This document shows positions 1 to 64,000 of a stretch of 64,000 nucleotides of DNA, piece by piece. The notes beneath the pieces were generated by a model. It saw only the letters and a list, made by a program, of their open reading frames with translations, had not been told where the DNA came from and made no database searches. The translations under genes were made by a program, and so were the position numbers. Numbering within the stretch: the stretch's first letter is position 1; each line of letters starts with the position of its first letter. Origin of the DNA: Buttiauxella izardii (GTDB lineage Bacteria; Pseudomonadota; Gammaproteobacteria; Enterobacterales; Enterobacteriaceae); NCBI RefSeq assembly GCF_003601925.1, contig NZ_QZWH01000006.1:62001-126000 (forward strand), given 5' to 3'.

Positions 1-383
1 ACGAGTTGTTGACGGGAAAAACCGACGTGCTGGTGTGTGATGGCTTTGTCGGTAACGTCACCCTTAAGACGATGGAAGGGGTTGCCAGAATGTTCCTTTC
101 GCTTTTGAAATCTCAGGGCGAGGGGAAAAAAAGGTCGTGGTGGCTGATTATTTTGAAACATTGGTTACAAAAAAGCCTGAGCAGGCGATTCAGTCACCTC
201 AACCCCGACCAGTATAATGGCGCCTGTCTGTTAGGATTGCGCGGCACAGTGATTAAGAGTCACGGAGCGGCCAATCAGCGCGCGTTTGTTGTCGCGATTG
301 AACAGGCAGTGCAGGCGGTGGCGCGGCAAGTTCCAACCCGGATTGCTGCCCGCCTGGAATCTGTATTACCCAAGAGTGACTGA
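1..383 (+). CDS. plsX: PlsX, phosphate acyltransferase (3' part only)
   Basis: C-terminal ~127 residues of PlsX, which makes acyl-phosphate from acyl-ACP for phospholipid synthesis at the inner membrane. The gene starts upstream of the window; the reading frame begins at base 3. The motifs [16 protein letters not shown] and [17 protein letters not shown] are typical of the PlsX C-terminal half and very close to E. coli. It ends 5 bp before fabH, as in the E. coli plsX-fabH operon. Nothing unusual is seen. Confidence 0.95.
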
Positions 384-388
384 CGTAC

Positions 389-1342
389 ATGTATACGAAG
401 ATTATTGGTACGGGCAGCTATCTGCCTGAACACGTGCGTACCAACGCCGACCTGGAAAAAATGGTGGATACTTCTGACGAGTGGATTGTCACCCGTACAG
501 GTATTCGTGAACGTCGAATTGCTGCACCGAATGAAACCGTGGCAACAATGGGTTTTGCTGCGGCAACGCGCGCCCTGGAAATGGCGGGTGTTGATAAGTC
601 TGAAATCGGGCTGATCATCGTTGCTACAACCTCTTCGACTCATGCATTCCCAAGTGCTGCCTGCCAGGTGCAGGGCATGTTGGGCATTAAAGGCTGCCCG
701 GCATTTGATGTCGCTGCGGCTTGCGCAGGTTTTACCTACGCATTAAGCATTGCCGATCAATATATGAAAAATGGCGCGGTAGATTACGCACTGGTCATTG
801 GTGCGGATGTCCTGGCGCGCACATTGGATCCAAACGATCGCGGCACAATTGTTATTTTTGGTGATGGTGCAGGTGCTGTGCTTCTCGGTAAAAGCGAAGA
901 GCCAGGCATTATTTCAACGCATCTTCACGCTGACGGTAGCTACGGCGAATTGCTGACGTTACCAAACCAGGACCGCCTGAATCCTGAGAATCCTTCTTAC
1001 CTGACCATGGCGGGTAACGAAGTCTTCAAAGTGGCAGTGACGGAACTTGCACACATTGTTGATGAAACCCTGGCGGCGAATAATCTGGATCGTTCCGATC
1101 TTGATTGGTTGGTCCCACATCAGGCTAACTTGCGTATTATCAGCGCGACAGCAAAGAAACTCGGTATGTCGCTTGATAACGTCGTGGTTACCCTTGATCG
1201 CCACGGTAACACCTCTGCGGCCTCTGTTCCGGCAGCGCTGGACGAAGCGGTTCGTGATGGACGCATTCAACGTGGTCAGTTGGTATTGCTCGAAGCCTTC
1301 GGCGGCGGCTTTACCTGGGGTTCAGCACTGGTTCGTTTTTGA
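389..1342 (+). CDS. fabH: FabH, beta-ketoacyl-ACP synthase III
   Basis: Condenses acetyl-CoA with malonyl-ACP to start fatty acid synthesis. 317 residues, the usual enterobacterial length. The catalytic triad is visible: Cys112 in [10 protein letters not shown], the His of VPHQAN and the Asn of HGNTSAA. The ATG lies 5 bp after the plsX stop, so it is probably translated from the same message. fabD follows 17 bp later. An ordinary housekeeping gene with no anomalies. Confidence 0.98.
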
Positions 1343-1359
1343 TTATTAGGGATTTAACC

Positions 1360-2289
1360 ATGACTCAATTTGCTTTTGTTTTCCCAGGCCAGGGCTCGCA
1401 AGCAGTCGGTATGCTGGCAGAAATCGCAGCAGCTAACCCTGTTATTGAAGCGACCTTCCGTGAAGCTTCTGATGCTCTGGGCTATGATTTGTGGGCTTTG
1501 ACTCAACAAGGGCCAGCAGAAGAATTGAACAAAACCTGGCAGACACAGCCTGCTTTGCTGACAGCTTCTGTCGCATTGTGGCGTGTATGGCAGCAGCAGG
1601 GCGGCAAAACCCCTGCGCTGATGGCCGGTCACAGTCTGGGCGAATATTCTGCTCTGGTATGTGCAGGCGTGATTGATTTTGCCGACGCGGTGCGTCTGGT
1701 TGAATTACGCGGCAAATTGATGCAAGAAGCGGTTCCTGCAGGTACTGGTGCAATGTATGCCATCATCGGTCTTGATGATGCGTCTATTGCAAAAGCCTGT
1801 GAAGAAGCGGCTCAGGGCGAAGTGGTTTCTCCGGTGAACTTTAACTCACCAGGCCAGGTTGTGATTGCGGGCAACAAAGACGCTGTAGAGCGTGCGGGTG
1901 CAGCTTGTAAAGCCGCCGGTGCAAAACGTGCTCTGCCATTGCCTGTCAGTGTGCCATCACACTGTGCGCTGATGAAACCCGCAGCGGATAAACTTGCCGT
2001 CGCACTGGAAAATATTACGTTCAACGCGCCAACGGTTCCGGTTGTGAATAACGTTGACGTTAAGTGCGAGACATCACCAGAAGCTATTCGTAGCGCGCTG
2101 GTACGCCAACTGTACAGCCCAGTACAGTGGACCAAATCTGTAGAATTTATGGCAGCGCAGGGTGTGACCCAGTTGCTGGAAGTGGGGCCTGGTAAGGTAT
2201 TGACTGGCCTGACAAAACGTATTGTTGACACCCTGACCGCATCGGCGATTAACGAGCCGGTCGCATTGTCAGCGGCGCTAGAGCAATAA
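1360..2289 (+). CDS. fabD: FabD, malonyl-CoA:ACP transacylase
   Basis: Transfers malonyl from CoA to ACP, giving the chain-extension substrate. 309 residues starting MTQFAFVFPGQGSQ; an upstream in-frame start at 1339 would add seven residues not present in the E. coli protein, so ATG 1360 is preferred. The nucleophile is Ser92 in GHSLGE, and a His in VPSHCALM completes the usual dyad. fabG follows 14 bp later in the same cluster. Confidence 0.97.
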   Translation: MTQFAFVFPGQGSQAVGMLAEIAAANPVIEATFREASDALGYDLWALTQQGPAEELNKTWQTQPALLTASVALWRVWQQQGGKTPALMAGHSLGEYSALVCAGVIDFADAVRLVELRGKLMQEAVPAGTGAMYAIIGLDDASIAKACEEAAQGEVVSPVNFNSPGQVVIAGNKDAVERAGAACKAAGAKRALPLPVSVPSHCALMKPAADKLAVALENITFNAPTVPVVNNVDVKCETSPEAIRSALVRQLYSPVQWTKSVEFMAAQGVTQLLEVGPGKVLTGLTKRIVDTLTASAINEPVALSAALEQ

Positions 2290-2303
2290 GACGAGGGAAA
2301 CCC

Positions 2304-3038
2304 ATGAGTTTTGAAGGAAAAATTGCGCTGGTAACCGGCGCAAGCCGCGGTATCGGCCGCGCCATCGCGGAAACCTTAGTGGCCCGTGGTGCGAAAGTTA
2401 TCGGTACTGCGACCAGCGAAAGCGGTGCGCAGGCTATCAGTGATTATCTGGGCGATAACGGTAAAGGTTATATGCTGAATGTGACCGATCCGGCTTCAAT
2501 CGAAGCTGTGTTAGGAAATATTCGTGCAGAATTTGGCGAAGTCGATATTCTGGTTAATAATGCCGGTATCACTCGTGATAACCTGTTAATGCGCATGAAA
2601 GATGACGAGTGGAACGATATCATCGAAACCAACCTGTCATCAGTATTCCGTCTGTCAAAAGCGGTAATGCGCGCTATGATGAAAAAGCGTCATGGTCGTA
2701 TTATCACTATTGGTTCTGTGGTTGGTACCATGGGAAATGCTGGTCAGGCAAACTACGCTGCGGCGAAAGCGGGTCTGATCGGTTTCAGTAAATCACTGGC
2801 GCGTGAAGTTGCGTCACGTGGTATTACTGTAAACGTTGTTGCTCCGGGCTTTATTGAAACGGACATGACGCGTGCGCTTTCTGATGAACAGCGTGCGGGT
2901 ATACTGGCGGAAGTTCCAGCGGGTCGTTTAGGCGACGCAAAAGAAATCGCCAGTGCTGTTGCATTTTTAGCCTCTGACGAGGCAGGTTACATCTCTGGTG
3001 AAACCCTGCACGTCAATGGCGGAATGTATATGGTTTAA
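2304..3038 (+). CDS. fabG: FabG, 3-oxoacyl-ACP reductase
   Basis: NADPH-dependent reductase of the fatty acid elongation cycle, a short-chain dehydrogenase of 244 residues. The Rossmann motif TGASRGIG is at residues 11-18, NNAG near 85-88, and the catalytic set Ser138, Tyr151 and Lys155 is intact (YAAAK). A GAGGG ribosome site precedes the ATG. It forms one transcription unit with fabD; the following acpP also has its own promoter candidate. Confidence 0.98.
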
Positions 3039-3119
3039 CCACGATACAAAATATTTGCGTTATTTGGGCGAATGCCCGCAAAATAGCGTAAAATCGTGGT
3101 ATGACCTGCCGGGATTTAG

Positions 3120-3147
3120 TTGCATCTTTTTCAACATTTTATACACT
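3120..3147 (+). promoter_or_regulatory. Candidate sigma-70 promoter for acpP
   Basis: The 154-bp fabG-acpP gap holds TTGCAT (3120-3125), a 16-bp spacer and TACACT (3142-3147). A separate strong promoter would suit acpP, one of the most abundant proteins. The assignment rests on motif and position only; the neighbouring TTATAC could be the -10 instead. Confidence 0.45.
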
Positions 3148-3192
3148 ACGAAAACCATCGCGAAAGCGAGTTTTGATAGGAAATTTAAGAGT

Positions 3193-3429
3193 ATGAGCAC
3201 TATCGAAGAACGCGTTAAGAAAATTATCGGCGAACAATTGGGCGTTAAGCAGGAAGAAGTTATCAACTCCGCTTCCTTCGTAGAGGACCTGGGCGCTGAT
3301 TCTCTTGACACCGTTGAGCTGGTAATGGCTCTGGAAGAAGAGTTTGATACTGAGATTCCGGACGAAGAAGCTGAGAAAATCACCACCGTTCAGGCTGCCA
3401 TTGATTACATCAACGGTCACCAGGCGTAA
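3193..3429 (+). CDS. acpP: AcpP, acyl carrier protein
   Basis: 78-residue acidic carrier protein that holds growing acyl chains on phosphopantetheine. The attachment site is Ser37 in the motif DSLD. The ATG at 3193 is preceded by AAGAG. Upstream in-frame starts exist but would add residues not found in ACPs. Short, highly acidic and flanked by its own promoter candidate and a hairpin terminator, consistent with very high expression. Confidence 0.98.
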
Positions 3430-3440
3430 GTGAACATCTC

Positions 3441-3468
3441 CAGGCGGTCATTCGACCGCCTGAGTTTT
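3441..3468 (+). terminator. Hairpin terminator after acpP
   Basis: Inverted repeat CAGGCGGTC-ATTC-GACCGCCTG followed by AGTTTTAT, 11 bp after the acpP stop. Probably partial, lowering fabF relative to acpP. Confidence 0.7.
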
Positions 3469-3489
3469 ATCTAATTGTCCCACTAGTAA

Positions 3490-4758
<1,269 letters not shown>

Positions 4759-4768
4759 GTCGTTATAT

Positions 4769-4795
4769 AAAGGGCTCGCTTGCGGGCCCTTTATA
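4769..4795 (+). terminator. Terminator of the fab cluster
   Basis: Hairpin with arms AAAGGGC and GCCCTTT about 10 bp after the fabF stop. Confidence 0.65.
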
Positions 4796-4870
4796 CATCT
4801 AAAGTTTCTCCCTCTTGCTGCAAATCCTTCGCACTGGCACTCTTAACTCACAGAACATTGAGGAATTGTT

Positions 4871-5671
4871 ATGTATTTAATCAATGGTGAGTGGACGGAG
4901 AATTTACCCGCAAACGATCGTGCCGTGCAGTTTGGTGATGGTTGTTTTACGACTGCGCGTATCAGCAATGGCGAGGTCAAATTTTTAGACCAGCATCTTA
5001 TCCGTTTACAGCAAGCCTGCGAAAAACTCCTTATTCCATTCGTCGAATGGTCATTGCTGAAAAGCGAGATGCTGCAATTAGCCGCGACGGAAAAGCTGGC
5101 CGTGCTGAAAGTTATCATTACGCGCGGCAGCGGCGGGCGAGGGTACAGTGCGGCGAATTGCCAGCAACCGACACGCCTGCTCACTGTTTCTGCTTATCCT
5201 TCTTTCTACCCACAATGGCGCGAACAGGGCATCACCCTGGTATTAAGTCCCATTCAACTGGGTATTAATCCGCAGCTTGCGGGCATTAAGCACCTCAATC
5301 GCCTCGAACAAGTGCTGATTCGTACGCATCTTGAACAGACGCTTGCGCAGGAAGCGCTGGTTCTTGACAGTGATGGGTGCCTTACGGAATGCTGTGCCGC
5401 GAATTTATTCTGGCGTAAAGGCACCCGGGTATTTACGCCCTATGTAGATAAATCTGGTGTGAATGGCACCATGCGCCAGCATATTATTGCCTGTCTTGCC
5501 GACTCACCGTGGCAAGTGACGCAAGTGCGAGAAAAATTAGACACGCTGGCACAGGCTGACGAAGTGCTAATTTGCAACGCATTAATGCCAGTTGTTCCTG
5601 TTAAACAAGCGGAAAACTGGCGATTTGAATCTCGTGAGCTTTATCAATTTTTAGCACCACTTTGTGAGTAA
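4871..5671 (+). CDS. pabC: PabC, aminodeoxychorismate lyase
   Basis: PLP enzyme of fold type IV that turns 4-amino-4-deoxychorismate into p-aminobenzoate and pyruvate for folate synthesis. 266 residues. The PLP lysine is Lys140 in [11 protein letters not shown]; the motif [10 protein letters not shown] also fits PabC. A TTGAGGAATTGTT leader gives the ribosome site. The gene runs to 10 bp before mltG, as in E. coli, and heads a pabC-mltG-tmk-holB-ycfH run. Confidence 0.96.
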
Positions 5672-5681
5672 CCGATTAACG

Positions 5682-6704
5682 ATGAAAAAGATGCTCCGTT
5701 TCTTTCTGCTGCTGTTAGTGGTGTTGGGTATTGCGGCAGGCGTTGGCTTTTATAAAGTCCGCCAGCTTGCCAACAGCCATTTGACCATCCAACAAGAAAC
5801 CATATTCACCCTTAAAGCAGGCACCGGCCGGCTGGCGTTAGGGAAGCAATTATATGAAGAAAAGCTGCTCAATCGCCCACGAGTCTTCCAGTGGTTGCTG
5901 AAAATTGAGCCGGATCTTGCCAGGTTTAAAGCGGGCACTTATCGCTTCACGCCGCAAATGACCGTGCGCGATATGCTCAAACTACTCGCCAGCGGTAAAG
6001 AAGCGCAGTTCCCAATCCGTTTTGTTGAAGGCACTCGTCTGAGCGACTGGTTGAAACAACTGCGCGAAGCACCATACATTCAGCACACGCTAAAAGATGA
6101 CAGCTATGCCACCGTTGCCGAAGTTTTGAAATTCGAGCATCCGGAATGGGTCGAAGGCTGGTTCTTCCCGGATACCTGGTTGTACACCGCGAATACCACT
6201 GACGTTGCGTTGCTCAAACGCGCCCATGAGCGAATGGTCAAAGCGGTACAAACGGCGTGGGATAGCAAAAAAGACGGCCTGCCATACAAAACGCCAAACG
6301 ATTTGGTCACCATGGCCTCGATCATCGAGAAAGAGACGGCGGTTGCTGCAGAACGTGACCAGGTGGCATCGGTGTTCATTAACCGTCTGCGTATCGGCAT
6401 GCGTTTGCAAACCGATCCGACGGTAATTTACGGCATGGGCGAAAGCTATAATGGTAAGCTGTCGCGCAAAGATCTGGAAACCCCGACGCCGTACAACACC
6501 TATGTGATTAGCGGTATGCCACCGGGGCCAATTGCTATTCCTGGTGATGCGTCGTTAAAGGCGGCGGCTAATCCTGCAAAAACGCCTTATCTCTATTTCG
6601 TTGCGGATGGAAAGGGCGGACACACATTTAATACCAACCTTGCAGCCCACAATCAGGCTGTGCAGGTCTATATCAAAGCGTTGAAGGACAAGAATGGTCA
6701 GTAA
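5682..6704 (+). CDS. mltG: MltG, endolytic murein transglycosylase
   Basis: Inner-membrane enzyme that cuts nascent glycan strands and is thought to set their length. 340 residues from ATG 5682 (MKKMLRFF), matching the family. A GTG at 5664 overlapping pabC would add six residues and is less likely. One transmembrane segment is at about 5-23, then a periplasmic LysM-like part and the YceG domain with catalytic Glu218 in SIIEKETA. It overlaps tmk by 11 bp, so the two are probably translationally coupled. Confidence 0.96.
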
Positions 6705-7332
6705 ATTTATCGTCATCGAAGGGCTCGAAGGAGCAGGGAAAACTAACGCGCATAACGTGGTGGTTGCGACCTTAAAAGAGCTGGGCGTCACCGATCTGGT
6801 GTTCACGCGTGAACCTGGCGGCACTCCGCTGGCAGAAAGATTGCGCGAACTGACGCTGAACAACAAAGGTATCGGTGATGAAATCGTAACCGATAAAGCC
6901 GAAGTGCTGATGTTCTACGCAGCACGTGTGCAGTTAGTGGAAACAGTCATCAAACCGGCGCTGGAACGCGGCGCGTGGGTGATTGGCGATCGTCATGACC
7001 TCTCGACTCAGGCCTATCAGGGCGGCGGTCGTTGTATCGATCAGCAATTACTGATGGCGCTGCGTAATACCGTGCTCGGTGATTTCTACCCGGACTTGAC
7101 GATTTATCTCGATGTGACGCCGGAAGTTGGCCTGAAGCGCGCCCGTGCGCGTGGTGAACTTGACCGCATTGAGCAGGAATCTATCGACTTCTTTAACCGC
7201 ACTCGTGCGCGTTACCTCGAACTTGCCGCCGCTGACAGCCGTATCCGCACGATTGATGCAACACAGACGCTGGATGCCGTTTCACAAGACGTGCGTAATG
7301 CCGTTCTGGAATGGGCTAAGGGGCTGGCGTAA
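6694..7332 (+). CDS. tmk: Tmk, thymidylate kinase
   Basis: Phosphorylates dTMP to dTDP. 212 residues with P-loop GLEGAGKT, the [15 protein letters not shown] substrate loop and the [10 protein letters not shown] lid region of the E. coli-type enzyme. In the P-loop the residue after GKT is Asn and the next basic residue is His, where E. coli has Thr and Arg; each is one base change, and the core GxxxxGKT is intact. It overlaps mltG at its start and holB at its stop (TAATG). Confidence 0.96.
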
Positions 7333-8339
7333 TGAAATGGTATCCATGGTTACGCGCACCTTTTGAGCAAATCCTCAGCCAGTATCAGGCTGGGCGCGGG
7401 CACCATGCGTTACTGCTTCACTCGTTATCCGGCATGGGAGATGACGCGCTAATTTACGCACTCACGCGCTGGATAATGTGCCAGACGCCGCAAGGTAATA
7501 AAAGCTGTGGTCAATGCCGTAGTTGCCAGTTAATGCAGGCTGGCACACATCCTGACAGCTATATCGTTGCGCCGGAAAAAGGTAAATCGAGCCTCGGCAT
7601 TGATGCTATCCGCGAAATTACTGAGAAGCTTTACAGCCACGCCCAGCAGGGCGGGGCGAAAGTCGTCTGGCTGGAAGATGCAGGCTTGCTCACTGAAGCG
7701 GCGGCGAATGCTTTACTAAAAACGCTCGAAGAACCGCCAGCTAACACCTGGTTTTTCCTCGGTTGCCGCGAACCGGCGCGTTTACCCGCCACTTTACGCA
7801 GCCGTTGCCTGTACTGGTATTTAACGCCGCCTGACGAAACTTTTGCCCTGGCCTGGCTGGCCCGTGAAATATCGCTCGATAGCGCACAGCTTCGTGCGGC
7901 ATTGCGCTTGAGTTCTGGCGCTCCGGCTGGCGCGTTGGCATTGTTGCAACCTGAGTCGTGGAAACATCGCCAACTGTTGTGCGACAAACTTAACGAAGCC
8001 TGCGCGACAAAAAATATGCTGGCGTTCCTGCCCGCATTAAATAGCGACGATGCCGCCGTTCGTGTCCATTGGTTATGTTCGCTGTTGGTTGATGCACTCA
8101 AATGGCAGCAAGGCGCGAAATCCTGGCTGACGAATGACGATCAACACGCTCTGGTGGCAAATCTGGCTAACAGCGCGACACCTGCCATGCTGCAAGCTAT
8201 CCTTCATAATTGGTTTAATTGTCGCGAATCGCTGCTGAGTGTCGTGGGCGTGAACCGCGAATTATTGCTAACTGAACAATTACTCACCTGGGAGCGCGTT
8301 ATGCAACCCGGTGCAGTCCTTCCGACCTTCCATCTTTAA
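7332..8339 (+). CDS. holB: HolB, DNA polymerase III delta' subunit
   Basis: Subunit of the clamp loader that places the beta sliding clamp on DNA. 335 residues, an AAA+ fold without a working Walker A (SLSGMGDDAL in its place), as is normal for delta'. A zinc cluster is seen in the CGQCRSC region, and SRC is the remnant arginine-finger motif in LRSRCLYW. The start overlaps the tmk stop by one base, so translation is coupled. Confidence 0.97.
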   Translation: MKWYPWLRAPFEQILSQYQAGRGHHALLLHSLSGMGDDALIYALTRWIMCQTPQGNKSCGQCRSCQLMQAGTHPDSYIVAPEKGKSSLGIDAIREITEKLYSHAQQGGAKVVWLEDAGLLTEAAANALLKTLEEPPANTWFFLGCREPARLPATLRSRCLYWYLTPPDETFALAWLAREISLDSAQLRAALRLSSGAPAGALALLQPESWKHRQLLCDKLNEACATKNMLAFLPALNSDDAAVRVHWLCSLLVDALKWQQGAKSWLTNDDQHALVANLANSATPAMLQAILHNWFNCRESLLSVVGVNRELLLTEQLLTWERVMQPGAVLPTFHL

Positions 8340-8349
8340 GAGTATCTGT

Positions 8350-9144
8350 ATGTTCCTCGTTGACTCACATTGCCATCTCGATGGTCTCGATTATCAATCC
8401 CTGCATAAAAGCGTGGATGACGTTCTGGAAAAAGCTGCCGCGCGTGATGTGAAATTCTGCCTTGCCGTTGCGACAACGCTTGAGGGTTATCGCAACATGC
8501 GCCAGTTGGTGGGTGAGCGTAATAACGTGGCGTATTCGTGCGGCGTCCATCCGCTCAATCAAGCCGAAGATTATGACGTTGAGGAACTTCGCCGTCTGGC
8601 CGCCGATCCGGGCGTGGTCGCGATGGGTGAAACAGGGTTGGATTACTTCTACACACCGGAAACCAAGCCGCGCCAGCAGGAATCGTTCCGCCATCACATC
8701 CAGATTGGTCGCGAACTCAACAAGCCCGTGATCGTACATACCCGTGATGCCCGCGCCGATACGCTGTCGATTCTGCAAGAAGAGAAAGTGACAGACTGTG
8801 GTGGGGTACTACACTGTTTTACTGAAGACACAGAAACTGCTGGAAAATTGCTCGATATGGGCTTTTATATCTCTTTCTCCGGCATTCTGACCTTCCGTAA
8901 TGCGGATCAGTTACGGGATGCAGCGCGTTATGTGCCACTGGATCGCATATTGGTAGAGACAGATTCTCCCTATCTTGCGCCAGTGCCACACCGTGGTAAG
9001 GAAAACCAACCGGCAATGACGCGCGACGTAGCCGAATATATGGCGGTACTGAAAGGGGTTTCTCTTGAGGAATTGGCTGTCGCGACGACCAAAAACTTCG
9101 CCACTTTGTTCCATATTCCTGACTCCCGCTTGCAATCTGCCTGA
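8350..9144 (+). CDS. ycfH: YcfH, TatD-family metal-dependent hydrolase
   Basis: Predicted metal-dependent deoxyribonuclease or hydrolase of the TatD family; the substrate of YcfH itself is not firmly known. 264 residues from ATG 8350. Metal ligands of the TIM-barrel amidohydrolase fold are visible: DSHCHLD at the N-terminus, GETGLDY, VIVHTRDA, LHCFTE and ETDSPYL. It starts 10 bp after holB and closes this gene run; a hairpin lies about 50 bp downstream. Confidence 0.94.
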   Translation: MFLVDSHCHLDGLDYQSLHKSVDDVLEKAAARDVKFCLAVATTLEGYRNMRQLVGERNNVAYSCGVHPLNQAEDYDVEELRRLAADPGVVAMGETGLDYFYTPETKPRQQESFRHHIQIGRELNKPVIVHTRDARADTLSILQEEKVTDCGGVLHCFTEDTETAGKLLDMGFYISFSGILTFRNADQLRDAARYVPLDRILVETDSPYLAPVPHRGKENQPAMTRDVAEYMAVLKGVSLEELAVATTKNFATLFHIPDSRLQSA

Positions 9145-9194
9145 TAATTCAGACTTATTTTAAAGCTCGTAATTAATTATCGAAGCGAGTAAAG

Positions 9195-9230
9195 TGCACC
9201 GCCACAAAAAGGGCGGTGCAGGCTATTTTC
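9195..9230 (+). terminator. Terminator after ycfH
   Basis: Perfect 9-bp arms TGCACCGCC and GGCGGTGCA with a short A-rich loop, followed by GGCTATTTTC. It separates the holB-ycfH unit from the ptsG control region. Confidence 0.65.
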
Positions 9231-9291
9231 GTAACATTTAGACACTCATAATGTAAACTTATGAAAGTTTTTCATATAGGCTTTGGATAAA

Positions 9292-9307
9292 TGTGATAGC
9301 CGTCAAA
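9292..9307 (+). promoter_or_regulatory. CRP site of the ptsG promoter
   Basis: TGTGATAGCCGTCAAA matches the CRP consensus in the left half and partly in the right, and matches the E. coli ptsG site in sequence and place. cAMP-CRP activates ptsG. Confidence 0.7.
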
Positions 9308-9320
9308 CAAACTTTTGTCG

Positions 9321-9345
9321 ATTTATTTTACTCTGCGTAATAAAT
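9321..9345 (+). promoter_or_regulatory. Mlc operator of ptsG
   Basis: The AT-rich imperfect palindrome around TTTACTCTGCGTAATAAA is the Mlc-binding sequence known from the E. coli ptsG P1 promoter. Mlc represses ptsG when glucose is absent. Confidence 0.65.
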
Positions 9346-9424
9346 CAAAAGGCACTTAGATGCCTGTTAATGGACTGGATCTCCCCCCAGTCCGATGCGC
9401 ATAACGCGTAAAAAAAAGCACAAA

Positions 9425-9445
9425 TACTCAGGAGCACTCTCAATT
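9425..9445 (+). promoter_or_regulatory. SgrS pairing site over the ptsG ribosome site
   Basis: ACTCAGGAGCACTCTCAATT just before the ATG is conserved with E. coli, where the small RNA SgrS pairs here with Hfq to block translation under glucose-phosphate stress. The sgrS gene is not in this window. Confidence 0.6.
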
Positions 9446-10879
9446 ATGTTTAAGAATGCATTTGCTAACCTGCAAAAGGTGGGTAAATCGCTGATGTTGC
9501 CAGTATCCGTACTGCCTATCGCAGGTATCCTGCTGGGCGTCGGTTCTGCAAACTTCAGCTGGCTGCCAGCAGTGGTTTCTCATGTTATGGCGGAGGCGGG
9601 CGGTTCAGTATTCGCCAACATGCCGCTGATCTTTGCTATCGGTGTGGCATTAGGCTTCACAAATAACGATGGCGTTTCTGCATTAGCCTCTGTGGTTGCC
9701 TACGGCATCATGGTTAAAACCATGGCAGTCGTTGCACCGCTGGTTCTGCATTTACCTGCTGAAGAGATCGCATCAAAACACCTGGCTGATACCGGTGTTC
9801 TGGGCGGTATTATCTCGGGTGCCATTGCAGCCTACATGTTTAACCGTTTCTACCGCATCAAGCTGCCAGAATACCTGGGCTTCTTCGCTGGTAAACGTTT
9901 CGTGCCGATCATCTCTGGTCTGGCTGCGATCTTCATGGGCGTTGTGCTGTCCTTCATCTGGCCTCCAATCGGTACGGCTATCCAGACCTTCTCACAGTGG
10001 GCTGCTTACCAGAACCCGGTTGTGGCATTCGGCATCTACGGTTTCGTAGAGCGCTGCCTGGTACCGTTCGGTCTGCACCACATCTGGAACGTTCCATTCC
10101 AGATGCAAATTGGTGAATACACCAACGCTGCAGGTCAGGTATTCCACGGCGATATCCCACGTTACATGGCAGGCGACCCAACTGCGGGCAAACTGTCTGG
10201 TGGCTTCCTGTTTAAAATGTACGGTCTGCCTGCTGCTGCTATCGCAATCTGGCACTCAGCGAAACCTGAGAACCGTGCAAAAGTCGGCGGTATCATGATC
10301 TCCGCTGCACTGACCTCGTTCCTGACCGGTATTACCGAGCCAATCGAGTTCTCCTTCATGTTCGTTGCTCCAATCCTGTACATCATCCACGCGGTGTTGG
10401 CAGGCCTGGCGTTCCCAATATGTATCCTTCTGGGTATGCGTGACGGTACTTCCTTCTCTCACGGTCTGATTGACTTCATCGTGTTGAGCGGAAACAGCAG
10501 CAAACTGTGGTTGTTCCCAATCGTAGGCCTGTGCTACGCAGCGATTTACTACACCGTGTTCCGCGTGCTGATTAAAGCACTTGACCTGAAAACTCCAGGT
10601 CGTGAAGACGCGACTTCAGAGACGACAACCACTTCCACAAGCGAAATGGCTCCAGCTCTGGTAAGCGCGTTCGGCGGTAAAGAAAACATCACTAACCTGG
10701 ATGCGTGTATTACCCGTCTGCGTGTTAGCGTGGCCGACATTTCTAAAGTCGACCAGGCTGGCCTGAAGAAATTGGGTGCAGCAGGTGTAGTCGTAGCTGG
10801 TTCAGGTGTTCAGGCAATCTTCGGTACTAAATCCGATAACCTGAAAACTGAAATGGATGAGTGGATCCGTAACAGCTAA
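9446..10879 (+). CDS. ptsG: PtsG, glucose-specific PTS enzyme IICB
   Basis: Imports glucose and phosphorylates it to glucose-6-phosphate. 477 residues from ATG 9446; upstream in-frame residues lie in the leader. The N-terminal IIC domain is a multi-helix membrane channel (to about residue 390). A Thr/Ser-rich linker ([11 protein letters not shown]) joins the cytoplasmic IIB domain with the phosphorylated Cys in the motif LDACITRLR. It is a single-gene unit with CRP, Mlc and SgrS sites upstream and a strong terminator. Confidence 0.97.
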
Positions 10880-10899
10880 AAAGTAGTTGGGGAGAACTA

Positions 10900-10926
10900 A
10901 AGGAGGCCATTGGCCTCCTTTTTTTA
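10900..10926 (+). terminator. Terminator of ptsG
   Basis: AAGGAGGCC-ATT-GGCCTCCTT followed by seven T residues, 20 bp after the stop. Fits a strong intrinsic terminator. Confidence 0.9.
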
Positions 10927-10954
10927 TTGCCGAAATTTAGGTTTTGTAGACGAG

Positions 10955-13150
10955 TTAGAAAGTATAATTCGCGCTAACAGAGAAGTTACGCGGTGCGCCG
11001 TAGACAATCCCGCGGCTATCGACGTTGGTGTCGTAGGATTTATCAAACAGGTTATCGACGTTGGCTTGTACTGAGAAGGCTTTCGTCACGTTATAACGGG
11101 CGAACAAATCAACCAGGGCGAAGCTGCCTTGCTCTGAACGATAAGTGCCGCCAGGAACAGGAACATCAGACCACACATGGTCTTGCCAGTTCACGCCACC
11201 GCCCACGGCAAGTGCCTGGAGCATTGGCAGACGATAGCTGGTAAACAGCTTGACGCTGGTACGCGGCAGGTTAGGGTTGACCGCATCACCTTCACTGTCT
11301 TCTGCAACGTAGCGCGTTGCACCAAACGTCATCTGCCAGTTATCCGTCAGCGCGCCATTCACTTCAAATTCAACGCCACGGCTTACCGTGCCGTTGGCTT
11401 CGCGATAAGCCGTTTCACCGTTAGTCCCCGGAATCACTTCACCGGTAGATTGCGCCAGATGATCCTGCTCGATGCGGAAAACGGCCATCGACGTGGTCAG
11501 CCTGCTGTTCATCCAGTCTGCCTTCAAACCGGCTTCGTAGTTATTGCCGGTAATAGGCGAAAGGTATTTCTGCTCCATATCGCGCTGAGTTTGCGGCTTG
11601 AAGACCGAGGTGTAACTGGCGTAAGTCGACCAGGTATCGTTGATATCAAACACCACGCCAGCGTATGGAGAAGTATTATTTTTCTCAAGTTGTTGGTTCA
11701 GCGTGTCCAGATTGTATTTAGTATATCGAGCGCCAACGATCAGGTGCAGCGGATCGGCAAGGGTAATGCGGGTCGCCATATAGGCCGATTTTTGATGAAT
11801 GGTATCTTTCTGCGCCAGGCTTAACGGGCTCCAGTTGGTTTCAGGGAAATCACCGGTGTAGTCGTTGTAATTCCCCAGCTCCGTGTCGGCGATATTGGCC
11901 CATGAACTGTAGTAAGTATTGTTCTGGTGCGTGTAACTAGTGCCGATCATCAGTTCATGCTGGCGGCCAAACAGCTCATATGAACCGTTGGCAAAAGTAT
12001 CTATCGCATCAACTTTACGCTTACCGGTGTTATAGCCGGTGCCGCCAACATACGGATACGACGGGCCATACGGGCTGACCAACATGCCGCTGGTTTTATC
12101 AACCAGGCCATCCAGGTAAAGCTGCTGGCTTTCCATCGTTGTTTCCGTATGAGTGGCGTTGAACGTGAGTTGCCAGTCATAACCCAGCTTTTGTTTGATG
12201 GTGGCGAAAGTACGCTTTGATTCTTTGTCGTTGTAGGCCCAGTCAGGCGCGGCACTGTAGCTGCGGTCAGGATCTGTTTTGCTGCCATCGGTGTACCAGC
12301 GTGGAATACCGCCCCAGGTTGGGCTATTCACATTGGTTTCCTGGTAGTCATATCCCACCGACAGGGTGGTCGCATCGCCCAGGTCGGCATCCACAACGCC
12401 ATAAAAGAATTTTTTCTTCTGGTTATAACGGTCAACCCAACTGTCGTTGTCCTGATAACCCGCGACCATGCGCCCACGAACATTGCCGTTGTCCGTCAGC
12501 GGGGTGGACAAATCTGCCACATAACGTTGTTTATCCCAGCTTCCGTATTCCGCTGAAACGCTGGTGGTAAATTCGCGGCTGTCAGCGTGTTTACGCACCA
12601 TGTTAATCGCCGCCGAAGGGTTGCCCGATCCCGTTGTCAGGCCGTTAGCCCCACGCACCACTTCAATGCGTTCATAAATGGCCGTATCAGAAATGGCGTC
12701 GCCGAGATTCCAGTTGGACTCAAACAACGTCGGGATGCCATCCACCATAAAGTTATCAATGGCAAAACCGCGCGCGTAGTAAGTGGCGCGGTCTGAATCG
12801 GCATAAGTTTCACTGATACCTACCGTATTACTCAGCACGTCGCCGATGGATTCCAGCTTCTGATCTTTCATTCGCTGTTCGCTGATAATGCTCACAGACT
12901 GAGGAATATCGCGCGGCACTAACAACATTTTGGTGCCGCTGGTCGTCGTTTTCACGCTGTAATCTTGTGCATCTTCAGCCGCGCTGGCGTTAGTCTGCGC
13001 GGCTTCAACCACCAGAGTTTCTTCACTATTCTTTTCTGCTGAAAACGCGGTGGAAGGGATAAGTGCGAAGGCGATACAGGAAGCCAGCGTAGAGAGTGTG
13101 CAGGCAGGCGCGTGCCGTCCATCCCTGGTAGAAATGGTGAAAGACATCAT
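10955..13150 (-). CDS. fhuE: FhuE, TonB-dependent receptor for coprogen/rhodotorulate
   Basis: Outer-membrane receptor for ferric hydroxamates such as coprogen and rhodotorulic acid. 731 residues. A long signal peptide ends at about residue 38 (AFSA), followed by the TonB box region (EETLVVEA), a plug domain (RDIPQSVSIIS, GNPSAAINMVRK) and a 22-strand barrel ending in a terminal Phe (YTF). It lies between ptsG and hinT as in E. coli. A Fur-type inverted repeat lies upstream, so iron repression is expected. Confidence 0.93.
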   Translation of the reverse strand: MMSFTISTRDGRHAPACTLSTLASCIAFALIPSTAFSAEKNSEETLVVEAAQTNASAAEDAQDYSVKTTTSGTKMLLVPRDIPQSVSIISEQRMKDQKLESIGDVLSNTVGISETYADSDRATYYARGFAIDNFMVDGIPTLFESNWNLGDAISDTAIYERIEVVRGANGLTTGSGNPSAAINMVRKHADSREFTTSVSAEYGSWDKQRYVADLSTPLTDNGNVRGRMVAGYQDNDSWVDRYNQKKKFFYGVVDADLGDATTLSVGYDYQETNVNSPTWGGIPRWYTDGSKTDPDRSYSAAPDWAYNDKESKRTFATIKQKLGYDWQLTFNATHTETTMESQQLYLDGLVDKTSGMLVSPYGPSYPYVGGTGYNTGKRKVDAIDTFANGSYELFGRQHELMIGTSYTHQNNTYYSSWANIADTELGNYNDYTGDFPETNWSPLSLAQKDTIHQKSAYMATRITLADPLHLIVGARYTKYNLDTLNQQLEKNNTSPYAGVVFDINDTWSTYASYTSVFKPQTQRDMEQKYLSPITGNNYEAGLKADWMNSRLTTSMAVFRIEQDHLAQSTGEVIPGTNGETAYREANGTVSRGVEFEVNGALTDNWQMTFGATRYVAEDSEGDAVNPNLPRTSVKLFTSYRLPMLQALAVGGGVNWQDHVWSDVPVPGGTYRSEQGSFALVDLFARYNVTKAFSVQANVDNLFDKSYDTNVDSRGIVYGAPRNFSVSANYTF

Positions 13151-13226
13151 AAACCCTTAATCAATGTTGGAAGTTGTGTCCCAGTGCCAGTGAAATCCGG
13201 TCACTAAGTACATTGTGTTTTGCATA

Positions 13227-13254
13227 TCTCATTTGAATGAAAATGCAAATGAGA
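13227..13254 (-). promoter_or_regulatory. Fur-box candidate upstream of fhuE
   Basis: Perfect 9-bp inverted repeat TCTCATTTG-n10-CAAATGAGA, about 80 bp upstream of the fhuE start. AT-rich, with the ATGAGAA core of Fur sites; it differs from the strict GATAATGATAATC consensus. Confidence 0.55.
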
Positions 13255-13470
13255 AATATACGCATTCGTTCATGCGGTGTAAACATTTGTTACACGCCAA
13301 ATGAAATGTTGTTTTGATAACGGATAAACGAGGGGAATTACGGCATCGGCGGTAATTTCATCGCCAAAGGGGAAATAAAGAAATAATGGGTTAAGGTTGA
13401 AAGAGGGTGAGTAACTCGCTCATACTCTTACGTTATGCCCGTCACACAATGAATAAATAAAGGTAACGTC

Positions 13471-13827
13471 ATGGCCGAAGAAACTATTTTCAGCAAAATT
13501 ATCCGCCGCGAAATTCCGGCAGATATCGTTTATCAAGATGAGCTAGTCACTGCATTCCGCGACATATCGCCCCAGGCTCCAACTCACATCCTGATTATTC
13601 CTAATATCCTGATACCAACGGTTAATGATGTCACCACAGAACATGAACTGGCTTTAGGGCGCATGTTGACTGTTGCGGCTAAAATTGCAGAGCAGGAAGG
13701 GATTGCCGAAGATGGCTATCGTTTGATCATGAACTGTAATCGCCATGGCGGGCAGGAAGTTTACCATATCCATATGCACCTGCTCGGTGGCCGCATACTG
13801 GGGCCTATGCTTGCGCACAAAGGATAA
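13471..13827 (+). CDS. hinT: HinT, purine nucleoside phosphoramidase
   Basis: HIT-superfamily hydrolase of adenosine phosphoramidates, 118 residues. The catalytic histidine triad is HIHMH at residues 99-103, followed by LLGGR. A good AAAGGTAAC ribosome site precedes the ATG. It starts the hinT-ycfL-lpoB-thiK-nagZ-ycfP run, whose genes are separated by only a few bases or overlap. Confidence 0.97.
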
Positions 13828-13831
13828 GTTA

Positions 13832-14206
13832 ATGAAAACTCACTCGCTGTTATTACTTCTCACCGCCGTATTGATGGTGGGTTGTAGCTCAAAACCGGCC
13901 ATTCCTGTCAACGATGGGCAATCGCTGGTGATGGAAGCCTCGGTGCTGGCAGCGGGGATCAGTGCTGAAAAACCAGATATTTCAAATGACAATGGTGCCA
14001 CCGTTTCACGTAGTGAGTTGTATAATGAGCAGTCTAAGCCGGTTGTCATTACCTATCGTTTTTATTGGTATGACGCAAAGGGGTTGGAGATCCATCCTCT
14101 CGAACAACCGCGCACGATTACGCTACCAGCAAAATCCAGCGTTTCGGTGTCATCTATCGCCAGTTATCCAGACGCACGTAAAGTCCGTCTTTATCTCTCT
14201 TTATAA
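13832..14206 (+). CDS. ycfL: YcfL, putative lipoprotein
   Basis: 124 residues. A lipoprotein signal with lipobox VGCS puts the lipidated Cys at residue 18. The rest is a small beta-rich domain (DUF1425 type) of unknown function. It starts 4 bp after hinT and ends 10 bp before lpoB, the same order as in E. coli, which suggests an envelope role linked to lpoB, but this is inference. Confidence 0.9.
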   Translation: MKTHSLLLLLTAVLMVGCSSKPAIPVNDGQSLVMEASVLAAGISAEKPDISNDNGATVSRSELYNEQSKPVVITYRFYWYDAKGLEIHPLEQPRTITLPAKSSVSVSSIASYPDARKVRLYLSL

Positions 14207-14216
14207 GGGGTGAATT

Positions 14217-14858
14217 TTGATTAAGGGAATCCATCGATATCTGGTCATTCTCGCTGCGGCGATGATTTTATCAGGGTGTATTAATCGTGGCGAAGCACCA
14301 GCACCTGTGGAAGAAGTTAAACCGACTCCGCAGCAGCCTGTAGAGCCAGTGCCGACCGTTCCAACGGTGCCGACTGTGCCGACTCAACCTGGCCCAATCG
14401 AGCAGCCGCAACCGACTATTCCAGCCACGCCAAAAGTCCGCAACTACGACTGGAGCAGCGCAATGCAACCGATGGTCGGGAAAATGCTGCAGGCCGATGG
14501 AGTGACCGCGGGTGGCGTACTGCTGGTGGACAGCGTTAATAACCATACCAATGGCTCGCTGCAAACCGGCAAAGCAACAGAATCTTTGCGCGGGGCGCTG
14601 GCGAACAACACTAAATTCACCCTGGTTTCTGCGCAGCAGCTTTCAATCGCGAAACAAGAGTTGGGTTTATCGCCACAAGACAGTCTCGGTTCGCGCAGCA
14701 AAGCTATCGGTATTGCCCGTAAAGTGGGCGCGCAATACGTTCTTTACAGCAATGCCAGCGGCAACGTGAATGCGCCAACGCTTAAAATGCAGTTGATGCT
14801 GGTGCAAACCGGCGAAATTATTTGGTCAGGTAACGGTGCAGTTCAACAAACCCAATAA
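14217..14858 (+). CDS. lpoB: LpoB, outer-membrane lipoprotein activator of PBP1b
   Basis: Stimulates peptidoglycan synthesis by PBP1b from the outer membrane. 213 residues starting at TTG 14217, chosen because AAGGGG lies a few bases upstream and the signal with lipobox LSGC follows at once. A Pro-rich flexible linker (residues about 28-74, with three tandem TVP units) spans the periplasm, followed by the conserved globular domain (YDWSSAMQPMV, LLVDSVNN). It overlaps thiK by 23 bp. Confidence 0.95.
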   Translation: MIKGIHRYLVILAAAMILSGCINRGEAPAPVEEVKPTPQQPVEPVPTVPTVPTVPTQPGPIEQPQPTIPATPKVRNYDWSSAMQPMVGKMLQADGVTAGGVLLVDSVNNHTNGSLQTGKATESLRGALANNTKFTLVSAQQLSIAKQELGLSPQDSLGSRSKAIGIARKVGAQYVLYSNASGNVNAPTLKMQLMLVQTGEIIWSGNGAVQQTQ

Positions 14859-15666
14859 TTCAACGCTGCAAAGTGTGATTAAACAGTATCTTCCGGCGGC
14901 TCAGGCCGCCGGTTGCGTTTCTGCGCTTGAAGGATTGAGCGGCGGCAGTCTGCATTTCAGTCTCGGCGAGGATGAATATGTCGCCAGGGAACAGCCTGAT
15001 TCCCCCATGCCGGGTGTTTCCCTCAAGCGGCAATATCGCGCCTTAATGCATTTGACTCCTGGCATCGGCCCGCGCCCCGTTTGCCAGGCCAAAGGCTGGT
15101 TAATCGTCGAATGGCTCAATGGCGAAGTGAAATCGGAACTCCCCTCACTGCAATCGCTAACTTCATTGTTGTATGATTTGCACCATCATGCCTGTTTTGG
15201 CTGGCGAATCAGTCTGTTGCCGGTGCTTGAACATTATTGGCTCAGTGCCGCGCCGGAAAGAAGAACGTTGCTCTGGCTACGGTTACTTAAAAAGATGAAG
15301 CGGCGGGGCGAGCCTAAACCGCTGCGTCTGGCTCCGTTGCATATGGATGTCCATCCGGGCAACCTGGTGCGCAGTCCAGCCGGTCTGAAATTGATCGACT
15401 GGGAATATGCCGGAGACGGTGATATCGCGCTGGAACTTGCCGCCATTATGGCTGCCAACAATATGGGTGATGATTCGCTGATTAAAGCCTACGCACAGTT
15501 GAGCCATATCTCGCTGGAAACGCTAACCCGTCAGGTTGCGCGCTGGCGGCCATGGGTCATTATACTGATGGCATCCTGGTATGAATGCCGCTGGCGGCAA
15601 ACGCAGGACAGAATATTTATAACTCTTGCAGATGAGGCCTGGCGCCTGCTGCGGGACAAGAACTAA
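14836..15666 (+). CDS. thiK: ThiK, thiamine kinase
   Basis: Salvages thiamine by phosphorylation. 276 residues of the aminoglycoside-phosphotransferase-like kinase fold. The catalytic loop is LHMDVHPGN and the metal motif is LIDWEYAGDGD. The GTG start at 14836 lies inside lpoB, so expression is coupled to it. The N-terminal third is more divergent from E. coli than the C-terminal half, as is common in this gene. Confidence 0.92.
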   Translation: MQFNKPNNSTLQSVIKQYLPAAQAAGCVSALEGLSGGSLHFSLGEDEYVAREQPDSPMPGVSLKRQYRALMHLTPGIGPRPVCQAKGWLIVEWLNGEVKSELPSLQSLTSLLYDLHHHACFGWRISLLPVLEHYWLSAAPERRTLLWLRLLKKMKRRGEPKPLRLAPLHMDVHPGNLVRSPAGLKLIDWEYAGDGDIALELAAIMAANNMGDDSLIKAYAQLSHISLETLTRQVARWRPWVIILMASWYECRWRQTQDRIFITLADEAWRLLRDKN

Positions 15667-15681
15667 TTAAGAGAGGTAGAT

Positions 15682-16707
15682 GTGGGCCCGGTAATGTTAG
15701 ATGTGGCAAGCTTTGAGCTGGATGCCGAAGAACGCGAAATCCTCAAACACCCGCTGGTCGGTGGGCTGATTCTGTTTACCCGCAACTATCACGATCCCGA
15801 GCAATTGCGTGAGCTGGTGCGCCAAATCCGCGAAGCCTCGCGTAATCGCCTGGTGGTGGCTGTCGACCAGGAAGGCGGGCGCGTTCAACGTTTCCGTGAA
15901 GGTTTTACACTCTTGCCAGCGGCACAATCTTTTGCCGCATTACACGGTCTGGAGCAGGGCGGCAAACTGGCTGAAGAAGCGGGCTGGTTGATGGCGAGTG
16001 AAATGATTGCCATGGATATCGACATCAGCTTTGCGCCGGTTCTGGATATCGGCCATATTAGTGCCGCGATTGGTGAGCGTTCATACCATGAAGATCCGCG
16101 CAAAGCGCTGGCGATGGCGACTCGATTCATCGACGGCATGCATGCGGCTGGCATGAAAACGACCGGCAAACATTTCCCGGGCCACGGTGCAGTGACCGCT
16201 GATTCGCACAAAGAAACCCCGCGTGACCCGCGTGAAGAAGCATTGATTCGTGAACACGATATGCAGATTTTCCGCACGCTGATTACTGATAACAAACTCG
16301 ATGCGATTATGCCCGCGCACGTTATCTACACCGATGTTGACCCGCGCCCGGCCAGCGGTTCCACGCACTGGCTAAAAACTGTATTGCGTGGCGAACTCGG
16401 CTTTAACGGCGTGATCTTCTCTGACGATTTGTCGATGGAAGGGGCAGCGATTATGGGCAGTTATGCCGAGCGCGGACAGGCATCGCTGGATGCAGGTTGC
16501 GATATGATCCTGGTCTGCAATAATCGTAATGGTGCGGTTAGCGTGTTAGATAACCTGTCTCCGGTCAAAGCAGAGCGTGTTACAGGTTTGTATCATAAAG
16601 GTTCATTTACCCGCCAGGAGCTGATGTCGTCAGCGCGCTGGAAGGAAGCAAACCAGCAACTTGAGGCGCTGCATGAGCAGTGGCAAGCCCACAAGGCGGG
16701 TCTTTAA
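15682..16707 (+). CDS. nagZ: NagZ, beta-N-acetylglucosaminidase
   Basis: Cytoplasmic GH3 enzyme that removes GlcNAc from anhydromuropeptides in cell wall recycling. 341 residues from GTG 15682, with AGAGG upstream. The GH3 motif [14 protein letters not shown] carries the acid/base His of NagZ enzymes, and the nucleophile Asp is in [10 protein letters not shown]. It lies 15 bp after thiK. Confidence 0.97.
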
Positions 16708-16749
16708 CTCCTCGGGCCAACTGGCCTGAATTCGTGTGGTGAGGATGCA

Positions 16750-17292
16750 ATGATTATCTATTTACACGGTTTCGACTCCAACAGTCCCGGTAACCATGAA
16801 AAAGTGCTGCAACTCCAGTTTATCGACCCGGACGTGCGGCTGATCAGTTACAGCACGCGGCATCCGAAACACGATATGCAGCATTTGCTTAAAGAAGTCG
16901 ACAAAATGCTGCAACTCAGTGCCGATGAGCGCCCATTGATTTGTGGTGTGGGATTGGGCGGTTTTTGGGCCGAACGTATCGGTTTCTTGTGTGATATTCG
17001 CCAGGTGATCTTTAACCCGAATTTGTTCCCGCAAGAGAACATGGAAGGGAAAATCGACCGACCTGAGGAATACACCGATATCTCGACCAAGTGCGTGCAA
17101 AACTTCCGCGAGAAAAACCGCGATCGCTGCCTGGCAATTTTGTCGCATAATGATGAAGCGCTGGATAACGTGCGCGCCGCAGAGCTGTTGCATCACTATT
17201 ATGAAATTGTATGGGATCAGGAACAGACCCATAAATTCAAAAATATCTCACCACATTTGCAACGTATAAAAGCCTTCAAAACGCTGGGCTAA
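16750..17292 (+). CDS. ycfP: YcfP, small alpha/beta-hydrolase-like protein
   Basis: 180 residues of the UPF0227/YcfP family (esterase-like). The N-terminus [13 protein letters not shown] resembles the first strand and oxyanion loop of an alpha/beta hydrolase, but the usual nucleophile elbow GxSxG reads GVGLGG here, without a Ser, so catalytic activity is doubtful. The function is not known. Last gene of its run, followed by a terminator. Confidence 0.92.
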
Positions 17293-17317
17293 AATACGTC
17301 TCAGACAGGGATTTTCG

Positions 17318-17347
17318 AAAGGGTCAGCCATGCGCTGGCCCTTTTTG
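17318..17347 (+). terminator. Terminator after ycfP
   Basis: Arms AGGGTCAGC and GCTGGCCCT around a short loop, followed by TTTTTG. Confidence 0.75.
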
Positions 17348-17369
17348 TTTATCTTTTCGGCATAAAAAT

Positions 17370-17383
17370 TTGATGCATATCAA
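17370..17383 (+). promoter_or_regulatory. FNR site upstream of ndh
   Basis: TTGATGCATATCAA is a perfect match to the FNR consensus TTGAT-n4-ATCAA. FNR represses ndh without oxygen in E. coli, using sites in this position. Confidence 0.75.
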
Positions 17384-17518
17384 TTTTGGTATGACCAATA
17401 CACCATCCATGTTATTCTTTGGTCACATTAGTGAGTTTGTTTAGGTAACTTGTTGTTAATTAAATGCTATTTACATAACCTTTAATTAACAATTGGTTAA
17501 TATTTTAAGGGGGTCATT

Positions 17519-18823
17519 TTGACTACGCCATTAAGAAAAATTGTCATTGTCGGTGGTGGTGCTGGCGGACTTGAACTGGCCACTCAGTTAGGGAAGAAAC
17601 TGGGTCGTGGTAAGAAAGCGAAAGTTACGCTTATCGACCGTAATCACAGCCATTTATGGAAACCATTGCTGCATGAAGTGGCAACCGGTTCACTGGATGA
17701 AGGTGTCGATGCGCTGAGCTACCTGGCTCATGCACGTAACCATCATTTCCAGTTCCAGTTGGGTTCTGTGGTTGATATCAACCGCGAAAGCAAAACGCTG
17801 ACGCTGGCAGAACTGCGTGACGACAAAGGCGAATTGCTGGTTCCTGAGCGTAAGATCCCTTACGACACTTTGGTGATGGCGCTGGGCAGTACTTCCAACG
17901 ACTTCAACACGCCGGGCGTGAAAGATAACTGTATCTTCCTCGATAACCCGCATCAGGCGCGTCGCTTCCACTCTGAAATGCTGAATCTGTTCCTCAAGTA
18001 TTCTGCAAACCTCGGTGCCAGCGGCAAAGTTAACATCGCAATCGTCGGCGGTGGCGCAACTGGCGTTGAACTGTCTGCTGAACTGCATAACGCGGTCAAA
18101 CAGCTGCACAGCTACGGCTATAAAGGTCTGACTAACGAAGCGCTGAACGTGACGTTAGTCGAAGCGGGTGAACGTATTCTTCCTGCGCTGCCGCCACGTA
18201 TTTCTGCGGCCGCTCACAGCGAATTGACCAAACTCGGCGTGCGCGTTTTGACGCAAACCATGGTGACGTCTGCTGATGCTGGCGGCCTGAATACTAAAGA
18301 TGGTGAATATATCGCTGCAGACCTGATGGTTTGGGCTGCGGGTATCAAAGCGCCAGACTTTATGAAAGATATTGGTGGTCTGGAAACTAACCGTATTAAC
18401 CAGTTGGTGACCGAGCCTACGCTGCAAACCACGCGTGACTCGGACATTTACGCCATTGGTGACTGTGCATCTTGCGCTCGCCCGGAAGGCGGTTTTGTGC
18501 CTCCACGTGCGCAAGCCGCGCACCAGATGGCATCGCTGGTTCTGGCCAACATTCTGGCGCAGATGAAAGACAAACCGCTGAAATCTTATATTTACAAAGA
18601 TCACGGCTCGCTGGTTTCGCTGTCTAAGTTCTCAACCGTCGGTAGCCTGATGGGCAACCTGATGCGCGGTTCGATGATGGTCGAAGGGCGTATGGCGCGT
18701 TTCGTGTACATCTCTTTGTACCGTATGCACCAGGTCGCACTTCACGGATATTTCAAAACCGGCCTGATGATGCTGGTGGGCAGTATTAACCGGGTGATTC
18801 GTCCGCGTTTAAAACTGCACTAA
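17519..18823 (+). CDS. ndh: Ndh, type II NADH:quinone oxidoreductase
   Basis: Single-subunit, non-proton-pumping NADH dehydrogenase on the inner face of the cytoplasmic membrane. 434 residues from a TTG start (as in E. coli) behind AAGGGGGT. Two dinucleotide folds are visible: [13 protein letters not shown] near the N-terminus for FAD and [15 protein letters not shown] around residue 180 for NADH. AIGDCA is the second FAD motif. FNR control is expected from the upstream site. Confidence 0.97.
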
Positions 18824-18845
18824 TTCCGTTTCAGTACGCACTTCA

Positions 18846-18870
18846 AACCCGGCCTCGCGCCGGGTTTTTC
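18846..18870 (+). terminator. Terminator of ndh
   Basis: AACCCGGC-CTC-GCGCCGGGTT followed by TTTTC. From here to ycfJ (about 170 bp) no gene is seen. Confidence 0.8.
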
Positions 18871-19039
18871 ACATTCAAAAGCAGCATAAAAATCCATAAA
18901 TGAGCGATTCATGCTTAGGATTTCTCTCAAACACATAAGTTTTGCGTATGTTTCCGCACTTTTCATCCGTTGTCTGATTTGTCTAAAGCGGCCTCAGGCT
19001 GCAAAATTGTAAGCAATTGCACAGTCAGGAGGATGTCCT

Positions 19040-19576
19040 GTGAATAAATCAATGTTAGCGGGTATAGGTATCGGTGTGGCCGCAGCACTGGGTGTGGCGG
19101 CGGTTGCCAGCATGAATGTTTTTGACCGTGGCCCTCAGTACGCACAGGTGGTGTCAGCGACACCTATCAAGGAAACGGTAAAAACGCCACGTCAGGAATG
19201 TCGTAATGTGACAACCACACATCGCCGTCCCGTTCAGGATGAAAACCGTCTGCTCGGTTCAGCGCTAGGTGCGGTGGCAGGCGGCGTGATTGGCCATCAG
19301 TTTGGTGGCGGACGCGGTAAAGATGTGGCGACAGTTGCGGGTGCGCTGGGCGGTGGTTACGCGGGTAACCAGGTGCAGGGCGCGATGCAGGATAACGACA
19401 CCTACACCCAGACGAATCAGAAATGTAAAACGGTCTACGACAAGTCAGAAAAAATGCTCGGCTATGACGTGACGTACCGCATTGGCGATCAGCAGGGCAA
19501 AATCCGTATGGATAAAGACCCTGGCACGCAGATCCCACTGGATGATAAAGGCCAGTTAGTATTAAGCAAAATTTAA
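19040..19576 (+). CDS. ycfJ: YcfJ, glycine-zipper envelope protein
   Basis: 178 residues with an N-terminal hydrophobic segment (about residues 5-26) and a glycine-zipper stretch (ALGAVAGGVIGHQFGGGRG to GGGYAGNQVQG) of the 17-kDa surface antigen type. GTG start behind CAGGAGG. The function is unknown; the E. coli homologue has the same neighbours, ndh and comR, but here a 4.4-kb accessory block follows. Confidence 0.9.
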   Translation: MNKSMLAGIGIGVAAALGVAAVASMNVFDRGPQYAQVVSATPIKETVKTPRQECRNVTTTHRRPVQDENRLLGSALGAVAGGVIGHQFGGGRGKDVATVAGALGGGYAGNQVQGAMQDNDTYTQTNQKCKTVYDKSEKMLGYDVTYRIGDQQGKIRMDKDPGTQIPLDDKGQLVLSKI

Positions 19577-19592
19577 CGATTAAAACGATCAG

Positions 19593-19617
19593 GCCCATCT
19601 TGCGAGATGGGCTTTTG
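19593..19617. terminator. Terminator between ycfJ and the oxidoreductase
   Basis: GCCCATCT-TGCG-AGATGGGC followed by TTTTGCTT on the plus strand. It may serve both converging genes. Confidence 0.7.
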
Positions 19618-19618
19618 C

Positions 19619-20647
19619 TTAATGGTTACCGCGTAACTGTTGTTGCAGTTCCAGTAGGGCGGTGACTTCAGCTATCCGGCGCTGCGTGTAGGCCGGTACT
19701 TCATCTGGCGCTCGTAAAAACAGTCTTTGATCACCAAACACCACGTCCTGTAAACATCGATCGTATAACGGCCCCGCGACAAGTACGCGTTCGGTTCCCT
19801 TCTCAGAAATCCGCTCAACCACTTCATTCATTCCTTCACGGTCGATATTAATAATCTGCCCGTCATGAAGATGAATCCGCATCCCTTTTTGCCCGCCCGC
19901 AGGCCCGGCATATTTGTTGAGATGCAGCGTAAATGGAATGCCGCTCAGCGTCCCGGTTAACAGTGCTTCACCTTCCGCTGTCGTGAAGTCGCCTGTCGCA
20001 ATCGCATTCCCCAGACGGTCGCGTGCGTAACTCAGCTTAACGGTGAGCTGGTCATCGCCACCTAATTGATGAACGGTCTCACGCATCATCGCGAGCGTAT
20101 GAGTGCCGATATCAACAATGACGCCGTCAGGATGGCGCAACTGACGTGTATCTTCTTCTCCCGTCGCGAAGTTCAGCGCTATCGGTTCGCCCGCCGCATT
20201 AAATCCACTCGGTTCCAGTAAAAATCCTTCGATGCACTTTATTTCATTGATGTTGTGAATATGATTGCTCGCCTGAGTGCGAACCATCCAGTGATCCAAA
20301 GCCAGAACACGAGCCGCGTTTTGCTGATTTTTGAGTAAAACCTGAAGTATGCCCAGTTGCTCGAGCGTCGCCGTGACCGGTTTTTCAACCACTATCGCGG
20401 GAATATCACTTTGCAAGACGCGTTCGAGTACGGGGAGGTGTTGCAGAGATGACGTCGTGATTAGCACCACATCGAGCGGCTTTGCCAGCAGTTCATCAAG
20501 GGAATCACAACGAATGATGCCTTCAATCTGGCGCGTTGGGGTTGCGTCATAACCGTAGCATTCAAGAAGTGGAAGAGAGATGCGGCGCAGTGCCGGGAGA
20601 TACGCTGTTTCGATGACCGAACCTAAACCGATGAAACCTGCCAACAT
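19619..20647 (-). CDS. Gfo/Idh/MocA-family oxidoreductase, substrate unknown
   Basis: 342 residues from ATG 20647; a TTG six bases upstream is an alternative start. The N-terminal Rossmann motif is AGFIGLGSVIE, and the family motif EKP appears in VVEKPVTAT. A later DIGTHTLAM supplies the usual His near the active site, so an NAD(P)-dependent dehydrogenase is likely; its substrate cannot be told. It lies downstream of iutA on the same strand, separated by a terminator. It is not found here in E. coli and may be linked to iron or siderophore use, but that is only neighbourhood inference. Confidence 0.75.
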   Translation of the reverse strand: MLAGFIGLGSVIETAYLPALRRISLPLLECYGYDATPTRQIEGIIRCDSLDELLAKPLDVVLITTSSLQHLPVLERVLQSDIPAIVVEKPVTATLEQLGILQVLLKNQQNAARVLALDHWMVRTQASNHIHNINEIKCIEGFLLEPSGFNAAGEPIALNFATGEEDTRQLRHPDGVIVDIGTHTLAMMRETVHQLGGDDQLTVKLSYARDRLGNAIATGDFTTAEGEALLTGTLSGIPFTLHLNKYAGPAGGQKGMRIHLHDGQIINIDREGMNEVVERISEKGTERVLVAGPLYDRCLQDVVFGDQRLFLRAPDEVPAYTQRRIAEVTALLELQQQLRGNH

Positions 20648-20749
20648 AATCAAACCCTGCCAAATATAAACTACATCAATAATTAGAGTCCCTATGTTTT
20701 AAATGACTACTGGGTTTTGGTCGAGCAGGATTTTGTGTGCGAGCGTAAA

Positions 20750-20779
20750 AAACAGGCTGGTTTTTAGCCAGCCTGTTTT
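20750..20779 (-). terminator. Terminator of iutA
   Basis: Leftward hairpin ACAGGCTGG-CTAAAAA-CCAGCCTGT followed by TTTTTACG, just after the iutA stop. Confidence 0.8.
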
Positions 20780-20786
20780 GCGGTTA

Positions 20787-22985
20787 TTAGAATTGCAGTG
20801 AGTAGTTCACGCCGTAAGTGCGTCCACGGCCTTTGTATTCATACAGCGATGGGCTGCCGTAAGTTGGGCTGTAGAGCAGCGGTGCGCGCTGGCCCCAGAC
20901 GGTGGTGTAATCTTTATCCAGCAAGTTTTCGATGCTAAAGCTGAGTTTACCCAGCGGCAGTGCGTAGCTCCCGATAAAGTCGACAGTGTTGTAGCCGTTG
21001 ATTTTATTGTCGCTGGCATCGGTCAAATCAAACGTCTGTTGGCTCTGAACGCGCAGGCTCCACGGTTCTGGTGCCCAGCCTACGTAGGCAGTCGCTTTTG
21101 ACGGGCTGGCGTAAATGACATCCCATTTCTGCCATTTGCCGTCTACTTTGGTTTCAGATTTCAACACATTGAAGTTAACGCCCGTGCTCCAGTCGGAGTC
21201 TGGAATAAAGTAATCCACAGCGCCTTCAACCCCGTAAATGCGGCGTTTGTCATCTTCCACGTTGATGGTCATATCTGCGCGGTTGATGGAGATAGATTTG
21301 TCCGACAGTGAATAGTACGCCGCAACCTGAGTGCGCAGACTGTCACCCGAATAGCGCCACCCCAACTCATAAGAATCGACCTTGATCCCCTGAAGTTTTG
21401 ACTGGGCGACGTTCACACTGTTCACCAGTTGATAGTGGCCGTTGAGCAGGCGGTAAGTGCCGTTACCGTAATATTTGCCAGGGTCTGGCAACTCCACACC
21501 TTGCGAGAAATTAAACCAGGCCTGCTGGCGCTCGGTGATGTGCATGAGCACGCCAGCATTGAACAACGCATTGTCGTAATCGGTGGTGCCGCCAGGAATG
21601 GAATCCGCCGACTGAGCAATCCCATTGGCAATCCCTTGCTGCTGGGTAAAGCCAACAAAATCATCAACTTTGTTTTCAGTCCACTGGTAACGAACGCCGC
21701 CGCTTAATGTGAACAAGTCGCCGATGTCATAGCTGGTTTGCATGAATGGCGCGAGGTTAGTGATGCTGTAGCCCGGATAGCGGCCAGTAGTGTAAATGCT
21801 TTGGTTATTCAGGCCACCGGAGGCGTTGGCTTTTGCCAAATCAAAGAACATCTGGTTCGAGTTAAAGCTCTCGTGATCCGCATCCACGCCGTAAGTGATC
21901 TGCCAGCCATCGAGCGGTTGGCTGGTCAACGCCAGTTTTGCACCGTACTGATCGGTATCCTGCTGCGAGGCCGAGAAACTGGTCACGGCACCACGCGTAA
22001 GGGTGGGGAACGGATAGAACGTCAGGGACTCATCGCGATAATAAATCTGCCCAACCAGCTCCTGGCCGAGGAAATCGGTATTGGAATATTGCAGGCTAAT
22101 CAGGTGGCGCTCGGTGCCGGGAATACGATCTGAATTAAGCTGATTGCTAACGAATGCGTCGCCGTTGCCGGTCACTGCTGAGAAATTCTCGCCAAGGTTT
22201 AGCCCGTAATCGTCATCGCCCTGGCTCTTATAATATTGCGTCACCAGCTGCAATTGCTGGGTTTCATCAATATTCAGCGTGCCGGTGCCCATCACATCTA
22301 AACGATCAGAATACTGCAAACCGGTTTGGGTATTATCGAGTAGCGTCTGGTCGCCATTGCCGTCAAACCAACCGCCAAATTTCTGATATGCCACGGACAT
22401 TCGCCCGGATGCGTGCTCGTTACCACCAGAAACGGCAGCGGCAACGCGTTCATCATGATCTTTACTGCTGTTGAAACCAGACTTGATACCGGTTTCAAAT
22501 TCCATCTGTGTTTCAGGCTGGCCTTTTTTGGTGACGATATTAATCAGGCCACCGGTGCTGCCGCCGCCGTACAAAGACGTCGCGCCGGAAATCACTTCAA
22601 TGTGTTCGATATTGAACGGGTCGATGGAATCAAGCTGGCGGCTATCGGTACGGGATGAATTCAGACGAACCCCATCCACTAACACCACGATAGAACGACC
22701 ACGCATGTTCATGCCGTAGTTGGTACGACTTTGGCTGCTGACATCAAGCCCTGGAATTAACTGTGCAAGCGCGTCTTTCAGCTCCTTGCCACCCTGGATT
22801 TGTTGTTCGAGTTCCGTGCCTTCGATCACCCAGGTCGTTTGCGCCATTTCTGCCACCGTGCGGTGCATGCGGTTGGCGGAAACCAGAATATTTTCTTCTG
22901 AAGTTTGCTGTGCGAAAGCCGGAGCCATCATCGCCAGAAGCAGCGGGTAAAGCACCCAGCGCGCATTTCTATGCATCATCATCAT
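20787..22985 (-). CDS. iutA: IutA-type TonB-dependent ferric aerobactin receptor
   Basis: 732-residue outer-membrane receptor. A signal peptide ends at about residue 25 (APAFA). The TonB box region (EENILVSANR) is followed by a plug with segments identical or almost identical to IutA of aerobactin plasmids and islands, such as AEMAQTTWVIE, QIQGGKELKDALAQLIPG and YGGGSTGGLINIVTKKGQPE. It ends in Phe, as barrel proteins do. The aerobactin genes iucABCD are not next to it, so it would serve for uptake of aerobactin or a related citrate-hydroxamate made by others. A Fur box lies upstream. Confidence 0.88.
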   Translation of the reverse strand: MMMMHRNARWVLYPLLLAMMAPAFAQQTSEENILVSANRMHRTVAEMAQTTWVIEGTELEQQIQGGKELKDALAQLIPGLDVSSQSRTNYGMNMRGRSIVVLVDGVRLNSSRTDSRQLDSIDPFNIEHIEVISGATSLYGGGSTGGLINIVTKKGQPETQMEFETGIKSGFNSSKDHDERVAAAVSGGNEHASGRMSVAYQKFGGWFDGNGDQTLLDNTQTGLQYSDRLDVMGTGTLNIDETQQLQLVTQYYKSQGDDDYGLNLGENFSAVTGNGDAFVSNQLNSDRIPGTERHLISLQYSNTDFLGQELVGQIYYRDESLTFYPFPTLTRGAVTSFSASQQDTDQYGAKLALTSQPLDGWQITYGVDADHESFNSNQMFFDLAKANASGGLNNQSIYTTGRYPGYSITNLAPFMQTSYDIGDLFTLSGGVRYQWTENKVDDFVGFTQQQGIANGIAQSADSIPGGTTDYDNALFNAGVLMHITERQQAWFNFSQGVELPDPGKYYGNGTYRLLNGHYQLVNSVNVAQSKLQGIKVDSYELGWRYSGDSLRTQVAAYYSLSDKSISINRADMTINVEDDKRRIYGVEGAVDYFIPDSDWSTGVNFNVLKSETKVDGKWQKWDVIYASPSKATAYVGWAPEPWSLRVQSQQTFDLTDASDNKINGYNTVDFIGSYALPLGKLSFSIENLLDKDYTTVWGQRAPLLYSPTYGSPSLYEYKGRGRTYGVNYSLQF

Positions 22986-23048
22986 TCCTTAGATGGAAAT
23001 AATTAACATTTGAAAATGTTTTGAAATATCTACGCGCTGAATTTTGCC

Positions 23049-23071
23049 GATAACAGTTCTCATTATCAATC
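23049..23071. promoter_or_regulatory. Fur box shared by iutA and the SIP gene
   Basis: Read leftward: GATTGATAATGAGAACTGTT, close to the Fur 7-1-7 pattern. It lies in the 184-bp divergent gap between iutA and the siderophore-interacting protein gene, so both are probably iron-repressed. Confidence 0.65.
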
Positions 23072-23169
23072 GCAATTGCTAGTATTTCTTAAATAAATCT
23101 TATGAATAATCACATGATTACTGTGGTTTACGTTTTTGAATAAAGGCCTGACGCGGCAAAGGAGTAGAA

Positions 23170-24063
23170 ATGGCAGGGGTGCAAGGGTATCGGTTGTTTA
23201 ACGTTCAGTTAGTGCATAAAAACCAAATTTCGCCTTCGCTGCTGAGTCTGGTGTTCGGCGGCCCCGAAATCGCATATATGAAATCTGACTCGCCGGATCA
23301 GCGAATCAAAATGTTATTTCCATCAGAAGATGGTTCGATTCCAACGCTGCCGCAGCAAGGAGAGTGGTACTCGTTGCTGCAAGCATTGCCGAAGGAGAAA
23401 CGGCCCGTGGTGCGCACTTATACCTTGCGCCATGTCGACCGCGAGCGACTGGAAGTCACGGTTGAATTTGTTAGCCACGGTACGGAAGGCCCTGCTTCAG
23501 CATGGGCGATTAACTCGCTACCGGGCGACAAAATTCAAATCGTTGCGCCTAATGCTGAATACTCCCAGGACAGCGGCGGTTACGAATGGACGCCACCAAA
23601 AGGGCTGCGTCACGGTCTAATTATCGCTGATGAAACCGCGTTGCCTGCGGCGAAAGGGATTCTTGAATTGCTGGCGGTGGAGCAAAATCCACCACAGATT
23701 CAGGTGTTCCTGGAAGTACCCGAGGAAGGTGATTGCGTCGATCTGAGCGAGTTTAGCTTTGCAAAAATCCACTGGTTGGCGCGTAAGCCGGTTAATGCCA
23801 CGCATGGGGAATGCCTGCTAAAAGCCGTCAGAGAAAATGCGCAATTACCGAAACGAGCGGGCGTGGCGGAAGAGCTTAACGAAGAAGCGGAAGGCGAGTT
23901 GCTGTGGGATAAAGCGACCACGGCCAGCAATGATTTTTACGGCTGGGTGGCGGCAGAATCAACAGTGGTGAAACTGCTACGTCGCCATTTGATTGGTGAA
24001 TGCGGCGTGAATCATGACGCCATCAATTTTATGGCGTACTGGAGCAAAGGGCGAGTGAGGTAA
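23170..24063 (+). CDS. Siderophore-interacting protein (ViuB/YqjH-type ferric reductase)
   Basis: 297-residue cytoplasmic flavoprotein. The FAD-binding motif RTYTLR is present, followed by the substrate/NAD(P)H-binding SIP domain (IIADETALPAAKGILE, YGWVAAESTVVKLLRRHL). This family reduces ferric siderophores after import and so releases iron. It is divergent from iutA over a shared Fur box, a sensible pair: import of a hydroxamate siderophore and iron release. YqjH and ViuB are similar relatives; the exact substrate cannot be told. Confidence 0.85.
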   Translation: MAGVQGYRLFNVQLVHKNQISPSLLSLVFGGPEIAYMKSDSPDQRIKMLFPSEDGSIPTLPQQGEWYSLLQALPKEKRPVVRTYTLRHVDRERLEVTVEFVSHGTEGPASAWAINSLPGDKIQIVAPNAEYSQDSGGYEWTPPKGLRHGLIIADETALPAAKGILELLAVEQNPPQIQVFLEVPEEGDCVDLSEFSFAKIHWLARKPVNATHGECLLKAVRENAQLPKRAGVAEELNEEAEGELLWDKATTASNDFYGWVAAESTVVKLLRRHLIGECGVNHDAINFMAYWSKGRVR

Positions 24064-24092
24064 AAGAGAAGGGCGGCAAACGCCGCCCGGTA

Positions 24093-24725
24093 TTAGATTT
24101 TCTTAAGTTCTGGCATTAGCCGCATCGTGGTATTCACGATTTGCATCAGCTCTTCATAGCTTGCGTTTTCACGCGCGCTAACCGACATCCCCTGAATAAT
24201 ACAGCACAGGTATTTAGCCAGTTTACGAATGCAGCTGGTCTGTGGAATTTCACCATTTTCCTGGCGTTTAGCCAGAAAACGCACCAGCGTTTCTTCCTGC
24301 ATCGACTGGCGTGTTTTGATCACCGCTGCGATATCTTCAGAAGACGCCGCTAGCACCGAAGACGTACAGATAATAAAGCAGCCGGTCGGTGTGTCTTTCT
24401 CGGTAAAGAGCTTGGCGATTAACGACAAATAATCTTCCAGCGCTTGTTCAAGCGTGCGTTCTTCGCAGAACAGGCAATTCTCGCGCATTTGCGAAAAGCG
24501 CTCGATGTAGCGATCCAGAACGGCCTTGAATAACCCTTCTTTGTTGGTGAACTCTGCGTAAAGTGTCGGGGCTTTAGCACCCGTCGCTTCAACCAGATGT
24601 GCCAATGAAGTGGCCTCATAACCGTGTTGCCAGAACAAAGCCATGGCCTTGTCGAGTGCTGCTTCCCTGTCAAACACCTTCGGTCGGCCACGGCTTTTTT
24701 TAATGCAAGTCGTATCAGATGACAT
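24093..24725 (-). CDS. comR: ComR-like TetR-family repressor, copy 1
   Basis: 210 residues. N-terminal helix-turn-helix after a basic SRGRPKVFDREAALDKAM segment and the motif ATSLAHLVEATGAKAPTLYAEFTNKEGLF. The C-terminal ligand domain has a cysteine-rich look (LFCEE, TGCFIICTS, LCCII), which suits metal or redox sensing; E. coli ComR represses bhsA and responds to copper. It is divergent from bhsA copy 1 with two operator-like motifs between. About two thirds identical by eye to copy 2. Confidence 0.85.
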   Translation of the reverse strand: MSSDTTCIKKSRGRPKVFDREAALDKAMALFWQHGYEATSLAHLVEATGAKAPTLYAEFTNKEGLFKAVLDRYIERFSQMRENCLFCEERTLEQALEDYLSLIAKLFTEKDTPTGCFIICTSSVLAASSEDIAAVIKTRQSMQEETLVRFLAKRQENGEIPQTSCIRKLAKYLCCIIQGMSVSARENASYEELMQIVNTTMRLMPELKKI

Positions 24726-24758
24726 ATGCGCCGTTTAACCTTTGTCTGTTTATTGAAC

Positions 24759-24776
24759 GATCATTATAAAAATAAT
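24759..24776. promoter_or_regulatory. ComR-type operator candidate A1
   Basis: GATCATTATAAAAATAAT, about 35 bp upstream of comR copy 1. The same 18-mer is found at 26021-26038 in front of comR copy 2, and variants lie near each bhsA promoter. Confidence 0.5.
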
Positions 24777-24859
24777 ATCACGCAGTAGCTATAGGGCAGA
24801 GGGAAAAAATTAATTATTCCTATGCTTATGAAAATTATAACTTTTATAAAATAATTAAT

Positions 24860-24876
24860 GATCGTTATAAAATAAG
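24860..24876. promoter_or_regulatory. ComR-type operator candidate A2
   Basis: GATCGTTATAAAATAAG, just upstream of the CRP site and promoter of bhsA copy 1. A variant of motif A1. Confidence 0.45.
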
Positions 24877-24884
24877 TTTGACGC

Positions 24885-24898
24885 GTGATGCAGATCAC
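24885..24898 (+). promoter_or_regulatory. CRP site upstream of bhsA copy 1
   Basis: GTGATGCAGATCAC matches the CRP palindrome core GTGA-n6-TCAC exactly. The same site is in front of bhsA copy 2. Confidence 0.6.
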
Positions 24899-24973
24899 GC
24901 TTATTATTTAGTTATCGAACGTTAAGTAAATAAATTTAACGGCCTTATAAATAATTTTCTCAAGGTAACTATC

Positions 24974-25231
24974 ATGAAAAACGTAAAAACTCTTATCGCC
25001 GCTGTGATTCTTAGCTCAGTTTCTTTTGCAAGTTTCGCGGCTGTAGAAGTGGCGGCCGCACCAGCAGGCCAGCATGAAATCGGCACAATAACTGCGACCG
25101 GTGGCACCAACCTGAGTTCTGTTGAATCCCAACTGGCAGCAAAAGCTCAAGAGATGGGAGCAAGTTCATTCCGTGTCACTTCCGCGAGTGGCTCAAATCA
25201 TTTGCACGGGACTGCGGTGATTTATAAATAA
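24974..25231 (+). CDS. bhsA: BhsA/McbA-family (YhcN-like) stress protein, copy 1
   Basis: 85 residues. A signal peptide with cleavage near residue 22 (SFASFA) is followed by the small DUF1471 domain: GTITATGGTNLSSVESQLAAKA and the ending LHGTAVIYK. E. coli BhsA is an outer-membrane protein affecting copper permeability, stress tolerance and biofilm. This copy differs more from E. coli BhsA than copy 2 (for example AAPAGQHEIG). Divergent from comR copy 1. Confidence 0.88.
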   Translation: MKNVKTLIAAVILSSVSFASFAAVEVAAAPAGQHEIGTITATGGTNLSSVESQLAAKAQEMGASSFRVTSASGSNHLHGTAVIYK

Positions 25232-25266
25232 GCTTTTACCCTCTAAGTTAAAGCGTTCTCCATAAG

Positions 25267-25297
25267 AAAGGCCCTGTTGAAAAACAGGGCCTTTTTG
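25267..25297 (+). terminator. Terminator of bhsA copy 1
   Basis: AGGCCCTGTT-GAAA-AACAGGGCCT followed by TTTTG. Confidence 0.85.
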
Positions 25298-25352
25298 TTT
25301 GGCAGAAAAAGACTATTAGTGAATTAAGAAGGGCGAACAATGTCGCCCTCAA

Positions 25353-25985
25353 TTAGATTTTTTTCAGTTCTGGTAACAGGCGCAAGGTGGTGTCGACAAT
25401 CTGCATCAGATCTTCGTAACTGGCGTCTTCTCGGGCGCTGACCGACATTCCCTGGACAATACAACACAGGTATTTAGCCAAATTTCGAACGCAGGCGGTT
25501 AGCGGGATTTCCCCTTTCTGCCGATGCAGTTCGAGGAAATTAACCAGCGTTGCTTCGAGCATCGACTGGCGAGCCTTGATCATTTCCGAGATATCTGCCG
25601 ATGAAACTGCCAGAACTGACGAGGTACAAATCATAAAGCAACCGGTTGGGGTTTCTTTATCAGTAAACAGTTTCGCTACCAGAGAAAGATAATCCTCAAG
25701 GGCTTCTTCAAGTGTTCGACTGTCGCAGCGCAGACAACTCGCTCGCAGCTTCGTTACTTGTGCGATGTAACGGTCTAGTACGGCCTTGAACAAGCCTTCT
25801 TTATTGGTGAACTCGGCGTAAAGCGTCGGCGCTTTTGCACCCGTCGCTTCCACCAGATGCGCCATTGAAGTCGCTTCGTAACCGTGTTGCCAGAACAACA
25901 CCATGGCCTTATCGAGTGCGGCTTCCTTGTCGAACACTTTCGGTCGGCCACGGCTTCTTTTGATGTGACTGATGTCGGTAGACAT
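25353..25985 (-). CDS. comR: ComR-like TetR-family repressor, copy 2
   Basis: 210 residues with the same architecture as copy 1: basic SRGRPKVFDKEAALDKAM segment, HTH ending APTLYAEFTNKEGLF, then a ligand domain with Cys residues (LRCDS, TGCFMICTS, YLCCIVQG). The N-terminal ~65 residues are nearly identical to copy 1, so both probably read the same operator; the ligand domain diverges more, which might give a different signal. Divergent from bhsA copy 2. Confidence 0.85.
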   Translation of the reverse strand: MSTDISHIKRSRGRPKVFDKEAALDKAMVLFWQHGYEATSMAHLVEATGAKAPTLYAEFTNKEGLFKAVLDRYIAQVTKLRASCLRCDSRTLEEALEDYLSLVAKLFTDKETPTGCFMICTSSVLAVSSADISEMIKARQSMLEATLVNFLELHRQKGEIPLTACVRNLAKYLCCIVQGMSVSAREDASYEDLMQIVDTTLRLLPELKKI

Positions 25986-26020
25986 GATTAGCCGTTTTAA
26001 CCTTCTCTGATTTTATGAGT

Positions 26021-26038
26021 GATCATTATAAAAATAAT
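26021..26038. promoter_or_regulatory. ComR-type operator candidate B1
   Basis: GATCATTATAAAAATAAT, identical to A1, about 36 bp upstream of comR copy 2. Confidence 0.5.
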
Positions 26039-26122
26039 GAAAGAGAGGTTCCAGCGGTAGTTTGTCTAAAAATAAATGCCATGTATTAGGATGAAAAATA
26101 ACAGTTTTATAAAATAGTTAAC

Positions 26123-26140
26123 GGTCATTATAAAAATAAT
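26123..26140. promoter_or_regulatory. ComR-type operator candidate B2
   Basis: GGTCATTATAAAAATAAT, one base different from B1, just upstream of the CRP site of bhsA copy 2. Confidence 0.5.
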
Positions 26141-26147
26141 TTGACGT

Positions 26148-26161
26148 GTGATGCAGATCAC
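26148..26161 (+). promoter_or_regulatory. CRP site upstream of bhsA copy 2
   Basis: GTGATGCAGATCAC, identical to the site at 24885-24898 and preceded by T, giving a good CRP half-site TGTGA. Confidence 0.6.
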
Positions 26162-26237
26162 GTTTATTATTTACTTATCGAACGTTAAGTAAATAACTTT
26201 AACGGTCTTACAAATCATCTGCTTAAGGTCAAAAATC

Positions 26238-26495
26238 ATGAAAAACGTAAAAACTCTTATCGCTGCTGCTGTTCTTAGTTCAATCTCTTTCGCAAGTTTT
26301 GCGGCTGTTGAAGTTCAGGCCACTCCAAATGGTCAGCAGAAAGTCGGTACTATCACCGCCACTGCCGGGACTAACTTGAGTTCTCTGGAAGACCAACTGG
26401 CGCAAAAAGCAGAAGAAATGGGTGCAAGCTCATACCGTATTACCTCAGTGACTGGCCCGAATACTCTGCACGGTACTGCGGTAATCTATAAATAA
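26238..26495 (+). CDS. bhsA: BhsA/McbA-family (YhcN-like) stress protein, copy 2
   Basis: 85 residues, the copy closer to E. coli BhsA (AAVEVQATPNGQQKVGTI; SVTGPNTLHGTAVIYK). Signal peptide and DUF1471 domain as in copy 1. It is next to ldtC, the E. coli position of bhsA, so this is probably the ancestral copy and the module at 24093-25231 the extra one. Confidence 0.9.
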   Translation: MKNVKTLIAAAVLSSISFASFAAVEVQATPNGQQKVGTITATAGTNLSSLEDQLAQKAEEMGASSYRITSVTGPNTLHGTAVIYK

Positions 26496-26520
26496 GATTT
26501 ACTGTAAAATCAGTTTCATA

Positions 26521-26554
26521 AAAAAGGCCCTGCTATTTTTAGCAGGGCCTTTTT
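26521..26554. terminator. Terminator between bhsA copy 2 and ldtC
   Basis: AAAAAGGCCCTGCT-ATTTTT-AGCAGGGCCTTTTT has T-runs in both directions and suits the two converging genes. Confidence 0.85.
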
Positions 26555-26566
26555 CTATTCGAATAA

Positions 26567-27553
26567 TTAAATTTTGTTATTAGCTTCGGTATGCGTATTC
26601 ACTTCAATTGGCATTCCGGAGCGGTGCTGCATCGCTTGTTCCATCACGGCGGCATCTGTTTCTGGTGCGGACTGGAACTGTTTCATCTGTTCAGTCAGCA
26701 CAATCGGCAGCACTTTCGGATCGTCATCAATATGTTTAGACAGTGGCTGATGCACTTCAACCAGGCGTCTGCCATCTGGCTCAATGGAAGTTTTAATTGC
26801 GGTGTTAATAATGCGTACTTGTGTGCCAACCGGCATCTCTTTGTACAGCGCTTTAATATCGTCATCGCGCAGACGAATACAGCCGGAACTCACGCGCATA
26901 CCAATGCCAAAATCAGCGTTGGTGCCATGCAGCAGGTAAACCCCGCCGTAGGCCGCAAGGCGAATCGCATGGTGGCCCATCGGGTTCTCTGGCCCGGCAG
27001 GAACCACTGCCGGGAGTTTAATGCCGTTCGCCAGATAGCGAGCGCGAATATTGGCCGTTGGCGTCCAGGTCGGGTTAGCGCGTTTATCCGAGACGCTAGT
27101 AACCATTGTTGGCGTTACGGTGTCGCCACCCAACTGGCCGATACCAATCGGGTAAACGGTGACGCTGTTTTTCCCGGCCGGGTAATAATAAACCCGTAGC
27201 TCTGCAAGATTCATCACCAAACCCTGGCGTGGCGCATCGGGCAGCAACATTTGGCGCGGAATAGTCAGCACGCTACCGGCGCGTGGAACATATGGGTCAA
27301 CGCCTGGGTTTGCCTGCAAAAGCGCCAGGAAACCGACATTGTATTTCTTAGCGATAGCTTCCAGCGAACCGCCATCATCGGCGACAACATGGAAAATATT
27401 CTTACCGATTAGGCGGCTGCCTTCCGGCGGCAAAGGGTAGGAGTTAGCGGCAGCCTGGAAAGAGGCAAGTGCTGCGCCAACCAGCATCATCGATGCCAGC
27501 CAACGCCCGACGCGAATCTTGCGGGATGTTAAGACGCTCAAAGAGGTAATCAC
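26567..27553 (-). CDS. ldtC: LdtC, L,D-transpeptidase attaching Lpp to peptidoglycan
   Basis: Periplasmic enzyme that links Braun lipoprotein to the cell wall. 328 residues from GTG 27553, with AGGG upstream. A signal peptide ends near residue 36 (AAANS). A LysM-like domain follows (FHVVADDGGSLEAIAKKYNVG), then the YkuD domain with catalytic Cys in HGTNADFGIG...SSGCIR. Transcribed away from mfd's 3' end as in E. coli. Confidence 0.95.
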   Translation of the reverse strand: MITSLSVLTSRKIRVGRWLASMMLVGAALASFQAAANSYPLPPEGSRLIGKNIFHVVADDGGSLEAIAKKYNVGFLALLQANPGVDPYVPRAGSVLTIPRQMLLPDAPRQGLVMNLAELRVYYYPAGKNSVTVYPIGIGQLGGDTVTPTMVTSVSDKRANPTWTPTANIRARYLANGIKLPAVVPAGPENPMGHHAIRLAAYGGVYLLHGTNADFGIGMRVSSGCIRLRDDDIKALYKEMPVGTQVRIINTAIKTSIEPDGRRLVEVHQPLSKHIDDDPKVLPIVLTEQMKQFQSAPETDAAVMEQAMQHRSGMPIEVNTHTEANNKI

Positions 27554-27698
27554 GATAAACCCTACATTTATTAATGTTATAAAAAAGTTAATCGATGATT
27601 ATGGCAGGGGCAGGTGTCGGGAAATCCTGGCGGATTGAAAGGATGTGTAAATGTTTCAGAATCGGTGCCTTAGAAACATCCAAGGCACCGCTAACTGA

Positions 27699-30600
27699 TT
27701 ACGCCACTGCGTTCTGGGCTAACTGATGCATAAAGTTACGCACCCACTCCATACGCACTTTTCGGTCGGCAAGATCTTCAATGAATTTAAGACGGGTTGG
27801 ACCATCCAGACGATAATGCTGCGGCTGTTTTTGCAATAAGCCAATCAACCACACCGGGTTAACGTGGTTCTTCTCGGCAAATTCAATTACGCCACCTTTT
27901 TCATTACCTTCGATTTTCCGCACGCCCAGTTTTTGCGCCTGCTGGCGCAACGCGGCGATATCTAACAGATTACGCGCTGGATCAGGCAACAGGCCAAAGC
28001 GGTCAATCAGTTCGACTTTCAGCTCGTCAAGCTCATGTGCCGTTTTGGCACTGGCAATACGCTTATAGAACGAAAGGCGCGTATTCACGTCCGGAATGAA
28101 ATCATCCGGAAGCAGGGCTGGCATACGCAGTTCGACTTCCGTCTGGCTGCTGGTCAAATCTTCAAGTGACGGCTCGCGGCCCTCTTTGAGCGCATCGACA
28201 GCGTTTTCCAGCATTTCCATATACAGCGAGAAACCGATGGTTTCCATCGAACCGCTCTGGCCCTCGCCGAGTAATTCCCCGGCACCACGAATTTCCAGGT
28301 CATGCGTTGCCAGCGCGAATCCTGCCCCCAAATCTTCGAGCGAGGCGATAGCTTCCAGACGTTTTTGCGCGTCGGTGGTCATCGCTTTTGGATGTGGCGT
28401 CAGCAGCCAGGCGTAGGCCTGATGGTGCGAACGCCCGACGCGGCCACGTAACTGGTGCAACTGCGCGAGGCCGAAGTGGTCGGCACGTTCAATGATAATG
28501 GTGTTGGCGGTGGGAATATCGATACCGGTTTCGATAATCGTGGTGCAGACCAGCACGTTGAAACGCTGGTGGTGGAAATCGTTCATCACCCGTTCCAGCT
28601 CACGTTCACGCATCTGGCCGTGGCCGATGGTGATACGCGCTTCCGGCACTAAGGCCGCGAGGCGGTCTGCGGCTTTCTGAATGTTTTCAACGTCGTTGTA
28701 GAGGTAGTAAACCTGGCCGCCACGCAGCACTTCACGCAGGATAGCTTCGCGCACGACTAACTCATCGTACTGGCGAACGAAAGTTTTCACCGCCAGGCGG
28801 CGGGCGGGTGGCGTAGCGATAATCGACAAATCGCGCATTCCGCTCATCGCCATATTCAGCGTGCGCGGAATCGGCGTTGCGGTCAGCGTCAGAATGTCCA
28901 CGTCGGCACGCATCGCTTTAATACGCTCTTTATGGCGCACACCAAAGCGGTGCTCTTCATCGACGATTAGCAGACCGAGGTCTTTCATCTTCACGTCATT
29001 TTGCAGCAGCTTGTGGGTGCCGATAAGAATGTCGACTTTCCCTTCACGCGCCTCTTCCAGAATTTGCGTCTGCTCTTTGGCGGTACGGAAACGCGACAGC
29101 ATTTCAATGCGCACCGGCCAGTTGGCGAAACGGTCGCGGAAGTTATCGAGGTGTTGCTGAGCGAGCAGGGTGGTTGGCACCAGCACGGCAACTTGTTTGT
29201 TGTTTTCCACCGCGAGGAATGCGGCACGCATCGCAACTTCAGTTTTACCAAAGCCGACGTCACCACACACCAGGCGATCCATCGCCAGCGGCTGGCACAT
29301 ATCGCTTAACACAGCGTTAATGGCTTGAGCCTGATCTGGCGTGGTTTCAAACGGGAAAGCATCGCAGAACATTTGGTACTGTTCGCGGTCGTGCTTAAAC
29401 GCGAAGCCCTGTTTGGCGGCGCGTTGGGCGTAAATATCTAGCAGTTCGGCGGCAACATCACGCACTTTCTCTGCCGCTTTCTGGCGCGCGCGCGACCAGG
29501 CATCGCTACCGAGTTTATGCAGCGGCGCGTTTTCTTCGGCACCGCCCGCATAACGGCTAATTAAATGCAGCGATGAAACAGGAACATAAAGTTTGGCGTC
29601 ACCGGCATACGTCAACATCAGGTATTCAGCCGTGATGCCGCCCGCTTCAAGCGTGGTTAAACCCGCGTAACGCCCGACGCCATGCTCCAGATGCACTACC
29701 GGCTGCCCGGTATGCAACTCGGCAAGGTTGCGAATCAGCGTATCCGGGTTAATGGTGCGGCGGCTGTCCTGACGGCGGCGGCTCACGCGCTCGCCCAGCA
29801 GGTCACTTTCACAAATCAACGCACGGTTACGCAGCGTGTCGATAAACCCATGCTCGCTGGAGCCGAGCATTAAGTAGCGGCCTTTATCCGCCACTTCATC
29901 GAGACGGTAAATACGTTTCGGTGCCACTTTAATACGCGCTAGCAGCTCGCCCAGCGCTTCACGGCGGCCTTCACTTTCGACGGAAAACACCACCGGGCCA
30001 TCAAAGGATTCGAGGAATTTACGCAGATTGTCGAGCGGCGCTTTTTGCTGCGCCTGAACGGAAAGGTCGGGTAGGGCGCGGTAACCCAAATTAGTAAATG
30101 CCGCTTTATCCGCTAACGATTCGGTTTTGAGCTGAATGCGCGGCCAGGATTTGAGTTCGCTAAACAGTTCATCGACGCGCAACCACAGGCTTTCTGGTGG
30201 TAACAGCGGGCGCATCGGATCAACGCCACGATTTTCGAAACGGGCGAAAGTGTCTTGCCAGAAACGCTCGGCGCTGGTTTCGATATCACCGGTATTTATC
30301 AGCAGCGTATTTTTTGGGAAATAGCTAAACAGCGGCGGAAGAGGCTCGCTAAAGAACAGCGGCTGCCAGTATTCGATCCCCGCCGGGAGCATGCCTTTAC
30401 TGACTTGCTGATAAATATGCTCAGGCTCGCGCTTCACATCAAACTTGTCGCGCCACTGGCTGCGGAACAGTTCGATGGCGGTTTTATCCGTCGGGAATTC
30501 ATGCGCGGGCAGCAGGTTAATCGCATCCACTTCTTCAAGTGTGCGCTGCGTATCCACGTCAAACACGCGCAGGCTGTCGATTTCATCATCGAAAAAGTCG

Positions 30601-31145
30601 ATGCGATACGGCTGCTCGCTGCCCATTGGATATAAATCTAATAACGCGCCACGCGTCGCAAATTCACCGTGTTCCATCACCTGATCAACGCTGCGATAAC
30701 CGGCCTGTTCAAGCTGGCTACGCAAGTCGTCACGCGATAAACGCTGGCCTTTTTTCATCACCAGCGCGTGGCCGTGCAAATAACTGTGCGGGCAAACGCG
30801 CTGCATCAGCGTATTCACCGGTAGGATCAACACGCCGCGCTGCATGGTTGGCAGCTGATAAAGCGTGGATAAACGCGAAGAGATGATTTCCTGATGCGGC
30901 GAAAAACTGTCGTACGGCAGGGTTTCCCAGTCGGCAAGATTCACCACCAGGCTTTCCGTAAACTGGCTGATTTCGTCATGCAGACGCAAAGCATTCTGCA
31001 TATCCGGGGCAATCAGCACCACCGGGCCATTATGGCGCTCGACGATTTCGGCCACTTCGGTCGCACAAGCAGAACCGGTGAGTTCACCAAGCTGGCGTTG
31101 ATCGCCCGCTTTAACAGGTAAGGAGTAGCGATAATTTTCAGGCAT
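27699..31145 (-). CDS. mfd: Mfd, transcription-repair coupling factor
   Basis: Removes RNA polymerase stalled at lesions and recruits UvrA. 1148 residues, the normal length. The UvrB-like N-terminal part and the RNA polymerase-interaction segment (about 470-550: VVHLEHGVGRYAG) are followed by the RecG-like translocase with Walker A CGDVGFGKTEVA, DEEH box (VDEEHRFG) and the TRG region, then the C-terminal autoinhibitory domain. Complete and unremarkable. Confidence 0.98.
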   Translation of the reverse strand: MPENYRYSLPVKAGDQRQLGELTGSACATEVAEIVERHNGPVVLIAPDMQNALRLHDEISQFTESLVVNLADWETLPYDSFSPHQEIISSRLSTLYQLPTMQRGVLILPVNTLMQRVCPHSYLHGHALVMKKGQRLSRDDLRSQLEQAGYRSVDQVMEHGEFATRGALLDLYPMGSEQPYRIDFFDDEIDSLRVFDVDTQRTLEEVDAINLLPAHEFPTDKTAIELFRSQWRDKFDVKREPEHIYQQVSKGMLPAGIEYWQPLFFSEPLPPLFSYFPKNTLLINTGDIETSAERFWQDTFARFENRGVDPMRPLLPPESLWLRVDELFSELKSWPRIQLKTESLADKAAFTNLGYRALPDLSVQAQQKAPLDNLRKFLESFDGPVVFSVESEGRREALGELLARIKVAPKRIYRLDEVADKGRYLMLGSSEHGFIDTLRNRALICESDLLGERVSRRRQDSRRTINPDTLIRNLAELHTGQPVVHLEHGVGRYAGLTTLEAGGITAEYLMLTYAGDAKLYVPVSSLHLISRYAGGAEENAPLHKLGSDAWSRARQKAAEKVRDVAAELLDIYAQRAAKQGFAFKHDREQYQMFCDAFPFETTPDQAQAINAVLSDMCQPLAMDRLVCGDVGFGKTEVAMRAAFLAVENNKQVAVLVPTTLLAQQHLDNFRDRFANWPVRIEMLSRFRTAKEQTQILEEAREGKVDILIGTHKLLQNDVKMKDLGLLIVDEEHRFGVRHKERIKAMRADVDILTLTATPIPRTLNMAMSGMRDLSIIATPPARRLAVKTFVRQYDELVVREAILREVLRGGQVYYLYNDVENIQKAADRLAALVPEARITIGHGQMRERELERVMNDFHHQRFNVLVCTTIIETGIDIPTANTIIIERADHFGLAQLHQLRGRVGRSHHQAYAWLLTPHPKAMTTDAQKRLEAIASLEDLGAGFALATHDLEIRGAGELLGEGQSGSMETIGFSLYMEMLENAVDALKEGREPSLEDLTSSQTEVELRMPALLPDDFIPDVNTRLSFYKRIASAKTAHELDELKVELIDRFGLLPDPARNLLDIAALRQQAQKLGVRKIEGNEKGGVIEFAEKNHVNPVWLIGLLQKQPQHYRLDGPTRLKFIEDLADRKVRMEWVRNFMHQLAQNAVA

Positions 31146-31295
31146 AAATGCGTCAGAATCTCTCAGGTTGCGCCGTGTTGTGTGGGCTGATAGCCACCAG
31201 ACGCGTCAAGAAGTTGCTTATTATTATCCGCGATCGTTTTGTATTAGCAACACAATCGCAACGCAACCTGGGATTTGTCCTGCGCTGAAACGGAC

Positions 31296-32369
31296 TTAAC
31301 GCGCCTCGGTAGCGGTCACCAATTTGGCTGGCGGTGAAAAGAACATGTCGCCAAACAGTGCGCGCGATAATTTCCGGAAACCTAAGCCTAAACATGTGCA
31401 AATCGCCAGGCTGGCAAACGGGTAAACCAGCAACACGGCGAGCAAAGCGTTATCGGAAATTCGCCCGGCGCTAATCTGCCCAAGGGTAAACAAACTCAAT
31501 GCTTCAATGACGATGCGATGCGTGGTGTAAATCGCAATCGTGTTGGTGCCGACGATATTAAGGAATGCATCGGTACGGCTTTCGCGCCAGTTATCGAGCA
31601 GGTAAAACAGTTTCATAATGACAAAAATCGAGACCAGCGAAATGACCAAAGGCACATTAACCAGATACAGCGCCACGGAAATCACGGCTGCGGCGGCACA
31701 CAACAGCGGATGCTGGCGAAGGTTAAATTCCTTCATCGCCGTCATTAATTGTGGCCCGAACCACGCGCCCAGCCCGTAATAACACATATTGCGCACCACA
31801 CTGTTCATGCCCCACCACGGCAGCGGCATAAAGCTAATCACCACGTTGATTGCTAACAATAGCAAAATGACCGGGACCCGGTATTGGCGCAGGCTTTTGA
31901 ACACCAGGAAATAAAGCACCAGCGCGTAGAGATACCAAAGGCTGGTGCTGGCTTTTGCCATGCTGACGGCGAATTGCAGCAGGGTTTCCGAATAGGCCGC
32001 GTTGGAAGTCGGGTTGCGCACCAGATCCGGCGCCAGCCATTGATTAATTAACGAAATCCCCAGCCACTGCAAGACGCCCCACAACAGCAGAACATAAAAG
32101 ATATTCCACAGGCGCTTATCAACGCAGTCGCGCCATTTCACCGCGTCGATATAACGGGTGATCAAAAAGCCGGAAATAAAGAAGAACACCGGCATACGGA
32201 AAGGGGCTAAATAGAGATTCAGGTAAATCCAGCTCTTAGCGACGTACTCCGGGAACCCGGTTTGGAACTGCACCAGATGGGGATAAAAGGTGATCACCGA
32301 GTGGTAAATAACGACCAGGCAAATGCACAGCCCTTTGATATGGTTTATCCACAATTGTTTGTTTTTCAT
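31296..32369 (-). CDS. ycfT: YcfT, acyltransferase-3-family inner-membrane protein
   Basis: 357 residues with about ten predicted membrane segments. The N-terminus KQLWINHIKGLCICLVVIYH has the signature His of the acyltransferase-3/OafA type. It lies divergent from lolC and next to mfd, as ycfT does in E. coli. The function is unknown; O-acetylation of a surface sugar is possible by family only. Confidence 0.88.
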   Translation of the reverse strand: MKNKQLWINHIKGLCICLVVIYHSVITFYPHLVQFQTGFPEYVAKSWIYLNLYLAPFRMPVFFFISGFLITRYIDAVKWRDCVDKRLWNIFYVLLLWGVLQWLGISLINQWLAPDLVRNPTSNAAYSETLLQFAVSMAKASTSLWYLYALVLYFLVFKSLRQYRVPVILLLLAINVVISFMPLPWWGMNSVVRNMCYYGLGAWFGPQLMTAMKEFNLRQHPLLCAAAAVISVALYLVNVPLVISLVSIFVIMKLFYLLDNWRESRTDAFLNIVGTNTIAIYTTHRIVIEALSLFTLGQISAGRISDNALLAVLLVYPFASLAICTCLGLGFRKLSRALFGDMFFSPPAKLVTATEAR

Positions 32370-32598
32370 GCGCCAGTTAAATCTTCTGTTGGTCTGAATT
32401 TGCCTTCAGGGTGGAAGATCGCCGGGATTTTTATTACCTGATTTGTCTGTTTTTGTAAGAATCAGGCGTAATTCGGAAATTCTTTATGGTCAGTTAATCA
32501 CCGTTTTAGCGTGGCTTCGCTGCGAAAACAATGCGTTATGGCGTTGATTTATCAGCGATTACTCATGTTCTTAAAAATCAAAAAAACGTTACGTTTCA

Positions 32599-32627
32599 TT
32601 TACTTGATGCGGTATCGCTTATATACT
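32599..32627 (+). promoter_or_regulatory. Candidate promoter of lolCDE
   Basis: TTTACT (32599-32604), a 17-bp spacer and TATACT (32622-32627), 43 bp before the lolC start. The 300-bp gap between ycfT and lolC otherwise shows no gene. Confidence 0.5.
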
Positions 32628-32669
32628 TCTTGCCAACTTTGCATCCGCAACTGCAACAAGACGGAATAC

Positions 32670-33869
32670 ATGTATCAACCTGTCGCGTTATTTATAGGCC
32701 TGCGCTACATGCGTGGGCGAGCATCTGACCGTTTCGGTCGCTTCGTCTCATGGCTGTCGACTATCGGCATTACGCTTGGCGTAATGGCGCTGGTGACGGT
32801 GCTTTCGGTGATGAACGGCTTCGAGCGTGAGTTGCAAAACAACATTCTTGGGCTGATGCCACAAGCGATCATTACCTCGCCTGGCGGCTCGATTAATCCT
32901 GAAACTCTCCCAGCCAAAGATCTCAAACTCGAAGGTGTCACGCGTATCGCGCCAATTACCACGGGCGATGTGGTGCTGCAAAGCGCGCGCAGCGTGGCTG
33001 TCGGCGTGATGCTCGGCGTGAAGCCGGAAGAGAAAGATCCGCTTTCCCCGTTCCTGGTGAACGTGAAGCAAACTGATTTGGTTGCCGGGCAATACAACAT
33101 CATTCTTGGTGAACAACTTGCCGGGCAACTGGGCATTAAACGCGGTGACAGTATCCGTGTGATGGTGCCATCTGCCAGCCAGTTCACGCCGATGGGCCGT
33201 TTGCCAAGCCAGCGTCTGTTTACGGTCATCGGGACTTTCGCGGCGAGCAGCGAAGTCGACGGTTATCAGATGCTGGTGAACCAGCAAGATGCCTCGCGTT
33301 TGATGCGCTACCCGGCAGGCAATATTACCGGTTGGCGTCTGTGGTTGGCAGAACCGCTAAAAGTTGACGTATTAAGCCAACAAACGTTGCCGCAGGGCAC
33401 CGAATGGAAAGACTGGCGCGAACGCAAAGGCGAGCTGTTCCAGGCGGTGCGCATGGAAAAAAACATGATGGGGCTGTTGCTCAGCCTGATTGTGGCGGTT
33501 GCCGCGTTTAACATCATTACTTCTCTTGGCTTGCTGGTGATGGAAAAGCAGGGCGAAGTCGCCATTCTCCAGACCCAGGGGTTAACACGTCGCCAAATCA
33601 TGGCGGTGTTTATGGTGCAAGGGGCGAGTGCGGGCGTTATTGGCGCTCTGCTCGGCGCATTGTTAGGCGCGTTGCTGGCCAGCCAACTGAACAACTTAAT
33701 GCCGATTATTGGCGCATTGCTGGATGGTGCGGCGCTGCCTGTCGCCATCGACCCCGTGCAAGTCATTGTGATTGCGCTTATCGCTATGGCGGTCGCGCTG
33801 TTATCCACGCTTTATCCATCGTGGCGTGCTGCCGCGACTCTTCCCGCTGAGGCTTTACGTTATGAGTAA
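32670..33869 (+). CDS. lolC: LolC, lipoprotein-releasing ABC permease
   Basis: Membrane subunit of the LolCDE complex, which extracts lipoproteins from the inner membrane and hands them to LolA; LolC holds the LolA hook. 399 residues from ATG 32670 ([17 protein letters not shown]); in-frame codons further upstream lie in the promoter region. Four membrane segments: one near the N-terminus and three after about residue 265. It overlaps lolD by 8 bp. Confidence 0.96.
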
Positions 33870-34566
33870 TTCTGTCCTGTTGCAGTGTGACAAGCTGTGC
33901 AAACGCTATCAGGAAGGCAAAGTGCAAACGGACGTGTTGCACGATGTCAGCTTCAGCATCAATACCGGCGAGTTAATGGCGATTGTCGGCAGCTCCGGTT
34001 CCGGCAAAAGTACTTTGCTGCATCTGTTGGGCGGGCTGGATACGCCAACTTCTGGCGACGTGATTTTCAACGGCAAGGCGATGAGTGCTATGTCGTCTGC
34101 CGCGAAAGCTGAACTGCGTAACCGTGAACTGGGCTTTATCTACCAGTTCCACCATTTGCTGCCAGATTTCACCGCGATGGAAAACGTCGCGATGCCGCTG
34201 CTCATCGGTAAAAATAATACTGACGATACTAAACAACGTGCGCTGGAAATGCTCAAAGCGGTTGGACTTGATCACCGCAGTAATCACCGCCCGTCAGAGC
34301 TTTCCGGCGGCGAGCGCCAGCGCGTAGCCATCGCCCGTGCGCTGGTGAATAACCCGCGTCTGGTGCTGGCGGATGAACCGACTGGTAACCTTGATGCGCG
34401 TAATGCCGATAGCATTTTCGAACTGCTTGGCGAGCTGAACGTGCGCCAGGGCACCGCATTCCTGGTGGTAACCCATGACCTGAAACTGGCTAAACGTATG
34501 TCTCGCCAGCTTGAAATGCATGATGGTCGCCTGACCAGCGAACTGACTTTGATGGGAGCCGATTAA
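33862..34566 (+). CDS. lolD: LolD, lipoprotein-releasing ABC ATPase
   Basis: ATP-binding subunit of LolCDE. 234 residues from ATG 33862, inside the end of lolC. Walker [10 protein letters not shown], the LolD motif around [16 protein letters not shown], signature LSGGERQR, Walker [10 protein letters not shown] and switch His in VTHD. The stop overlaps the lolE start (TAATG), so the three subunits are translated together. Confidence 0.97.
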
Positions 34567-35810
34567 TGGCTTCGCCACTGTCCCTGCTGATTGGTTTACG
34601 TTTTAGCCGCGGGCGTCGCCGCAGCGGCATGGTGTCACTGATTTCTATCATTTCTACCTTAGGCATCGCACTGGGTGTGGCGGTGCTAATTGTCGGCCTG
34701 AGCGCGATGAACGGTTTTGAGCGCGAGCTTAACAATCGCATTCTGGCGGTGGTTCCCCACGGCGAAATCGAACCGGTTAATCAGCCATTCCACGACTGGA
34801 GCGGCGTTTTACAGCGCGTAGAGAAAGTAAAAGGCATTGCGGCAGCAGCACCATATATCAACTTTACCGGGCTGGTGGAAAGCGGGCCAAATCTGCGTGC
34901 AATTCAGGTTAAAGGCGTTGATCCGGCGCAGGAAGTTCGCCTTAGCGCGTTGCCGCAGTATGTGCAAAGCAACGCATGGCAAAATTTCAAAGCCGGGCAA
35001 CAGCAAATCATTATTGGCAAAGGCGTTGCCGATGCGCTGAAGGTGAAGCAGGGCGACTGGATTTCCATCATGATCCCCAACAGCAGCGCTGACCACAAAC
35101 TGCTGCAACCTAAGCGTGTGCGCCTGCAAGTTGAAGGTATTCTGGCACTTAGCGGGCAACTCGATCACAGCTTTGCAATGGTGCCAATGGCCGATGCGCA
35201 GAGCTATTTAGACATGGGTGACAGTGTCACAGGCATTGCTATTAAAGTGAATGACGTCTTTAACGCCAACCAACTGGTGCGCGATGCGGGCGAAGTCACC
35301 AACGCTTACGTCTACATCAAAAGCTGGATTGGCACTTACGGCTACATGTATCGCGACATTCAAATGATTCGCGCCATCATGTATCTGGCGATGGTGCTGG
35401 TGATTGGCGTGGCCTGTTTCAATATCGTCTCCACGCTGGTAATGGCGGTGAAAGACAAGAGCAGCGACATTGCTGTGTTACGTACCCTCGGCGCGAAAGA
35501 CGGTTTGATCCGTGCGATTTTCGTCTGGTACGGCCTGCTGGCGGGCTTATTAGGCAGCGTCAGCGGCGTAGTGGTCGGTGTGCTGGCTTCGTGGCAATTG
35601 ACCAATATTATCCGCGTGATTGAGAAACTCATCGGCCACCAGTTCCTGTCGGGCGACATCTACTTTATCGACTTCCTGCCATCTGAGCTTCACTGGCTGG
35701 ACGTATTTTATGTACTGATCACAGCTTTGTTACTGAGTTTGCTCGCCAGTTGGTATCCGGCGCGTCGGGCCAGTAATATCGATCCAGCAAGAGTATTAAG
35801 CGGGCAATAA
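34566..35810 (+). CDS. lolE: LolE, lipoprotein-releasing ABC permease
   Basis: Second membrane subunit of LolCDE, which binds the lipoprotein substrate. 414 residues, four membrane segments as in LolC and a large periplasmic domain between the first and second. The N-termini of LolC and LolE resemble each other ([16 protein letters not shown]), showing their common origin. It ends the operon. Confidence 0.96.
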
Positions 35811-35839
35811 ATTCTAAAAAATTTGGGAGCAGCGAAGCG

Positions 35840-36751
35840 ATGTATTACGGATTCGACATTGGCGGCACGAAAATGGCTCTTGGGGTTTATGACAAGGAAC
35901 GTAAGTTGCAGTGGGAAACCCGCGTTCCCACGCCACACGACAGTTACGAGAACTTCCTGGCGGCGATTGTTTCCCTGGTAGAGCAGGCCGATAGCCGCTT
36001 CGGGACTAAAGGTTCGGTCGGCATCGGTATTCCTGGTATGCCAGTGACGGACGACGGCACGCTATATGCCGCCAATGTTCCCGCAGCCAGCGGCAAACCT
36101 GTGCAGGCTGATCTGAGCGCGATGCTCGACCGTGAAGTGCGTATGGACAACGACGCCAACTGCTTTGCACTCTCCGAAGCCTGGGATGATGAATTCCGTA
36201 ATTACCCTGTTGTGATGGGGCTGATCCTCGGCACGGGTGTTGGAGGCGGGATTATCGTCAACGGCAAACCGATTACCGGGCGTAATTACATCACTGGCGA
36301 ATTTGGTCATACCCGCCTGCCGGTTGATGCGCTTGATGTGTTGGGCCGTGATGTTCCCCTGACGCGTTGCGGTTGCGGCCAGCATGGGTGTATCGAAAAC
36401 TACCTCTCCGGGCGCGGATTTGCATGGGTTTATCAACACTTCTACGCTGAACCACTGGACTCGAAAGAAATTGTTGCCCGCTATCGCGCAGGTGATGAAA
36501 AAGCCGTGGCGCACGTTAATCGTTTTGTTGAGCTGTTGGCCTGTTGCCTGGGCAGCCTGTTAACGGCGATTGACGCGCATCTGGTGGTGATTGGCGGTGG
36601 GTTATCGAACTTCACCGAGATGTATCAACAATTGCCCGAACGTTTGCCTAAATATCTGCTGCCAGTGGCGAAAGTGCCGCGCATCGAACCTGCACGGCAC
36701 GGTGATGCCGGAGGCATGCGTGGTGCAGCTTTCCTCCATCTTACGGAGTAA
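35840..36751 (+). CDS. nagK: NagK, N-acetylglucosamine kinase
   Basis: ROK-family kinase for GlcNAc from cell wall recycling. 303 residues. N-terminal phosphate motif [11 protein letters not shown], catalytic [12 protein letters not shown], and zinc cluster [15 protein letters not shown]. It lies 29 bp after lolE and 3 bp before cobB, as in E. coli, and works in the same recycling route as nagZ in this window. Confidence 0.97.
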
Positions 36752-36754
36752 ATT

Positions 36755-37579
36755 ATGCTATCGCGTCGTCAACATCGGCTGAGCCGATTTCGTAAAACCA
36801 AACGTTTACTCAGGCAGCGTCTGCGTCAGAGAGCCTTCTTTAGAGATATTCCAGGGCCTGAAGCGATGGAAAAACCCAGAGTCGTGGTGCTGACCGGCGC
36901 GGGGATCTCCGCCGAGTCTGGCATTCGTACCTTCCGTGCAACCGACGGTTTGTGGGAAGAGCATCGTGTTGAAGATGTAGCGACCCCCGAAGGTTTTGCC
37001 CGCGACCCGGATCTAGTGCAGGCCTTTTATAATGCCCGCCGCCGCCAGCTTCAGCAGGCAGAAATTCAGCCTAACGCCGCTCATCTGGCGCTGGCTCGTC
37101 TGGAAGAAGAACTGGGCGATCACTTCCTGCTGATCACGCAAAATATCGATAACCTGCACGAACGCGCCGGAAACAAAAATGTTATCCATATGCACGGTGA
37201 ACTGCTGAAAGTGCGCTGCGCGCAAAGCGGGCAGGTCATTGAATGGAAAGGCGATATTACTCCGCAAGACCGCTGCCATTGCTGCCAGCTTTCTGCCCCG
37301 TTACGCCCACATGTAGTGTGGTTTGGCGAAATGCCACTGGGTATGGATGATATTTACCAGGCGCTGGCAACGGCAGATTACTTTATTGCGATTGGCACCT
37401 CAGGCCACGTTTATCCGGCCGCCGGATTTGTCCACGAAGCCCGTTTGCAAGGTGCGCATACCGTTGAACTGAATCTCGAGCCAAGCCAGGTTGGCAGTGA
37501 GTTTGAAGAGAAATTCTACGGTTTAGCCAGCGAAGTGGTGCCGGAGTATGTGGAGCGGTTGTTGAAGGGTCTTTCGTAG
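36755..37579 (+). CDS. cobB: CobB, NAD-dependent sirtuin deacylase
   Basis: Removes acetyl and succinyl groups from protein lysines using NAD. 274 residues from ATG 36755, with the basic N-terminal extension of the long form ([17 protein letters not shown]); an internal Met before EKPRVVV would give the short form. Motifs: [26 protein letters not shown], the catalytic His in HMHGE, and zinc Cys residues in VRCAQS, CHCCQ. E. coli has ymfA after cobB; it is absent here. Confidence 0.96.
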
Positions 37580-37584
37580 AACCA

Positions 37585-37703
37585 TCCTCACCCTAACCCT
37601 CTCCTTGAAGGAGAGGGAATAGTGCGGTTTTCTCCCTCCCCTCCGGGAGAGGGGATTGCAAGGTGTTCTCCCTCTCCTTTGGGAGAGGGCCGGGGTGAGG
37701 GGG
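37585..37703. repeat. Palindromic intergenic repeat cluster between cobB and potD
   Basis: Three consecutive GC-rich hairpins built on CCCTCTCC and GGAGAGGG, enclosed by outer arms CCTCACCCTAACCCTCTCC and GGAGAGGGCCGGGGTGAGG. This type of dispersed palindromic unit is common between convergent genes of enterobacteria. It fills almost all of the 141-bp gap and may act as a two-way terminator or mRNA end protection. Confidence 0.75.
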
Positions 37704-37720
37704 AGAAGCTAACGCTAAAC

Positions 37721-38767
37721 TTAACGTCCAGCCTTCAATTTCTGATAATAATTCTCATAAATCGTACTCGCATCACCAACATCGTTCTGCCACTCGCCGT
37801 TTTTCAGCACCGCTTCATCCGGATACAGCGTCTTATCGCCTGAAACCTCTTTTGGCAGCAACTTACGCGCTTCAAGATTTGGCGTCGGGTAACCGATAGT
37901 TTCTGCGACCTGTTTTGCCACATCCGGGCGCAACAGGAAGTTAATCAGCTTCAGCGCACCATCAACATTCTTCGCATTTGCCGGAATCGACAAGTTATCC
38001 ATCCAGAAAATCCCGCCTTCTTTCGGCCAGACGATTTCCAGTGGCGTACCCGCCTGGCGGGCGACGTACGCCGAGCCATTCCACACCATACCCACATTCA
38101 CTTCGCCTTCCATATACGGGTTGGCTGGGTTATCGGAGTTGAATGCGGCGACGTTTGGCATCAGCTTTTGCAGTTCGTGATACGCCGCTTCAATCTCTTT
38201 TGGATTGGTGGTGTTGCCGGAATAACCCAATTTCATTAGCGCGACCTGGAACACTTCGCGGGCATCATCGGTCATCAACAGACTTTGCTTGTATTCAGGT
38301 TTCCATAAATCAGCCCAACTGGTGACCGTTTTCGGATCGATAGAATCACTGTTCACACCGATGGCTGTCGCACCCCAGATATACGGAATCGAGTAATCAT
38401 TATTCGGGTCAAACGGCTTATTCAGCATCTCCGGGTCGAGATTTTTGAAGTTCGTCAGTTTGCTTTTGTCGATCTTCTGAATCATGCCTTCTTTGCGCAT
38501 CTTCGCCACAAAGTAGGTCGACGGCACCACTAAATCATAGGCACCGTCTTTATAGGTTTTCAGCTTGGCGTACATGGTTTCATTCGACTCGTAGGTCGAA
38601 TAAATCACTTTGATGCCGGTTTCTTTAGTGAACTGCTCAAGTAGGCCAGGCGGCACATATTCAGTCCAGTTATAGAAATACAGCGTCTTGCTATCGTCGG
38701 CATGTGCAGCGCCCATACCCAGTACCAGAGCGCCAGCAGCGAGCAGGTGGCGTGGCCATTTGATCAT
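37721..38767 (-). CDS. potD: PotD, spermidine/putrescine-binding protein
   Basis: Periplasmic binding protein of the PotABCD importer, preferring spermidine. 348 residues from ATG 38767. The signal peptide ends near residue 23 (AAHA), then YFYNWTEYVPPGLLEQFTKE, typical of PotD. An AGGGGA ribosome site precedes the ATG. In E. coli it follows potC closely; here a 144-bp inserted repeat separates the two, so its expression relative to potABC may be changed. Confidence 0.96.
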   Translation of the reverse strand: MIKWPRHLLAAGALVLGMGAAHADDSKTLYFYNWTEYVPPGLLEQFTKETGIKVIYSTYESNETMYAKLKTYKDGAYDLVVPSTYFVAKMRKEGMIQKIDKSKLTNFKNLDPEMLNKPFDPNNDYSIPYIWGATAIGVNSDSIDPKTVTSWADLWKPEYKQSLLMTDDAREVFQVALMKLGYSGNTTNPKEIEAAYHELQKLMPNVAAFNSDNPANPYMEGEVNVGMVWNGSAYVARQAGTPLEIVWPKEGGIFWMDNLSIPANAKNVDGALKLINFLLRPDVAKQVAETIGYPTPNLEARKLLPKEVSGDKTLYPDEAVLKNGEWQNDVGDASTIYENYYQKLKAGR

Positions 38768-38787
38768 TTTAACGTCCCCTGAATTTA

Positions 38788-38931
38788 GAGCCTGTCCCAT
38801 TAGGCTATTTTATTGGCTAGTTTGAACCTGGGCTGTGCTCAAAATCCTCACGTACTACGTGTACGTTCCGGTTTTTCCGCGCAGTCCGAGTCCAAACTAT
38901 CTGCAACAATAACGCCTACTGGGACACGCTC
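38788..38931. mobile_element. MITE-like inverted-repeat element between potC and potD
   Basis: A 144-bp element bounded by terminal inverted repeats of 18 bp: GAGCCTGTCCCATTAGGC at the left and the complement of GAGCGTGTCCCAGTAGGC at the right, with 2 mismatches. TTA flanks both ends and may be the target duplication. The interior is non-coding and partly palindromic (CACGTACTACGTGTACG). The right arm reaches into potC and supplies its last codons and stop. No transposase is encoded, so a non-autonomous element is likely. Confidence 0.75.
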
Positions 38932-39701
38932 TTAGTTTTATCACGAAGAATAAGCTGACTGGCAACCACCAGGACCAGCGAGAGTACCAACAGAATGGTG
39001 GCAAGTGCGTTCACCTCGGGTGAAACACCTACCTTCACCATCGAATAAATCTTCAATGGTAAAATTTCATAACTTGGCCCGGTCACAAAAGACGAAACTA
39101 CTACATCGTCCATCGACAAGGTAAAACTTAGCAGCCAGCCCGCCGCAACCGCAGGCATGGCAAGCGGCAGCAGGATTTTGCGCAAAATAGTCAGCTCGCT
39201 GGCACCCAGATCTTTCGCCGCTTCTAACATTCGCACATCAAACCCTTTGAGTCGCGAGTAAACCGTGACGACCACAAAAGGCAGGCAGAAGGTGATGTGC
39301 GAGAACAGCAGCGACCAGAAACCGAGCGACACGCCGAGCAGCATAAACAGCACCAGCAGCGAAATCGCCATCACAATATCGGGCGACATCATCACCACAA
39401 ATAACATACCGCTGACAAACGGCTTGCCGCGAAAACGGTAGCGATACAGTGCCACGGCGGCTAACGAGCCAATCAGCGTTGCGGCGGTGGCAGAAAACAC
39501 CGCCATGGTCAGCGAGTGTTGCGCGGCTTGCAACAGGCTGTCGTTGTTCATCAGCAGGCTGTACCACTTGCCGGTAAAGCCCTGCCAGTTAATCCCAAAG
39601 CGCGAACTGTTAAACGAGTTAACGATCAAAATGATAATCGGGATATACAGATACGCGTAGACGGCGGTCATAAAGCCGCCACGAAGCAGGCGACCGATCA
39701 T
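38916..39701 (-). CDS. potC: PotC, spermidine/putrescine ABC permease
   Basis: Inner-membrane permease of PotABCD, 261 residues with six membrane segments and the cytoplasmic EAA loop (EAAKDLGASELTILRKILLPL). The C-terminus ends DKTKSVSQ: the final SVSQ and the TAG stop are encoded by the terminal inverted repeat of the inserted element, replacing the original tail. The loss is only a few residues after the last membrane helix, so function is probably kept. It overlaps potB by 4 bp. Confidence 0.95.
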   Translation of the reverse strand: MIGRLLRGGFMTAVYAYLYIPIIILIVNSFNSSRFGINWQGFTGKWYSLLMNNDSLLQAAQHSLTMAVFSATAATLIGSLAAVALYRYRFRGKPFVSGMLFVVMMSPDIVMAISLLVLFMLLGVSLGFWSLLFSHITFCLPFVVVTVYSRLKGFDVRMLEAAKDLGASELTILRKILLPLAMPAVAAGWLLSFTLSMDDVVVSSFVTGPSYEILPLKIYSMVKVGVSPEVNALATILLVLSLVLVVASQLILRDKTKSVSQ

Positions 39702-40555
39702 TCTAATTCCACCTTCTTATTGAGCAAACTGGCGGCGCGCCAGTAAATCAGCAGCATCAGACCCATCACCAGCGTCAATGTAATACTGGTGGCTGCGCCA
39801 AACGGCCAGTCGCGAATGTTCAGGAACTGGCTCTTAATCACGTTGCCAATTAGCAAATTTTTCGCGCCGCCCATCAGGTCGGAAACGTAAAACAGCCCCA
39901 TCGCGGGCAGCATCACCAGCAGGCAACCGGCGATAATCCCCGGCATGGTGAGCGGAATAATGATGCGGATAAAGGTCTGAAGTTTGCTGGCACCCAAATC
40001 ACGCGCCGCTTCCAGCAACGGCTTATCCAGTTTCTCAATGCTCGAATAAAGCGGCATCACCATAAATGGCAGCAGGATATAAACCAGGCCGATGATCACC
40101 GCGTTTGGCGTGTACATCAGGCGAATCGGGGTATCAATCACGCCGAGCCAGAGCAATAACTCATTCATATAGCCTTTGGTACTGAGGAAGATTTTCAGCC
40201 CATAGATACGAATTAAAGAGTTAGTCCAGAACGGAACAATCAGCAAAAACAGCAGCAGTGGGCGCACGCGTTCGGGTAAACGTGCGAGGAACCACGCAAA
40301 CGGATAACCCAAAACCAGGCAGGCGAGGGTGGCTATCACCGCCATATTCAGCGAATGCAGCAGCACTTGCGCATAAAGAGGGTCGAGCAGGCGAGTGTAA
40401 TTATCCAGCGTGAACACCATGCTGACAAAATTGGCGTCATCACGCGTCAGGAAACTGGTGGCGATAATCATCAGGTTGGGCAAGAAAACAAACAGCAGCA
40501 GCCAACCGACAATCATCGCAATCACTGCATTCTGGAATTTACGTGAGCTCTTCAT
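39698..40555 (-). CDS. potB: PotB, spermidine/putrescine ABC permease
   Basis: Partner permease of PotC, 285 residues from ATG 40555 (MKSSRKFQ), which lies inside the end of potA. Six membrane segments and an EAA loop ([21 protein letters not shown]). An upstream in-frame start would add nine residues lacking in the family. Operon order potA-potB-potC-potD is kept. Confidence 0.95.
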
Positions 40556-41675
40556 CTGCCAGCACAACCTCCCAGCTTTCAACCCAATTTATCGACATTT
40601 TCTGGTCGAGCGTGTGGTCAAAATCAGGGTCATCTTCATTAAAGAATTCGCTGACCATCACCATTTTGCCATTTTCCAGCTCGACGTTAGATTCAAGCGT
40701 CATGCCTTTATAGTTGCGCTCGCGCACGTAGCCGACCAGGCCGTCAGCGACGTGAGTATCGTTGATCTCTTCGACGCGCAAATCTTCCGGGCGCAATAGC
40801 ACTTTTAAGTGCTGCCCAGCGGTAACGGGCATGGTGGCGTAGATATGGCATTCGCGGCCTTCGACGCTCGCCAGCACGCGCTGTTCATCAACACGTTCGA
40901 TAACGATCGCATCAAAGATGTTGATTTCGCCAATGAAGCTCGCCACGAACAGGTTTTTTGGCTCTTCGTAAATTTCACGCGGCGTGCCGTCTTGCTCAAT
41001 TCGTCCATCGCGCATCACCACAATCCGGTCGGACATGGTCAACGCTTCTTCTTGATCGTGGGTGACGAAAACAAACGTGATGCCGAGTTTACGTTGCAGC
41101 GCTTTGAGTTCGTTCTGCATCTGCTTGCGCAATTTATAATCGAGCGCCGAAAGCGACTCATCAAGCAGTAACAGACGCGGTTTGTTCACCACCGCCCGGG
41201 CAATCGCCACTCGCTGCTGCTGGCCGCCTGAAAGCTGATGTGGTTTACGTTGGGCAAACTCTTCTAATTGCACCATTTTTAACGCTTCGGTGACGCGAGG
41301 CGCAATGTCTGCGGCAGGCGTTTTCTGCATTCTTAAGCCGAAAGCGACGTTTTCAAAAACGGTCATGTGGGGGAAAAGAGCATAGCTCTGAAACACGGTA
41401 TTGACGTGGCGATGCTCGGCGGGAAGGTGCGTAATGTCCTGGCTATCAAGAACGATAGCGCCAGAATCCACGCTTTCCAGACCGGCAATTAAGCGCAGCA
41501 CGGTGGTTTTCCCGCAGCCAGAAGGGCCAAGGAGTGTCAGGAATTCACCATGATTGATGGTGAGAGATAAATCAGAAATAACGGTTTTGCCATCAAAGCT
41601 CTTGCCTACTCCCGCCAGTTCTACCAGCGGTGAAAGCGAACATTGCTGTTTATTCAATTTTTTACGCTGTCCCAT
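40539..41675 (-). CDS. potA: PotA, spermidine/putrescine ABC ATPase
   Basis: ATPase of the polyamine importer. 378 residues from ATG 41675 ([10 protein letters not shown]); the in-frame sequence further upstream has no family counterpart. Walker [10 protein letters not shown], signature LSGGQQQR, Walker [12 protein letters not shown], switch VTHDQEEA, followed by the C-terminal TOBE-type regulatory domain ([13 protein letters not shown]). First gene of the operon. Confidence 0.97.
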
Positions 41676-41941
41676 ATAAGACGCATCAAATTGCGGGCTG
41701 ATGCGGGGTTTGTGATTAACCACCTTGCGGTTGTGCACGTTAAGTAAGGGCAGGCATTCTACGGCAAACCATTGAAATCGCCAATCCTTCATCCTTTAGT
41801 GTGGCCTGGAATTAATACCATTGGGGCAGCGGTTCGCCAATTCACGACTATTTTTAATTCTACCGGGCTAAAAGTGACCTGACGCAATATTTGCATTTGC
41901 GGCTTACTGATAATGAAGTCACAAAAATTGAGGGTAGCGAC

Positions 41942-43168
41942 ATGGATAAATTACTTGAACGTTTCTTGCAGTATGTCTCTTTGGACACGCAATCCAAACC
42001 GGGCGTAAAACAAGTTCCGAGCACAGAAGGGCAGTGGAAGCTGCTGCGGTTGCTGAAAGAGCAAATGGAAGAGATGGGTTTGGTGAATGTGACGCTGGGC
42101 GATCATGGCACAGTGATGGGCACGCTGCCGTCTACCGTCGATAAAAAAGTCCCGGCCATTGGTTTTATTTCCCACGTCGATACCGCACCTGATTTTACAG
42201 GTAAAAATGTTAGCCCGCAGATTGTCGAAAACTACCGTGGTGGCGACATTGCGCTGGGCATTGGCGATGAAGTGCTTTCGCCGGTGATGTTCCCGGTTCT
42301 GCACCAGTTACTGGGGCAAACGCTGATTACCACCGACGGCAAAACGCTGCTTGGCGCAGATGATAAAGCGGGTATCGCTGAAATTATGACGGCGATGGCG
42401 GTGCTTAAAGAGAAGAACATCCCGCACGGCGATATTCGTGTGGCCTTCACTCCAGATGAAGAAGTGGGTAAAGGCGCAAAACATTTTGACGTCGAAGCGT
42501 TCGATGCCCGTTGGGCATATACCGTTGACGGCGGTGGCGTGGGCGAACTGGAATGCGAAAACTTCAACGCCGCGTCGGTGATGATTAAAATTGTCGGCAA
42601 CAACGTTCACCCTGGTTCGGCAAAAGGCGTGATGGTTAACGCGCTTTCACTCGCCGCGCGCATCCACGCCGAAGTCCCAGCCAGCGAAAGCCCGGAAACC
42701 ACCGAAGGCTACGAAGGTTTCTATCACCTCAACAGCATGAAAGGCACGGTCGACCGCGCTGAAATGCAATACATCATCCGTGACTTTGACCGCGAGCAGT
42801 TCGAAGCGCGTAAACGCAAAATGATGGATATCGCCAAAAAAGTCGGTAAAGGTCTGCACCCGGATTGTTATATTGAGCTGATCATCGACGATAGCTATTA
42901 CAACATGCGCGAGAAAGTCGCCGAGCATCCATACATTGTGGAAGTCGCGCAACAGGCGATGCGTGATTGCGAGATAGAACCGATAATGAAACCAATTCGC
43001 GGCGGCACTGACGGAGCGCAATTATCATTTAAAGGCTTACCGTGCCCGAATATCTTCACCGGCGGCTATAACTACCACGGCAAACACGAGTTTGTGACGC
43101 TGGAAGGAATGGAAAAAGCGGTATCGGTGATTGTAAGGATTGCAGAGTTGGTGGCGAAGCGGGGTTGA
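41942..43168 (+). CDS. pepT: PepT, peptidase T (tripeptidase)
   Basis: Cytoplasmic zinc aminotripeptidase of the M20 family, 408 residues from ATG 41942. Metal and catalytic motifs: [32 protein letters not shown] and the C-terminal [10 protein letters not shown] ribosome site TTGAGGG precedes the ATG. It is divergent from potA, the E. coli arrangement. Confidence 0.96.
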
Positions 43169-43181
43169 TTTTTTAGTTGGG

Positions 43182-43212
43182 TGCTGGCTGCGGCCAGCAT
43201 TTTATTATAATT
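43182..43212 (+). terminator. Terminator of pepT
   Basis: TGCTGGC-TGCG-GCCAGCA followed by TTTTATTATAATTATTTTT. Confidence 0.75.
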
Positions 43213-43515
43213 ATTTTTGGATGTTGACGAATTCAGAGAGTTCTATTTTTTTACCATTTTATAAATATATGCAAATGTTTTTGTATTACACTTTGTGGAC
43301 ATATTCAACCGTATTTAAATATCCCGCCTGATTCCTCTGGTTTTATATGGCAATAAATAACAAATAACTACTTCTCTGTAATTCCATTTTTTGTTTTCAT
43401 CTTAATTGTGAGCCACGCCGAAGATTTTCGGTTTCCAATAATTAAGTGAGGTTGTACTGTTGACTTATACAGTGCTATTAGCAGAGAGTGGTTGATAGGC
43501 AACATTGTTGTCTTT
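43213..43515. other. AT-rich intergenic stretch without a recognisable gene
   Basis: About 300 bp of low-GC sequence between the pepT terminator and the ERIC element. Short open frames exist but lack ribosome sites and resemble nothing known to me. It has no clear promoter and may be remnant DNA of the insertion that brought the next gene. Confidence 0.5.
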
Positions 43516-43637
43516 TATCCAAATAATCCGAGTTGCATCGCGGCGGCAAGAGAGTGAATCCCGCTGAGCTTACTCAAGTAAGTGATGCGGATGAGTTAGC
43601 GCAGCCAACAAAGATGCAGCTTGAAGTATGCTGGATA
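43516..43637. repeat. ERIC element
   Basis: A ~122-bp imperfect palindrome with ends TATCC and GGATA. It contains the ERIC core in degenerate form: GTGAATCCCGCTGAGCTTAC, TCAAGTAAGTGATGCGG and the GCGCAGCCAAC to GCAGCTTGAAGTATG arm. ERIC units are known dispersed repeats of enterobacterial intergenic DNA. Confidence 0.85.
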
Positions 43638-43648
43638 AAAAAAGAATC

Positions 43649-43687
43649 GCCCCCGAAAGGTGCGGAAACACCAGACGAGGGCTAACC
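43649..43687 (+). ncRNA. C4-antisense-RNA-like structured element
   Basis: Nested hairpin: outer arms GCCCCCG and CGAGGGC (one mismatch), inner arms GGTG and CACC around CGGAAA, ending CTAACC. This arrangement resembles the C4 antisense RNA family of phages P1, P7 and P4, which acts in cis on downstream phage genes. It lies 30 bp before the unknown gene at 43717. The identification is from memory of the motif and needs a covariance-model search. Confidence 0.45.
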
Positions 43688-43716
43688 ATTAACGTTCACA
43701 ATTAAGGAACAACGCT

Positions 43717-44247
43717 ATGGCTGTTGCCAATAGTAACACAATTCTTCACCCTAAAATCCCTGCGGCTCAATCGGTTATTGCTGGGAATATCGCAGATCTA
43801 CTAAAAATACCGTTAGGTACTAACCATGATTTATTTCAGGTGGTGGATATTTGCCAACGCTACGCTGATGAATTAATCGAAGCTAATAACCACGCTGAAT
43901 ATATTGCGCTTTGCGGGCGTTTACTGGCGGGGTTGAATGTATTGAAGGCGGTTTTAAAATTACCGTTGCCAGATTATCTGATTGAGAGATTAACGCTGGA
44001 CGAGAATAACCCTGATGAATATCACCGTTCACTGCCAACGGATTCAGAGACGACTTGTGAGTATTGTTTCTCATTAACTATGGTGTTACTGAATCAACAG
44101 GCCACGATGGATCAGCAGGAACACATAGCAGAGTTATTGTTTGAATTACTAACCACGCTGGCCGAAGATTTAAAAGCACCGCGCTTTATCCGCACGGAAA
44201 ACGGGTTGGCAATGATTGGTGGTGAAGTCATTCCAGCCATTCACTAA
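43717..44247 (+). CDS. Hypothetical protein of unknown family
   Basis: 176 residues, soluble, mostly helical, no signal peptide or membrane segment. A CEYC pair lies near residue 114 and an acidic middle (LTLDENNPDEYHRS). I do not recognise the family. The start is well supported (AAGGAAC upstream). It lies between pepT and roxA, which are neighbours in E. coli, and has lower GC than the genes around it. ERIC and a C4-like RNA hairpin directly upstream suggest a transferred, possibly phage-satellite-derived gene. Confidence 0.7.
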   Translation: MAVANSNTILHPKIPAAQSVIAGNIADLLKIPLGTNHDLFQVVDICQRYADELIEANNHAEYIALCGRLLAGLNVLKAVLKLPLPDYLIERLTLDENNPDEYHRSLPTDSETTCEYCFSLTMVLLNQQATMDQQEHIAELLFELLTTLAEDLKAPRFIRTENGLAMIGGEVIPAIH

Positions 44248-44261
44248 ACGCCGTGTTACCG

Positions 44262-44290
44262 CCTTCTCAGCCAGTCTGCGGCTGAGAAGG
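44262..44290. terminator. Hairpin between the unknown gene and roxA
   Basis: Perfect 11-bp arms CCTTCTCAGCC and GGCTGAGAAGG. No clear T-run follows on either side, so termination is uncertain. Confidence 0.45.
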
Positions 44291-44302
44291 TGGAAGACAA
44301 TA

Positions 44303-45424
44303 TCAGTCCTCGAAATACCAGTAACCGCTGTTAACCAGCGCGGCCAGCATGGCCAGGAACGACGGATCCTCTAATGCATCACCAAACATTTCGGCTTTTA
44401 GCGTGATGTTGCTCGCCAGGGCTTCAAGCGCCGGGCGGTGCGGGCTGTCAATTTTCTCGCCGTTGACGTAAATCTCATCGGCAATGCGCAGCACACGTAA
44501 ACCCCCTAAACGGGTAATCGCGTCACCCTGTTTCAGGGCGTCGTAAATTTCGTCGGGCTGATACGGTGGCTCCGGCGGTGCAACATCCAGTTCATGGCGC
44601 GATTGGGAAACAAACTCGCCAAACCAGGTTTTAAAATGCTCAGGCTGGTTAATCAGCTCCAGCATCATTTCGCGCAGTGCATCCATTTCTTGCGGCAGGA
44701 CATCCGCCGGGTGCTGGCGCGCAGGCACGTCTGGATCGGTATAACGTTTACTGCCCAACTCGCGCTGCAACACGTAATCGGCAAAACCGCTGATTAACTC
44801 GCGGCCGCTTGGCGCACGGAAACCGACGGAGTAGTTCATCGAGTTTTCCAGCGAGTAACCTTCGTGCGGGAAACCTGGCGGAATATAGACAATATCGCCC
44901 GGCTCCAGCTCTTCGTCGATGATGGCGTCGAACGGTTCAACTTGCAGCAAATCAGGATGCGGGCAGTGTTGTTTGAGGGCGACTTTTTCCCCCACGCGCC
45001 AGCGACGGCGGCCAACGCCCTGAATGATAAACACATCGTACTGGTCATAATGCGGGCCAACGCCGCCGCCAGGGACGGAGAATGAGATCATCAGATCGTC
45101 GATTCGCCAGTCAGGAAGGGCGCGGAACGGGCGCATTAAACGCGCACTTTGTTCGTGCCAGTGGTTCACGGCCTGAACCAGTAAAGACCAGTTGTTTTCG
45201 CCCAGGTGATCGTAGCTCTGGAAAGGGCCGTGGCTCACTTTCCATTTGCCGTCGTTATGACTGACCAGGCGGCTGTCCACCTCGTTTTCCATGGCAAGGC
45301 CTGCGAGTTCATCCGGGGAAATTGGGTCGATGAAGTTTTTGAAGCCGCGTTTTAAAACCACCGGGCGTTTTTGCCAGTAGTTCGCGATAAAATCGGGCCA
45401 GTTTAGGTCGAGTTGATAGTCCAT
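44303..45424 (-). CDS. roxA: RoxA (YcfD), ribosomal protein L16 arginine hydroxylase
   Basis: JmjC-type Fe(II)/2-oxoglutarate oxygenase that hydroxylates an Arg of L16. 373 residues from ATG 45424 (MDYQLDLNW). The HxD iron motif is HYD in GGGVGPHYDQYDVF, followed by EPGDIVYIPPGFPHEGY with the distal His. The dimer and winged-helix C-terminal parts are present. In-frame residues upstream of 45424 lack a family match. Upstream of phoQ in sequence and co-directional with it. Confidence 0.95.
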   Translation of the reverse strand: MDYQLDLNWPDFIANYWQKRPVVLKRGFKNFIDPISPDELAGLAMENEVDSRLVSHNDGKWKVSHGPFQSYDHLGENNWSLLVQAVNHWHEQSARLMRPFRALPDWRIDDLMISFSVPGGGVGPHYDQYDVFIIQGVGRRRWRVGEKVALKQHCPHPDLLQVEPFDAIIDEELEPGDIVYIPPGFPHEGYSLENSMNYSVGFRAPSGRELISGFADYVLQRELGSKRYTDPDVPARQHPADVLPQEMDALREMMLELINQPEHFKTWFGEFVSQSRHELDVAPPEPPYQPDEIYDALKQGDAITRLGGLRVLRIADEIYVNGEKIDSPHRPALEALASNITLKAEMFGDALEDPSFLAMLAALVNSGYWYFED

Positions 45425-45494
45425 ATTATTATCCGGCAGGTGAAGGAGCCTGCCAGGATTATAACGGATGGAGCCAGACGTTACGGGAGTATTT

Positions 45495-46955
45495 TCAATC
45501 TTCTTCGCGGTCTGGACGCTGGCGCGCAAAAATCACTTCCATGCGTGCGCCGCCGAGTTCGCTGGTCGAGGTTTCAATCTCGCCGTCGTACTGTTCCACG
45601 ATTTCACGGGCGACGGACAAACCCACTCCTTGCCCCGGTCGTAAGGTGTCTGCGCGTTGCCCACGGTCAAATACCATCGCTCGTTTGCTTTCAGGAATGC
45701 CGGGGCCGTCGTCATCCACGTAAATATGCAGCGTGTCATCCAATTGGCGGCCAGAGATCTCAACAAATTCGAGGCAGTATTTGCAGGCGTTATCCAACAC
45801 GTTGCCCATTACTTCCATAAAGTCATTTTTCTCGCCCACAAAAGTGATTTCAGGGGAGATATCCAGCGTGATGTTCACGCCTTTGCGTTGATAAACTTTA
45901 TTGAGTGCGGAGCAAAGGCTATCAAGCAGCGGCGCAACGGGATGAAGCTCGCGGCTGATTAGCGTGCTGTCGCCACGCATGCTGGCGCGATGAAGGTAAT
46001 AGCCAATTTGCTGGGAAATACGGCTGATTTGTTCGAGCATCAGCGGTTCTGCCGTTTCAATATCCAGCTTATCGGTGCGCAGTGAGCGCAGTGTGCTCTG
46101 TAAAACTGCCAGCGGTGTTTTCAGGCTGTGGGTTAAGTCAGTTAATGTGGTGCGGTATTTATCGTTGCGGTCACGCTCGGTGCGCAGCAGGCGGTTTAGA
46201 TTTCGCACAAGGCTTGTTAGCTCGCGCGTGGTTTCCGGGTTCAGACTGTCACGATCGTGTTTTTCTAGTTCCCGCACCTCTTTGGCAAGCTCCTCGATGG
46301 GGCGCAAACTCCAGCGTGCGGCGAGCCAAAGAAGGGGCACAACTAATAACAGGTTGGCAATGAAAACGCAGGCGAACATACTCAGTACGGTGTACTGGCG
46401 TTTTAATTCAAGTGGAATTGTGTCTACTACCACAATGGTTAAGGCTGGCATTTTCCCCGCTGCGGGGTATTTATTAACGGCGACAGAGTGGGTGACATCC
46501 TCGCTATAGTCGTCGCTATAAAAATTCTTTAGTTCGGTTTGCAGCTTTTCATTGTTCGCCAGCAAAGCGTGGCTGGTATCAAAATTGGTGTCCAGATCAT
46601 GGAAACCATTCGAGGTGAGCCACTCGGGTTTAATTTGCCGCACGATTTGCGGTACATCGTGTTGAGACCACAATAGCTTGCCGTGATCGTCATAGATCAG
46701 CGCCATAGTAGGCGTTTTCAGATTCAGGTTGTCAGGCAGGGTGACATTAATGTGGCCATCATCAACGGTTGCAAAAGTATAAAAAAGATTGCTTTCGCCA
46801 CGTAATAATCGGAAAGAAGTCTTATCAAAACTGATGCTGTAACCAATCAACGCCACCACACCGTAGGCCAATGACAGCACCAGAACCACGAGGGCTGTCG
46901 CCAGCAAAAAGCGGACGCGCAGCGATAGCGGTAAAAAATGACGGATGAATTTCAT
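45495..46955 (-). CDS. phoQ: PhoQ, sensor histidine kinase
   Basis: Inner-membrane sensor for low Mg2+, acid pH and cationic peptides. 486 residues. Two membrane segments (about 15-38 and 190-215) flank the periplasmic sensor; then HAMP, the phosphorylated His in [11 protein letters not shown] and ATPase motifs [20 protein letters not shown]. The acidic patch facing the membrane reads SDDYSED around 147-153, with fewer acids than the E. coli EDDDDAE. It lies 2 bp after phoP. Confidence 0.96.
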
Positions 46956-46957
46956 GG

Positions 46958-47629
46958 TTAGCGCAGATCGAAGCGGTAGCCCTGACCACGCACGGTGGTG
47001 ATAGCTTCGTGAGGATATTCCGCCTGAATCTTTTTACGCAAACGGCCCATTAACACATCGATGGTGTGACTTTCACGTAATTCAGCATCTGGATAAAGCT
47101 GCAGCATTAACGAGTCTTTGCTCACCACTTTGCCATTATTGCGGATCAGCGTTTCCATAATGGTGTATTCAAACGCGGTGAGTTTGATCAGGCTTTCGTT
47201 GATCAGCAGCTCGCGGCGCGACAAATCTACCTGGAATGGGGGCAATGAAATCACCTGCGAAGCCAGGCCGCTGTTACGGCGCAACAACACCTGCATGCGG
47301 GCAATCACTTCTTCGAGGTGGAACGGTTTAGTGACGTAATCATCGGCACCGGCTCCCAGCACTTCGACTTTATCCTGCCAGCCTTCGCGCGCGGTCAGTA
47401 CCAGAATAGGGATCGTCACGTCGTGACTGCGCCAGCGGCGAATCAGGCTGGTGCCGTCTTCGTCAGGCAAACCTAAATCGACAATCGCAATATCAGGGGT
47501 ATGTTCACTCAGGAAATAGTCTGCTTCTTTGGCGTCTTCAGCAGCATCAACCTGATGGCCTGCTTCGCGCAACTGAACGGTAAGGTGGTGACGCAACAGG
47601 GCATTATCTTCGACGACCAGAACGCGCAT
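46958..47629 (-). CDS. phoP: PhoP, response regulator
   Basis: DNA-binding partner of PhoQ, controlling Mg2+ transport, LPS modification and peptide resistance genes. 223 residues, OmpR type. The phosphorylated Asp51 is in [11 protein letters not shown], and the winged helix ends in [11 protein letters not shown] PhoP box lies upstream, so the operon is self-activated. Confidence 0.97.
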
Positions 47630-47690
47630 CGTATTTCCTCAGTGTATAAATGGCATTGATAGTTTAACGCTAATTATCGGATAGAGGGCA

Positions 47691-47707
47691 TAAACCTTGA
47701 GTAAACA
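47691..47707 (-). promoter_or_regulatory. PhoP box of the phoPQ promoter
   Basis: Read leftward: TGTTTA-CTCAA-GGTTTA, matching the (T/G)GTTTA-n5 direct repeat. A -10 element GATAAT (47673-47678) lies 12 bp downstream, the spacing usual for PhoP-activated promoters. Confidence 0.8.
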
Positions 47708-47720
47708 GGGGGGATGAAGA

Positions 47721-47746
47721 AACGCCACCGCGAAGGGTGGCGTTTT
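47721..47746 (-). terminator. Terminator of purB
   Basis: AACGCCACC-CTTCGC-GGTGGCGTT followed by TCTTC in the leftward direction, just after the purB stop. Confidence 0.7.
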
Positions 47747-47753
47747 GGGGGGA

Positions 47754-49127
<1,374 letters not shown>

Positions 49128-49144
49128 TTACAACTCCAGAGAGG

Positions 49145-49774
49145 TTAACATTGAGCAAGAATTTGTTTGGCCTGAGCACACAGGCGACTACGAGAAAACA
49201 TTAACTGCAAGCGGCCACCGCCAACCTGGTGCCACAACACGGCGGCACGAATGCCAGCCAGCAACGAGGCGCGGACTTTGCTTTGAACCTGCGGGCTTTG
49301 CAGCACGGCAGGGGAGCCAGTGACCTGAATACGTGGGCCAAGCGGGCTTATCACATCAACATAAATCCCGGCCATCGCGCTGAGCAGCGTTTCTGACTCG
49401 AGGTCAAAATGCTCCAGTTGGCGCTGTAAACCCGCGATGCTTGAGCCGAGTTTGTCCATCGCGCCTTTGCTGCCGTGAAGCTTACGCTCCAGCACCATCA
49501 GGCTCAGGGTATAACGCGTTAATTCAGCGTTTAAACCCTGACGATTACTGGCGTTCAGCACGCCCAGCAGCGTTTCAAGACCCAGTTTCAGATTGGCTTC
49601 ATTGCCACCAAAAACGTCCAGCGTGGAACCTGGGTTTTGATCGATAACGCTATTTAGCGAAACATGCAGCGCATCGTTATCGCAATGCCCCTGATGCGCC
49701 AATTGCTGAACCAGACGGGCAGACTGGCAAATCCCTGCCAGCGCGATAGTAATGTCATAGTAATTTTTGGCCAC
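49145..49774 (-). CDS. hflD: HflD, lysogenisation regulator
   Basis: 209-residue, largely helical membrane-associated protein. In E. coli it binds lambda CII and lowers lysogeny. Motif [19 protein letters not shown] at the N-terminus is typical. It lies between mnmA and purB. A prophage with a CII-position regulator occurs in the same window, but no link can be drawn from sequence. Confidence 0.94.
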
Positions 49775-49795
49775 GGGGGTATTCGTCCTTGTTTG

Positions 49796-50908
49796 TTATA
49801 AATTGACGAGCGGAATACGTTGTTCAATCACACCACCGCCGAGGCACACTTCACCGAGATAAAACACGGCTGACTGGCCTGGAGTGACGGCGGCAACGGG
49901 TTCATCAAAACGCACTTCGATGCGATCCGCGTCTAAAGGCGTGATGGTGCAAGGAAGGTCTGTCTGGCGATAACGGGTTTTCACCGTGCATTTCAGCGGT
50001 TCGGTCAGCGTTTCACGATCCACCCAATGCAGCTGCTGGGCAATCAAACCCACAGACATTAAACGCGGATGGTCATGGCCTTGCGCGACCACCAGAATAT
50101 TGTTTTCAACGTCTTTATCGACCACGTACCACGGATCTTCGCTGCCATCTTTGGTGCCGCCGATGCCTAAACCTTTACGCTGGCCCAACGTGTGGTACAT
50201 CAAACCCTGATGTTCGCCGATGCTTTCACCATCAACGGTGAGGATTTTACCCGGCTGTGCAGGCAGGTAACGGCCAAGGAATTCGCGGAATTTGCGCTCG
50301 CCGATAAAACAAATACCGGTGGAGTCTTTTTTCTTCGCGGTGATCAAATCTAATTCTTCGGCGATGCGGCGCACTTCTGGCTTTTCGAGTTCGCCAACCG
50401 GGAACAGGCTTTGCGCGATTTGCTCGTGGCCGAGCGTATAGAGGAAGTAGCTTTGATCTTTGTTGCTGTCTAAGCCACGCAGCAGGCGGCTTTTACCGTC
50501 CACATCTTCGCGGCGCACGTAGTGACCGGTGGCGATGTAATCGGCACCTAAATCTTCGGCGGCAAATTCGAGGAAGGCTTTAAATTTGATTTCTTTGTTG
50601 CACAGAATATCCGGGTTCGGTGTGCGCCCGGCTTTGTACTCTTCCAGGAAGTGTTCAAACACGTTATCCCAGTATTCTGCGGCAAAGTTTACGGTGTGCA
50701 GTTCAATGCCGAGCTTATCGCAAACGGCTTGTGCATCAGCTAAATCAGCGGCTGCGGTGCAATACTCCTCGCCATCGTCCTCTTCCCAGTTCTTCATGAA
50801 CAGGCCTTCCACCTTGTAACCTTGTTGTTGCAACAGGTAAGCGGAAACGGAGGAATCGACACCGCCGGACATCCCGACGATCACTTTTTTCTGGCTGTTA
50901 TCAGACAT
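49796..50908 (-). CDS. mnmA: MnmA, tRNA 2-thiouridylase
   Basis: Adds sulfur to U34 of Lys, Glu and Gln tRNAs. 370 residues from ATG 50908 ([20 protein letters not shown]). PP-loop SGGVDSS, catalytic Cys residues in ILCNKEIKF and [16 protein letters not shown], and the C-terminal beta-barrel. In-frame residues upstream lack a family match. Downstream of nudJ as in E. coli. Confidence 0.97.
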
Positions 50909-50974
50909 GGAGTAACTCACGACATTGAACTTAAAGGCGGCGTATTCTATCACGCATCACCGACCCTGGCACCC

Positions 50975-51424
50975 CTAACTCATAGGCCAGTTGAATGCAC
51001 CGACCATACTGAGCGGATAACGTTCAGCCCGTTGATAGCAGCGAATACTTTCGGCGACTAATGGCGAGCGTAAATTCGTAGCGTTAACAATTTGTTGCGC
51101 ATCCAGCCATAAACAGCGATCGATGTCGCTATCGTGCGGTGTCGTAGGCAGTTCTTCTTCCAAATCAATGCAGAATAAAAAACGCAGGAACGGCGTGTTA
51201 TCTGGCGCTATCCATTGGTGCAGGCGGATGAACGTTTGGGGTTCGGCGCAAATTCCTGTTTCTTCATATAATTCGCGCTTTGCTGCTTCAACCAAAGTTT
51301 CGTTGGCTTCCAGATGCCCGGCGGGTTGGTTCCACAAGGCTTTGCCGTTGATCGTTTCTTCGACAACTAAAAATTTCCCCTGTGCCTGAACCACGCAGGC
51401 CACGGTAACGTGCGGTTTAAACAT
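50975..51424 (-). CDS. nudJ: NudJ, Nudix phosphatase
   Basis: Nudix hydrolase acting on HMP-PP and nucleoside di- and triphosphates. 149 residues; the Nudix box G-x5-E-x7-REL-x-EE-x-G is complete in [20 protein letters not shown]. It is divergent from the methylglyoxal synthase-like gene, with a 115-bp control region between. Confidence 0.95.
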
Positions 51425-51467
51425 CGTTATTAATCCTGTTTAAAATTCGTTAGTTCGATCATTATAA

Positions 51468-51483
51468 AGTGATCTGGATCACA
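51468..51483 (+). promoter_or_regulatory. CRP site upstream of the mgsA-like gene
   Basis: AGTGATCTGGATCACA matches the CRP palindrome GTGA-n6-TCACA. A -10 candidate TATACT is at 51499-51504, which puts the site near -36 to -42, suitable for activation. It might also affect the divergent nudJ. Confidence 0.65.
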
Positions 51484-51539
51484 TTTTTCTCTGTGACCTA
51501 TACTCTGCTGGATTTCAAAAATCCCACGAGGGCACCATC

Positions 51540-52037
51540 ATGCAGCTTACCACGCGTATTATGCCGCAACAGAAACGTATCGCTTTAGTGGCTCACGATC
51601 CTTGTAAACCCGAACTGCTGAACTGGGCGGTTGATAACCAGGCAGCACTCAGCCATCACACGATTTACGCCACAGGCACCACCGGAAACTTGTTGCAGGC
51701 TCACACCCGTTTATCCGTTCTGGCGTTGATGAGTGGCTCGATAGGGGGCGACCAACAGTTAGGGTATTTGATTGCTTCGGGGCAGATTGACGTGCTGATT
51801 TTCTTCTGGGACCCGCTGAGCGCGGTGCCCCATCATTCAGATGTTAAAGCGCTGATGCGGCTGGCAACGGCATGGAACATTCCCATTGCCAGCAACGCCT
51901 GTAGCGCTAACTTCTTGATTCATTCATCGCTATTTGAGGAAGCGCTGGAGATTGTTGTCCCGGATAGCGACGCTTTCCTCAGCAGCCGCGTTTCCCACGT
52001 TACGCAAAACGGCGTGAATACTCAGCACCTTTTATAG
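51540..52037 (+). CDS. Methylglyoxal synthase paralogue
   Basis: 165 residues, clearly of the MgsA family, which turns dihydroxyacetone phosphate into methylglyoxal and phosphate. Catalytic residues look intact: His in [17 protein letters not shown] phosphate site, Asp in GGDQQLG, Asp in FFWDPL and His in AVPHHSD. The usual enterobacterial mgsA lies near helD, elsewhere, and no such gene is at this place in E. coli, so this is probably a second copy. The C-terminus is longer and different. It overlaps rluE by 6 bp, tail to tail. Confidence 0.85.
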
Positions 52038-52664
52038 CGAATCAATGGGGATTTCGCGCCATTCACCCGGCGCTAAATCCGCCAGTTCCAGAGTTCCCAT
52101 GGCATAACGAACCAGGCGCAGCGTTGGATAACCCACATGCGCCGTCATTCGCCGCACCTGGCGATTACGCCCTTCATATAATGTGATTTTCAGCCAGCTG
52201 GTGGGTATCGCTTTGCGCTCGCGAATAGGCGGGTTACGCGCCCAAATCCACTCAGGCTCTTCTACTAATTCCGCGCCCGCAGGCAGAGTAGGGCCGTCGT
52301 TTAACGTCACGCCGTTACGCAGTAATTCCAGCGCTTCTTGCGTTGGTTCACCTTCAACTTGCACGAAATAAATCTTCCCGGTGCGTTTGCCTGGCTGGGT
52401 GAGTTTGGCCTGTAACGCGCCGTCATTGGTTAATACCAACAAACCTTCGCTATCGCGGTCCAGACGTCCCGCCGCGTAAATTCCTTGTAACGGTATGTAA
52501 TCTTTCAGCGTGCTGCGGCCTGCTTCGTCGGTAAATTGCGGTAGCACATCGTAGGGTTTATTGAAGATAACCAGCCGCTTCGGTCCGTCGGTATGCTTTT
52601 TTTTGGCAGTGCGTCGCGTGCTGAATCGTTCAACTTGGTGATTTCTAAAAGAAGTTTTATTCAT
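52032..52664 (-). CDS. rluE: RluE, 23S rRNA pseudouridine-2457 synthase
   Basis: RsuA-family pseudouridine synthase, 210 residues. The catalytic Asp is in [40 protein letters not shown] is the family core. The basic N-terminus ([20 protein letters not shown]) is short, and no S4 domain is present, as usual for RluE. Divergent from icd. Confidence 0.95.
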
Positions 52665-52797
52665 AGTGTTTTCAGACGTTAGGTATTAACGCATTATAAC
52701 GGAAATCACCAGTGATTGGCGCGGGCCTGATATTCAAGTAGTATTGACACGCACATTACAAATCATTAACAAAAAGAAGCGCTCGAAGGAGAGGTTA

Positions 52798-54048
52798 ATG
52801 GAAAGCAAAGTAGTAGTTCCGGCGGAAGGTAAGAAGATCACCCTGCAAGATGGCAAACTGAATGTTCCTCACAACCCAATCATTCCTTTCATTGAAGGTG
52901 ATGGTATCGGTGTGGACGTGACGCCAGCTATGATTAAAGTGGTTGATGCCGCCGTGCAGAAGGCCTACAAAGGCGAGCGGAAAATTTCCTGGATGGAAAT
53001 CTATACCGGCGAAAAATCTACCCAACTTTACGGCCAGGATGTCTGGCTGCCAGAAGAAACTCTGGACCTGATTCGTGATTACCGCGTGGCGATTAAAGGG
53101 CCACTGACCACTCCAGTTGGCGGCGGTATTCGTTCCCTGAACGTTGCTCTGCGTCAGCAACTTGACCTGTACGTGTGCCTGCGTCCGGTGCGTTACTACC
53201 AGGGCACGCCAAGCCCGGTTAAACACCCTGAACTGACCAACATGGTTATCTTCCGTGAAAACTCAGAAGATATTTATGCGGGCATCGAGTGGAAGGCTGA
53301 CAGCGCGGAAGCTGAAAAAGTCATCAAATTCCTGCGTGATGAAATGGGCGTGACGAAAATTCGTTTCCCTGAACATTGCGGTATCGGCATCAAGCCGTGC
53401 TCCGAAGAAGGCACCAAACGCCTGGTTCGTGCAGCCATCGAATACGCAATCACCAACGACCGTGATTCCGTGACTCTGGTTCACAAAGGCAACATCATGA
53501 AATTCACCGAAGGTGCTTTCAAAGACTGGGGCTACCAACTGGCGCGTGAAGAGTTCGGCGGCGAGCTGATTGATGGCGGCCCATGGGTGAAACTGAAGAA
53601 CCCAAATACCGGCAAAGAAATCGTTGTTAAAGACGTGATCGCTGATGCGTTCCTGCAACAAATCCTGCTGCGTCCGGCTGAATACGACGTTATCGCCTGT
53701 ATGAACCTGAACGGTGACTACATTTCCGACGCCCTGGCCGCTCAGGTTGGCGGTATCGGTATCGCACCAGGCGCGAACATCGGTGACGAATGCGCACTGT
53801 TCGAAGCCACCCACGGCACCGCACCAAAGTATGCTGGCCAGGATAAAGTGAACCCAGGTTCAATTATTCTCTCCGCTGAAATGATGCTGCGTCATATGGA
53901 ATGGTTCGAAGCGGCTGACTTAATTGTTAAAGGTATGGAAGGCGCGATTAACGCCAAAACCGTAACTTACGATTTCGAACGCCTGATGGACGGCGCTAAA
54001 CTACTGAAATGTTCAGAGTTTGGCGACGCAATGATCGAACATATGTAA
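52798..54048 (+). CDS. icd: Icd, NADP-dependent isocitrate dehydrogenase
   Basis: Oxidises isocitrate to 2-oxoglutarate in the TCA cycle. 416 residues from ATG 52798, behind AAGGAGAGG. The phosphorylated Ser of AceK control is in [13 protein letters not shown]; active-site motifs [14 protein letters not shown] and [17 protein letters not shown] are present. The gene is complete, but its 3' end is the attachment site of the adjoining prophage, so the last part is probably phage-supplied. It ends [12 protein letters not shown]. coli ends similarly. Confidence 0.97.
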
Positions 54049-54067
54049 TTAGCGATTTCGCTGATGC

Positions 54068-54098
54068 TAAAACGGGAGCCTGGTGCTCCCGTTTTTTA
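54068..54098 (+). terminator. Terminator after icd
   Basis: AACGGGAGC-CTG-GTGCTCCCGTT followed by a T-run, about 20 bp after the stop. Confidence 0.85.
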
Positions 54099-54114
54099 TG
54101 CCTACCTAAAATCT

Positions 54115-54151
54115 CTTCCCCAAAACCTTCCCCAAAACTCTTCCCCAAAAC
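54115..54151. other. Three tandem Int arm-site candidates (attachment region)
   Basis: CTTCCCCAAAAC occurs exactly three times at 54115-54126, 54127-54138 and 54140-54151, between the icd terminator and int. The 12-13 bp spacing and the position next to the int 3' end match the P'1-P'2-P'3 arm sites of lambda attP. The crossover core is expected further left in the icd 3' end, with a duplicate at the other prophage end outside the window. Confidence 0.65.
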
Positions 54152-54161
54152 CCCTGATTTT

Positions 54162-55304
54162 TTAACCCGTTTTTACCTCAACTATTGCCCAGTCTTTACC
54201 TCGGTCATCATTATATTTATCGGTCATTTTTCTTGTTCTGTGGCCAAGCAGTCGTTGTGTATCGATACCCTGATCCCGGTACACCCTTTCCGCTAAAGAT
54301 CGTTGTTCGTGGAAGGTTGGGGCAGTACCTTCTTCCCAGGTTAATCCGCACTTTTCCCTGGCCTTTTTAAACGTCGTTGTTAGCGAACTAGCTGATACGC
54401 GATCCCCGCGAGTTGCCATTGAAGTAGAGTGACGAAAATGCACCAGGTATTTACTGACAACCGCATCACGGCAAACAGCAATGACCTCTCGTAATGTCAT
54501 ATTTATCTTTTCACATTTGATGCTTAAAGGGATCGCTACACGGCTGCCAGTTTTTTCCTGTGTTACATGCAGCATGTCGTCCCAGATATCGCTAAATTTC
54601 ATATTCGTGATATCGCCAATACGTTGACCAGTTACTAAAGCAAGTAGCATTCCACTAATTAAATAAGGAGGATGGTTTTCTGCTTGTTTAAATATCGCCT
54701 GCCATTCTTCAAAGGAAAGGCGCTGGCGTGTGACTTTATTTCTAGGTTGTCTTGTTGCCTGTGCCGGGTTATATCCTGGTGGCACATGCCCCGCGTGCTG
54801 AGCCTCTTTGAAAACATCCACCATCACCAACCTCACAATCTGGGCCATTCTGTTGTGACCTTCAGATTTCACATTATCCGTAATTTCAGCGATATCCAGT
54901 GCGGTAATGTTTTTTAGGTATTGCATACCTGAATGCTCCCGGAAAAGCCTTACTGGTTTTATTTTTTGCTTATATGAATTTGGTCGAAGTTCATTAAGAC
55001 TCACTCTCTCTTCCTGAATTTTTAGATATTTATCCAGCCACTCAGTGACAGTGATGCTTGTTCTATCCCCTTTAATTTTAGCAATACGCTCATTTATGCT
55101 CAGGATCTGCCGTGTTCTTTGTTCGGCAATGATGGTATTAGCTTCATTCGCTATTTGCTTTGCCTCTTCTTCATCAGTACCCAGGCTATGAAACTTTCCT
55201 GATGTTGGATGTTTATACTGCCAGTAAATCCGACCAGTACGTTTGTCGAGTTTGCAGTACAAATTAGGAATAGTAACTTTATGAGTTCTAGGTCTAGCAG
55301 CCAT
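54162..55304 (-). CDS. int: Phage tyrosine integrase (lambda/phage 21 type)
   Basis: 380 residues from ATG 55304, inside the end of xis. N-terminal arm-binding domain (RTGRIYWQYKHPTSGKFHSLG, as in lambda Int), core-binding domain, and catalytic domain with Arg228 (VTGQRIGD), Lys251 (QEKTGSR), His332-x-x-Arg335 (FHEQRS), His355 (LLGH) and nucleophile Tyr364. The place next to icd and the xis type point to the phage 21/e14 group. It looks functional. Confidence 0.92.
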   Translation of the reverse strand: MAARPRTHKVTIPNLYCKLDKRTGRIYWQYKHPTSGKFHSLGTDEEEAKQIANEANTIIAEQRTRQILSINERIAKIKGDRTSITVTEWLDKYLKIQEERVSLNELRPNSYKQKIKPVRLFREHSGMQYLKNITALDIAEITDNVKSEGHNRMAQIVRLVMVDVFKEAQHAGHVPPGYNPAQATRQPRNKVTRQRLSFEEWQAIFKQAENHPPYLISGMLLALVTGQRIGDITNMKFSDIWDDMLHVTQEKTGSRVAIPLSIKCEKINMTLREVIAVCRDAVVSKYLVHFRHSTSMATRGDRVSASSLTTTFKKAREKCGLTWEEGTAPTFHEQRSLAERVYRDQGIDTQRLLGHRTRKMTDKYNDDRGKDWAIVEVKTG

Positions 55305-55530
55305 CGGCAATAATCCGTAAAAGTCTTGGGTTTGCGTTAGCAGGAACCTGATGCGGGGCCGCTACACCCACAAAACGGGCTTCACGATCTACCATCCAGC
55401 AATGACCAACTTTTATTGCTGGTGGGGCAATCATTTTACCCTTGGCGAACTTCTTCAAGATTCGCTCACTGGGCGCCTGCTCGCCAAATTCTTCTTTAGC
55501 CCATTCGAGTAAAGGGATCATTCGTGCCAT
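55294..55530 (-). CDS. xis: Excisionase
   Basis: 78 residues, winged-helix MerR-like fold of small Xis proteins: MIPLLEWAKEEFGEQAPSER, then KGKMIAPPAIKVGHCWMV. Very similar to excisionases of icd-integrating lambdoid phages. It overlaps int by 11 bp, so the two share one message, as in lambda. Confidence 0.88.
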   Translation of the reverse strand: MARMIPLLEWAKEEFGEQAPSERILKKFAKGKMIAPPAIKVGHCWMVDREARFVGVAAPHQVPANANPRLLRIIADGC

Positions 55531-55715
55531 AAGTCCTCCACAACACCCGGCTGCACCCGGGCTGAAATGATTAAATATCGGTACTGATGAGTAAAATATT
55601 ATTAATTAGGGTCGTATATGGTCTGTAATTGTGAAATTTAATCGGAATGGCTCATGTATAAACCGTTATAAGTGTAATGGCTCACACATGAGCTTATTTG
55701 CGTGTAATCTGGTAG
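55531..55715. other. Non-coding gap upstream of xis with short repeats
   Basis: No gene is seen. AATGGCTCA occurs at 55646-55654 and 55676-55684, exactly 30 bp apart, and a weaker ATGGTTCA follows at 55719. GCTCACACATGAGC (55680-55693) and TATAAACCGTTATA (55657-55670) are short palindromes. The periodic spacing suggests a protein-binding or promoter region for xis-int. Confidence 0.4.
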
Positions 55716-56270
55716 TTATGGTTCATTTGTGACACTTTTGGCGTTGATTTTATCGACGTCCACCTCAATGTCTGCTGCGCGAACGGCGTCAATTCCTGCA
55801 CGCAGCCCAACTACCTTTTGATGCCACCGCTCATACTTGATTCCGTGCACCGCCAATGCCGCCATGACCTTCTCCAGTTGCACAACAACTCCATGCTCGC
55901 TGTGGAATTCAGACGGCAATTTAACTACAGAGATGCCCTCTATCTCCATTAGCCGCTCATCGTCTGTTGGGTCATCCGGCACCGTCCCAGCCGGGAGTGG
56001 TGGGGCTGCGTAGAGCATGATTTGACGGCGTGGGTCTGTATTTTTGTCCTGATTTTTCATGGATAGCATTGCTGCATAACCATCTCGTTCCAAGTCTCGC
56101 AGCTCTTCTGCATCAGTCCATGCCACCGCCTTCTTGCTCGCTTTCCTGTACGCCAGCAACTCACGCGCCATAGCTGCGGCATCACCGCATTGAACGTGGT
56201 CGGTGTCCGTGATTACAGTCAGCTCGCCATCACTCAGTGTCTGCTCTAATCCCATGCGATTGGTAGTCAT
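55716..56270 (-). CDS. Phage early protein of unknown function (Ead/Ea22-like)
   Basis: 184 residues from ATG 56270, with a strong GGAGGA site. The middle KKAVAWTDAEELRDLERDGYAAML and LYAAPPLPAG are common in small early-left proteins of lambdoid prophages. The C-terminal third has VVQLEKVMAALAVHGIKYE. The function is unknown. Start and stop overlap conventions (ATGA with the gene upstream) show it belongs to the leftward early operon. Confidence 0.75.
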   Translation of the reverse strand: MTTNRMGLEQTLSDGELTVITDTDHVQCGDAAAMARELLAYRKASKKAVAWTDAEELRDLERDGYAAMLSMKNQDKNTDPRRQIMLYAAPPLPAGTVPDDPTDDERLMEIEGISVVKLPSEFHSEHGVVVQLEKVMAALAVHGIKYERWHQKVVGLRAGIDAVRAADIEVDVDKINAKSVTNEP

Positions 56271-56617
56271 AGATCCTCCGGTCCTTCTGGAATAGGTGCC
56301 CAATGGGTAATGTCGAGGTCTGTCATGCCTTCAATCTGGAATGACCATTCCCACTCGCCGGTTTCTACTTGACCAAGACCATACCAAAGAGAACGCCAGC
56401 CAATAATCCAGCCTTCCCCATTAGCGTCAAACAACAAAACATGCCGATTAGCAGGAGGAAGGCAATCACGCACGCTGTTACAGCCGCCTTCATCATCAAG
56501 CGCAATGACATCCAGCCAGGCCACACGACAGAGACGGCCGCCAAGAATTTCAGTGTGTCCGTTTACTGCCGGCTCTTTCCCGTCTTCAAACTCAACAACA
56601 AAAGTTACTTTTCCCAT
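56267..56617 (-). CDS. DUF551-like phage protein
   Basis: 116 residues from ATG 56617, behind GGGAG. The segment VRDCLPPANRHVLLFDANGEG...WAPIPEGPE follows the DUF551 pattern (W/R-x-CLPPxxxxVL to THWxPLPxPP). DUF551 proteins are frequent in lambdoid early regions and have no known function. It overlaps the next gene at ATGA. Confidence 0.7.
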   Translation of the reverse strand: MGKVTFVVEFEDGKEPAVNGHTEILGGRLCRVAWLDVIALDDEGGCNSVRDCLPPANRHVLLFDANGEGWIIGWRSLWYGLGQVETGEWEWSFQIEGMTDLDITHWAPIPEGPEDL

Positions 56618-56618
56618 C

Positions 56619-57395
56619 TCACTCACTCCCTTCAACATTGCCGCCAACAGTCATCAGCCAGTTTCGAATTACCCGCCATTCGTCGTTTCGGTATGCGCTA
56701 TGGACGTAAATAAACGGCTCGTTAAGGTTGTGTCCATTCTGTCGCAGGTAGTCTTTGCAACCATCTTCGGTGAAGCACGCGGTCACAAAGCGCTTGATAG
56801 ACTTCATTGCGTAGCGAGAATATCCACGCGTACCCCTGCAACCCTTATGAAGTGCTTCAAGCCTTCTTGCTGTGCGGTCTTCAACTTCACCATCACCGCA
56901 TTCCCACACCCACGCTATGCGGTCGTGGTCGAATTCCTCACTAACGACCATTTCTTCTTTCTGAAAAATAACAAAAACAGGGTGACTGGTTATTCGGTTA
57001 TCTTGAGTTCGCAAGTTTTCAGCAATGCGAGCAAATTCATCAGGCAACTCAACACACTTCCGCTTCATCTCTGCTAGTTCATTGGATAGCTGCATCATGC
57101 CGTTGTGGTGGGGTGGTGCGTATGCAATATTTGGATGTGCCATTCTCTCGTCTATAGCAGCATCGAATTCGTTAGCATCCAACTCCACCAATCCATCCCA
57201 TCCAATTAATCCCGGCTCGCTCTCATCACCAAAAGCATCCTTATCCCGTATAAATTGATACCGCATAGCGTTACGCTGCGCCTGCTCCAGCGCCGCTATT
57301 AGCGACTTTGCTTCATCCTCTTTCAGCACCACAGTGTCAAAACTTTCAGTCTGCTTTTTGACTCTGGCAATCAGCGCTTCTATTCCCTTATCCAT
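56619..57395 (-). CDS. Phage hypothetical protein
   Basis: 258 residues, start ATG 57395. The N-terminal part (EDEAKSLIAALEQAQRNAMRYQFIRDKD) looks like the common phage helper segment seen in Ead-type proteins; the middle and end (YVHSAYRNDEWRVIRNWLM) are unfamiliar. No membrane segment. The two halves may be a fusion of separate phage domains. It overlaps the upstream gene by 8 bp. Confidence 0.65.
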   Translation of the reverse strand: MDKGIEALIARVKKQTESFDTVVLKEDEAKSLIAALEQAQRNAMRYQFIRDKDAFGDESEPGLIGWDGLVELDANEFDAAIDERMAHPNIAYAPPHHNGMMQLSNELAEMKRKCVELPDEFARIAENLRTQDNRITSHPVFVIFQKEEMVVSEEFDHDRIAWVWECGDGEVEDRTARRLEALHKGCRGTRGYSRYAMKSIKRFVTACFTEDGCKDYLRQNGHNLNEPFIYVHSAYRNDEWRVIRNWLMTVGGNVEGSE

Positions 57396-57690
57396 TGCTG
57401 GCCTCCACTATCAGTATTTCGCGCTGGTTGCAGGTGCAAAGGCGAAGGTCATCAGCGATCCCGTACCAGCGAAGGAATTTGCGACCGTCACTCGAGATCG
57501 CTTTCCACATCTTTCCCGGATAAACCCCGGATGGCACTGAGCCCGAATATTCCGCAAGGGCGCTGAACGTTTGGTTATCCATAACGGCATGCTTACCATC
57601 AATAAGAATCCCTTCTGCAGTAGGCTGTTGCCAGTGGCGACCTAGTGGATCGGCCATCGGTGGAATATGCACGTCGATGTTATTGCCCAT
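57388..57690 (-). CDS. Phage hypothetical protein (conserved HWQQP type)
   Basis: 100 residues from ATG 57690, chosen for its AAGGGG site; a longer form would begin inside the upstream gene. It contains PPMADPLGRHWQQPT, seen in many enterobacterial prophage early proteins, and a C-terminal CTCNQREILIVE. The function is unknown. Confidence 0.7.
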   Translation of the reverse strand: MGNNIDVHIPPMADPLGRHWQQPTAEGILIDGKHAVMDNQTFSALAEYSGSVPSGVYPGKMWKAISSDGRKFLRWYGIADDLRLCTCNQREILIVEASNG

Positions 57691-57937
57691 TGCCGGCACC
57701 CCTTGCTTCGCTTTTAAATGCCGCATTATCAACAGCAAGGTTAACTACCTGCAGTTTCAACGCATCGCGCTCTTTCGTGAGAGCTTTACGCAGTTCTAAA
57801 GATTCAGTTAGGGCAGTAAAAGTCACACTTAGCCTGGTGGCGACTTCACGCATTAATTTAGCTTCTGCTGGTGGCAGAGTAGGAACCGCGGCATAAGCAG
57901 CGGCGACCAAGTCTTTAACTTTCAGATGCTGGTGCAT
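57680..57937 (-). CDS. Small coil-rich phage protein
   Basis: 85 residues, predicted helical with a heptad-like second half (LRKALTKERDALKLQVVNLAVDN). Overlaps both neighbours, so it belongs to the early operon. The function is unknown. Confidence 0.6.
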   Translation of the reverse strand: MHQHLKVKDLVAAAYAAVPTLPPAEAKLMREVATRLSVTFTALTESLELRKALTKERDALKLQVVNLAVDNAAFKSEARGAGNGQ

Positions 57938-58464
57938 GCGCGAAGCTCCATCAATTCGTTGAAGCGGGTCATGAAGAGGCCATATGCCTGACCCGGGCGA
58001 AGTGGGTTAATAGAGAACTGGTCGGTTGGTGAAATCCCTTCCAGAATTGGCCAGGTAGAGCCGTCGTGAATATCGAGTTCGTGGCGTTCGGTTTCCAGCA
58101 TAATCAGATCCGCATACTTCACTGGCTCACTCATCGCTTCCGGCAAACCGTATTTCTTGCGGATCACCGATTCCACGTAGTTCTCAATCTGGAGGTAGTC
58201 GGGCAGCATGCGCTTTAACGGGGAAGGTATGTCACACACATAGGCTTCATGGGCATCGTGAAGCAATGCCTCCAGCGCGAACTCTGGCGACACCAACAGG
58301 CTGGTGAGAACCGAATGCTGAGCAACTGAATAGAACTCAGGAAGATGCCCGGCGAATCGGCAGCAGTTAGAGAGCGCTGTTGCAATATCTTCAATGACAA
58401 TGTCGTCAGGATTGATGTTCAGGAAGTTAATATGCTTCCCGGTTAAGGTCTGGATATAAGACAT
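57922..58464 (-). CDS. YfdR-like HD-domain hydrolase
   Basis: 180 residues from ATG 58464, behind TGGAGAA. HD metal motifs are visible: CRFAGHLPEFYSVAQHS, LLHDAHEAYVCDIPSPLK and the distal ADLIMLETER. Similar to YfdR of the E. coli CPS-53 prophage, related to 5'-nucleotidase-type HD enzymes. It may act on nucleotides during phage replication; this is inference from family. Confidence 0.82.
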   Translation of the reverse strand: MSYIQTLTGKHINFLNINPDDIVIEDIATALSNCCRFAGHLPEFYSVAQHSVLTSLLVSPEFALEALLHDAHEAYVCDIPSPLKRMLPDYLQIENYVESVIRKKYGLPEAMSEPVKYADLIMLETERHELDIHDGSTWPILEGISPTDQFSINPLRPGQAYGLFMTRFNELMELRACTSI

Positions 58465-58560
58465 TAAATTCTCCACTAAATAAGAGCGCCACTGCACCGG
58501 CGCTGAATTTTGGTTGCACGAATCCCTTGCCCGGAGGCAATAATTTATTCTTGGGATTAG

Positions 58561-59484
58561 TTAAACTTCTTCTGGCTGTTCTTCTTTCTCAGGTTCTTTA
58601 TAGGAAAGAAGCTTGCAAAGCTTATTGATCACACCAGTCATAATGAAGAGATCAATACCTGCCGCCTGGCGCCATACGAACGCTTTATCATCTTCGGCAT
58701 TTGCATCGGAACTTTTGGTATCAATGCGGCGAAAGTGGAAGTTTTCGGTAAGAACGAAGCTGGCGCCGTCGCTATATAGCTCGATGCTATCAACGCTGAA
58801 CCCACTATTTAGGCTCTCTTCTATTTCGGAAACCACTGAATGGTGATCTGCTGAATAACGGATAGTTTCTTTAGTCTCGGCCTTGCGTGAAAGCTGCATC
58901 ACGCTACCAACCTCGAACCCATCAAAAGCTTCACTGTCGCCGGCAATGTAACTCTTGAGTCGAGTGGTCAGGCCGTTCTTCACATCGCTGATATGAATGG
59001 TCTTGGTTTCAATCGAGCCGACGACTTTAACCAGCATCGAGCACAGTACATTCGCGTAGTGCTTACTGGTTGTGTTAACCATCAATAGGTTTTCTTCAGC
59101 CTGGTACAGCGCATAGATCAGCGAAGTTTTCACGAAAGCTTGTTTGCAGAGGTCCACTTTTACAGTGTCGATAACCTGCTGCTTTTCGATCTTGGAAATG
59201 CGCGCACCAAAGCGGCCTTCGATTGAGGCAATGCGTTCCAGCACTGTCTTTTTAATAACTGGCTTTGGAATGATCTTCTCGTCGATACGAAGACAAATAG
59301 CGTAACCATTGACGATCGGGGTGACGATTTCGCCAGTAATTGGATTCTCTACAAAGCTGTAGCGAATGAATTCAGTGTCGCCAATTTCTGAGTAGGGCAA
59401 TTCAGCAAGGTGCTGATTGATATTGTCCACGCCAGGCAATGTAGCTTTGTAGACGATGGCATTTTTCAGTTTTGAAACTTTCAC
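58561..59484 (-). CDS. RdgC-like recombination-associated protein, phage-encoded
   Basis: 307 residues from GTG 59484, which has GGAG upstream; an ATG farther upstream would add ten residues unlike RdgC. Resemblance to RdgC runs along the protein: GYAICLRIDEKIIPKPVIKK, ERIASIEGRFGARISKIEK and the end IDLFIMTGVINKLCKLL. RdgC forms a ring on double-stranded DNA and restrains RecA. A phage copy could guide phage recombination. First gene of the left operon after the long PL leader. Confidence 0.8.
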   Translation of the reverse strand: MKVSKLKNAIVYKATLPGVDNINQHLAELPYSEIGDTEFIRYSFVENPITGEIVTPIVNGYAICLRIDEKIIPKPVIKKTVLERIASIEGRFGARISKIEKQQVIDTVKVDLCKQAFVKTSLIYALYQAEENLLMVNTTSKHYANVLCSMLVKVVGSIETKTIHISDVKNGLTTRLKSYIAGDSEAFDGFEVGSVMQLSRKAETKETIRYSADHHSVVSEIEESLNSGFSVDSIELYSDGASFVLTENFHFRRIDTKSSDANAEDDKAFVWRQAAGIDLFIMTGVINKLCKLLSYKEPEKEEQPEEV

Positions 59485-59537
59485 GTTAGTTCTCCAGTAG
59501 CGGTTTCTGCACATCCGCGGTTTAGTAACTTCACATC

Positions 59538-59621
59538 ACAGGTGAGAGCACTGAATGAGCCGCCGCCCTCAAACGCATGGATTGGGTTATGGGCCCGTCA
59601 TGCGCCAGTGCTCTCGCCTGT
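59538..59621 (-). repeat. Large inverted repeat in the PL leader upstream of the rdgC-like gene
   Basis: ACAGGTGAGAGCACTG (59538-59553) pairs with CAGTGCTCTCGCCTGT (59606-59621) with one mismatch. A second stem follows, CTGGCGG (59636-59642) with CCGCCAG (59673-59679). From 59485 to 59806 no gene is seen, so these would be structures in the untranslated leader. Confidence 0.6.
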
Positions 59622-59806
59622 AGTGTGAAAAAAAGCTGGCGGTCACCGCGACATCAACGGGAAACAAACGGGCCGCCAGAACAGGGATGATTCATATTGT
59701 TAGCGCCTGTCTTTTCAACACATCAGGCTCGGTGCATCCTGGTTATTCCCCAACAACAAGGATTCGGTTAATCTGGATATCCCCAACAATAAGAAGAGTT
59801 TTCATA

Positions 59807-60295
59807 GTGATCGCTGAATTTTCTGCGGCTCTTACAGCCCTCAAAGAGACTACTGGTCTCGTAAAAGTAATAAGTGATGCTAAAACGGATGCTGAAATTA
59901 AAGCGGCTACCTTTGAGCTACAGAACAAACTATTAGCTATTCAGTCTGACTGTTTCATCCTTGGTGATGCGATTCGATCTCGCGACGAAGAAGTAATGCT
60001 TCTCAAAGCAAAAGTTGCTGAGTTTGAAGAGTTTAAATCCCAAACAGAAGGTTATGTTCTTAATAATCTTGAATCTGGTACGTTTGTGTATTCTAAGAAA
60101 CAGATCGTGGGCGATACTGAAACTACGGTGCATCTTTGCCCACAATGTTTTACCAAAAAGGTAATATCGATTCTTCAGCCAACTGGTGAGCCTGCGTATA
60201 ACTCCCATACGAATAAGTATTATTTTCAATCTAGGTGCCACAGTTGCACCTCCTTATTTCCAATGAATGTTTCAGCTTACAAACCAGTTTGGTAA
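59807..60295 (+). CDS. Zinc-ribbon-like protein in the sieB position
   Basis: 162 residues from GTG 59807, with AAGAAGAG upstream; longer starts lack a ribosome site. The N-terminal two thirds are helical with a likely coiled coil at about 30-75. The C-terminal part has two Cys pairs, Cys111-PQ-Cys114 and Cys144-HS-Cys147, as in a zinc ribbon. I do not recognise a named family. It is transcribed against the PL operon, at the place where lambda and P22 carry sieB, so expression in the lysogen is likely. No resemblance to SieB itself, which is a membrane protein. Confidence 0.75.
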   Translation: MIAEFSAALTALKETTGLVKVISDAKTDAEIKAATFELQNKLLAIQSDCFILGDAIRSRDEEVMLLKAKVAEFEEFKSQTEGYVLNNLESGTFVYSKKQIVGDTETTVHLCPQCFTKKVISILQPTGEPAYNSHTNKYYFQSRCHSCTSLFPMNVSAYKPVW

Positions 60296-60298
60296 GCA

Positions 60299-60322
60299 GG
60301 GATATCCAGATTGTTAAAGAGC
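60299..60322 (-). promoter_or_regulatory. BoxA/nutL-like site in the PL transcript
   Basis: Read leftward: GCTCTTTAACAATCTGG, the same as rRNA-type boxA (GCTCTTTAACA). It lies about 100 bp downstream of the PL start. A hairpin candidate follows (GCTTAC...GTAAGC, 60274-60296) and could act as boxB. No N-like antiterminator gene was found. Confidence 0.5.
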
Positions 60323-60429
60323 TAAGCGTCCAGTAGGGCGCTTTTTTGTTGCTTGCGAATCATCCCCATCTTCATACGCCTGGGGCGGCTACTTCGTGGG
60401 CGTCCTGCCTATTCGCTGCTGATGATGTG

Positions 60430-60501
60430 AATATACAAAATGTATTTTATAAATGCAATACAAATTGTATATTTCAACTTTGACTTGTTAACGTTTTGTA
60501 T
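60430..60501 (-). promoter_or_regulatory. OL/PL: left operators and promoter
   Basis: Operators: ATACAAAATGTAT (60433-60445), ATACAAATTGTAT (60458-60470) and the degenerate ATACAAAACGTTA, read leftward (60489-60501). The leftward promoter PL has -35 TTGCAT (60453-60458), a 17-bp spacer and -10 TATATT (60430-60435), overlapped by the first two operators. Centre spacings are 25 and 31 bp, close to 26 and 33 at OR. Confidence 0.75.
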
Positions 60502-60611
60502 TTTAAGTATTTATTATTTAATATCGATAAGTTTATGGAATAAAAACATCGGAATGGCTAGGAATATGAGGAAGTTGTGAAAGCTGCGGAGTTGGTTAGT
60601 ACGGGGCAATA

Positions 60612-60640
60612 AAAACCCGGCTCGGTAGCCGGGTTTTGAA
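60612..60640 (-). terminator. Terminator between the rex-position genes and PL
   Basis: AAAACCCGGCT-ACCG-AGCCGGGTTTT, followed by a T-rich stretch leftward. It ends the repressor transcript before OL. Confidence 0.85.
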
Positions 60641-60663
60641 GGGCGAAGGTGTCAACATGACAA

Positions 60664-61230
60664 TTATGGAGTAGGGGTCCCTGTTATAGCTCCATAAATT
60701 TTATATATGGTAAATGCGATTGCAGGGATCCCCAACGCCCATTTGATAATGTCTAGTTTTGCATCGCCAAGAGATTTCTCGAACTTATGTTCTTGAATTT
60801 GCAGTGCGGCGTTTAATTTTATTTCTTGAGCCCCAAAGTGCTTATCAAGGGAACCTTGTTGAGATTTAATCGCATCTTTTACGTCGCGCAAATCTGAGCG
60901 CATTTGCTCGCGCCATTCCGACATTTCGCGACGCATCTCTGCCGCAACGGCACCAACTTCGGCTTTGTTTTGAGCTAGTTTTGCGTCTAGCTCTTCTCTT
61001 GAGATTGTCATTACATCCACCTCATGGGTTTCCTGATGCTTATCAATTGGACTTTCCAGTACGGTGTTAGTTCTTACAAACTCCAATATAGCAGCAGTTT
61101 CGGATACTGGTGGGATGGAGGCAGTTGTTACTTTTTCATGATAGGCAGGCATGAAAAAAGCGTCAACACTAGAATTTTCCAACTGACTTTCAGATGTAGA
61201 AATCCGAACCTTCGAAACGCTGGCTTCCAT
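60664..61230 (-). CDS. Membrane-anchored coiled-coil protein in the rexB position
   Basis: 188 residues. Residues 1-73 are polar and unfamiliar. From Met74 (MTISREELDAKLAQNK) comes a long charged helix/coiled coil (to about 160) and a single C-terminal membrane segment (IIKWALGIPAIAFTIYKIYGAI). A strong GAGGTGG site before Met74 (ATG 61011) suggests a second, 115-residue product. The gene is 6 bp after its partner and downstream of the repressor, where lambda has rexB, also a membrane protein. No family is recognised. Confidence 0.7.
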   Translation of the reverse strand: MEASVSKVRISTSESQLENSSVDAFFMPAYHEKVTTASIPPVSETAAILEFVRTNTVLESPIDKHQETHEVDVMTISREELDAKLAQNKAEVGAVAAEMRREMSEWREQMRSDLRDVKDAIKSQQGSLDKHFGAQEIKLNAALQIQEHKFEKSLGDAKLDIIKWALGIPAIAFTIYKIYGAITGTPTP

Positions 61231-61236
61231 AACTTA

Positions 61237-61527
61237 TTATTTCTTCTCAGAAGGAGTCAGCAAACTAGCATCTGTTACTGGAGCATTAAGTATCGCTTGC
61301 GCCATATTTCGCGCCATAGACATTGGCAAAGTAACACTTTGACCTGCCTCAAGATAAAGACCTGCAACGGCATCACGCGTTCCTGGTTCAGGCATGTTCG
61401 TATGAGCTAACATGTGGCGGCAAAAGGTAATTTTGCAATATTCATTGTCTCCAATCTTCATTCCTGCCGTGATGAAAACATCTGCAAAACTATCCACGTA
61501 ATCTTTGGACTTAATGATATCTGTCAT
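61237..61527 (-). CDS. Small soluble protein in the rexA position
   Basis: 96 residues from ATG 61527, behind AGGTGG. No signal or membrane segment. The pattern, a beta-rich half (ADVFITAG, YCKITFCRHML), then SVTLPMSMARNMAQAILNA, faintly recalls DUF3467-type small proteins; this is weak. It is co-directional with the repressor and 95 bp downstream of it, so it would be made in the lysogen. Function unknown; the position suggests superinfection exclusion. Confidence 0.68.
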   Translation of the reverse strand: MTDIIKSKDYVDSFADVFITAGMKIGDNEYCKITFCRHMLAHTNMPEPGTRDAVAGLYLEAGQSVTLPMSMARNMAQAILNAPVTDASLLTPSEKK

Positions 61528-61622
61528 GAATCCCACCTGTGTAAATTTATGTTAGTTAGACAATATGTATTTTAAAACGAAATCAGCCACGATGCCGACA
61601 CGAAGAAATATTAGGGTCACTG

Positions 61623-62276
61623 CTAAACCAGTCGCAGCTTGGTTTCCACCGCCACACCAATGGTTTTACAATTTCCGTTAACCGGAACCAGTGGCCAAGC
61701 CGGATTCAAACCTTTCAAATACTTCTGTCCACCATCAATGATTAGCTTCTTGAATGTTGCTTCATTGGAATCTGACAACTTCGCTATCACTAGGCTGCCA
61801 TTTACCGGCTCTCGGCCTGTATCAAACAGAACGAATGTACCTTCTGGCACACTCAGGCCAACTGGAGCTGTCATTGAGTCACCTTCAACTTCCAGCCAGA
61901 AGGCATCTCCCTGAATATGGGCATCTGACTCAAGCCACAGGTCAATATCTTTCAGGGTGTACGGTTCACATGCCTCGCTCCAAGAACCGGCCTGTACACT
62001 ACTGATTACCGGATATTTCTTTCCTGGAGAATAGGGGCCAACATACTCGACATCACCCTTAATGTTTTCATCAATGATCAATCCACCGGCACCAACAGAG
62101 AAATTTCGTTTACCAAGAAATTGAAGGATTTTCGATATCTCTCCGAGACTGGGCTCTCTCCGGGCATTCAGCCAATGACTAACTGCACCTTTCGTTATGC
62201 CAAGGTGTTCTGCTAATTGTTCCTGATTAACTCCCTGACTTTTCATCAAGGACTTAGCTAAATCGTACCATTTCAT
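61623..62276 (-). CDS. cI: CI-type prophage repressor with S24 self-cleavage domain
   Basis: 217 residues from ATG 62276, which has AGG seven bases upstream; an ATG at 62282 is possible, and longer starts would run into operator OR. HTH at about 18-37 (NQEQLAEHLGITKGAVSHWL). LexA-like domain with cleavage site Ala96-Gly97 (VQAGSW), nucleophile Ser134 (EGDSM) and Lys176 (ATFKKL). It should be inactivated by RecA in the SOS response, so the prophage is probably inducible. Confidence 0.9.
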   Translation of the reverse strand: MKWYDLAKSLMKSQGVNQEQLAEHLGITKGAVSHWLNARREPSLGEISKILQFLGKRNFSVGAGGLIIDENIKGDVEYVGPYSPGKKYPVISSVQAGSWSEACEPYTLKDIDLWLESDAHIQGDAFWLEVEGDSMTAPVGLSVPEGTFVLFDTGREPVNGSLVIAKLSDSNEATFKKLIIDGGQKYLKGLNPAWPLVPVNGNCKTIGVAVETKLRLV

Positions 62277-62291
62277 AGTCATACCTAAATG

Positions 62292-62366
62292 ATACAAGTT
62301 GTATACCTATAATCGAGACACAAAACGTATAACATTCTTGTGCATTAAGAATACAAAATGTATATT
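62292..62366. promoter_or_regulatory. OR/PR: right operators and promoter
   Basis: Operators: ATACAAGTTGTAT (62292-62304, perfect palindrome), ACACAAAACGTAT (62318-62330) and ATACAAAATGTAT (62351-62363). PR has -35 TTGTGC (62338-62343), 17-bp spacer and -10 TATATT (62361-62366). The block ATACAAAATGTATATT is shared exactly with PL. Confidence 0.78.
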
Positions 62367-62390
62367 TAACTGTGTTTACAGGAGAACAAA

Positions 62391-62621
62391 ATGAATAACC
62401 TTCGAGCCATAAGAACCAAGTTAGGAATTACACAAGGTCATTTAGCAAATGCTCTTGGGGTAACAAATGGTGCAATTTGCCACTACGAAAATGGCAAAAG
62501 AAGCATGAATATCGATCAGTGTAGAACCATAGTTTTAGCTCTCAATAGTTTTGGAGCGGGTGTCAACATTGACGACGTATTTCCACCAAGCAAGCCTAAC
62601 GAATCAACAGTAAAACCATAA
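62391..62621 (+). CDS. cro: Cro-like transcription regulator
   Basis: 76 residues with an HTH_3-type DNA-binding domain: [36 protein letters not shown] gives the recognition helix. First gene from PR, divergent from the repressor, with CAGGAG before the ATG. This is the place of cro in lambdoid phages, so it probably competes with CI for the same operators. Confidence 0.85.
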
Positions 62622-62640
62622 CTACCAAAGGAAAAACGAG

Positions 62641-63189
62641 ATGGTAGACAACATCAACTCAGCAATTACCAGGATGTGCAAAGCATATCCGTCCGGAAGA
62701 GTGGGTATGGCAAAAGCCCTGGGTATGTCCATCGATCAGTTTCACAACCACATGTACCAGAAGGTTGGCAGTCGTTTCTTCTCCGTGAGTGAACTGGAAC
62801 AGATGGAAGACTTATCTGGAACGTCGCTCCTGGCTGACTACTTTGCGAATCGCCGCGGAAAATTGCTGGTGGATATTCCAAAACCAGAGTCCCTCGATAA
62901 CGTTGACTTGTTTCAGCATGAAATGCAGTTGAACGCAGTGAAAGGAAAATTGGACCAGGCGAAGTTCGCGGCGCTGGAAGACGGCGTAATTGATAGCAAA
63001 GAGAAGAAGACTTTATCGCAGATGTTCCACAACAGCATTCGCCATCAAATGCATGGATTCATGGGGTTTATGGCGCTGTATGGGGTGTCTGATGGGGCAG
63101 TAGATATGTTTGTTGCGTCGAGAAAAGATGACGCCCGCGAGTGTGCAGCTCCGGGCGTCTTGGCGTGTCGATTCAGTGGAGAACTTTAA
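62641..63189 (+). CDS. YmfL/CII-family phage regulator
   Basis: 182 residues. The N-terminal region (AITRMCKAYPSGRVGMAKALGMSIDQFHNHMYQK) is HTH-like, then FFSVSELEQMEDLSGT, as in YmfL of the E. coli e14 prophage and the phage regulatory CII family. The C-terminal part is helical. Position after cro is that of cII; a role in the lysis-lysogeny choice or replication is inferred. Confidence 0.75.
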   Translation: MVDNINSAITRMCKAYPSGRVGMAKALGMSIDQFHNHMYQKVGSRFFSVSELEQMEDLSGTSLLADYFANRRGKLLVDIPKPESLDNVDLFQHEMQLNAVKGKLDQAKFAALEDGVIDSKEKKTLSQMFHNSIRHQMHGFMGFMALYGVSDGAVDMFVASRKDDARECAAPGVLACRFSGEL

Positions 63190-63192
63190 CGC

Positions 63193-63546
63193 ATGAACAG
63201 TTTAACCAGAAACATGGGAACACCGCAAATCCGCTGCCGTTCAATGGCTGGTAGTGATGCAACCCCGTTCCTGTATGAAGCGAATTTACAGGGTGAGTGG
63301 GTGGCCATCAACTACCAGTTCGTAGCGTGGTTGGTAGAAGACACGAAGATTCGTCATGAGGCTGAGCAATGCAAGAGCTTGACCGAAAGTACCGAGACTG
63401 GCGAGGGAATATCGTCCGGGTTACCGGTTACGACAGGGAAAAGCAGCAAGTCATATTCAGACGTGAAGACTATGAGCATGACTGTATGCAGCCAGTTGAG
63501 CAATTCCGCGACAAATTCACAAGGGTTGAAGAATGACTACCAGTAG
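63193..63546 (+). CDS. Phage hypothetical protein with out-of-frame tail
   Basis: 117 residues. Residues 1 to about 58 (MAGSDATPFLYEANLQGEWVAINYQFVAWL) look like a conserved phage protein. The rest is Ser/Thr-rich, low in complexity and overlaps the DUF4222 gene in another frame, so it may be read-through of a lost stop. The start is 4 bp after the previous gene. Function unknown. Confidence 0.5.
   Translation: MNSLTRNMGTPQIRCRSMAGSDATPFLYEANLQGEWVAINYQFVAWLVEDTKIRHEAEQCKSLTESTETGEGISSGLPVTTGKSSKSYSDVKTMSMTVCSQLSNSATNSQGLKNDYQ
63369..63536 (+). CDS. DUF4222 small phage protein, nested in another frame
   Basis: 55 residues (MQELDRKYRDWRGNIVRVTG ... ending KFTRVEE). The DUF4222 pattern is clear: YRDxRG, VTGYDREKQ, VIFRR and the end EHDCMQPV. 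Short, highly charged, common just upstream of phage replication genes. It lies wholly inside the preceding open frame and its TGA overlaps the next ATG (ATGA), which supports it as real. Confidence 0.75.
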   Translation: MQELDRKYRDWRGNIVRVTGYDREKQQVIFRREDYEHDCMQPVEQFRDKFTRVEE

Positions 63547-64000
63547 CCGGATATTCGATGTTGTTCAGGCCATGTCGGGCCAGAAGAACGTAATTATTAT
63601 TCCGCGCCCATACCTTCAATTTTTTGGTGAAGATCAGCAGGCGTATCAACTCGCTGCTGTGCTGAATCAGCTTGTGTTCTGGTCGGGTTGCGGCGGTCGT
63701 GACGATGGTTGGTTCTACAAAACTCATGAGGAACTGGGCGAAGAAGTGGAATTGGGCAGGGACCAGATACGCCGTATCGTAACCAAGCTGGAAAGTAAGT
63801 ACCTGGCGGGCGTTCTGGATACTGCTAATCGTCGCCTGAACAATGGTGACAAGGTTAAGCACTACCGCCTGGATGGTGACAAGCTTATTGAGCTTATCTT
63901 CCCGGTAAAAAAAGATGCGTGTCCGCCGAATGGGAACGGCGAAAGTGCCGAACCGGAACAGCAGAATCGCCACTCCGAAACGGCGGATGTGCCGTTTGAT
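63533..64000 (+). CDS. Phage replication protein, N-terminal part
   Basis: 156 residues seen; the gene runs off the window. N-terminal winged-helix region (YQLAAVLNQLVFWSGCGGRDDGWFYKTHEELGEEVELGRDQIRRIVTKLE) followed by KHYRLDGDKLIELIFP, typical of replication initiators in the place of lambda O. The start overlaps the DUF4222 stop. Two iteron-like repeats lie near the end, as lambda's origin lies inside gene O. Confidence 0.72.
   Translation, partial: MTTSSRIFDVVQAMSGQKNVIIIPRPYLQFFGEDQQAYQLAAVLNQLVFWSGCGGRDDGWFYKTHEELGEEVELGRDQIRRIVTKLESKYLAGVLDTANRRLNNGDKVKHYRLDGDKLIELIFPVKKDACPPNGNGESAEPEQQNRHSETADVPFD
63935..63996. repeat. Iteron-like repeats, candidate phage origin
   Basis: AACGGCGAAAGTGCCGAA (63935-63952) and AACGGCGGATGTGCCGTT (63979-63996) match at 14 of 18 positions and each has CGGC-n6-GCCG symmetry. 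They are read in different codon phases of the gene, so the likeness is at DNA level. More copies may follow beyond the window. Confidence 0.4.

Follow-up and report, generated by a model that had tools for sequence, protein, structure and literature searches.

Organization of the Locus

The window, by which we mean the whole 64-kb stretch of DNA that was analyzed, carries a prophage next to an ORF at 52744−54048 that we take, by eye, to be icd-like. On the minus strand of this prophage, a CI-type repressor is followed in turn by two small genes, a terminator, and OL-like sites (Table 1). The repressor matches the Pfam families Peptidase_S24 (E = 2.1e-22) and HTH_3 (E = 9.6e-12). Gene 1 starts 95 bp beyond it at an ATG, 9 bases later than the GTG given in the list of open reading frames, and is separated from gene 2 by 6 bp (61231−61236). 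A 66-nt stretch 3′ of gene 2 contains the terminator hairpin and folds at −21.5 kcal/mol (z = −4.2), a value equaled by 0 of 200 shuffled sequences; the hairpin is absent from the output of a pattern scan. The coordinates, the Pfam matches, and the folding confirm the layout given by the first-pass annotation, namely, two genes on the repressor's strand, 6 bp apart, downstream of it and closed by a terminator before OL.

Table 1. Features of the two-gene module and its flanks, in positions of the window
Feature	Position	Strand	Basis
CI-type repressor (HTH and S24 peptidase), upstream of the module	61623..62276	-	Pfam
Gene 1, 96 aa, ATG start; predicted soluble bbba "head", type A	61237..61527	-	
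Gene 2, 188 aa, ATG start; disordered N-terminus, coiled-coil stalk, C-terminal hydrophobic helix	60664..61230	-	
Gene 2 residues 22−33, VDAFFMPAYHEK; proposed docking motif tied to gene 1 type	61132..61167	-	docking inferred
Gene 2 residues 78−164; stalk, exchangeable between modules	60739..60999	-	comparison and model
Gene 2 residues 165−183; likely membrane anchor, hydropathy 1.37	60682..60738	-	hydropathy and model
Intrinsic terminator closing the operon, hairpin and U tail	60612..60637	-	folding
Two operator-like sites on the OL side, starting at 60433 and 60458	60433..60470	.	pattern ATACAANNTGTAT
OR-like sites at 62292 and 62351, and at 62318 with two mismatches	62292..62363	.	pattern ATACAANNTGTAT
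Operator-like site between repressor stop and gene 1, one mismatch to ATACAANNTGTAT	61558..61570	+	

The operator pattern was derived from the window's own sites, so that its matches at 60433, 60458, 62292, and 62351 arise partly by construction. Apart from the OL and OR clusters, the site in front of gene 1 is the sole further match in the 64 kb at ≤1 mismatch; at ≤2 mismatches, there are 23 matches as against a mean of 14.6 in shuffled sequences. This site may place a promoter of the module under the control of the repressor. On the plus strand, opposite to the module, the gene at 59807−60295 encodes a 162-aa protein with a CPxC...CxSC zinc-ribbon-like end that belongs to phrog_1244 (E = 1.8e-44), a family without assigned function, and is followed by a terminator-like hairpin at 60324−60343. 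A phage-borne RdgC-like protein (PF04381, E = 2.2e-37) is encoded at 58561−59514 on the minus strand.

Predicted Products of Gene 1 and Gene 2

The gene 2 product is a REELDAKL-type coiled coil with a C-terminal hydrophobic helix, as is HK97 gp48 (phrog_5820). In its AlphaFold model (mean pLDDT 61.5, pTM 0.24), residues 1−77 lack confident structure, with a short helix at 46−50, and residues 78−183 form a single helix. The best 19-residue hydrophobic window begins at residue 165 with the mean hydropathy given in Table 1, as compared with 1.4−2.7 in relatives. The first-pass annotation had described a soluble first product and a second one with a coiled coil and a membrane helix; the coiled coil is borne out, and the C-terminal membrane helix is likely but weak. 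Comparison of the stalk with that of locus L050 over 108 codons gives 45 identical, 46 synonymous, and 17 non-synonymous codons, from which we judge that the stalk is under protein-level selection. The PHROG families matched by gene 2, phrog_5820 (E = 7.9e-18, residues 64−128) and 14825, both at E of about 8e-18, are both labeled "unknown function". An assignment to the CCDC90-like coiled-coil family (PF07798) was rejected at E = 5.7e-5, with 23.5 bits against a cutoff of 33.5, and scaffold, spanin, tape-measure, XhlA, and MakE matches of gene 2 or its relatives were set aside as composition matches, below the cutoff where one exists. The first-pass annotation had named homology to phage structural or replication functions as evidence against its reading, and no such match lies above the cutoff in the profile libraries.

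The model of the gene 1 product shows three strands and one helix (mean pLDDT 63.6, best blocks 76−84, pTM 0.46). Searches of Pfam, NCBIfam, and PADLOC found no significant relative of it, and it has no recognizable enzymatic or binding domain in the profile libraries searched. PHROG returns weak matches alone (best E = 0.0088), PADLOC 2.0.0 returns 0 families at E ≤ 1 for either gene, and PDB sequence searches with one query per partner type, including a gene 1 family profile, reach E = 0.26 at best. Fold comparisons with this weak model gave no usable candidate: Foldseek against the PDB found none at E ≤ 0.001 (best 0.03, an intein endonuclease), BFVD gave no match (best 0.013), and the VIA-align scores for COMMD (Z = 4.6) and a PC4 homologue (Z = 3.9) are not meaningful at such a level. 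A suspected likeness to DUF3467 was unsupported in Pfam. Neither protein is given a convincing function by any library searched.

The pair has a counterpart in HK97 gp49−gp48 (phrog_26809 and phrog_5820), which has the same gene order and the same position after cI, whereas the N-terminal segment and the stalk of gp48 differ from those of gene 2. Gene 1 and gp49 share 23% identity, an ITF..H block, and a similar length and layout. Gene 1 has no match to phrog_26809 at E ≤ 1, and gp49 scores z = 2.3−6.1 against four window-type partners. A remote relationship between gene 1 and gp49 is probable from the alignment and the context. The pair, which the first-pass annotation called unrecognized and undescribed, is annotated in GenBank in its HK97 form, while the description holds for its function in the open-access literature, in which we found no experiments on gp49/gp48-type genes.

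Occurrence of the Module

A tblastn search of 50,697 phage records with gene 2 gave 10 matches, in HK97, HK225, PDP110P1, HK244, HK542, and Klebsiella phage 6 LV-2017, some in several versions, and HK97 gp48 as the query adds Klebsiella phage ST15-VIM1phi2.1; gene 1 has no match in these records at E ≤ 1e-3. HK97 gp48 itself is found with gene 2 at E = 3e-7 (39.8% identity over residues 67−145). In the phage records that we opened, the order is repressor, small gene, gene 2, with the pair of 6 LV-2017 unannotated. Gene 2 relatives stand after a small repressor-following gene in HK97, HK225, HK542/HK244, the two Klebsiella phages, and E. coli KMi029. A search with the HK97 gp49−gp48 DNA hit 55 of 5426 complete E. 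coli genomes (≥80% coverage in 52), and one with the window pair hit 3 of the 5426, through gene 1 only and at 68.8% DNA identity. Five IMG/VR contigs contain gene 1; one of them is 100% identical and is presumably the source. The gene 2 stalk profile, which has matches in 5 of 392 family genomes (source included), led to gene 1 in one more genome, L020. At the limits used, gene 1 and gene 2 occur in none of 98 relatives besides the source, and a gene 1 pattern search of genome contigs confirmed 0 of 234 pattern stretches as relatives. Gene 2 also matches two Providencia plasmid records, and in the one opened, a module of the family (L016, 4523−5471) adjoins a repressor; the record is that of a conjugative IncC plasmid from Providencia stuartii and includes a lambdoid-like replication/repressor region.

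The two genes keep company. In the viral contigs to which gene 1 led, gene 2 is adjacent in 31 of 31 (27/27 type A and 4/4 zinc-ribbon), the four zinc-ribbon contigs and the source contig having been found earlier through the gene 2 stalk in IMG/VR. The expectation that the pair always occurs together holds for these loci. In the same contigs, an ORF read by eye as a repressor precedes the loci (L030 shows only the end of the ORF); some other modules lie, by eye, beside integrase-, tail-, or antirepressor-like ORFs. A search for phrog_5893, the partner in HK542, was positive in 7 of 295 family genomes; directly after it, in 7/7, comes a small gene that combines a coiled coil with a hydrophobic helix, as judged by eye and hydropathy. 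The zinc-ribbon family phrog_4293 occurs at 23 places in 21 of the 295 genomes, with a coiled-coil/hydrophobic gene following it at 18, of which L069 and L076 are apparently truncated; a different membrane gene stands at one further place (L078) and none at the remaining four, three of them from one genus. Class-wide searches, run without a positive control, found phrog_4293 in 0 of 274 genomes and phrog_5893 in 0 of 229. A coiled-coil gene beside chromosomal genes in L022 has no partner and was set aside.

Placement and layout vary among these modules. Modules in L070, L075, L021, and L057 lie, by eye, beside tail- or baseplate-like ORFs and not beside a repressor, and the stalk of L070/L075 resembles by eye that of L059, whose partner is of a different type. 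In the P22-like phage N7, a zinc-ribbon gene and a membrane coiled-coil gene adjoin arc/ant (L014, 3974−4814), a second repressor-linked position; this is presumably the region in which P22 keeps sieA. In three zinc-ribbon modules (N7, L080, and L081), the hydrophobic segment precedes the coiled coil instead of following it.

Partner Types, N-Termini, and Stalks

The gene 2 architecture occurs with three kinds of partner: the bbba type of the window and HK97, a zinc-ribbon-like type, and a third type in HK542 (phrog_5893), which has no sequence relation to the others and is beta-rich by eye. The HK542/HK244 pair and the zinc-ribbon pairs share with the window pair the architecture of gene 2 (in most), the closeness of the two genes, and often the position after a repressor, but their gene 1 is unrelated, and many have a short gene 2 N-terminus with a Gly-rich linker. 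The gene 2 stalk of the window recurs in the IMG/VR contigs L009−L012 at 76−82% identity over residues 70−186, while the N-terminus and gene 1 differ; gene 1 of these contigs has two CxxC pairs and was read as a zinc ribbon. In E. coli KMi029, gene 1 is window-like and gene 2 carries VDAFHMPAYHEK, as compared with VDAFFMPAYHEK in the window, but the stalk changes to another type after its first part.

These relationships were put in numbers with 34 modules chosen by hand from those then found; L048 was dropped before pairs were counted, leaving 33 modules and 528 pairs. Near-duplicates (L026, L027, most HK97-type loci, L045, L046, L052, L053, and L061) and modules that were parsed at a later stage or gave no usable pair (L066, L069−L073, L075, L078, L079, L082, and L083) are not part of the set. 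The boundary between N-terminus and stalk came from a regular expression or was set to residue 65, and it is rough for L060, L077, N7, L080, and L081; for L059, an internal Met served as the start of gene 2, and z-scores come from 60 shuffles. Similar N-termini (z ≥ 5) were found in 13 pairs, and in 13/13 the partners are similar as well (z ≥ 8); these pairs form four clusters (six window-type, four HK97-type, one zinc-ribbon, and two phrog_5893). At z ≥ 4, there are 17 such pairs, with the partner at z ≥ 8 in 15 and below 8 in two. The stalk behaves differently: of the 85 pairs with stalk z ≥ 15, partners are similar (z ≥ 8) in 23 and unrelated (z < 4) in 56, and none of these 56 reaches N-terminal z ≥ 4. 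The stalks of the window and L050, for example, match at z = 78, with z = 2.9 for the partners and 0.6 for the N-termini, and those of L065 (zinc ribbon) and L054 (phrog_5893) at z = 47, with 0.1 for the partners, whereas L021 and L058 have z = 85 for the partners, 9.5 for the N-termini, and 5.9 for the stalks. Read from the partner side, 87 pairs have partner z ≥ 8, and only 15 of them have N-terminal z ≥ 4.

The partial rank correlation over the 34 modules is 0.148 between partner and N-terminus given the stalk, reached by 0 of 2000 permutations, and 0.073 between partner and stalk given the N-terminus, reached by 109 of 2000; the coefficients are small, and the permutations treat related modules as independent. 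As far as these comparisons go, the gene 2 N-terminus goes with the partner and the stalk does not, a rule that holds within close partner types. Co-inheritance of this kind is also expected from the physical linkage of neighboring sequence. A second observation bears on this point. The motif VDAxxMPAYHEK is common to gene 2 of the window, L024, L025, and L020, and non-synonymous differences affect 10 of 72 codons in the motif versus 104 of 144 in the 24 codons that follow (four genes, six pairwise comparisons). Linkage alone would give co-inheritance, but a conserved island within a variable segment of four related genes suggests binding, so that the N-terminal motif of the VDAFFMPAYHEK type is a candidate docking site for the gene 1 product.

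The rexAB Slot and Exchange of Whole Cassettes

The layout in the window, a soluble and a membrane gene on the same strand between cI and OL, is that of lambda rexA and rexB. RexA has 279 aa and gene 1 has 96; gene 1 and gene 2 have no sequence similarity to lambda RexA and RexB, and Pfam at E ≤ 1 names neither, in agreement with the first-pass annotation. The same annotation had placed the pair in the rexAB position, and rexAB itself fills this slot behind a related repressor. In L086, from another genus of the same family, a repressor 67% identical to that of the window is followed by a RexA at 546−1385 (minus strand) with 275 of 279 residues identical to those of lambda RexA (PF15969, E = 1.3e-96) and then by an ORF nearly identical to RexB.

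Repressors like that of the window (P0003-like, E ≤ 1e-40) occur in 35 of 246 family genomes, source included, and 30 loci were read; L096 ends right after the repressor, and L114 has no ORF of 70 aa in the slot. By eye, 3 of the 30 slots hold a module of the gene 1/gene 2 family: the source, L113 (the same place as L020), and L090, whose module is phrog_5893-like. Ten slot proteins chosen by hand, eight from seven of the 30 loci and two from phages, were compared with PADLOC, and four of the ten had no match, while the RexA of L086 was among those matched. L095 carries in its slot the PADLOC candidate pair PDC-M63A/B (2175−3580; E = 3.2e-38 and 1.7e-46), L106 has an M78-domain protein with capP/RmrA matches (1e-12 and 1.9e-10), and L088 has a weak NYN match (2.9e-4); a Cas12f match in L105 (1.4e-7) is probably spurious. 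Among phages, Enterobacter phage ENT1 has a repressor 88% identical to that of the window and, by eye, a zinc-ribbon module in the slot, and HK140, HK630, and Midgardsormr38 have related repressors with other genes there. Two reports portray the cI−n interval of lambdoid phages as a hotspot of mosaicism in which rexAB and bstA are found (PMC8585504, PMC7067206), which supports the argument from position.

Whole cassettes move between immunities. Seven HK97-type loci are 99.9−100% identical over 905 bp in 21/21 pairs, while their repressors fall into three groups with 69−78% identity within and 19−29% between groups, values that in some cases come from few aligned columns. When loci of different repressor groups are compared, the identity ends within about 50 bp after gene 2; among L034, L036, and L043, it continues for some 250 bp past gene 2. 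Upstream, it reaches about the end of the repressor in most loci and in L040 ends within 50 bp of gene 1. Since near-identical cassettes stand behind three repressor groups, the module is not part of one particular switch.

Proposed Function and Alternatives

We propose that gene 1 and gene 2 form a prophage accessory ("moron") module, most likely for superinfection exclusion, whose head is interchangeable and tethered to the membrane. That the pair is an accessory module seems to us very probable, and a docked complex at the membrane is a reading toward which we lean; for exclusion as its job, the chances look even, and the proposal as a whole is held tentatively, at slightly less than an even chance. 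A lysogen would probably transcribe the module together with the repressor. The C-terminal helix of the gene 2 product, a coiled-coil rod, would anchor it in the inner membrane and leave the unstructured N-terminus on the cytoplasmic side, where VDAFFMPAYHEK would bind the gene 1 product and keep copies of it at the membrane. Gene 1 would then be the interchangeable active head, which, once tethered, would most likely block a step of a superinfecting phage. The exchange of stalk and membrane helix between modules fits an anchor better than a dedicated pore.

The last point bears on Rex-like abortive infection, in which gene 1 would be a cytosolic sensor of infection and gene 2 a membrane effector that depolarizes or permeabilizes the membrane on a signal from gene 1. 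The shared rexAB slot and the soluble-plus-membrane layout speak for it, and RexABpp of P. putida, a soluble and a membrane protein encoded near a prophage repressor, is reported to act in this way as an abortive-infection system (PMC12894663). RexB, however, is described as an ion channel (PMC10884400), and RexBpp has four predicted helices (PMC12894663), as against one weak C-terminal hydrophobic helix in gene 2. Together with the lack of homology to RexAB and the swapping of stalk and membrane helix between partner types, which is unlike a dedicated pore, this makes a Rex-like mechanism unlikely. We also regard as improbable a lysogenic conversion apart from exclusion, in which tethered heads would alter host stress responses, the envelope, or secretion: modules beside integrase-, tail-, and antirepressor-like ORFs (by eye) are placed as morons are, but the slot is shared, behind the same repressor type, with rexAB and the PADLOC candidates.

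Two further readings have far less to recommend them. A toxin−antitoxin or addiction pair, with gene 2 as the membrane toxin and gene 1 as the soluble antidote, would suit two small genes that are adjacent or overlapping, and some relatives weakly match XhlA (E = 7.8e-4) and the pore-forming subunit MakE (E = 0.0029, 16.7 of 360 bits), both below the cutoff. Yet such matches are common among coiled coils, membrane segments vary between modules, and no toxin−antitoxin family is matched above the cutoff by gene 1 or gene 2, so we consider this reading highly improbable. A regulator of lysogeny, such as a protein that protects the repressor in the manner of 434 Hex (PMC3564112), would be in keeping with the adjoining repressor and the operator-like site before gene 1, but the near-identical cassettes stand behind three unrelated repressor groups and other modules lie away from repressors, and we give it hardly any weight. 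The proposed tethered module also differs from another defense gene of prophages, BstA, which is larger and is not known to have a membrane part. BstA of prophage BTP1 lies downstream of the repressor and is one gene with a KilA-N-like domain (PMC8585504), whereas the module consists of two genes.

A broader form of the proposal, that Enterobacteriaceae prophages share a platform in which a membrane-anchored coiled coil accepts bbba, zinc-ribbon, or phrog_5893-type heads through their own N-terminal motifs, is possible, though we would sooner doubt it than adopt it. Phages would then change their exclusion specificity by swapping head and motif, with the rod kept or changed.

Significance

Public records already list the HK97 pair as hypothetical proteins, and exclusion genes are known from the slot. 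What appears to be new, relative to the open-access literature, is a single architecture across three partner types with a partner-specific N-terminal motif. The best known exclusion system of lambda sits in the rexAB slot, and the module is a recurrent, different occupant of it. Because it is present in the laboratory phage HK97, the module is directly testable. If docking is true, phages would trade specificities by means of a small head and a 12-residue plug, and this would offer a handle on many "hypothetical" prophage gene pairs. The platform reading, if true, would amount to a new class of superinfection exclusion with modular specificity.
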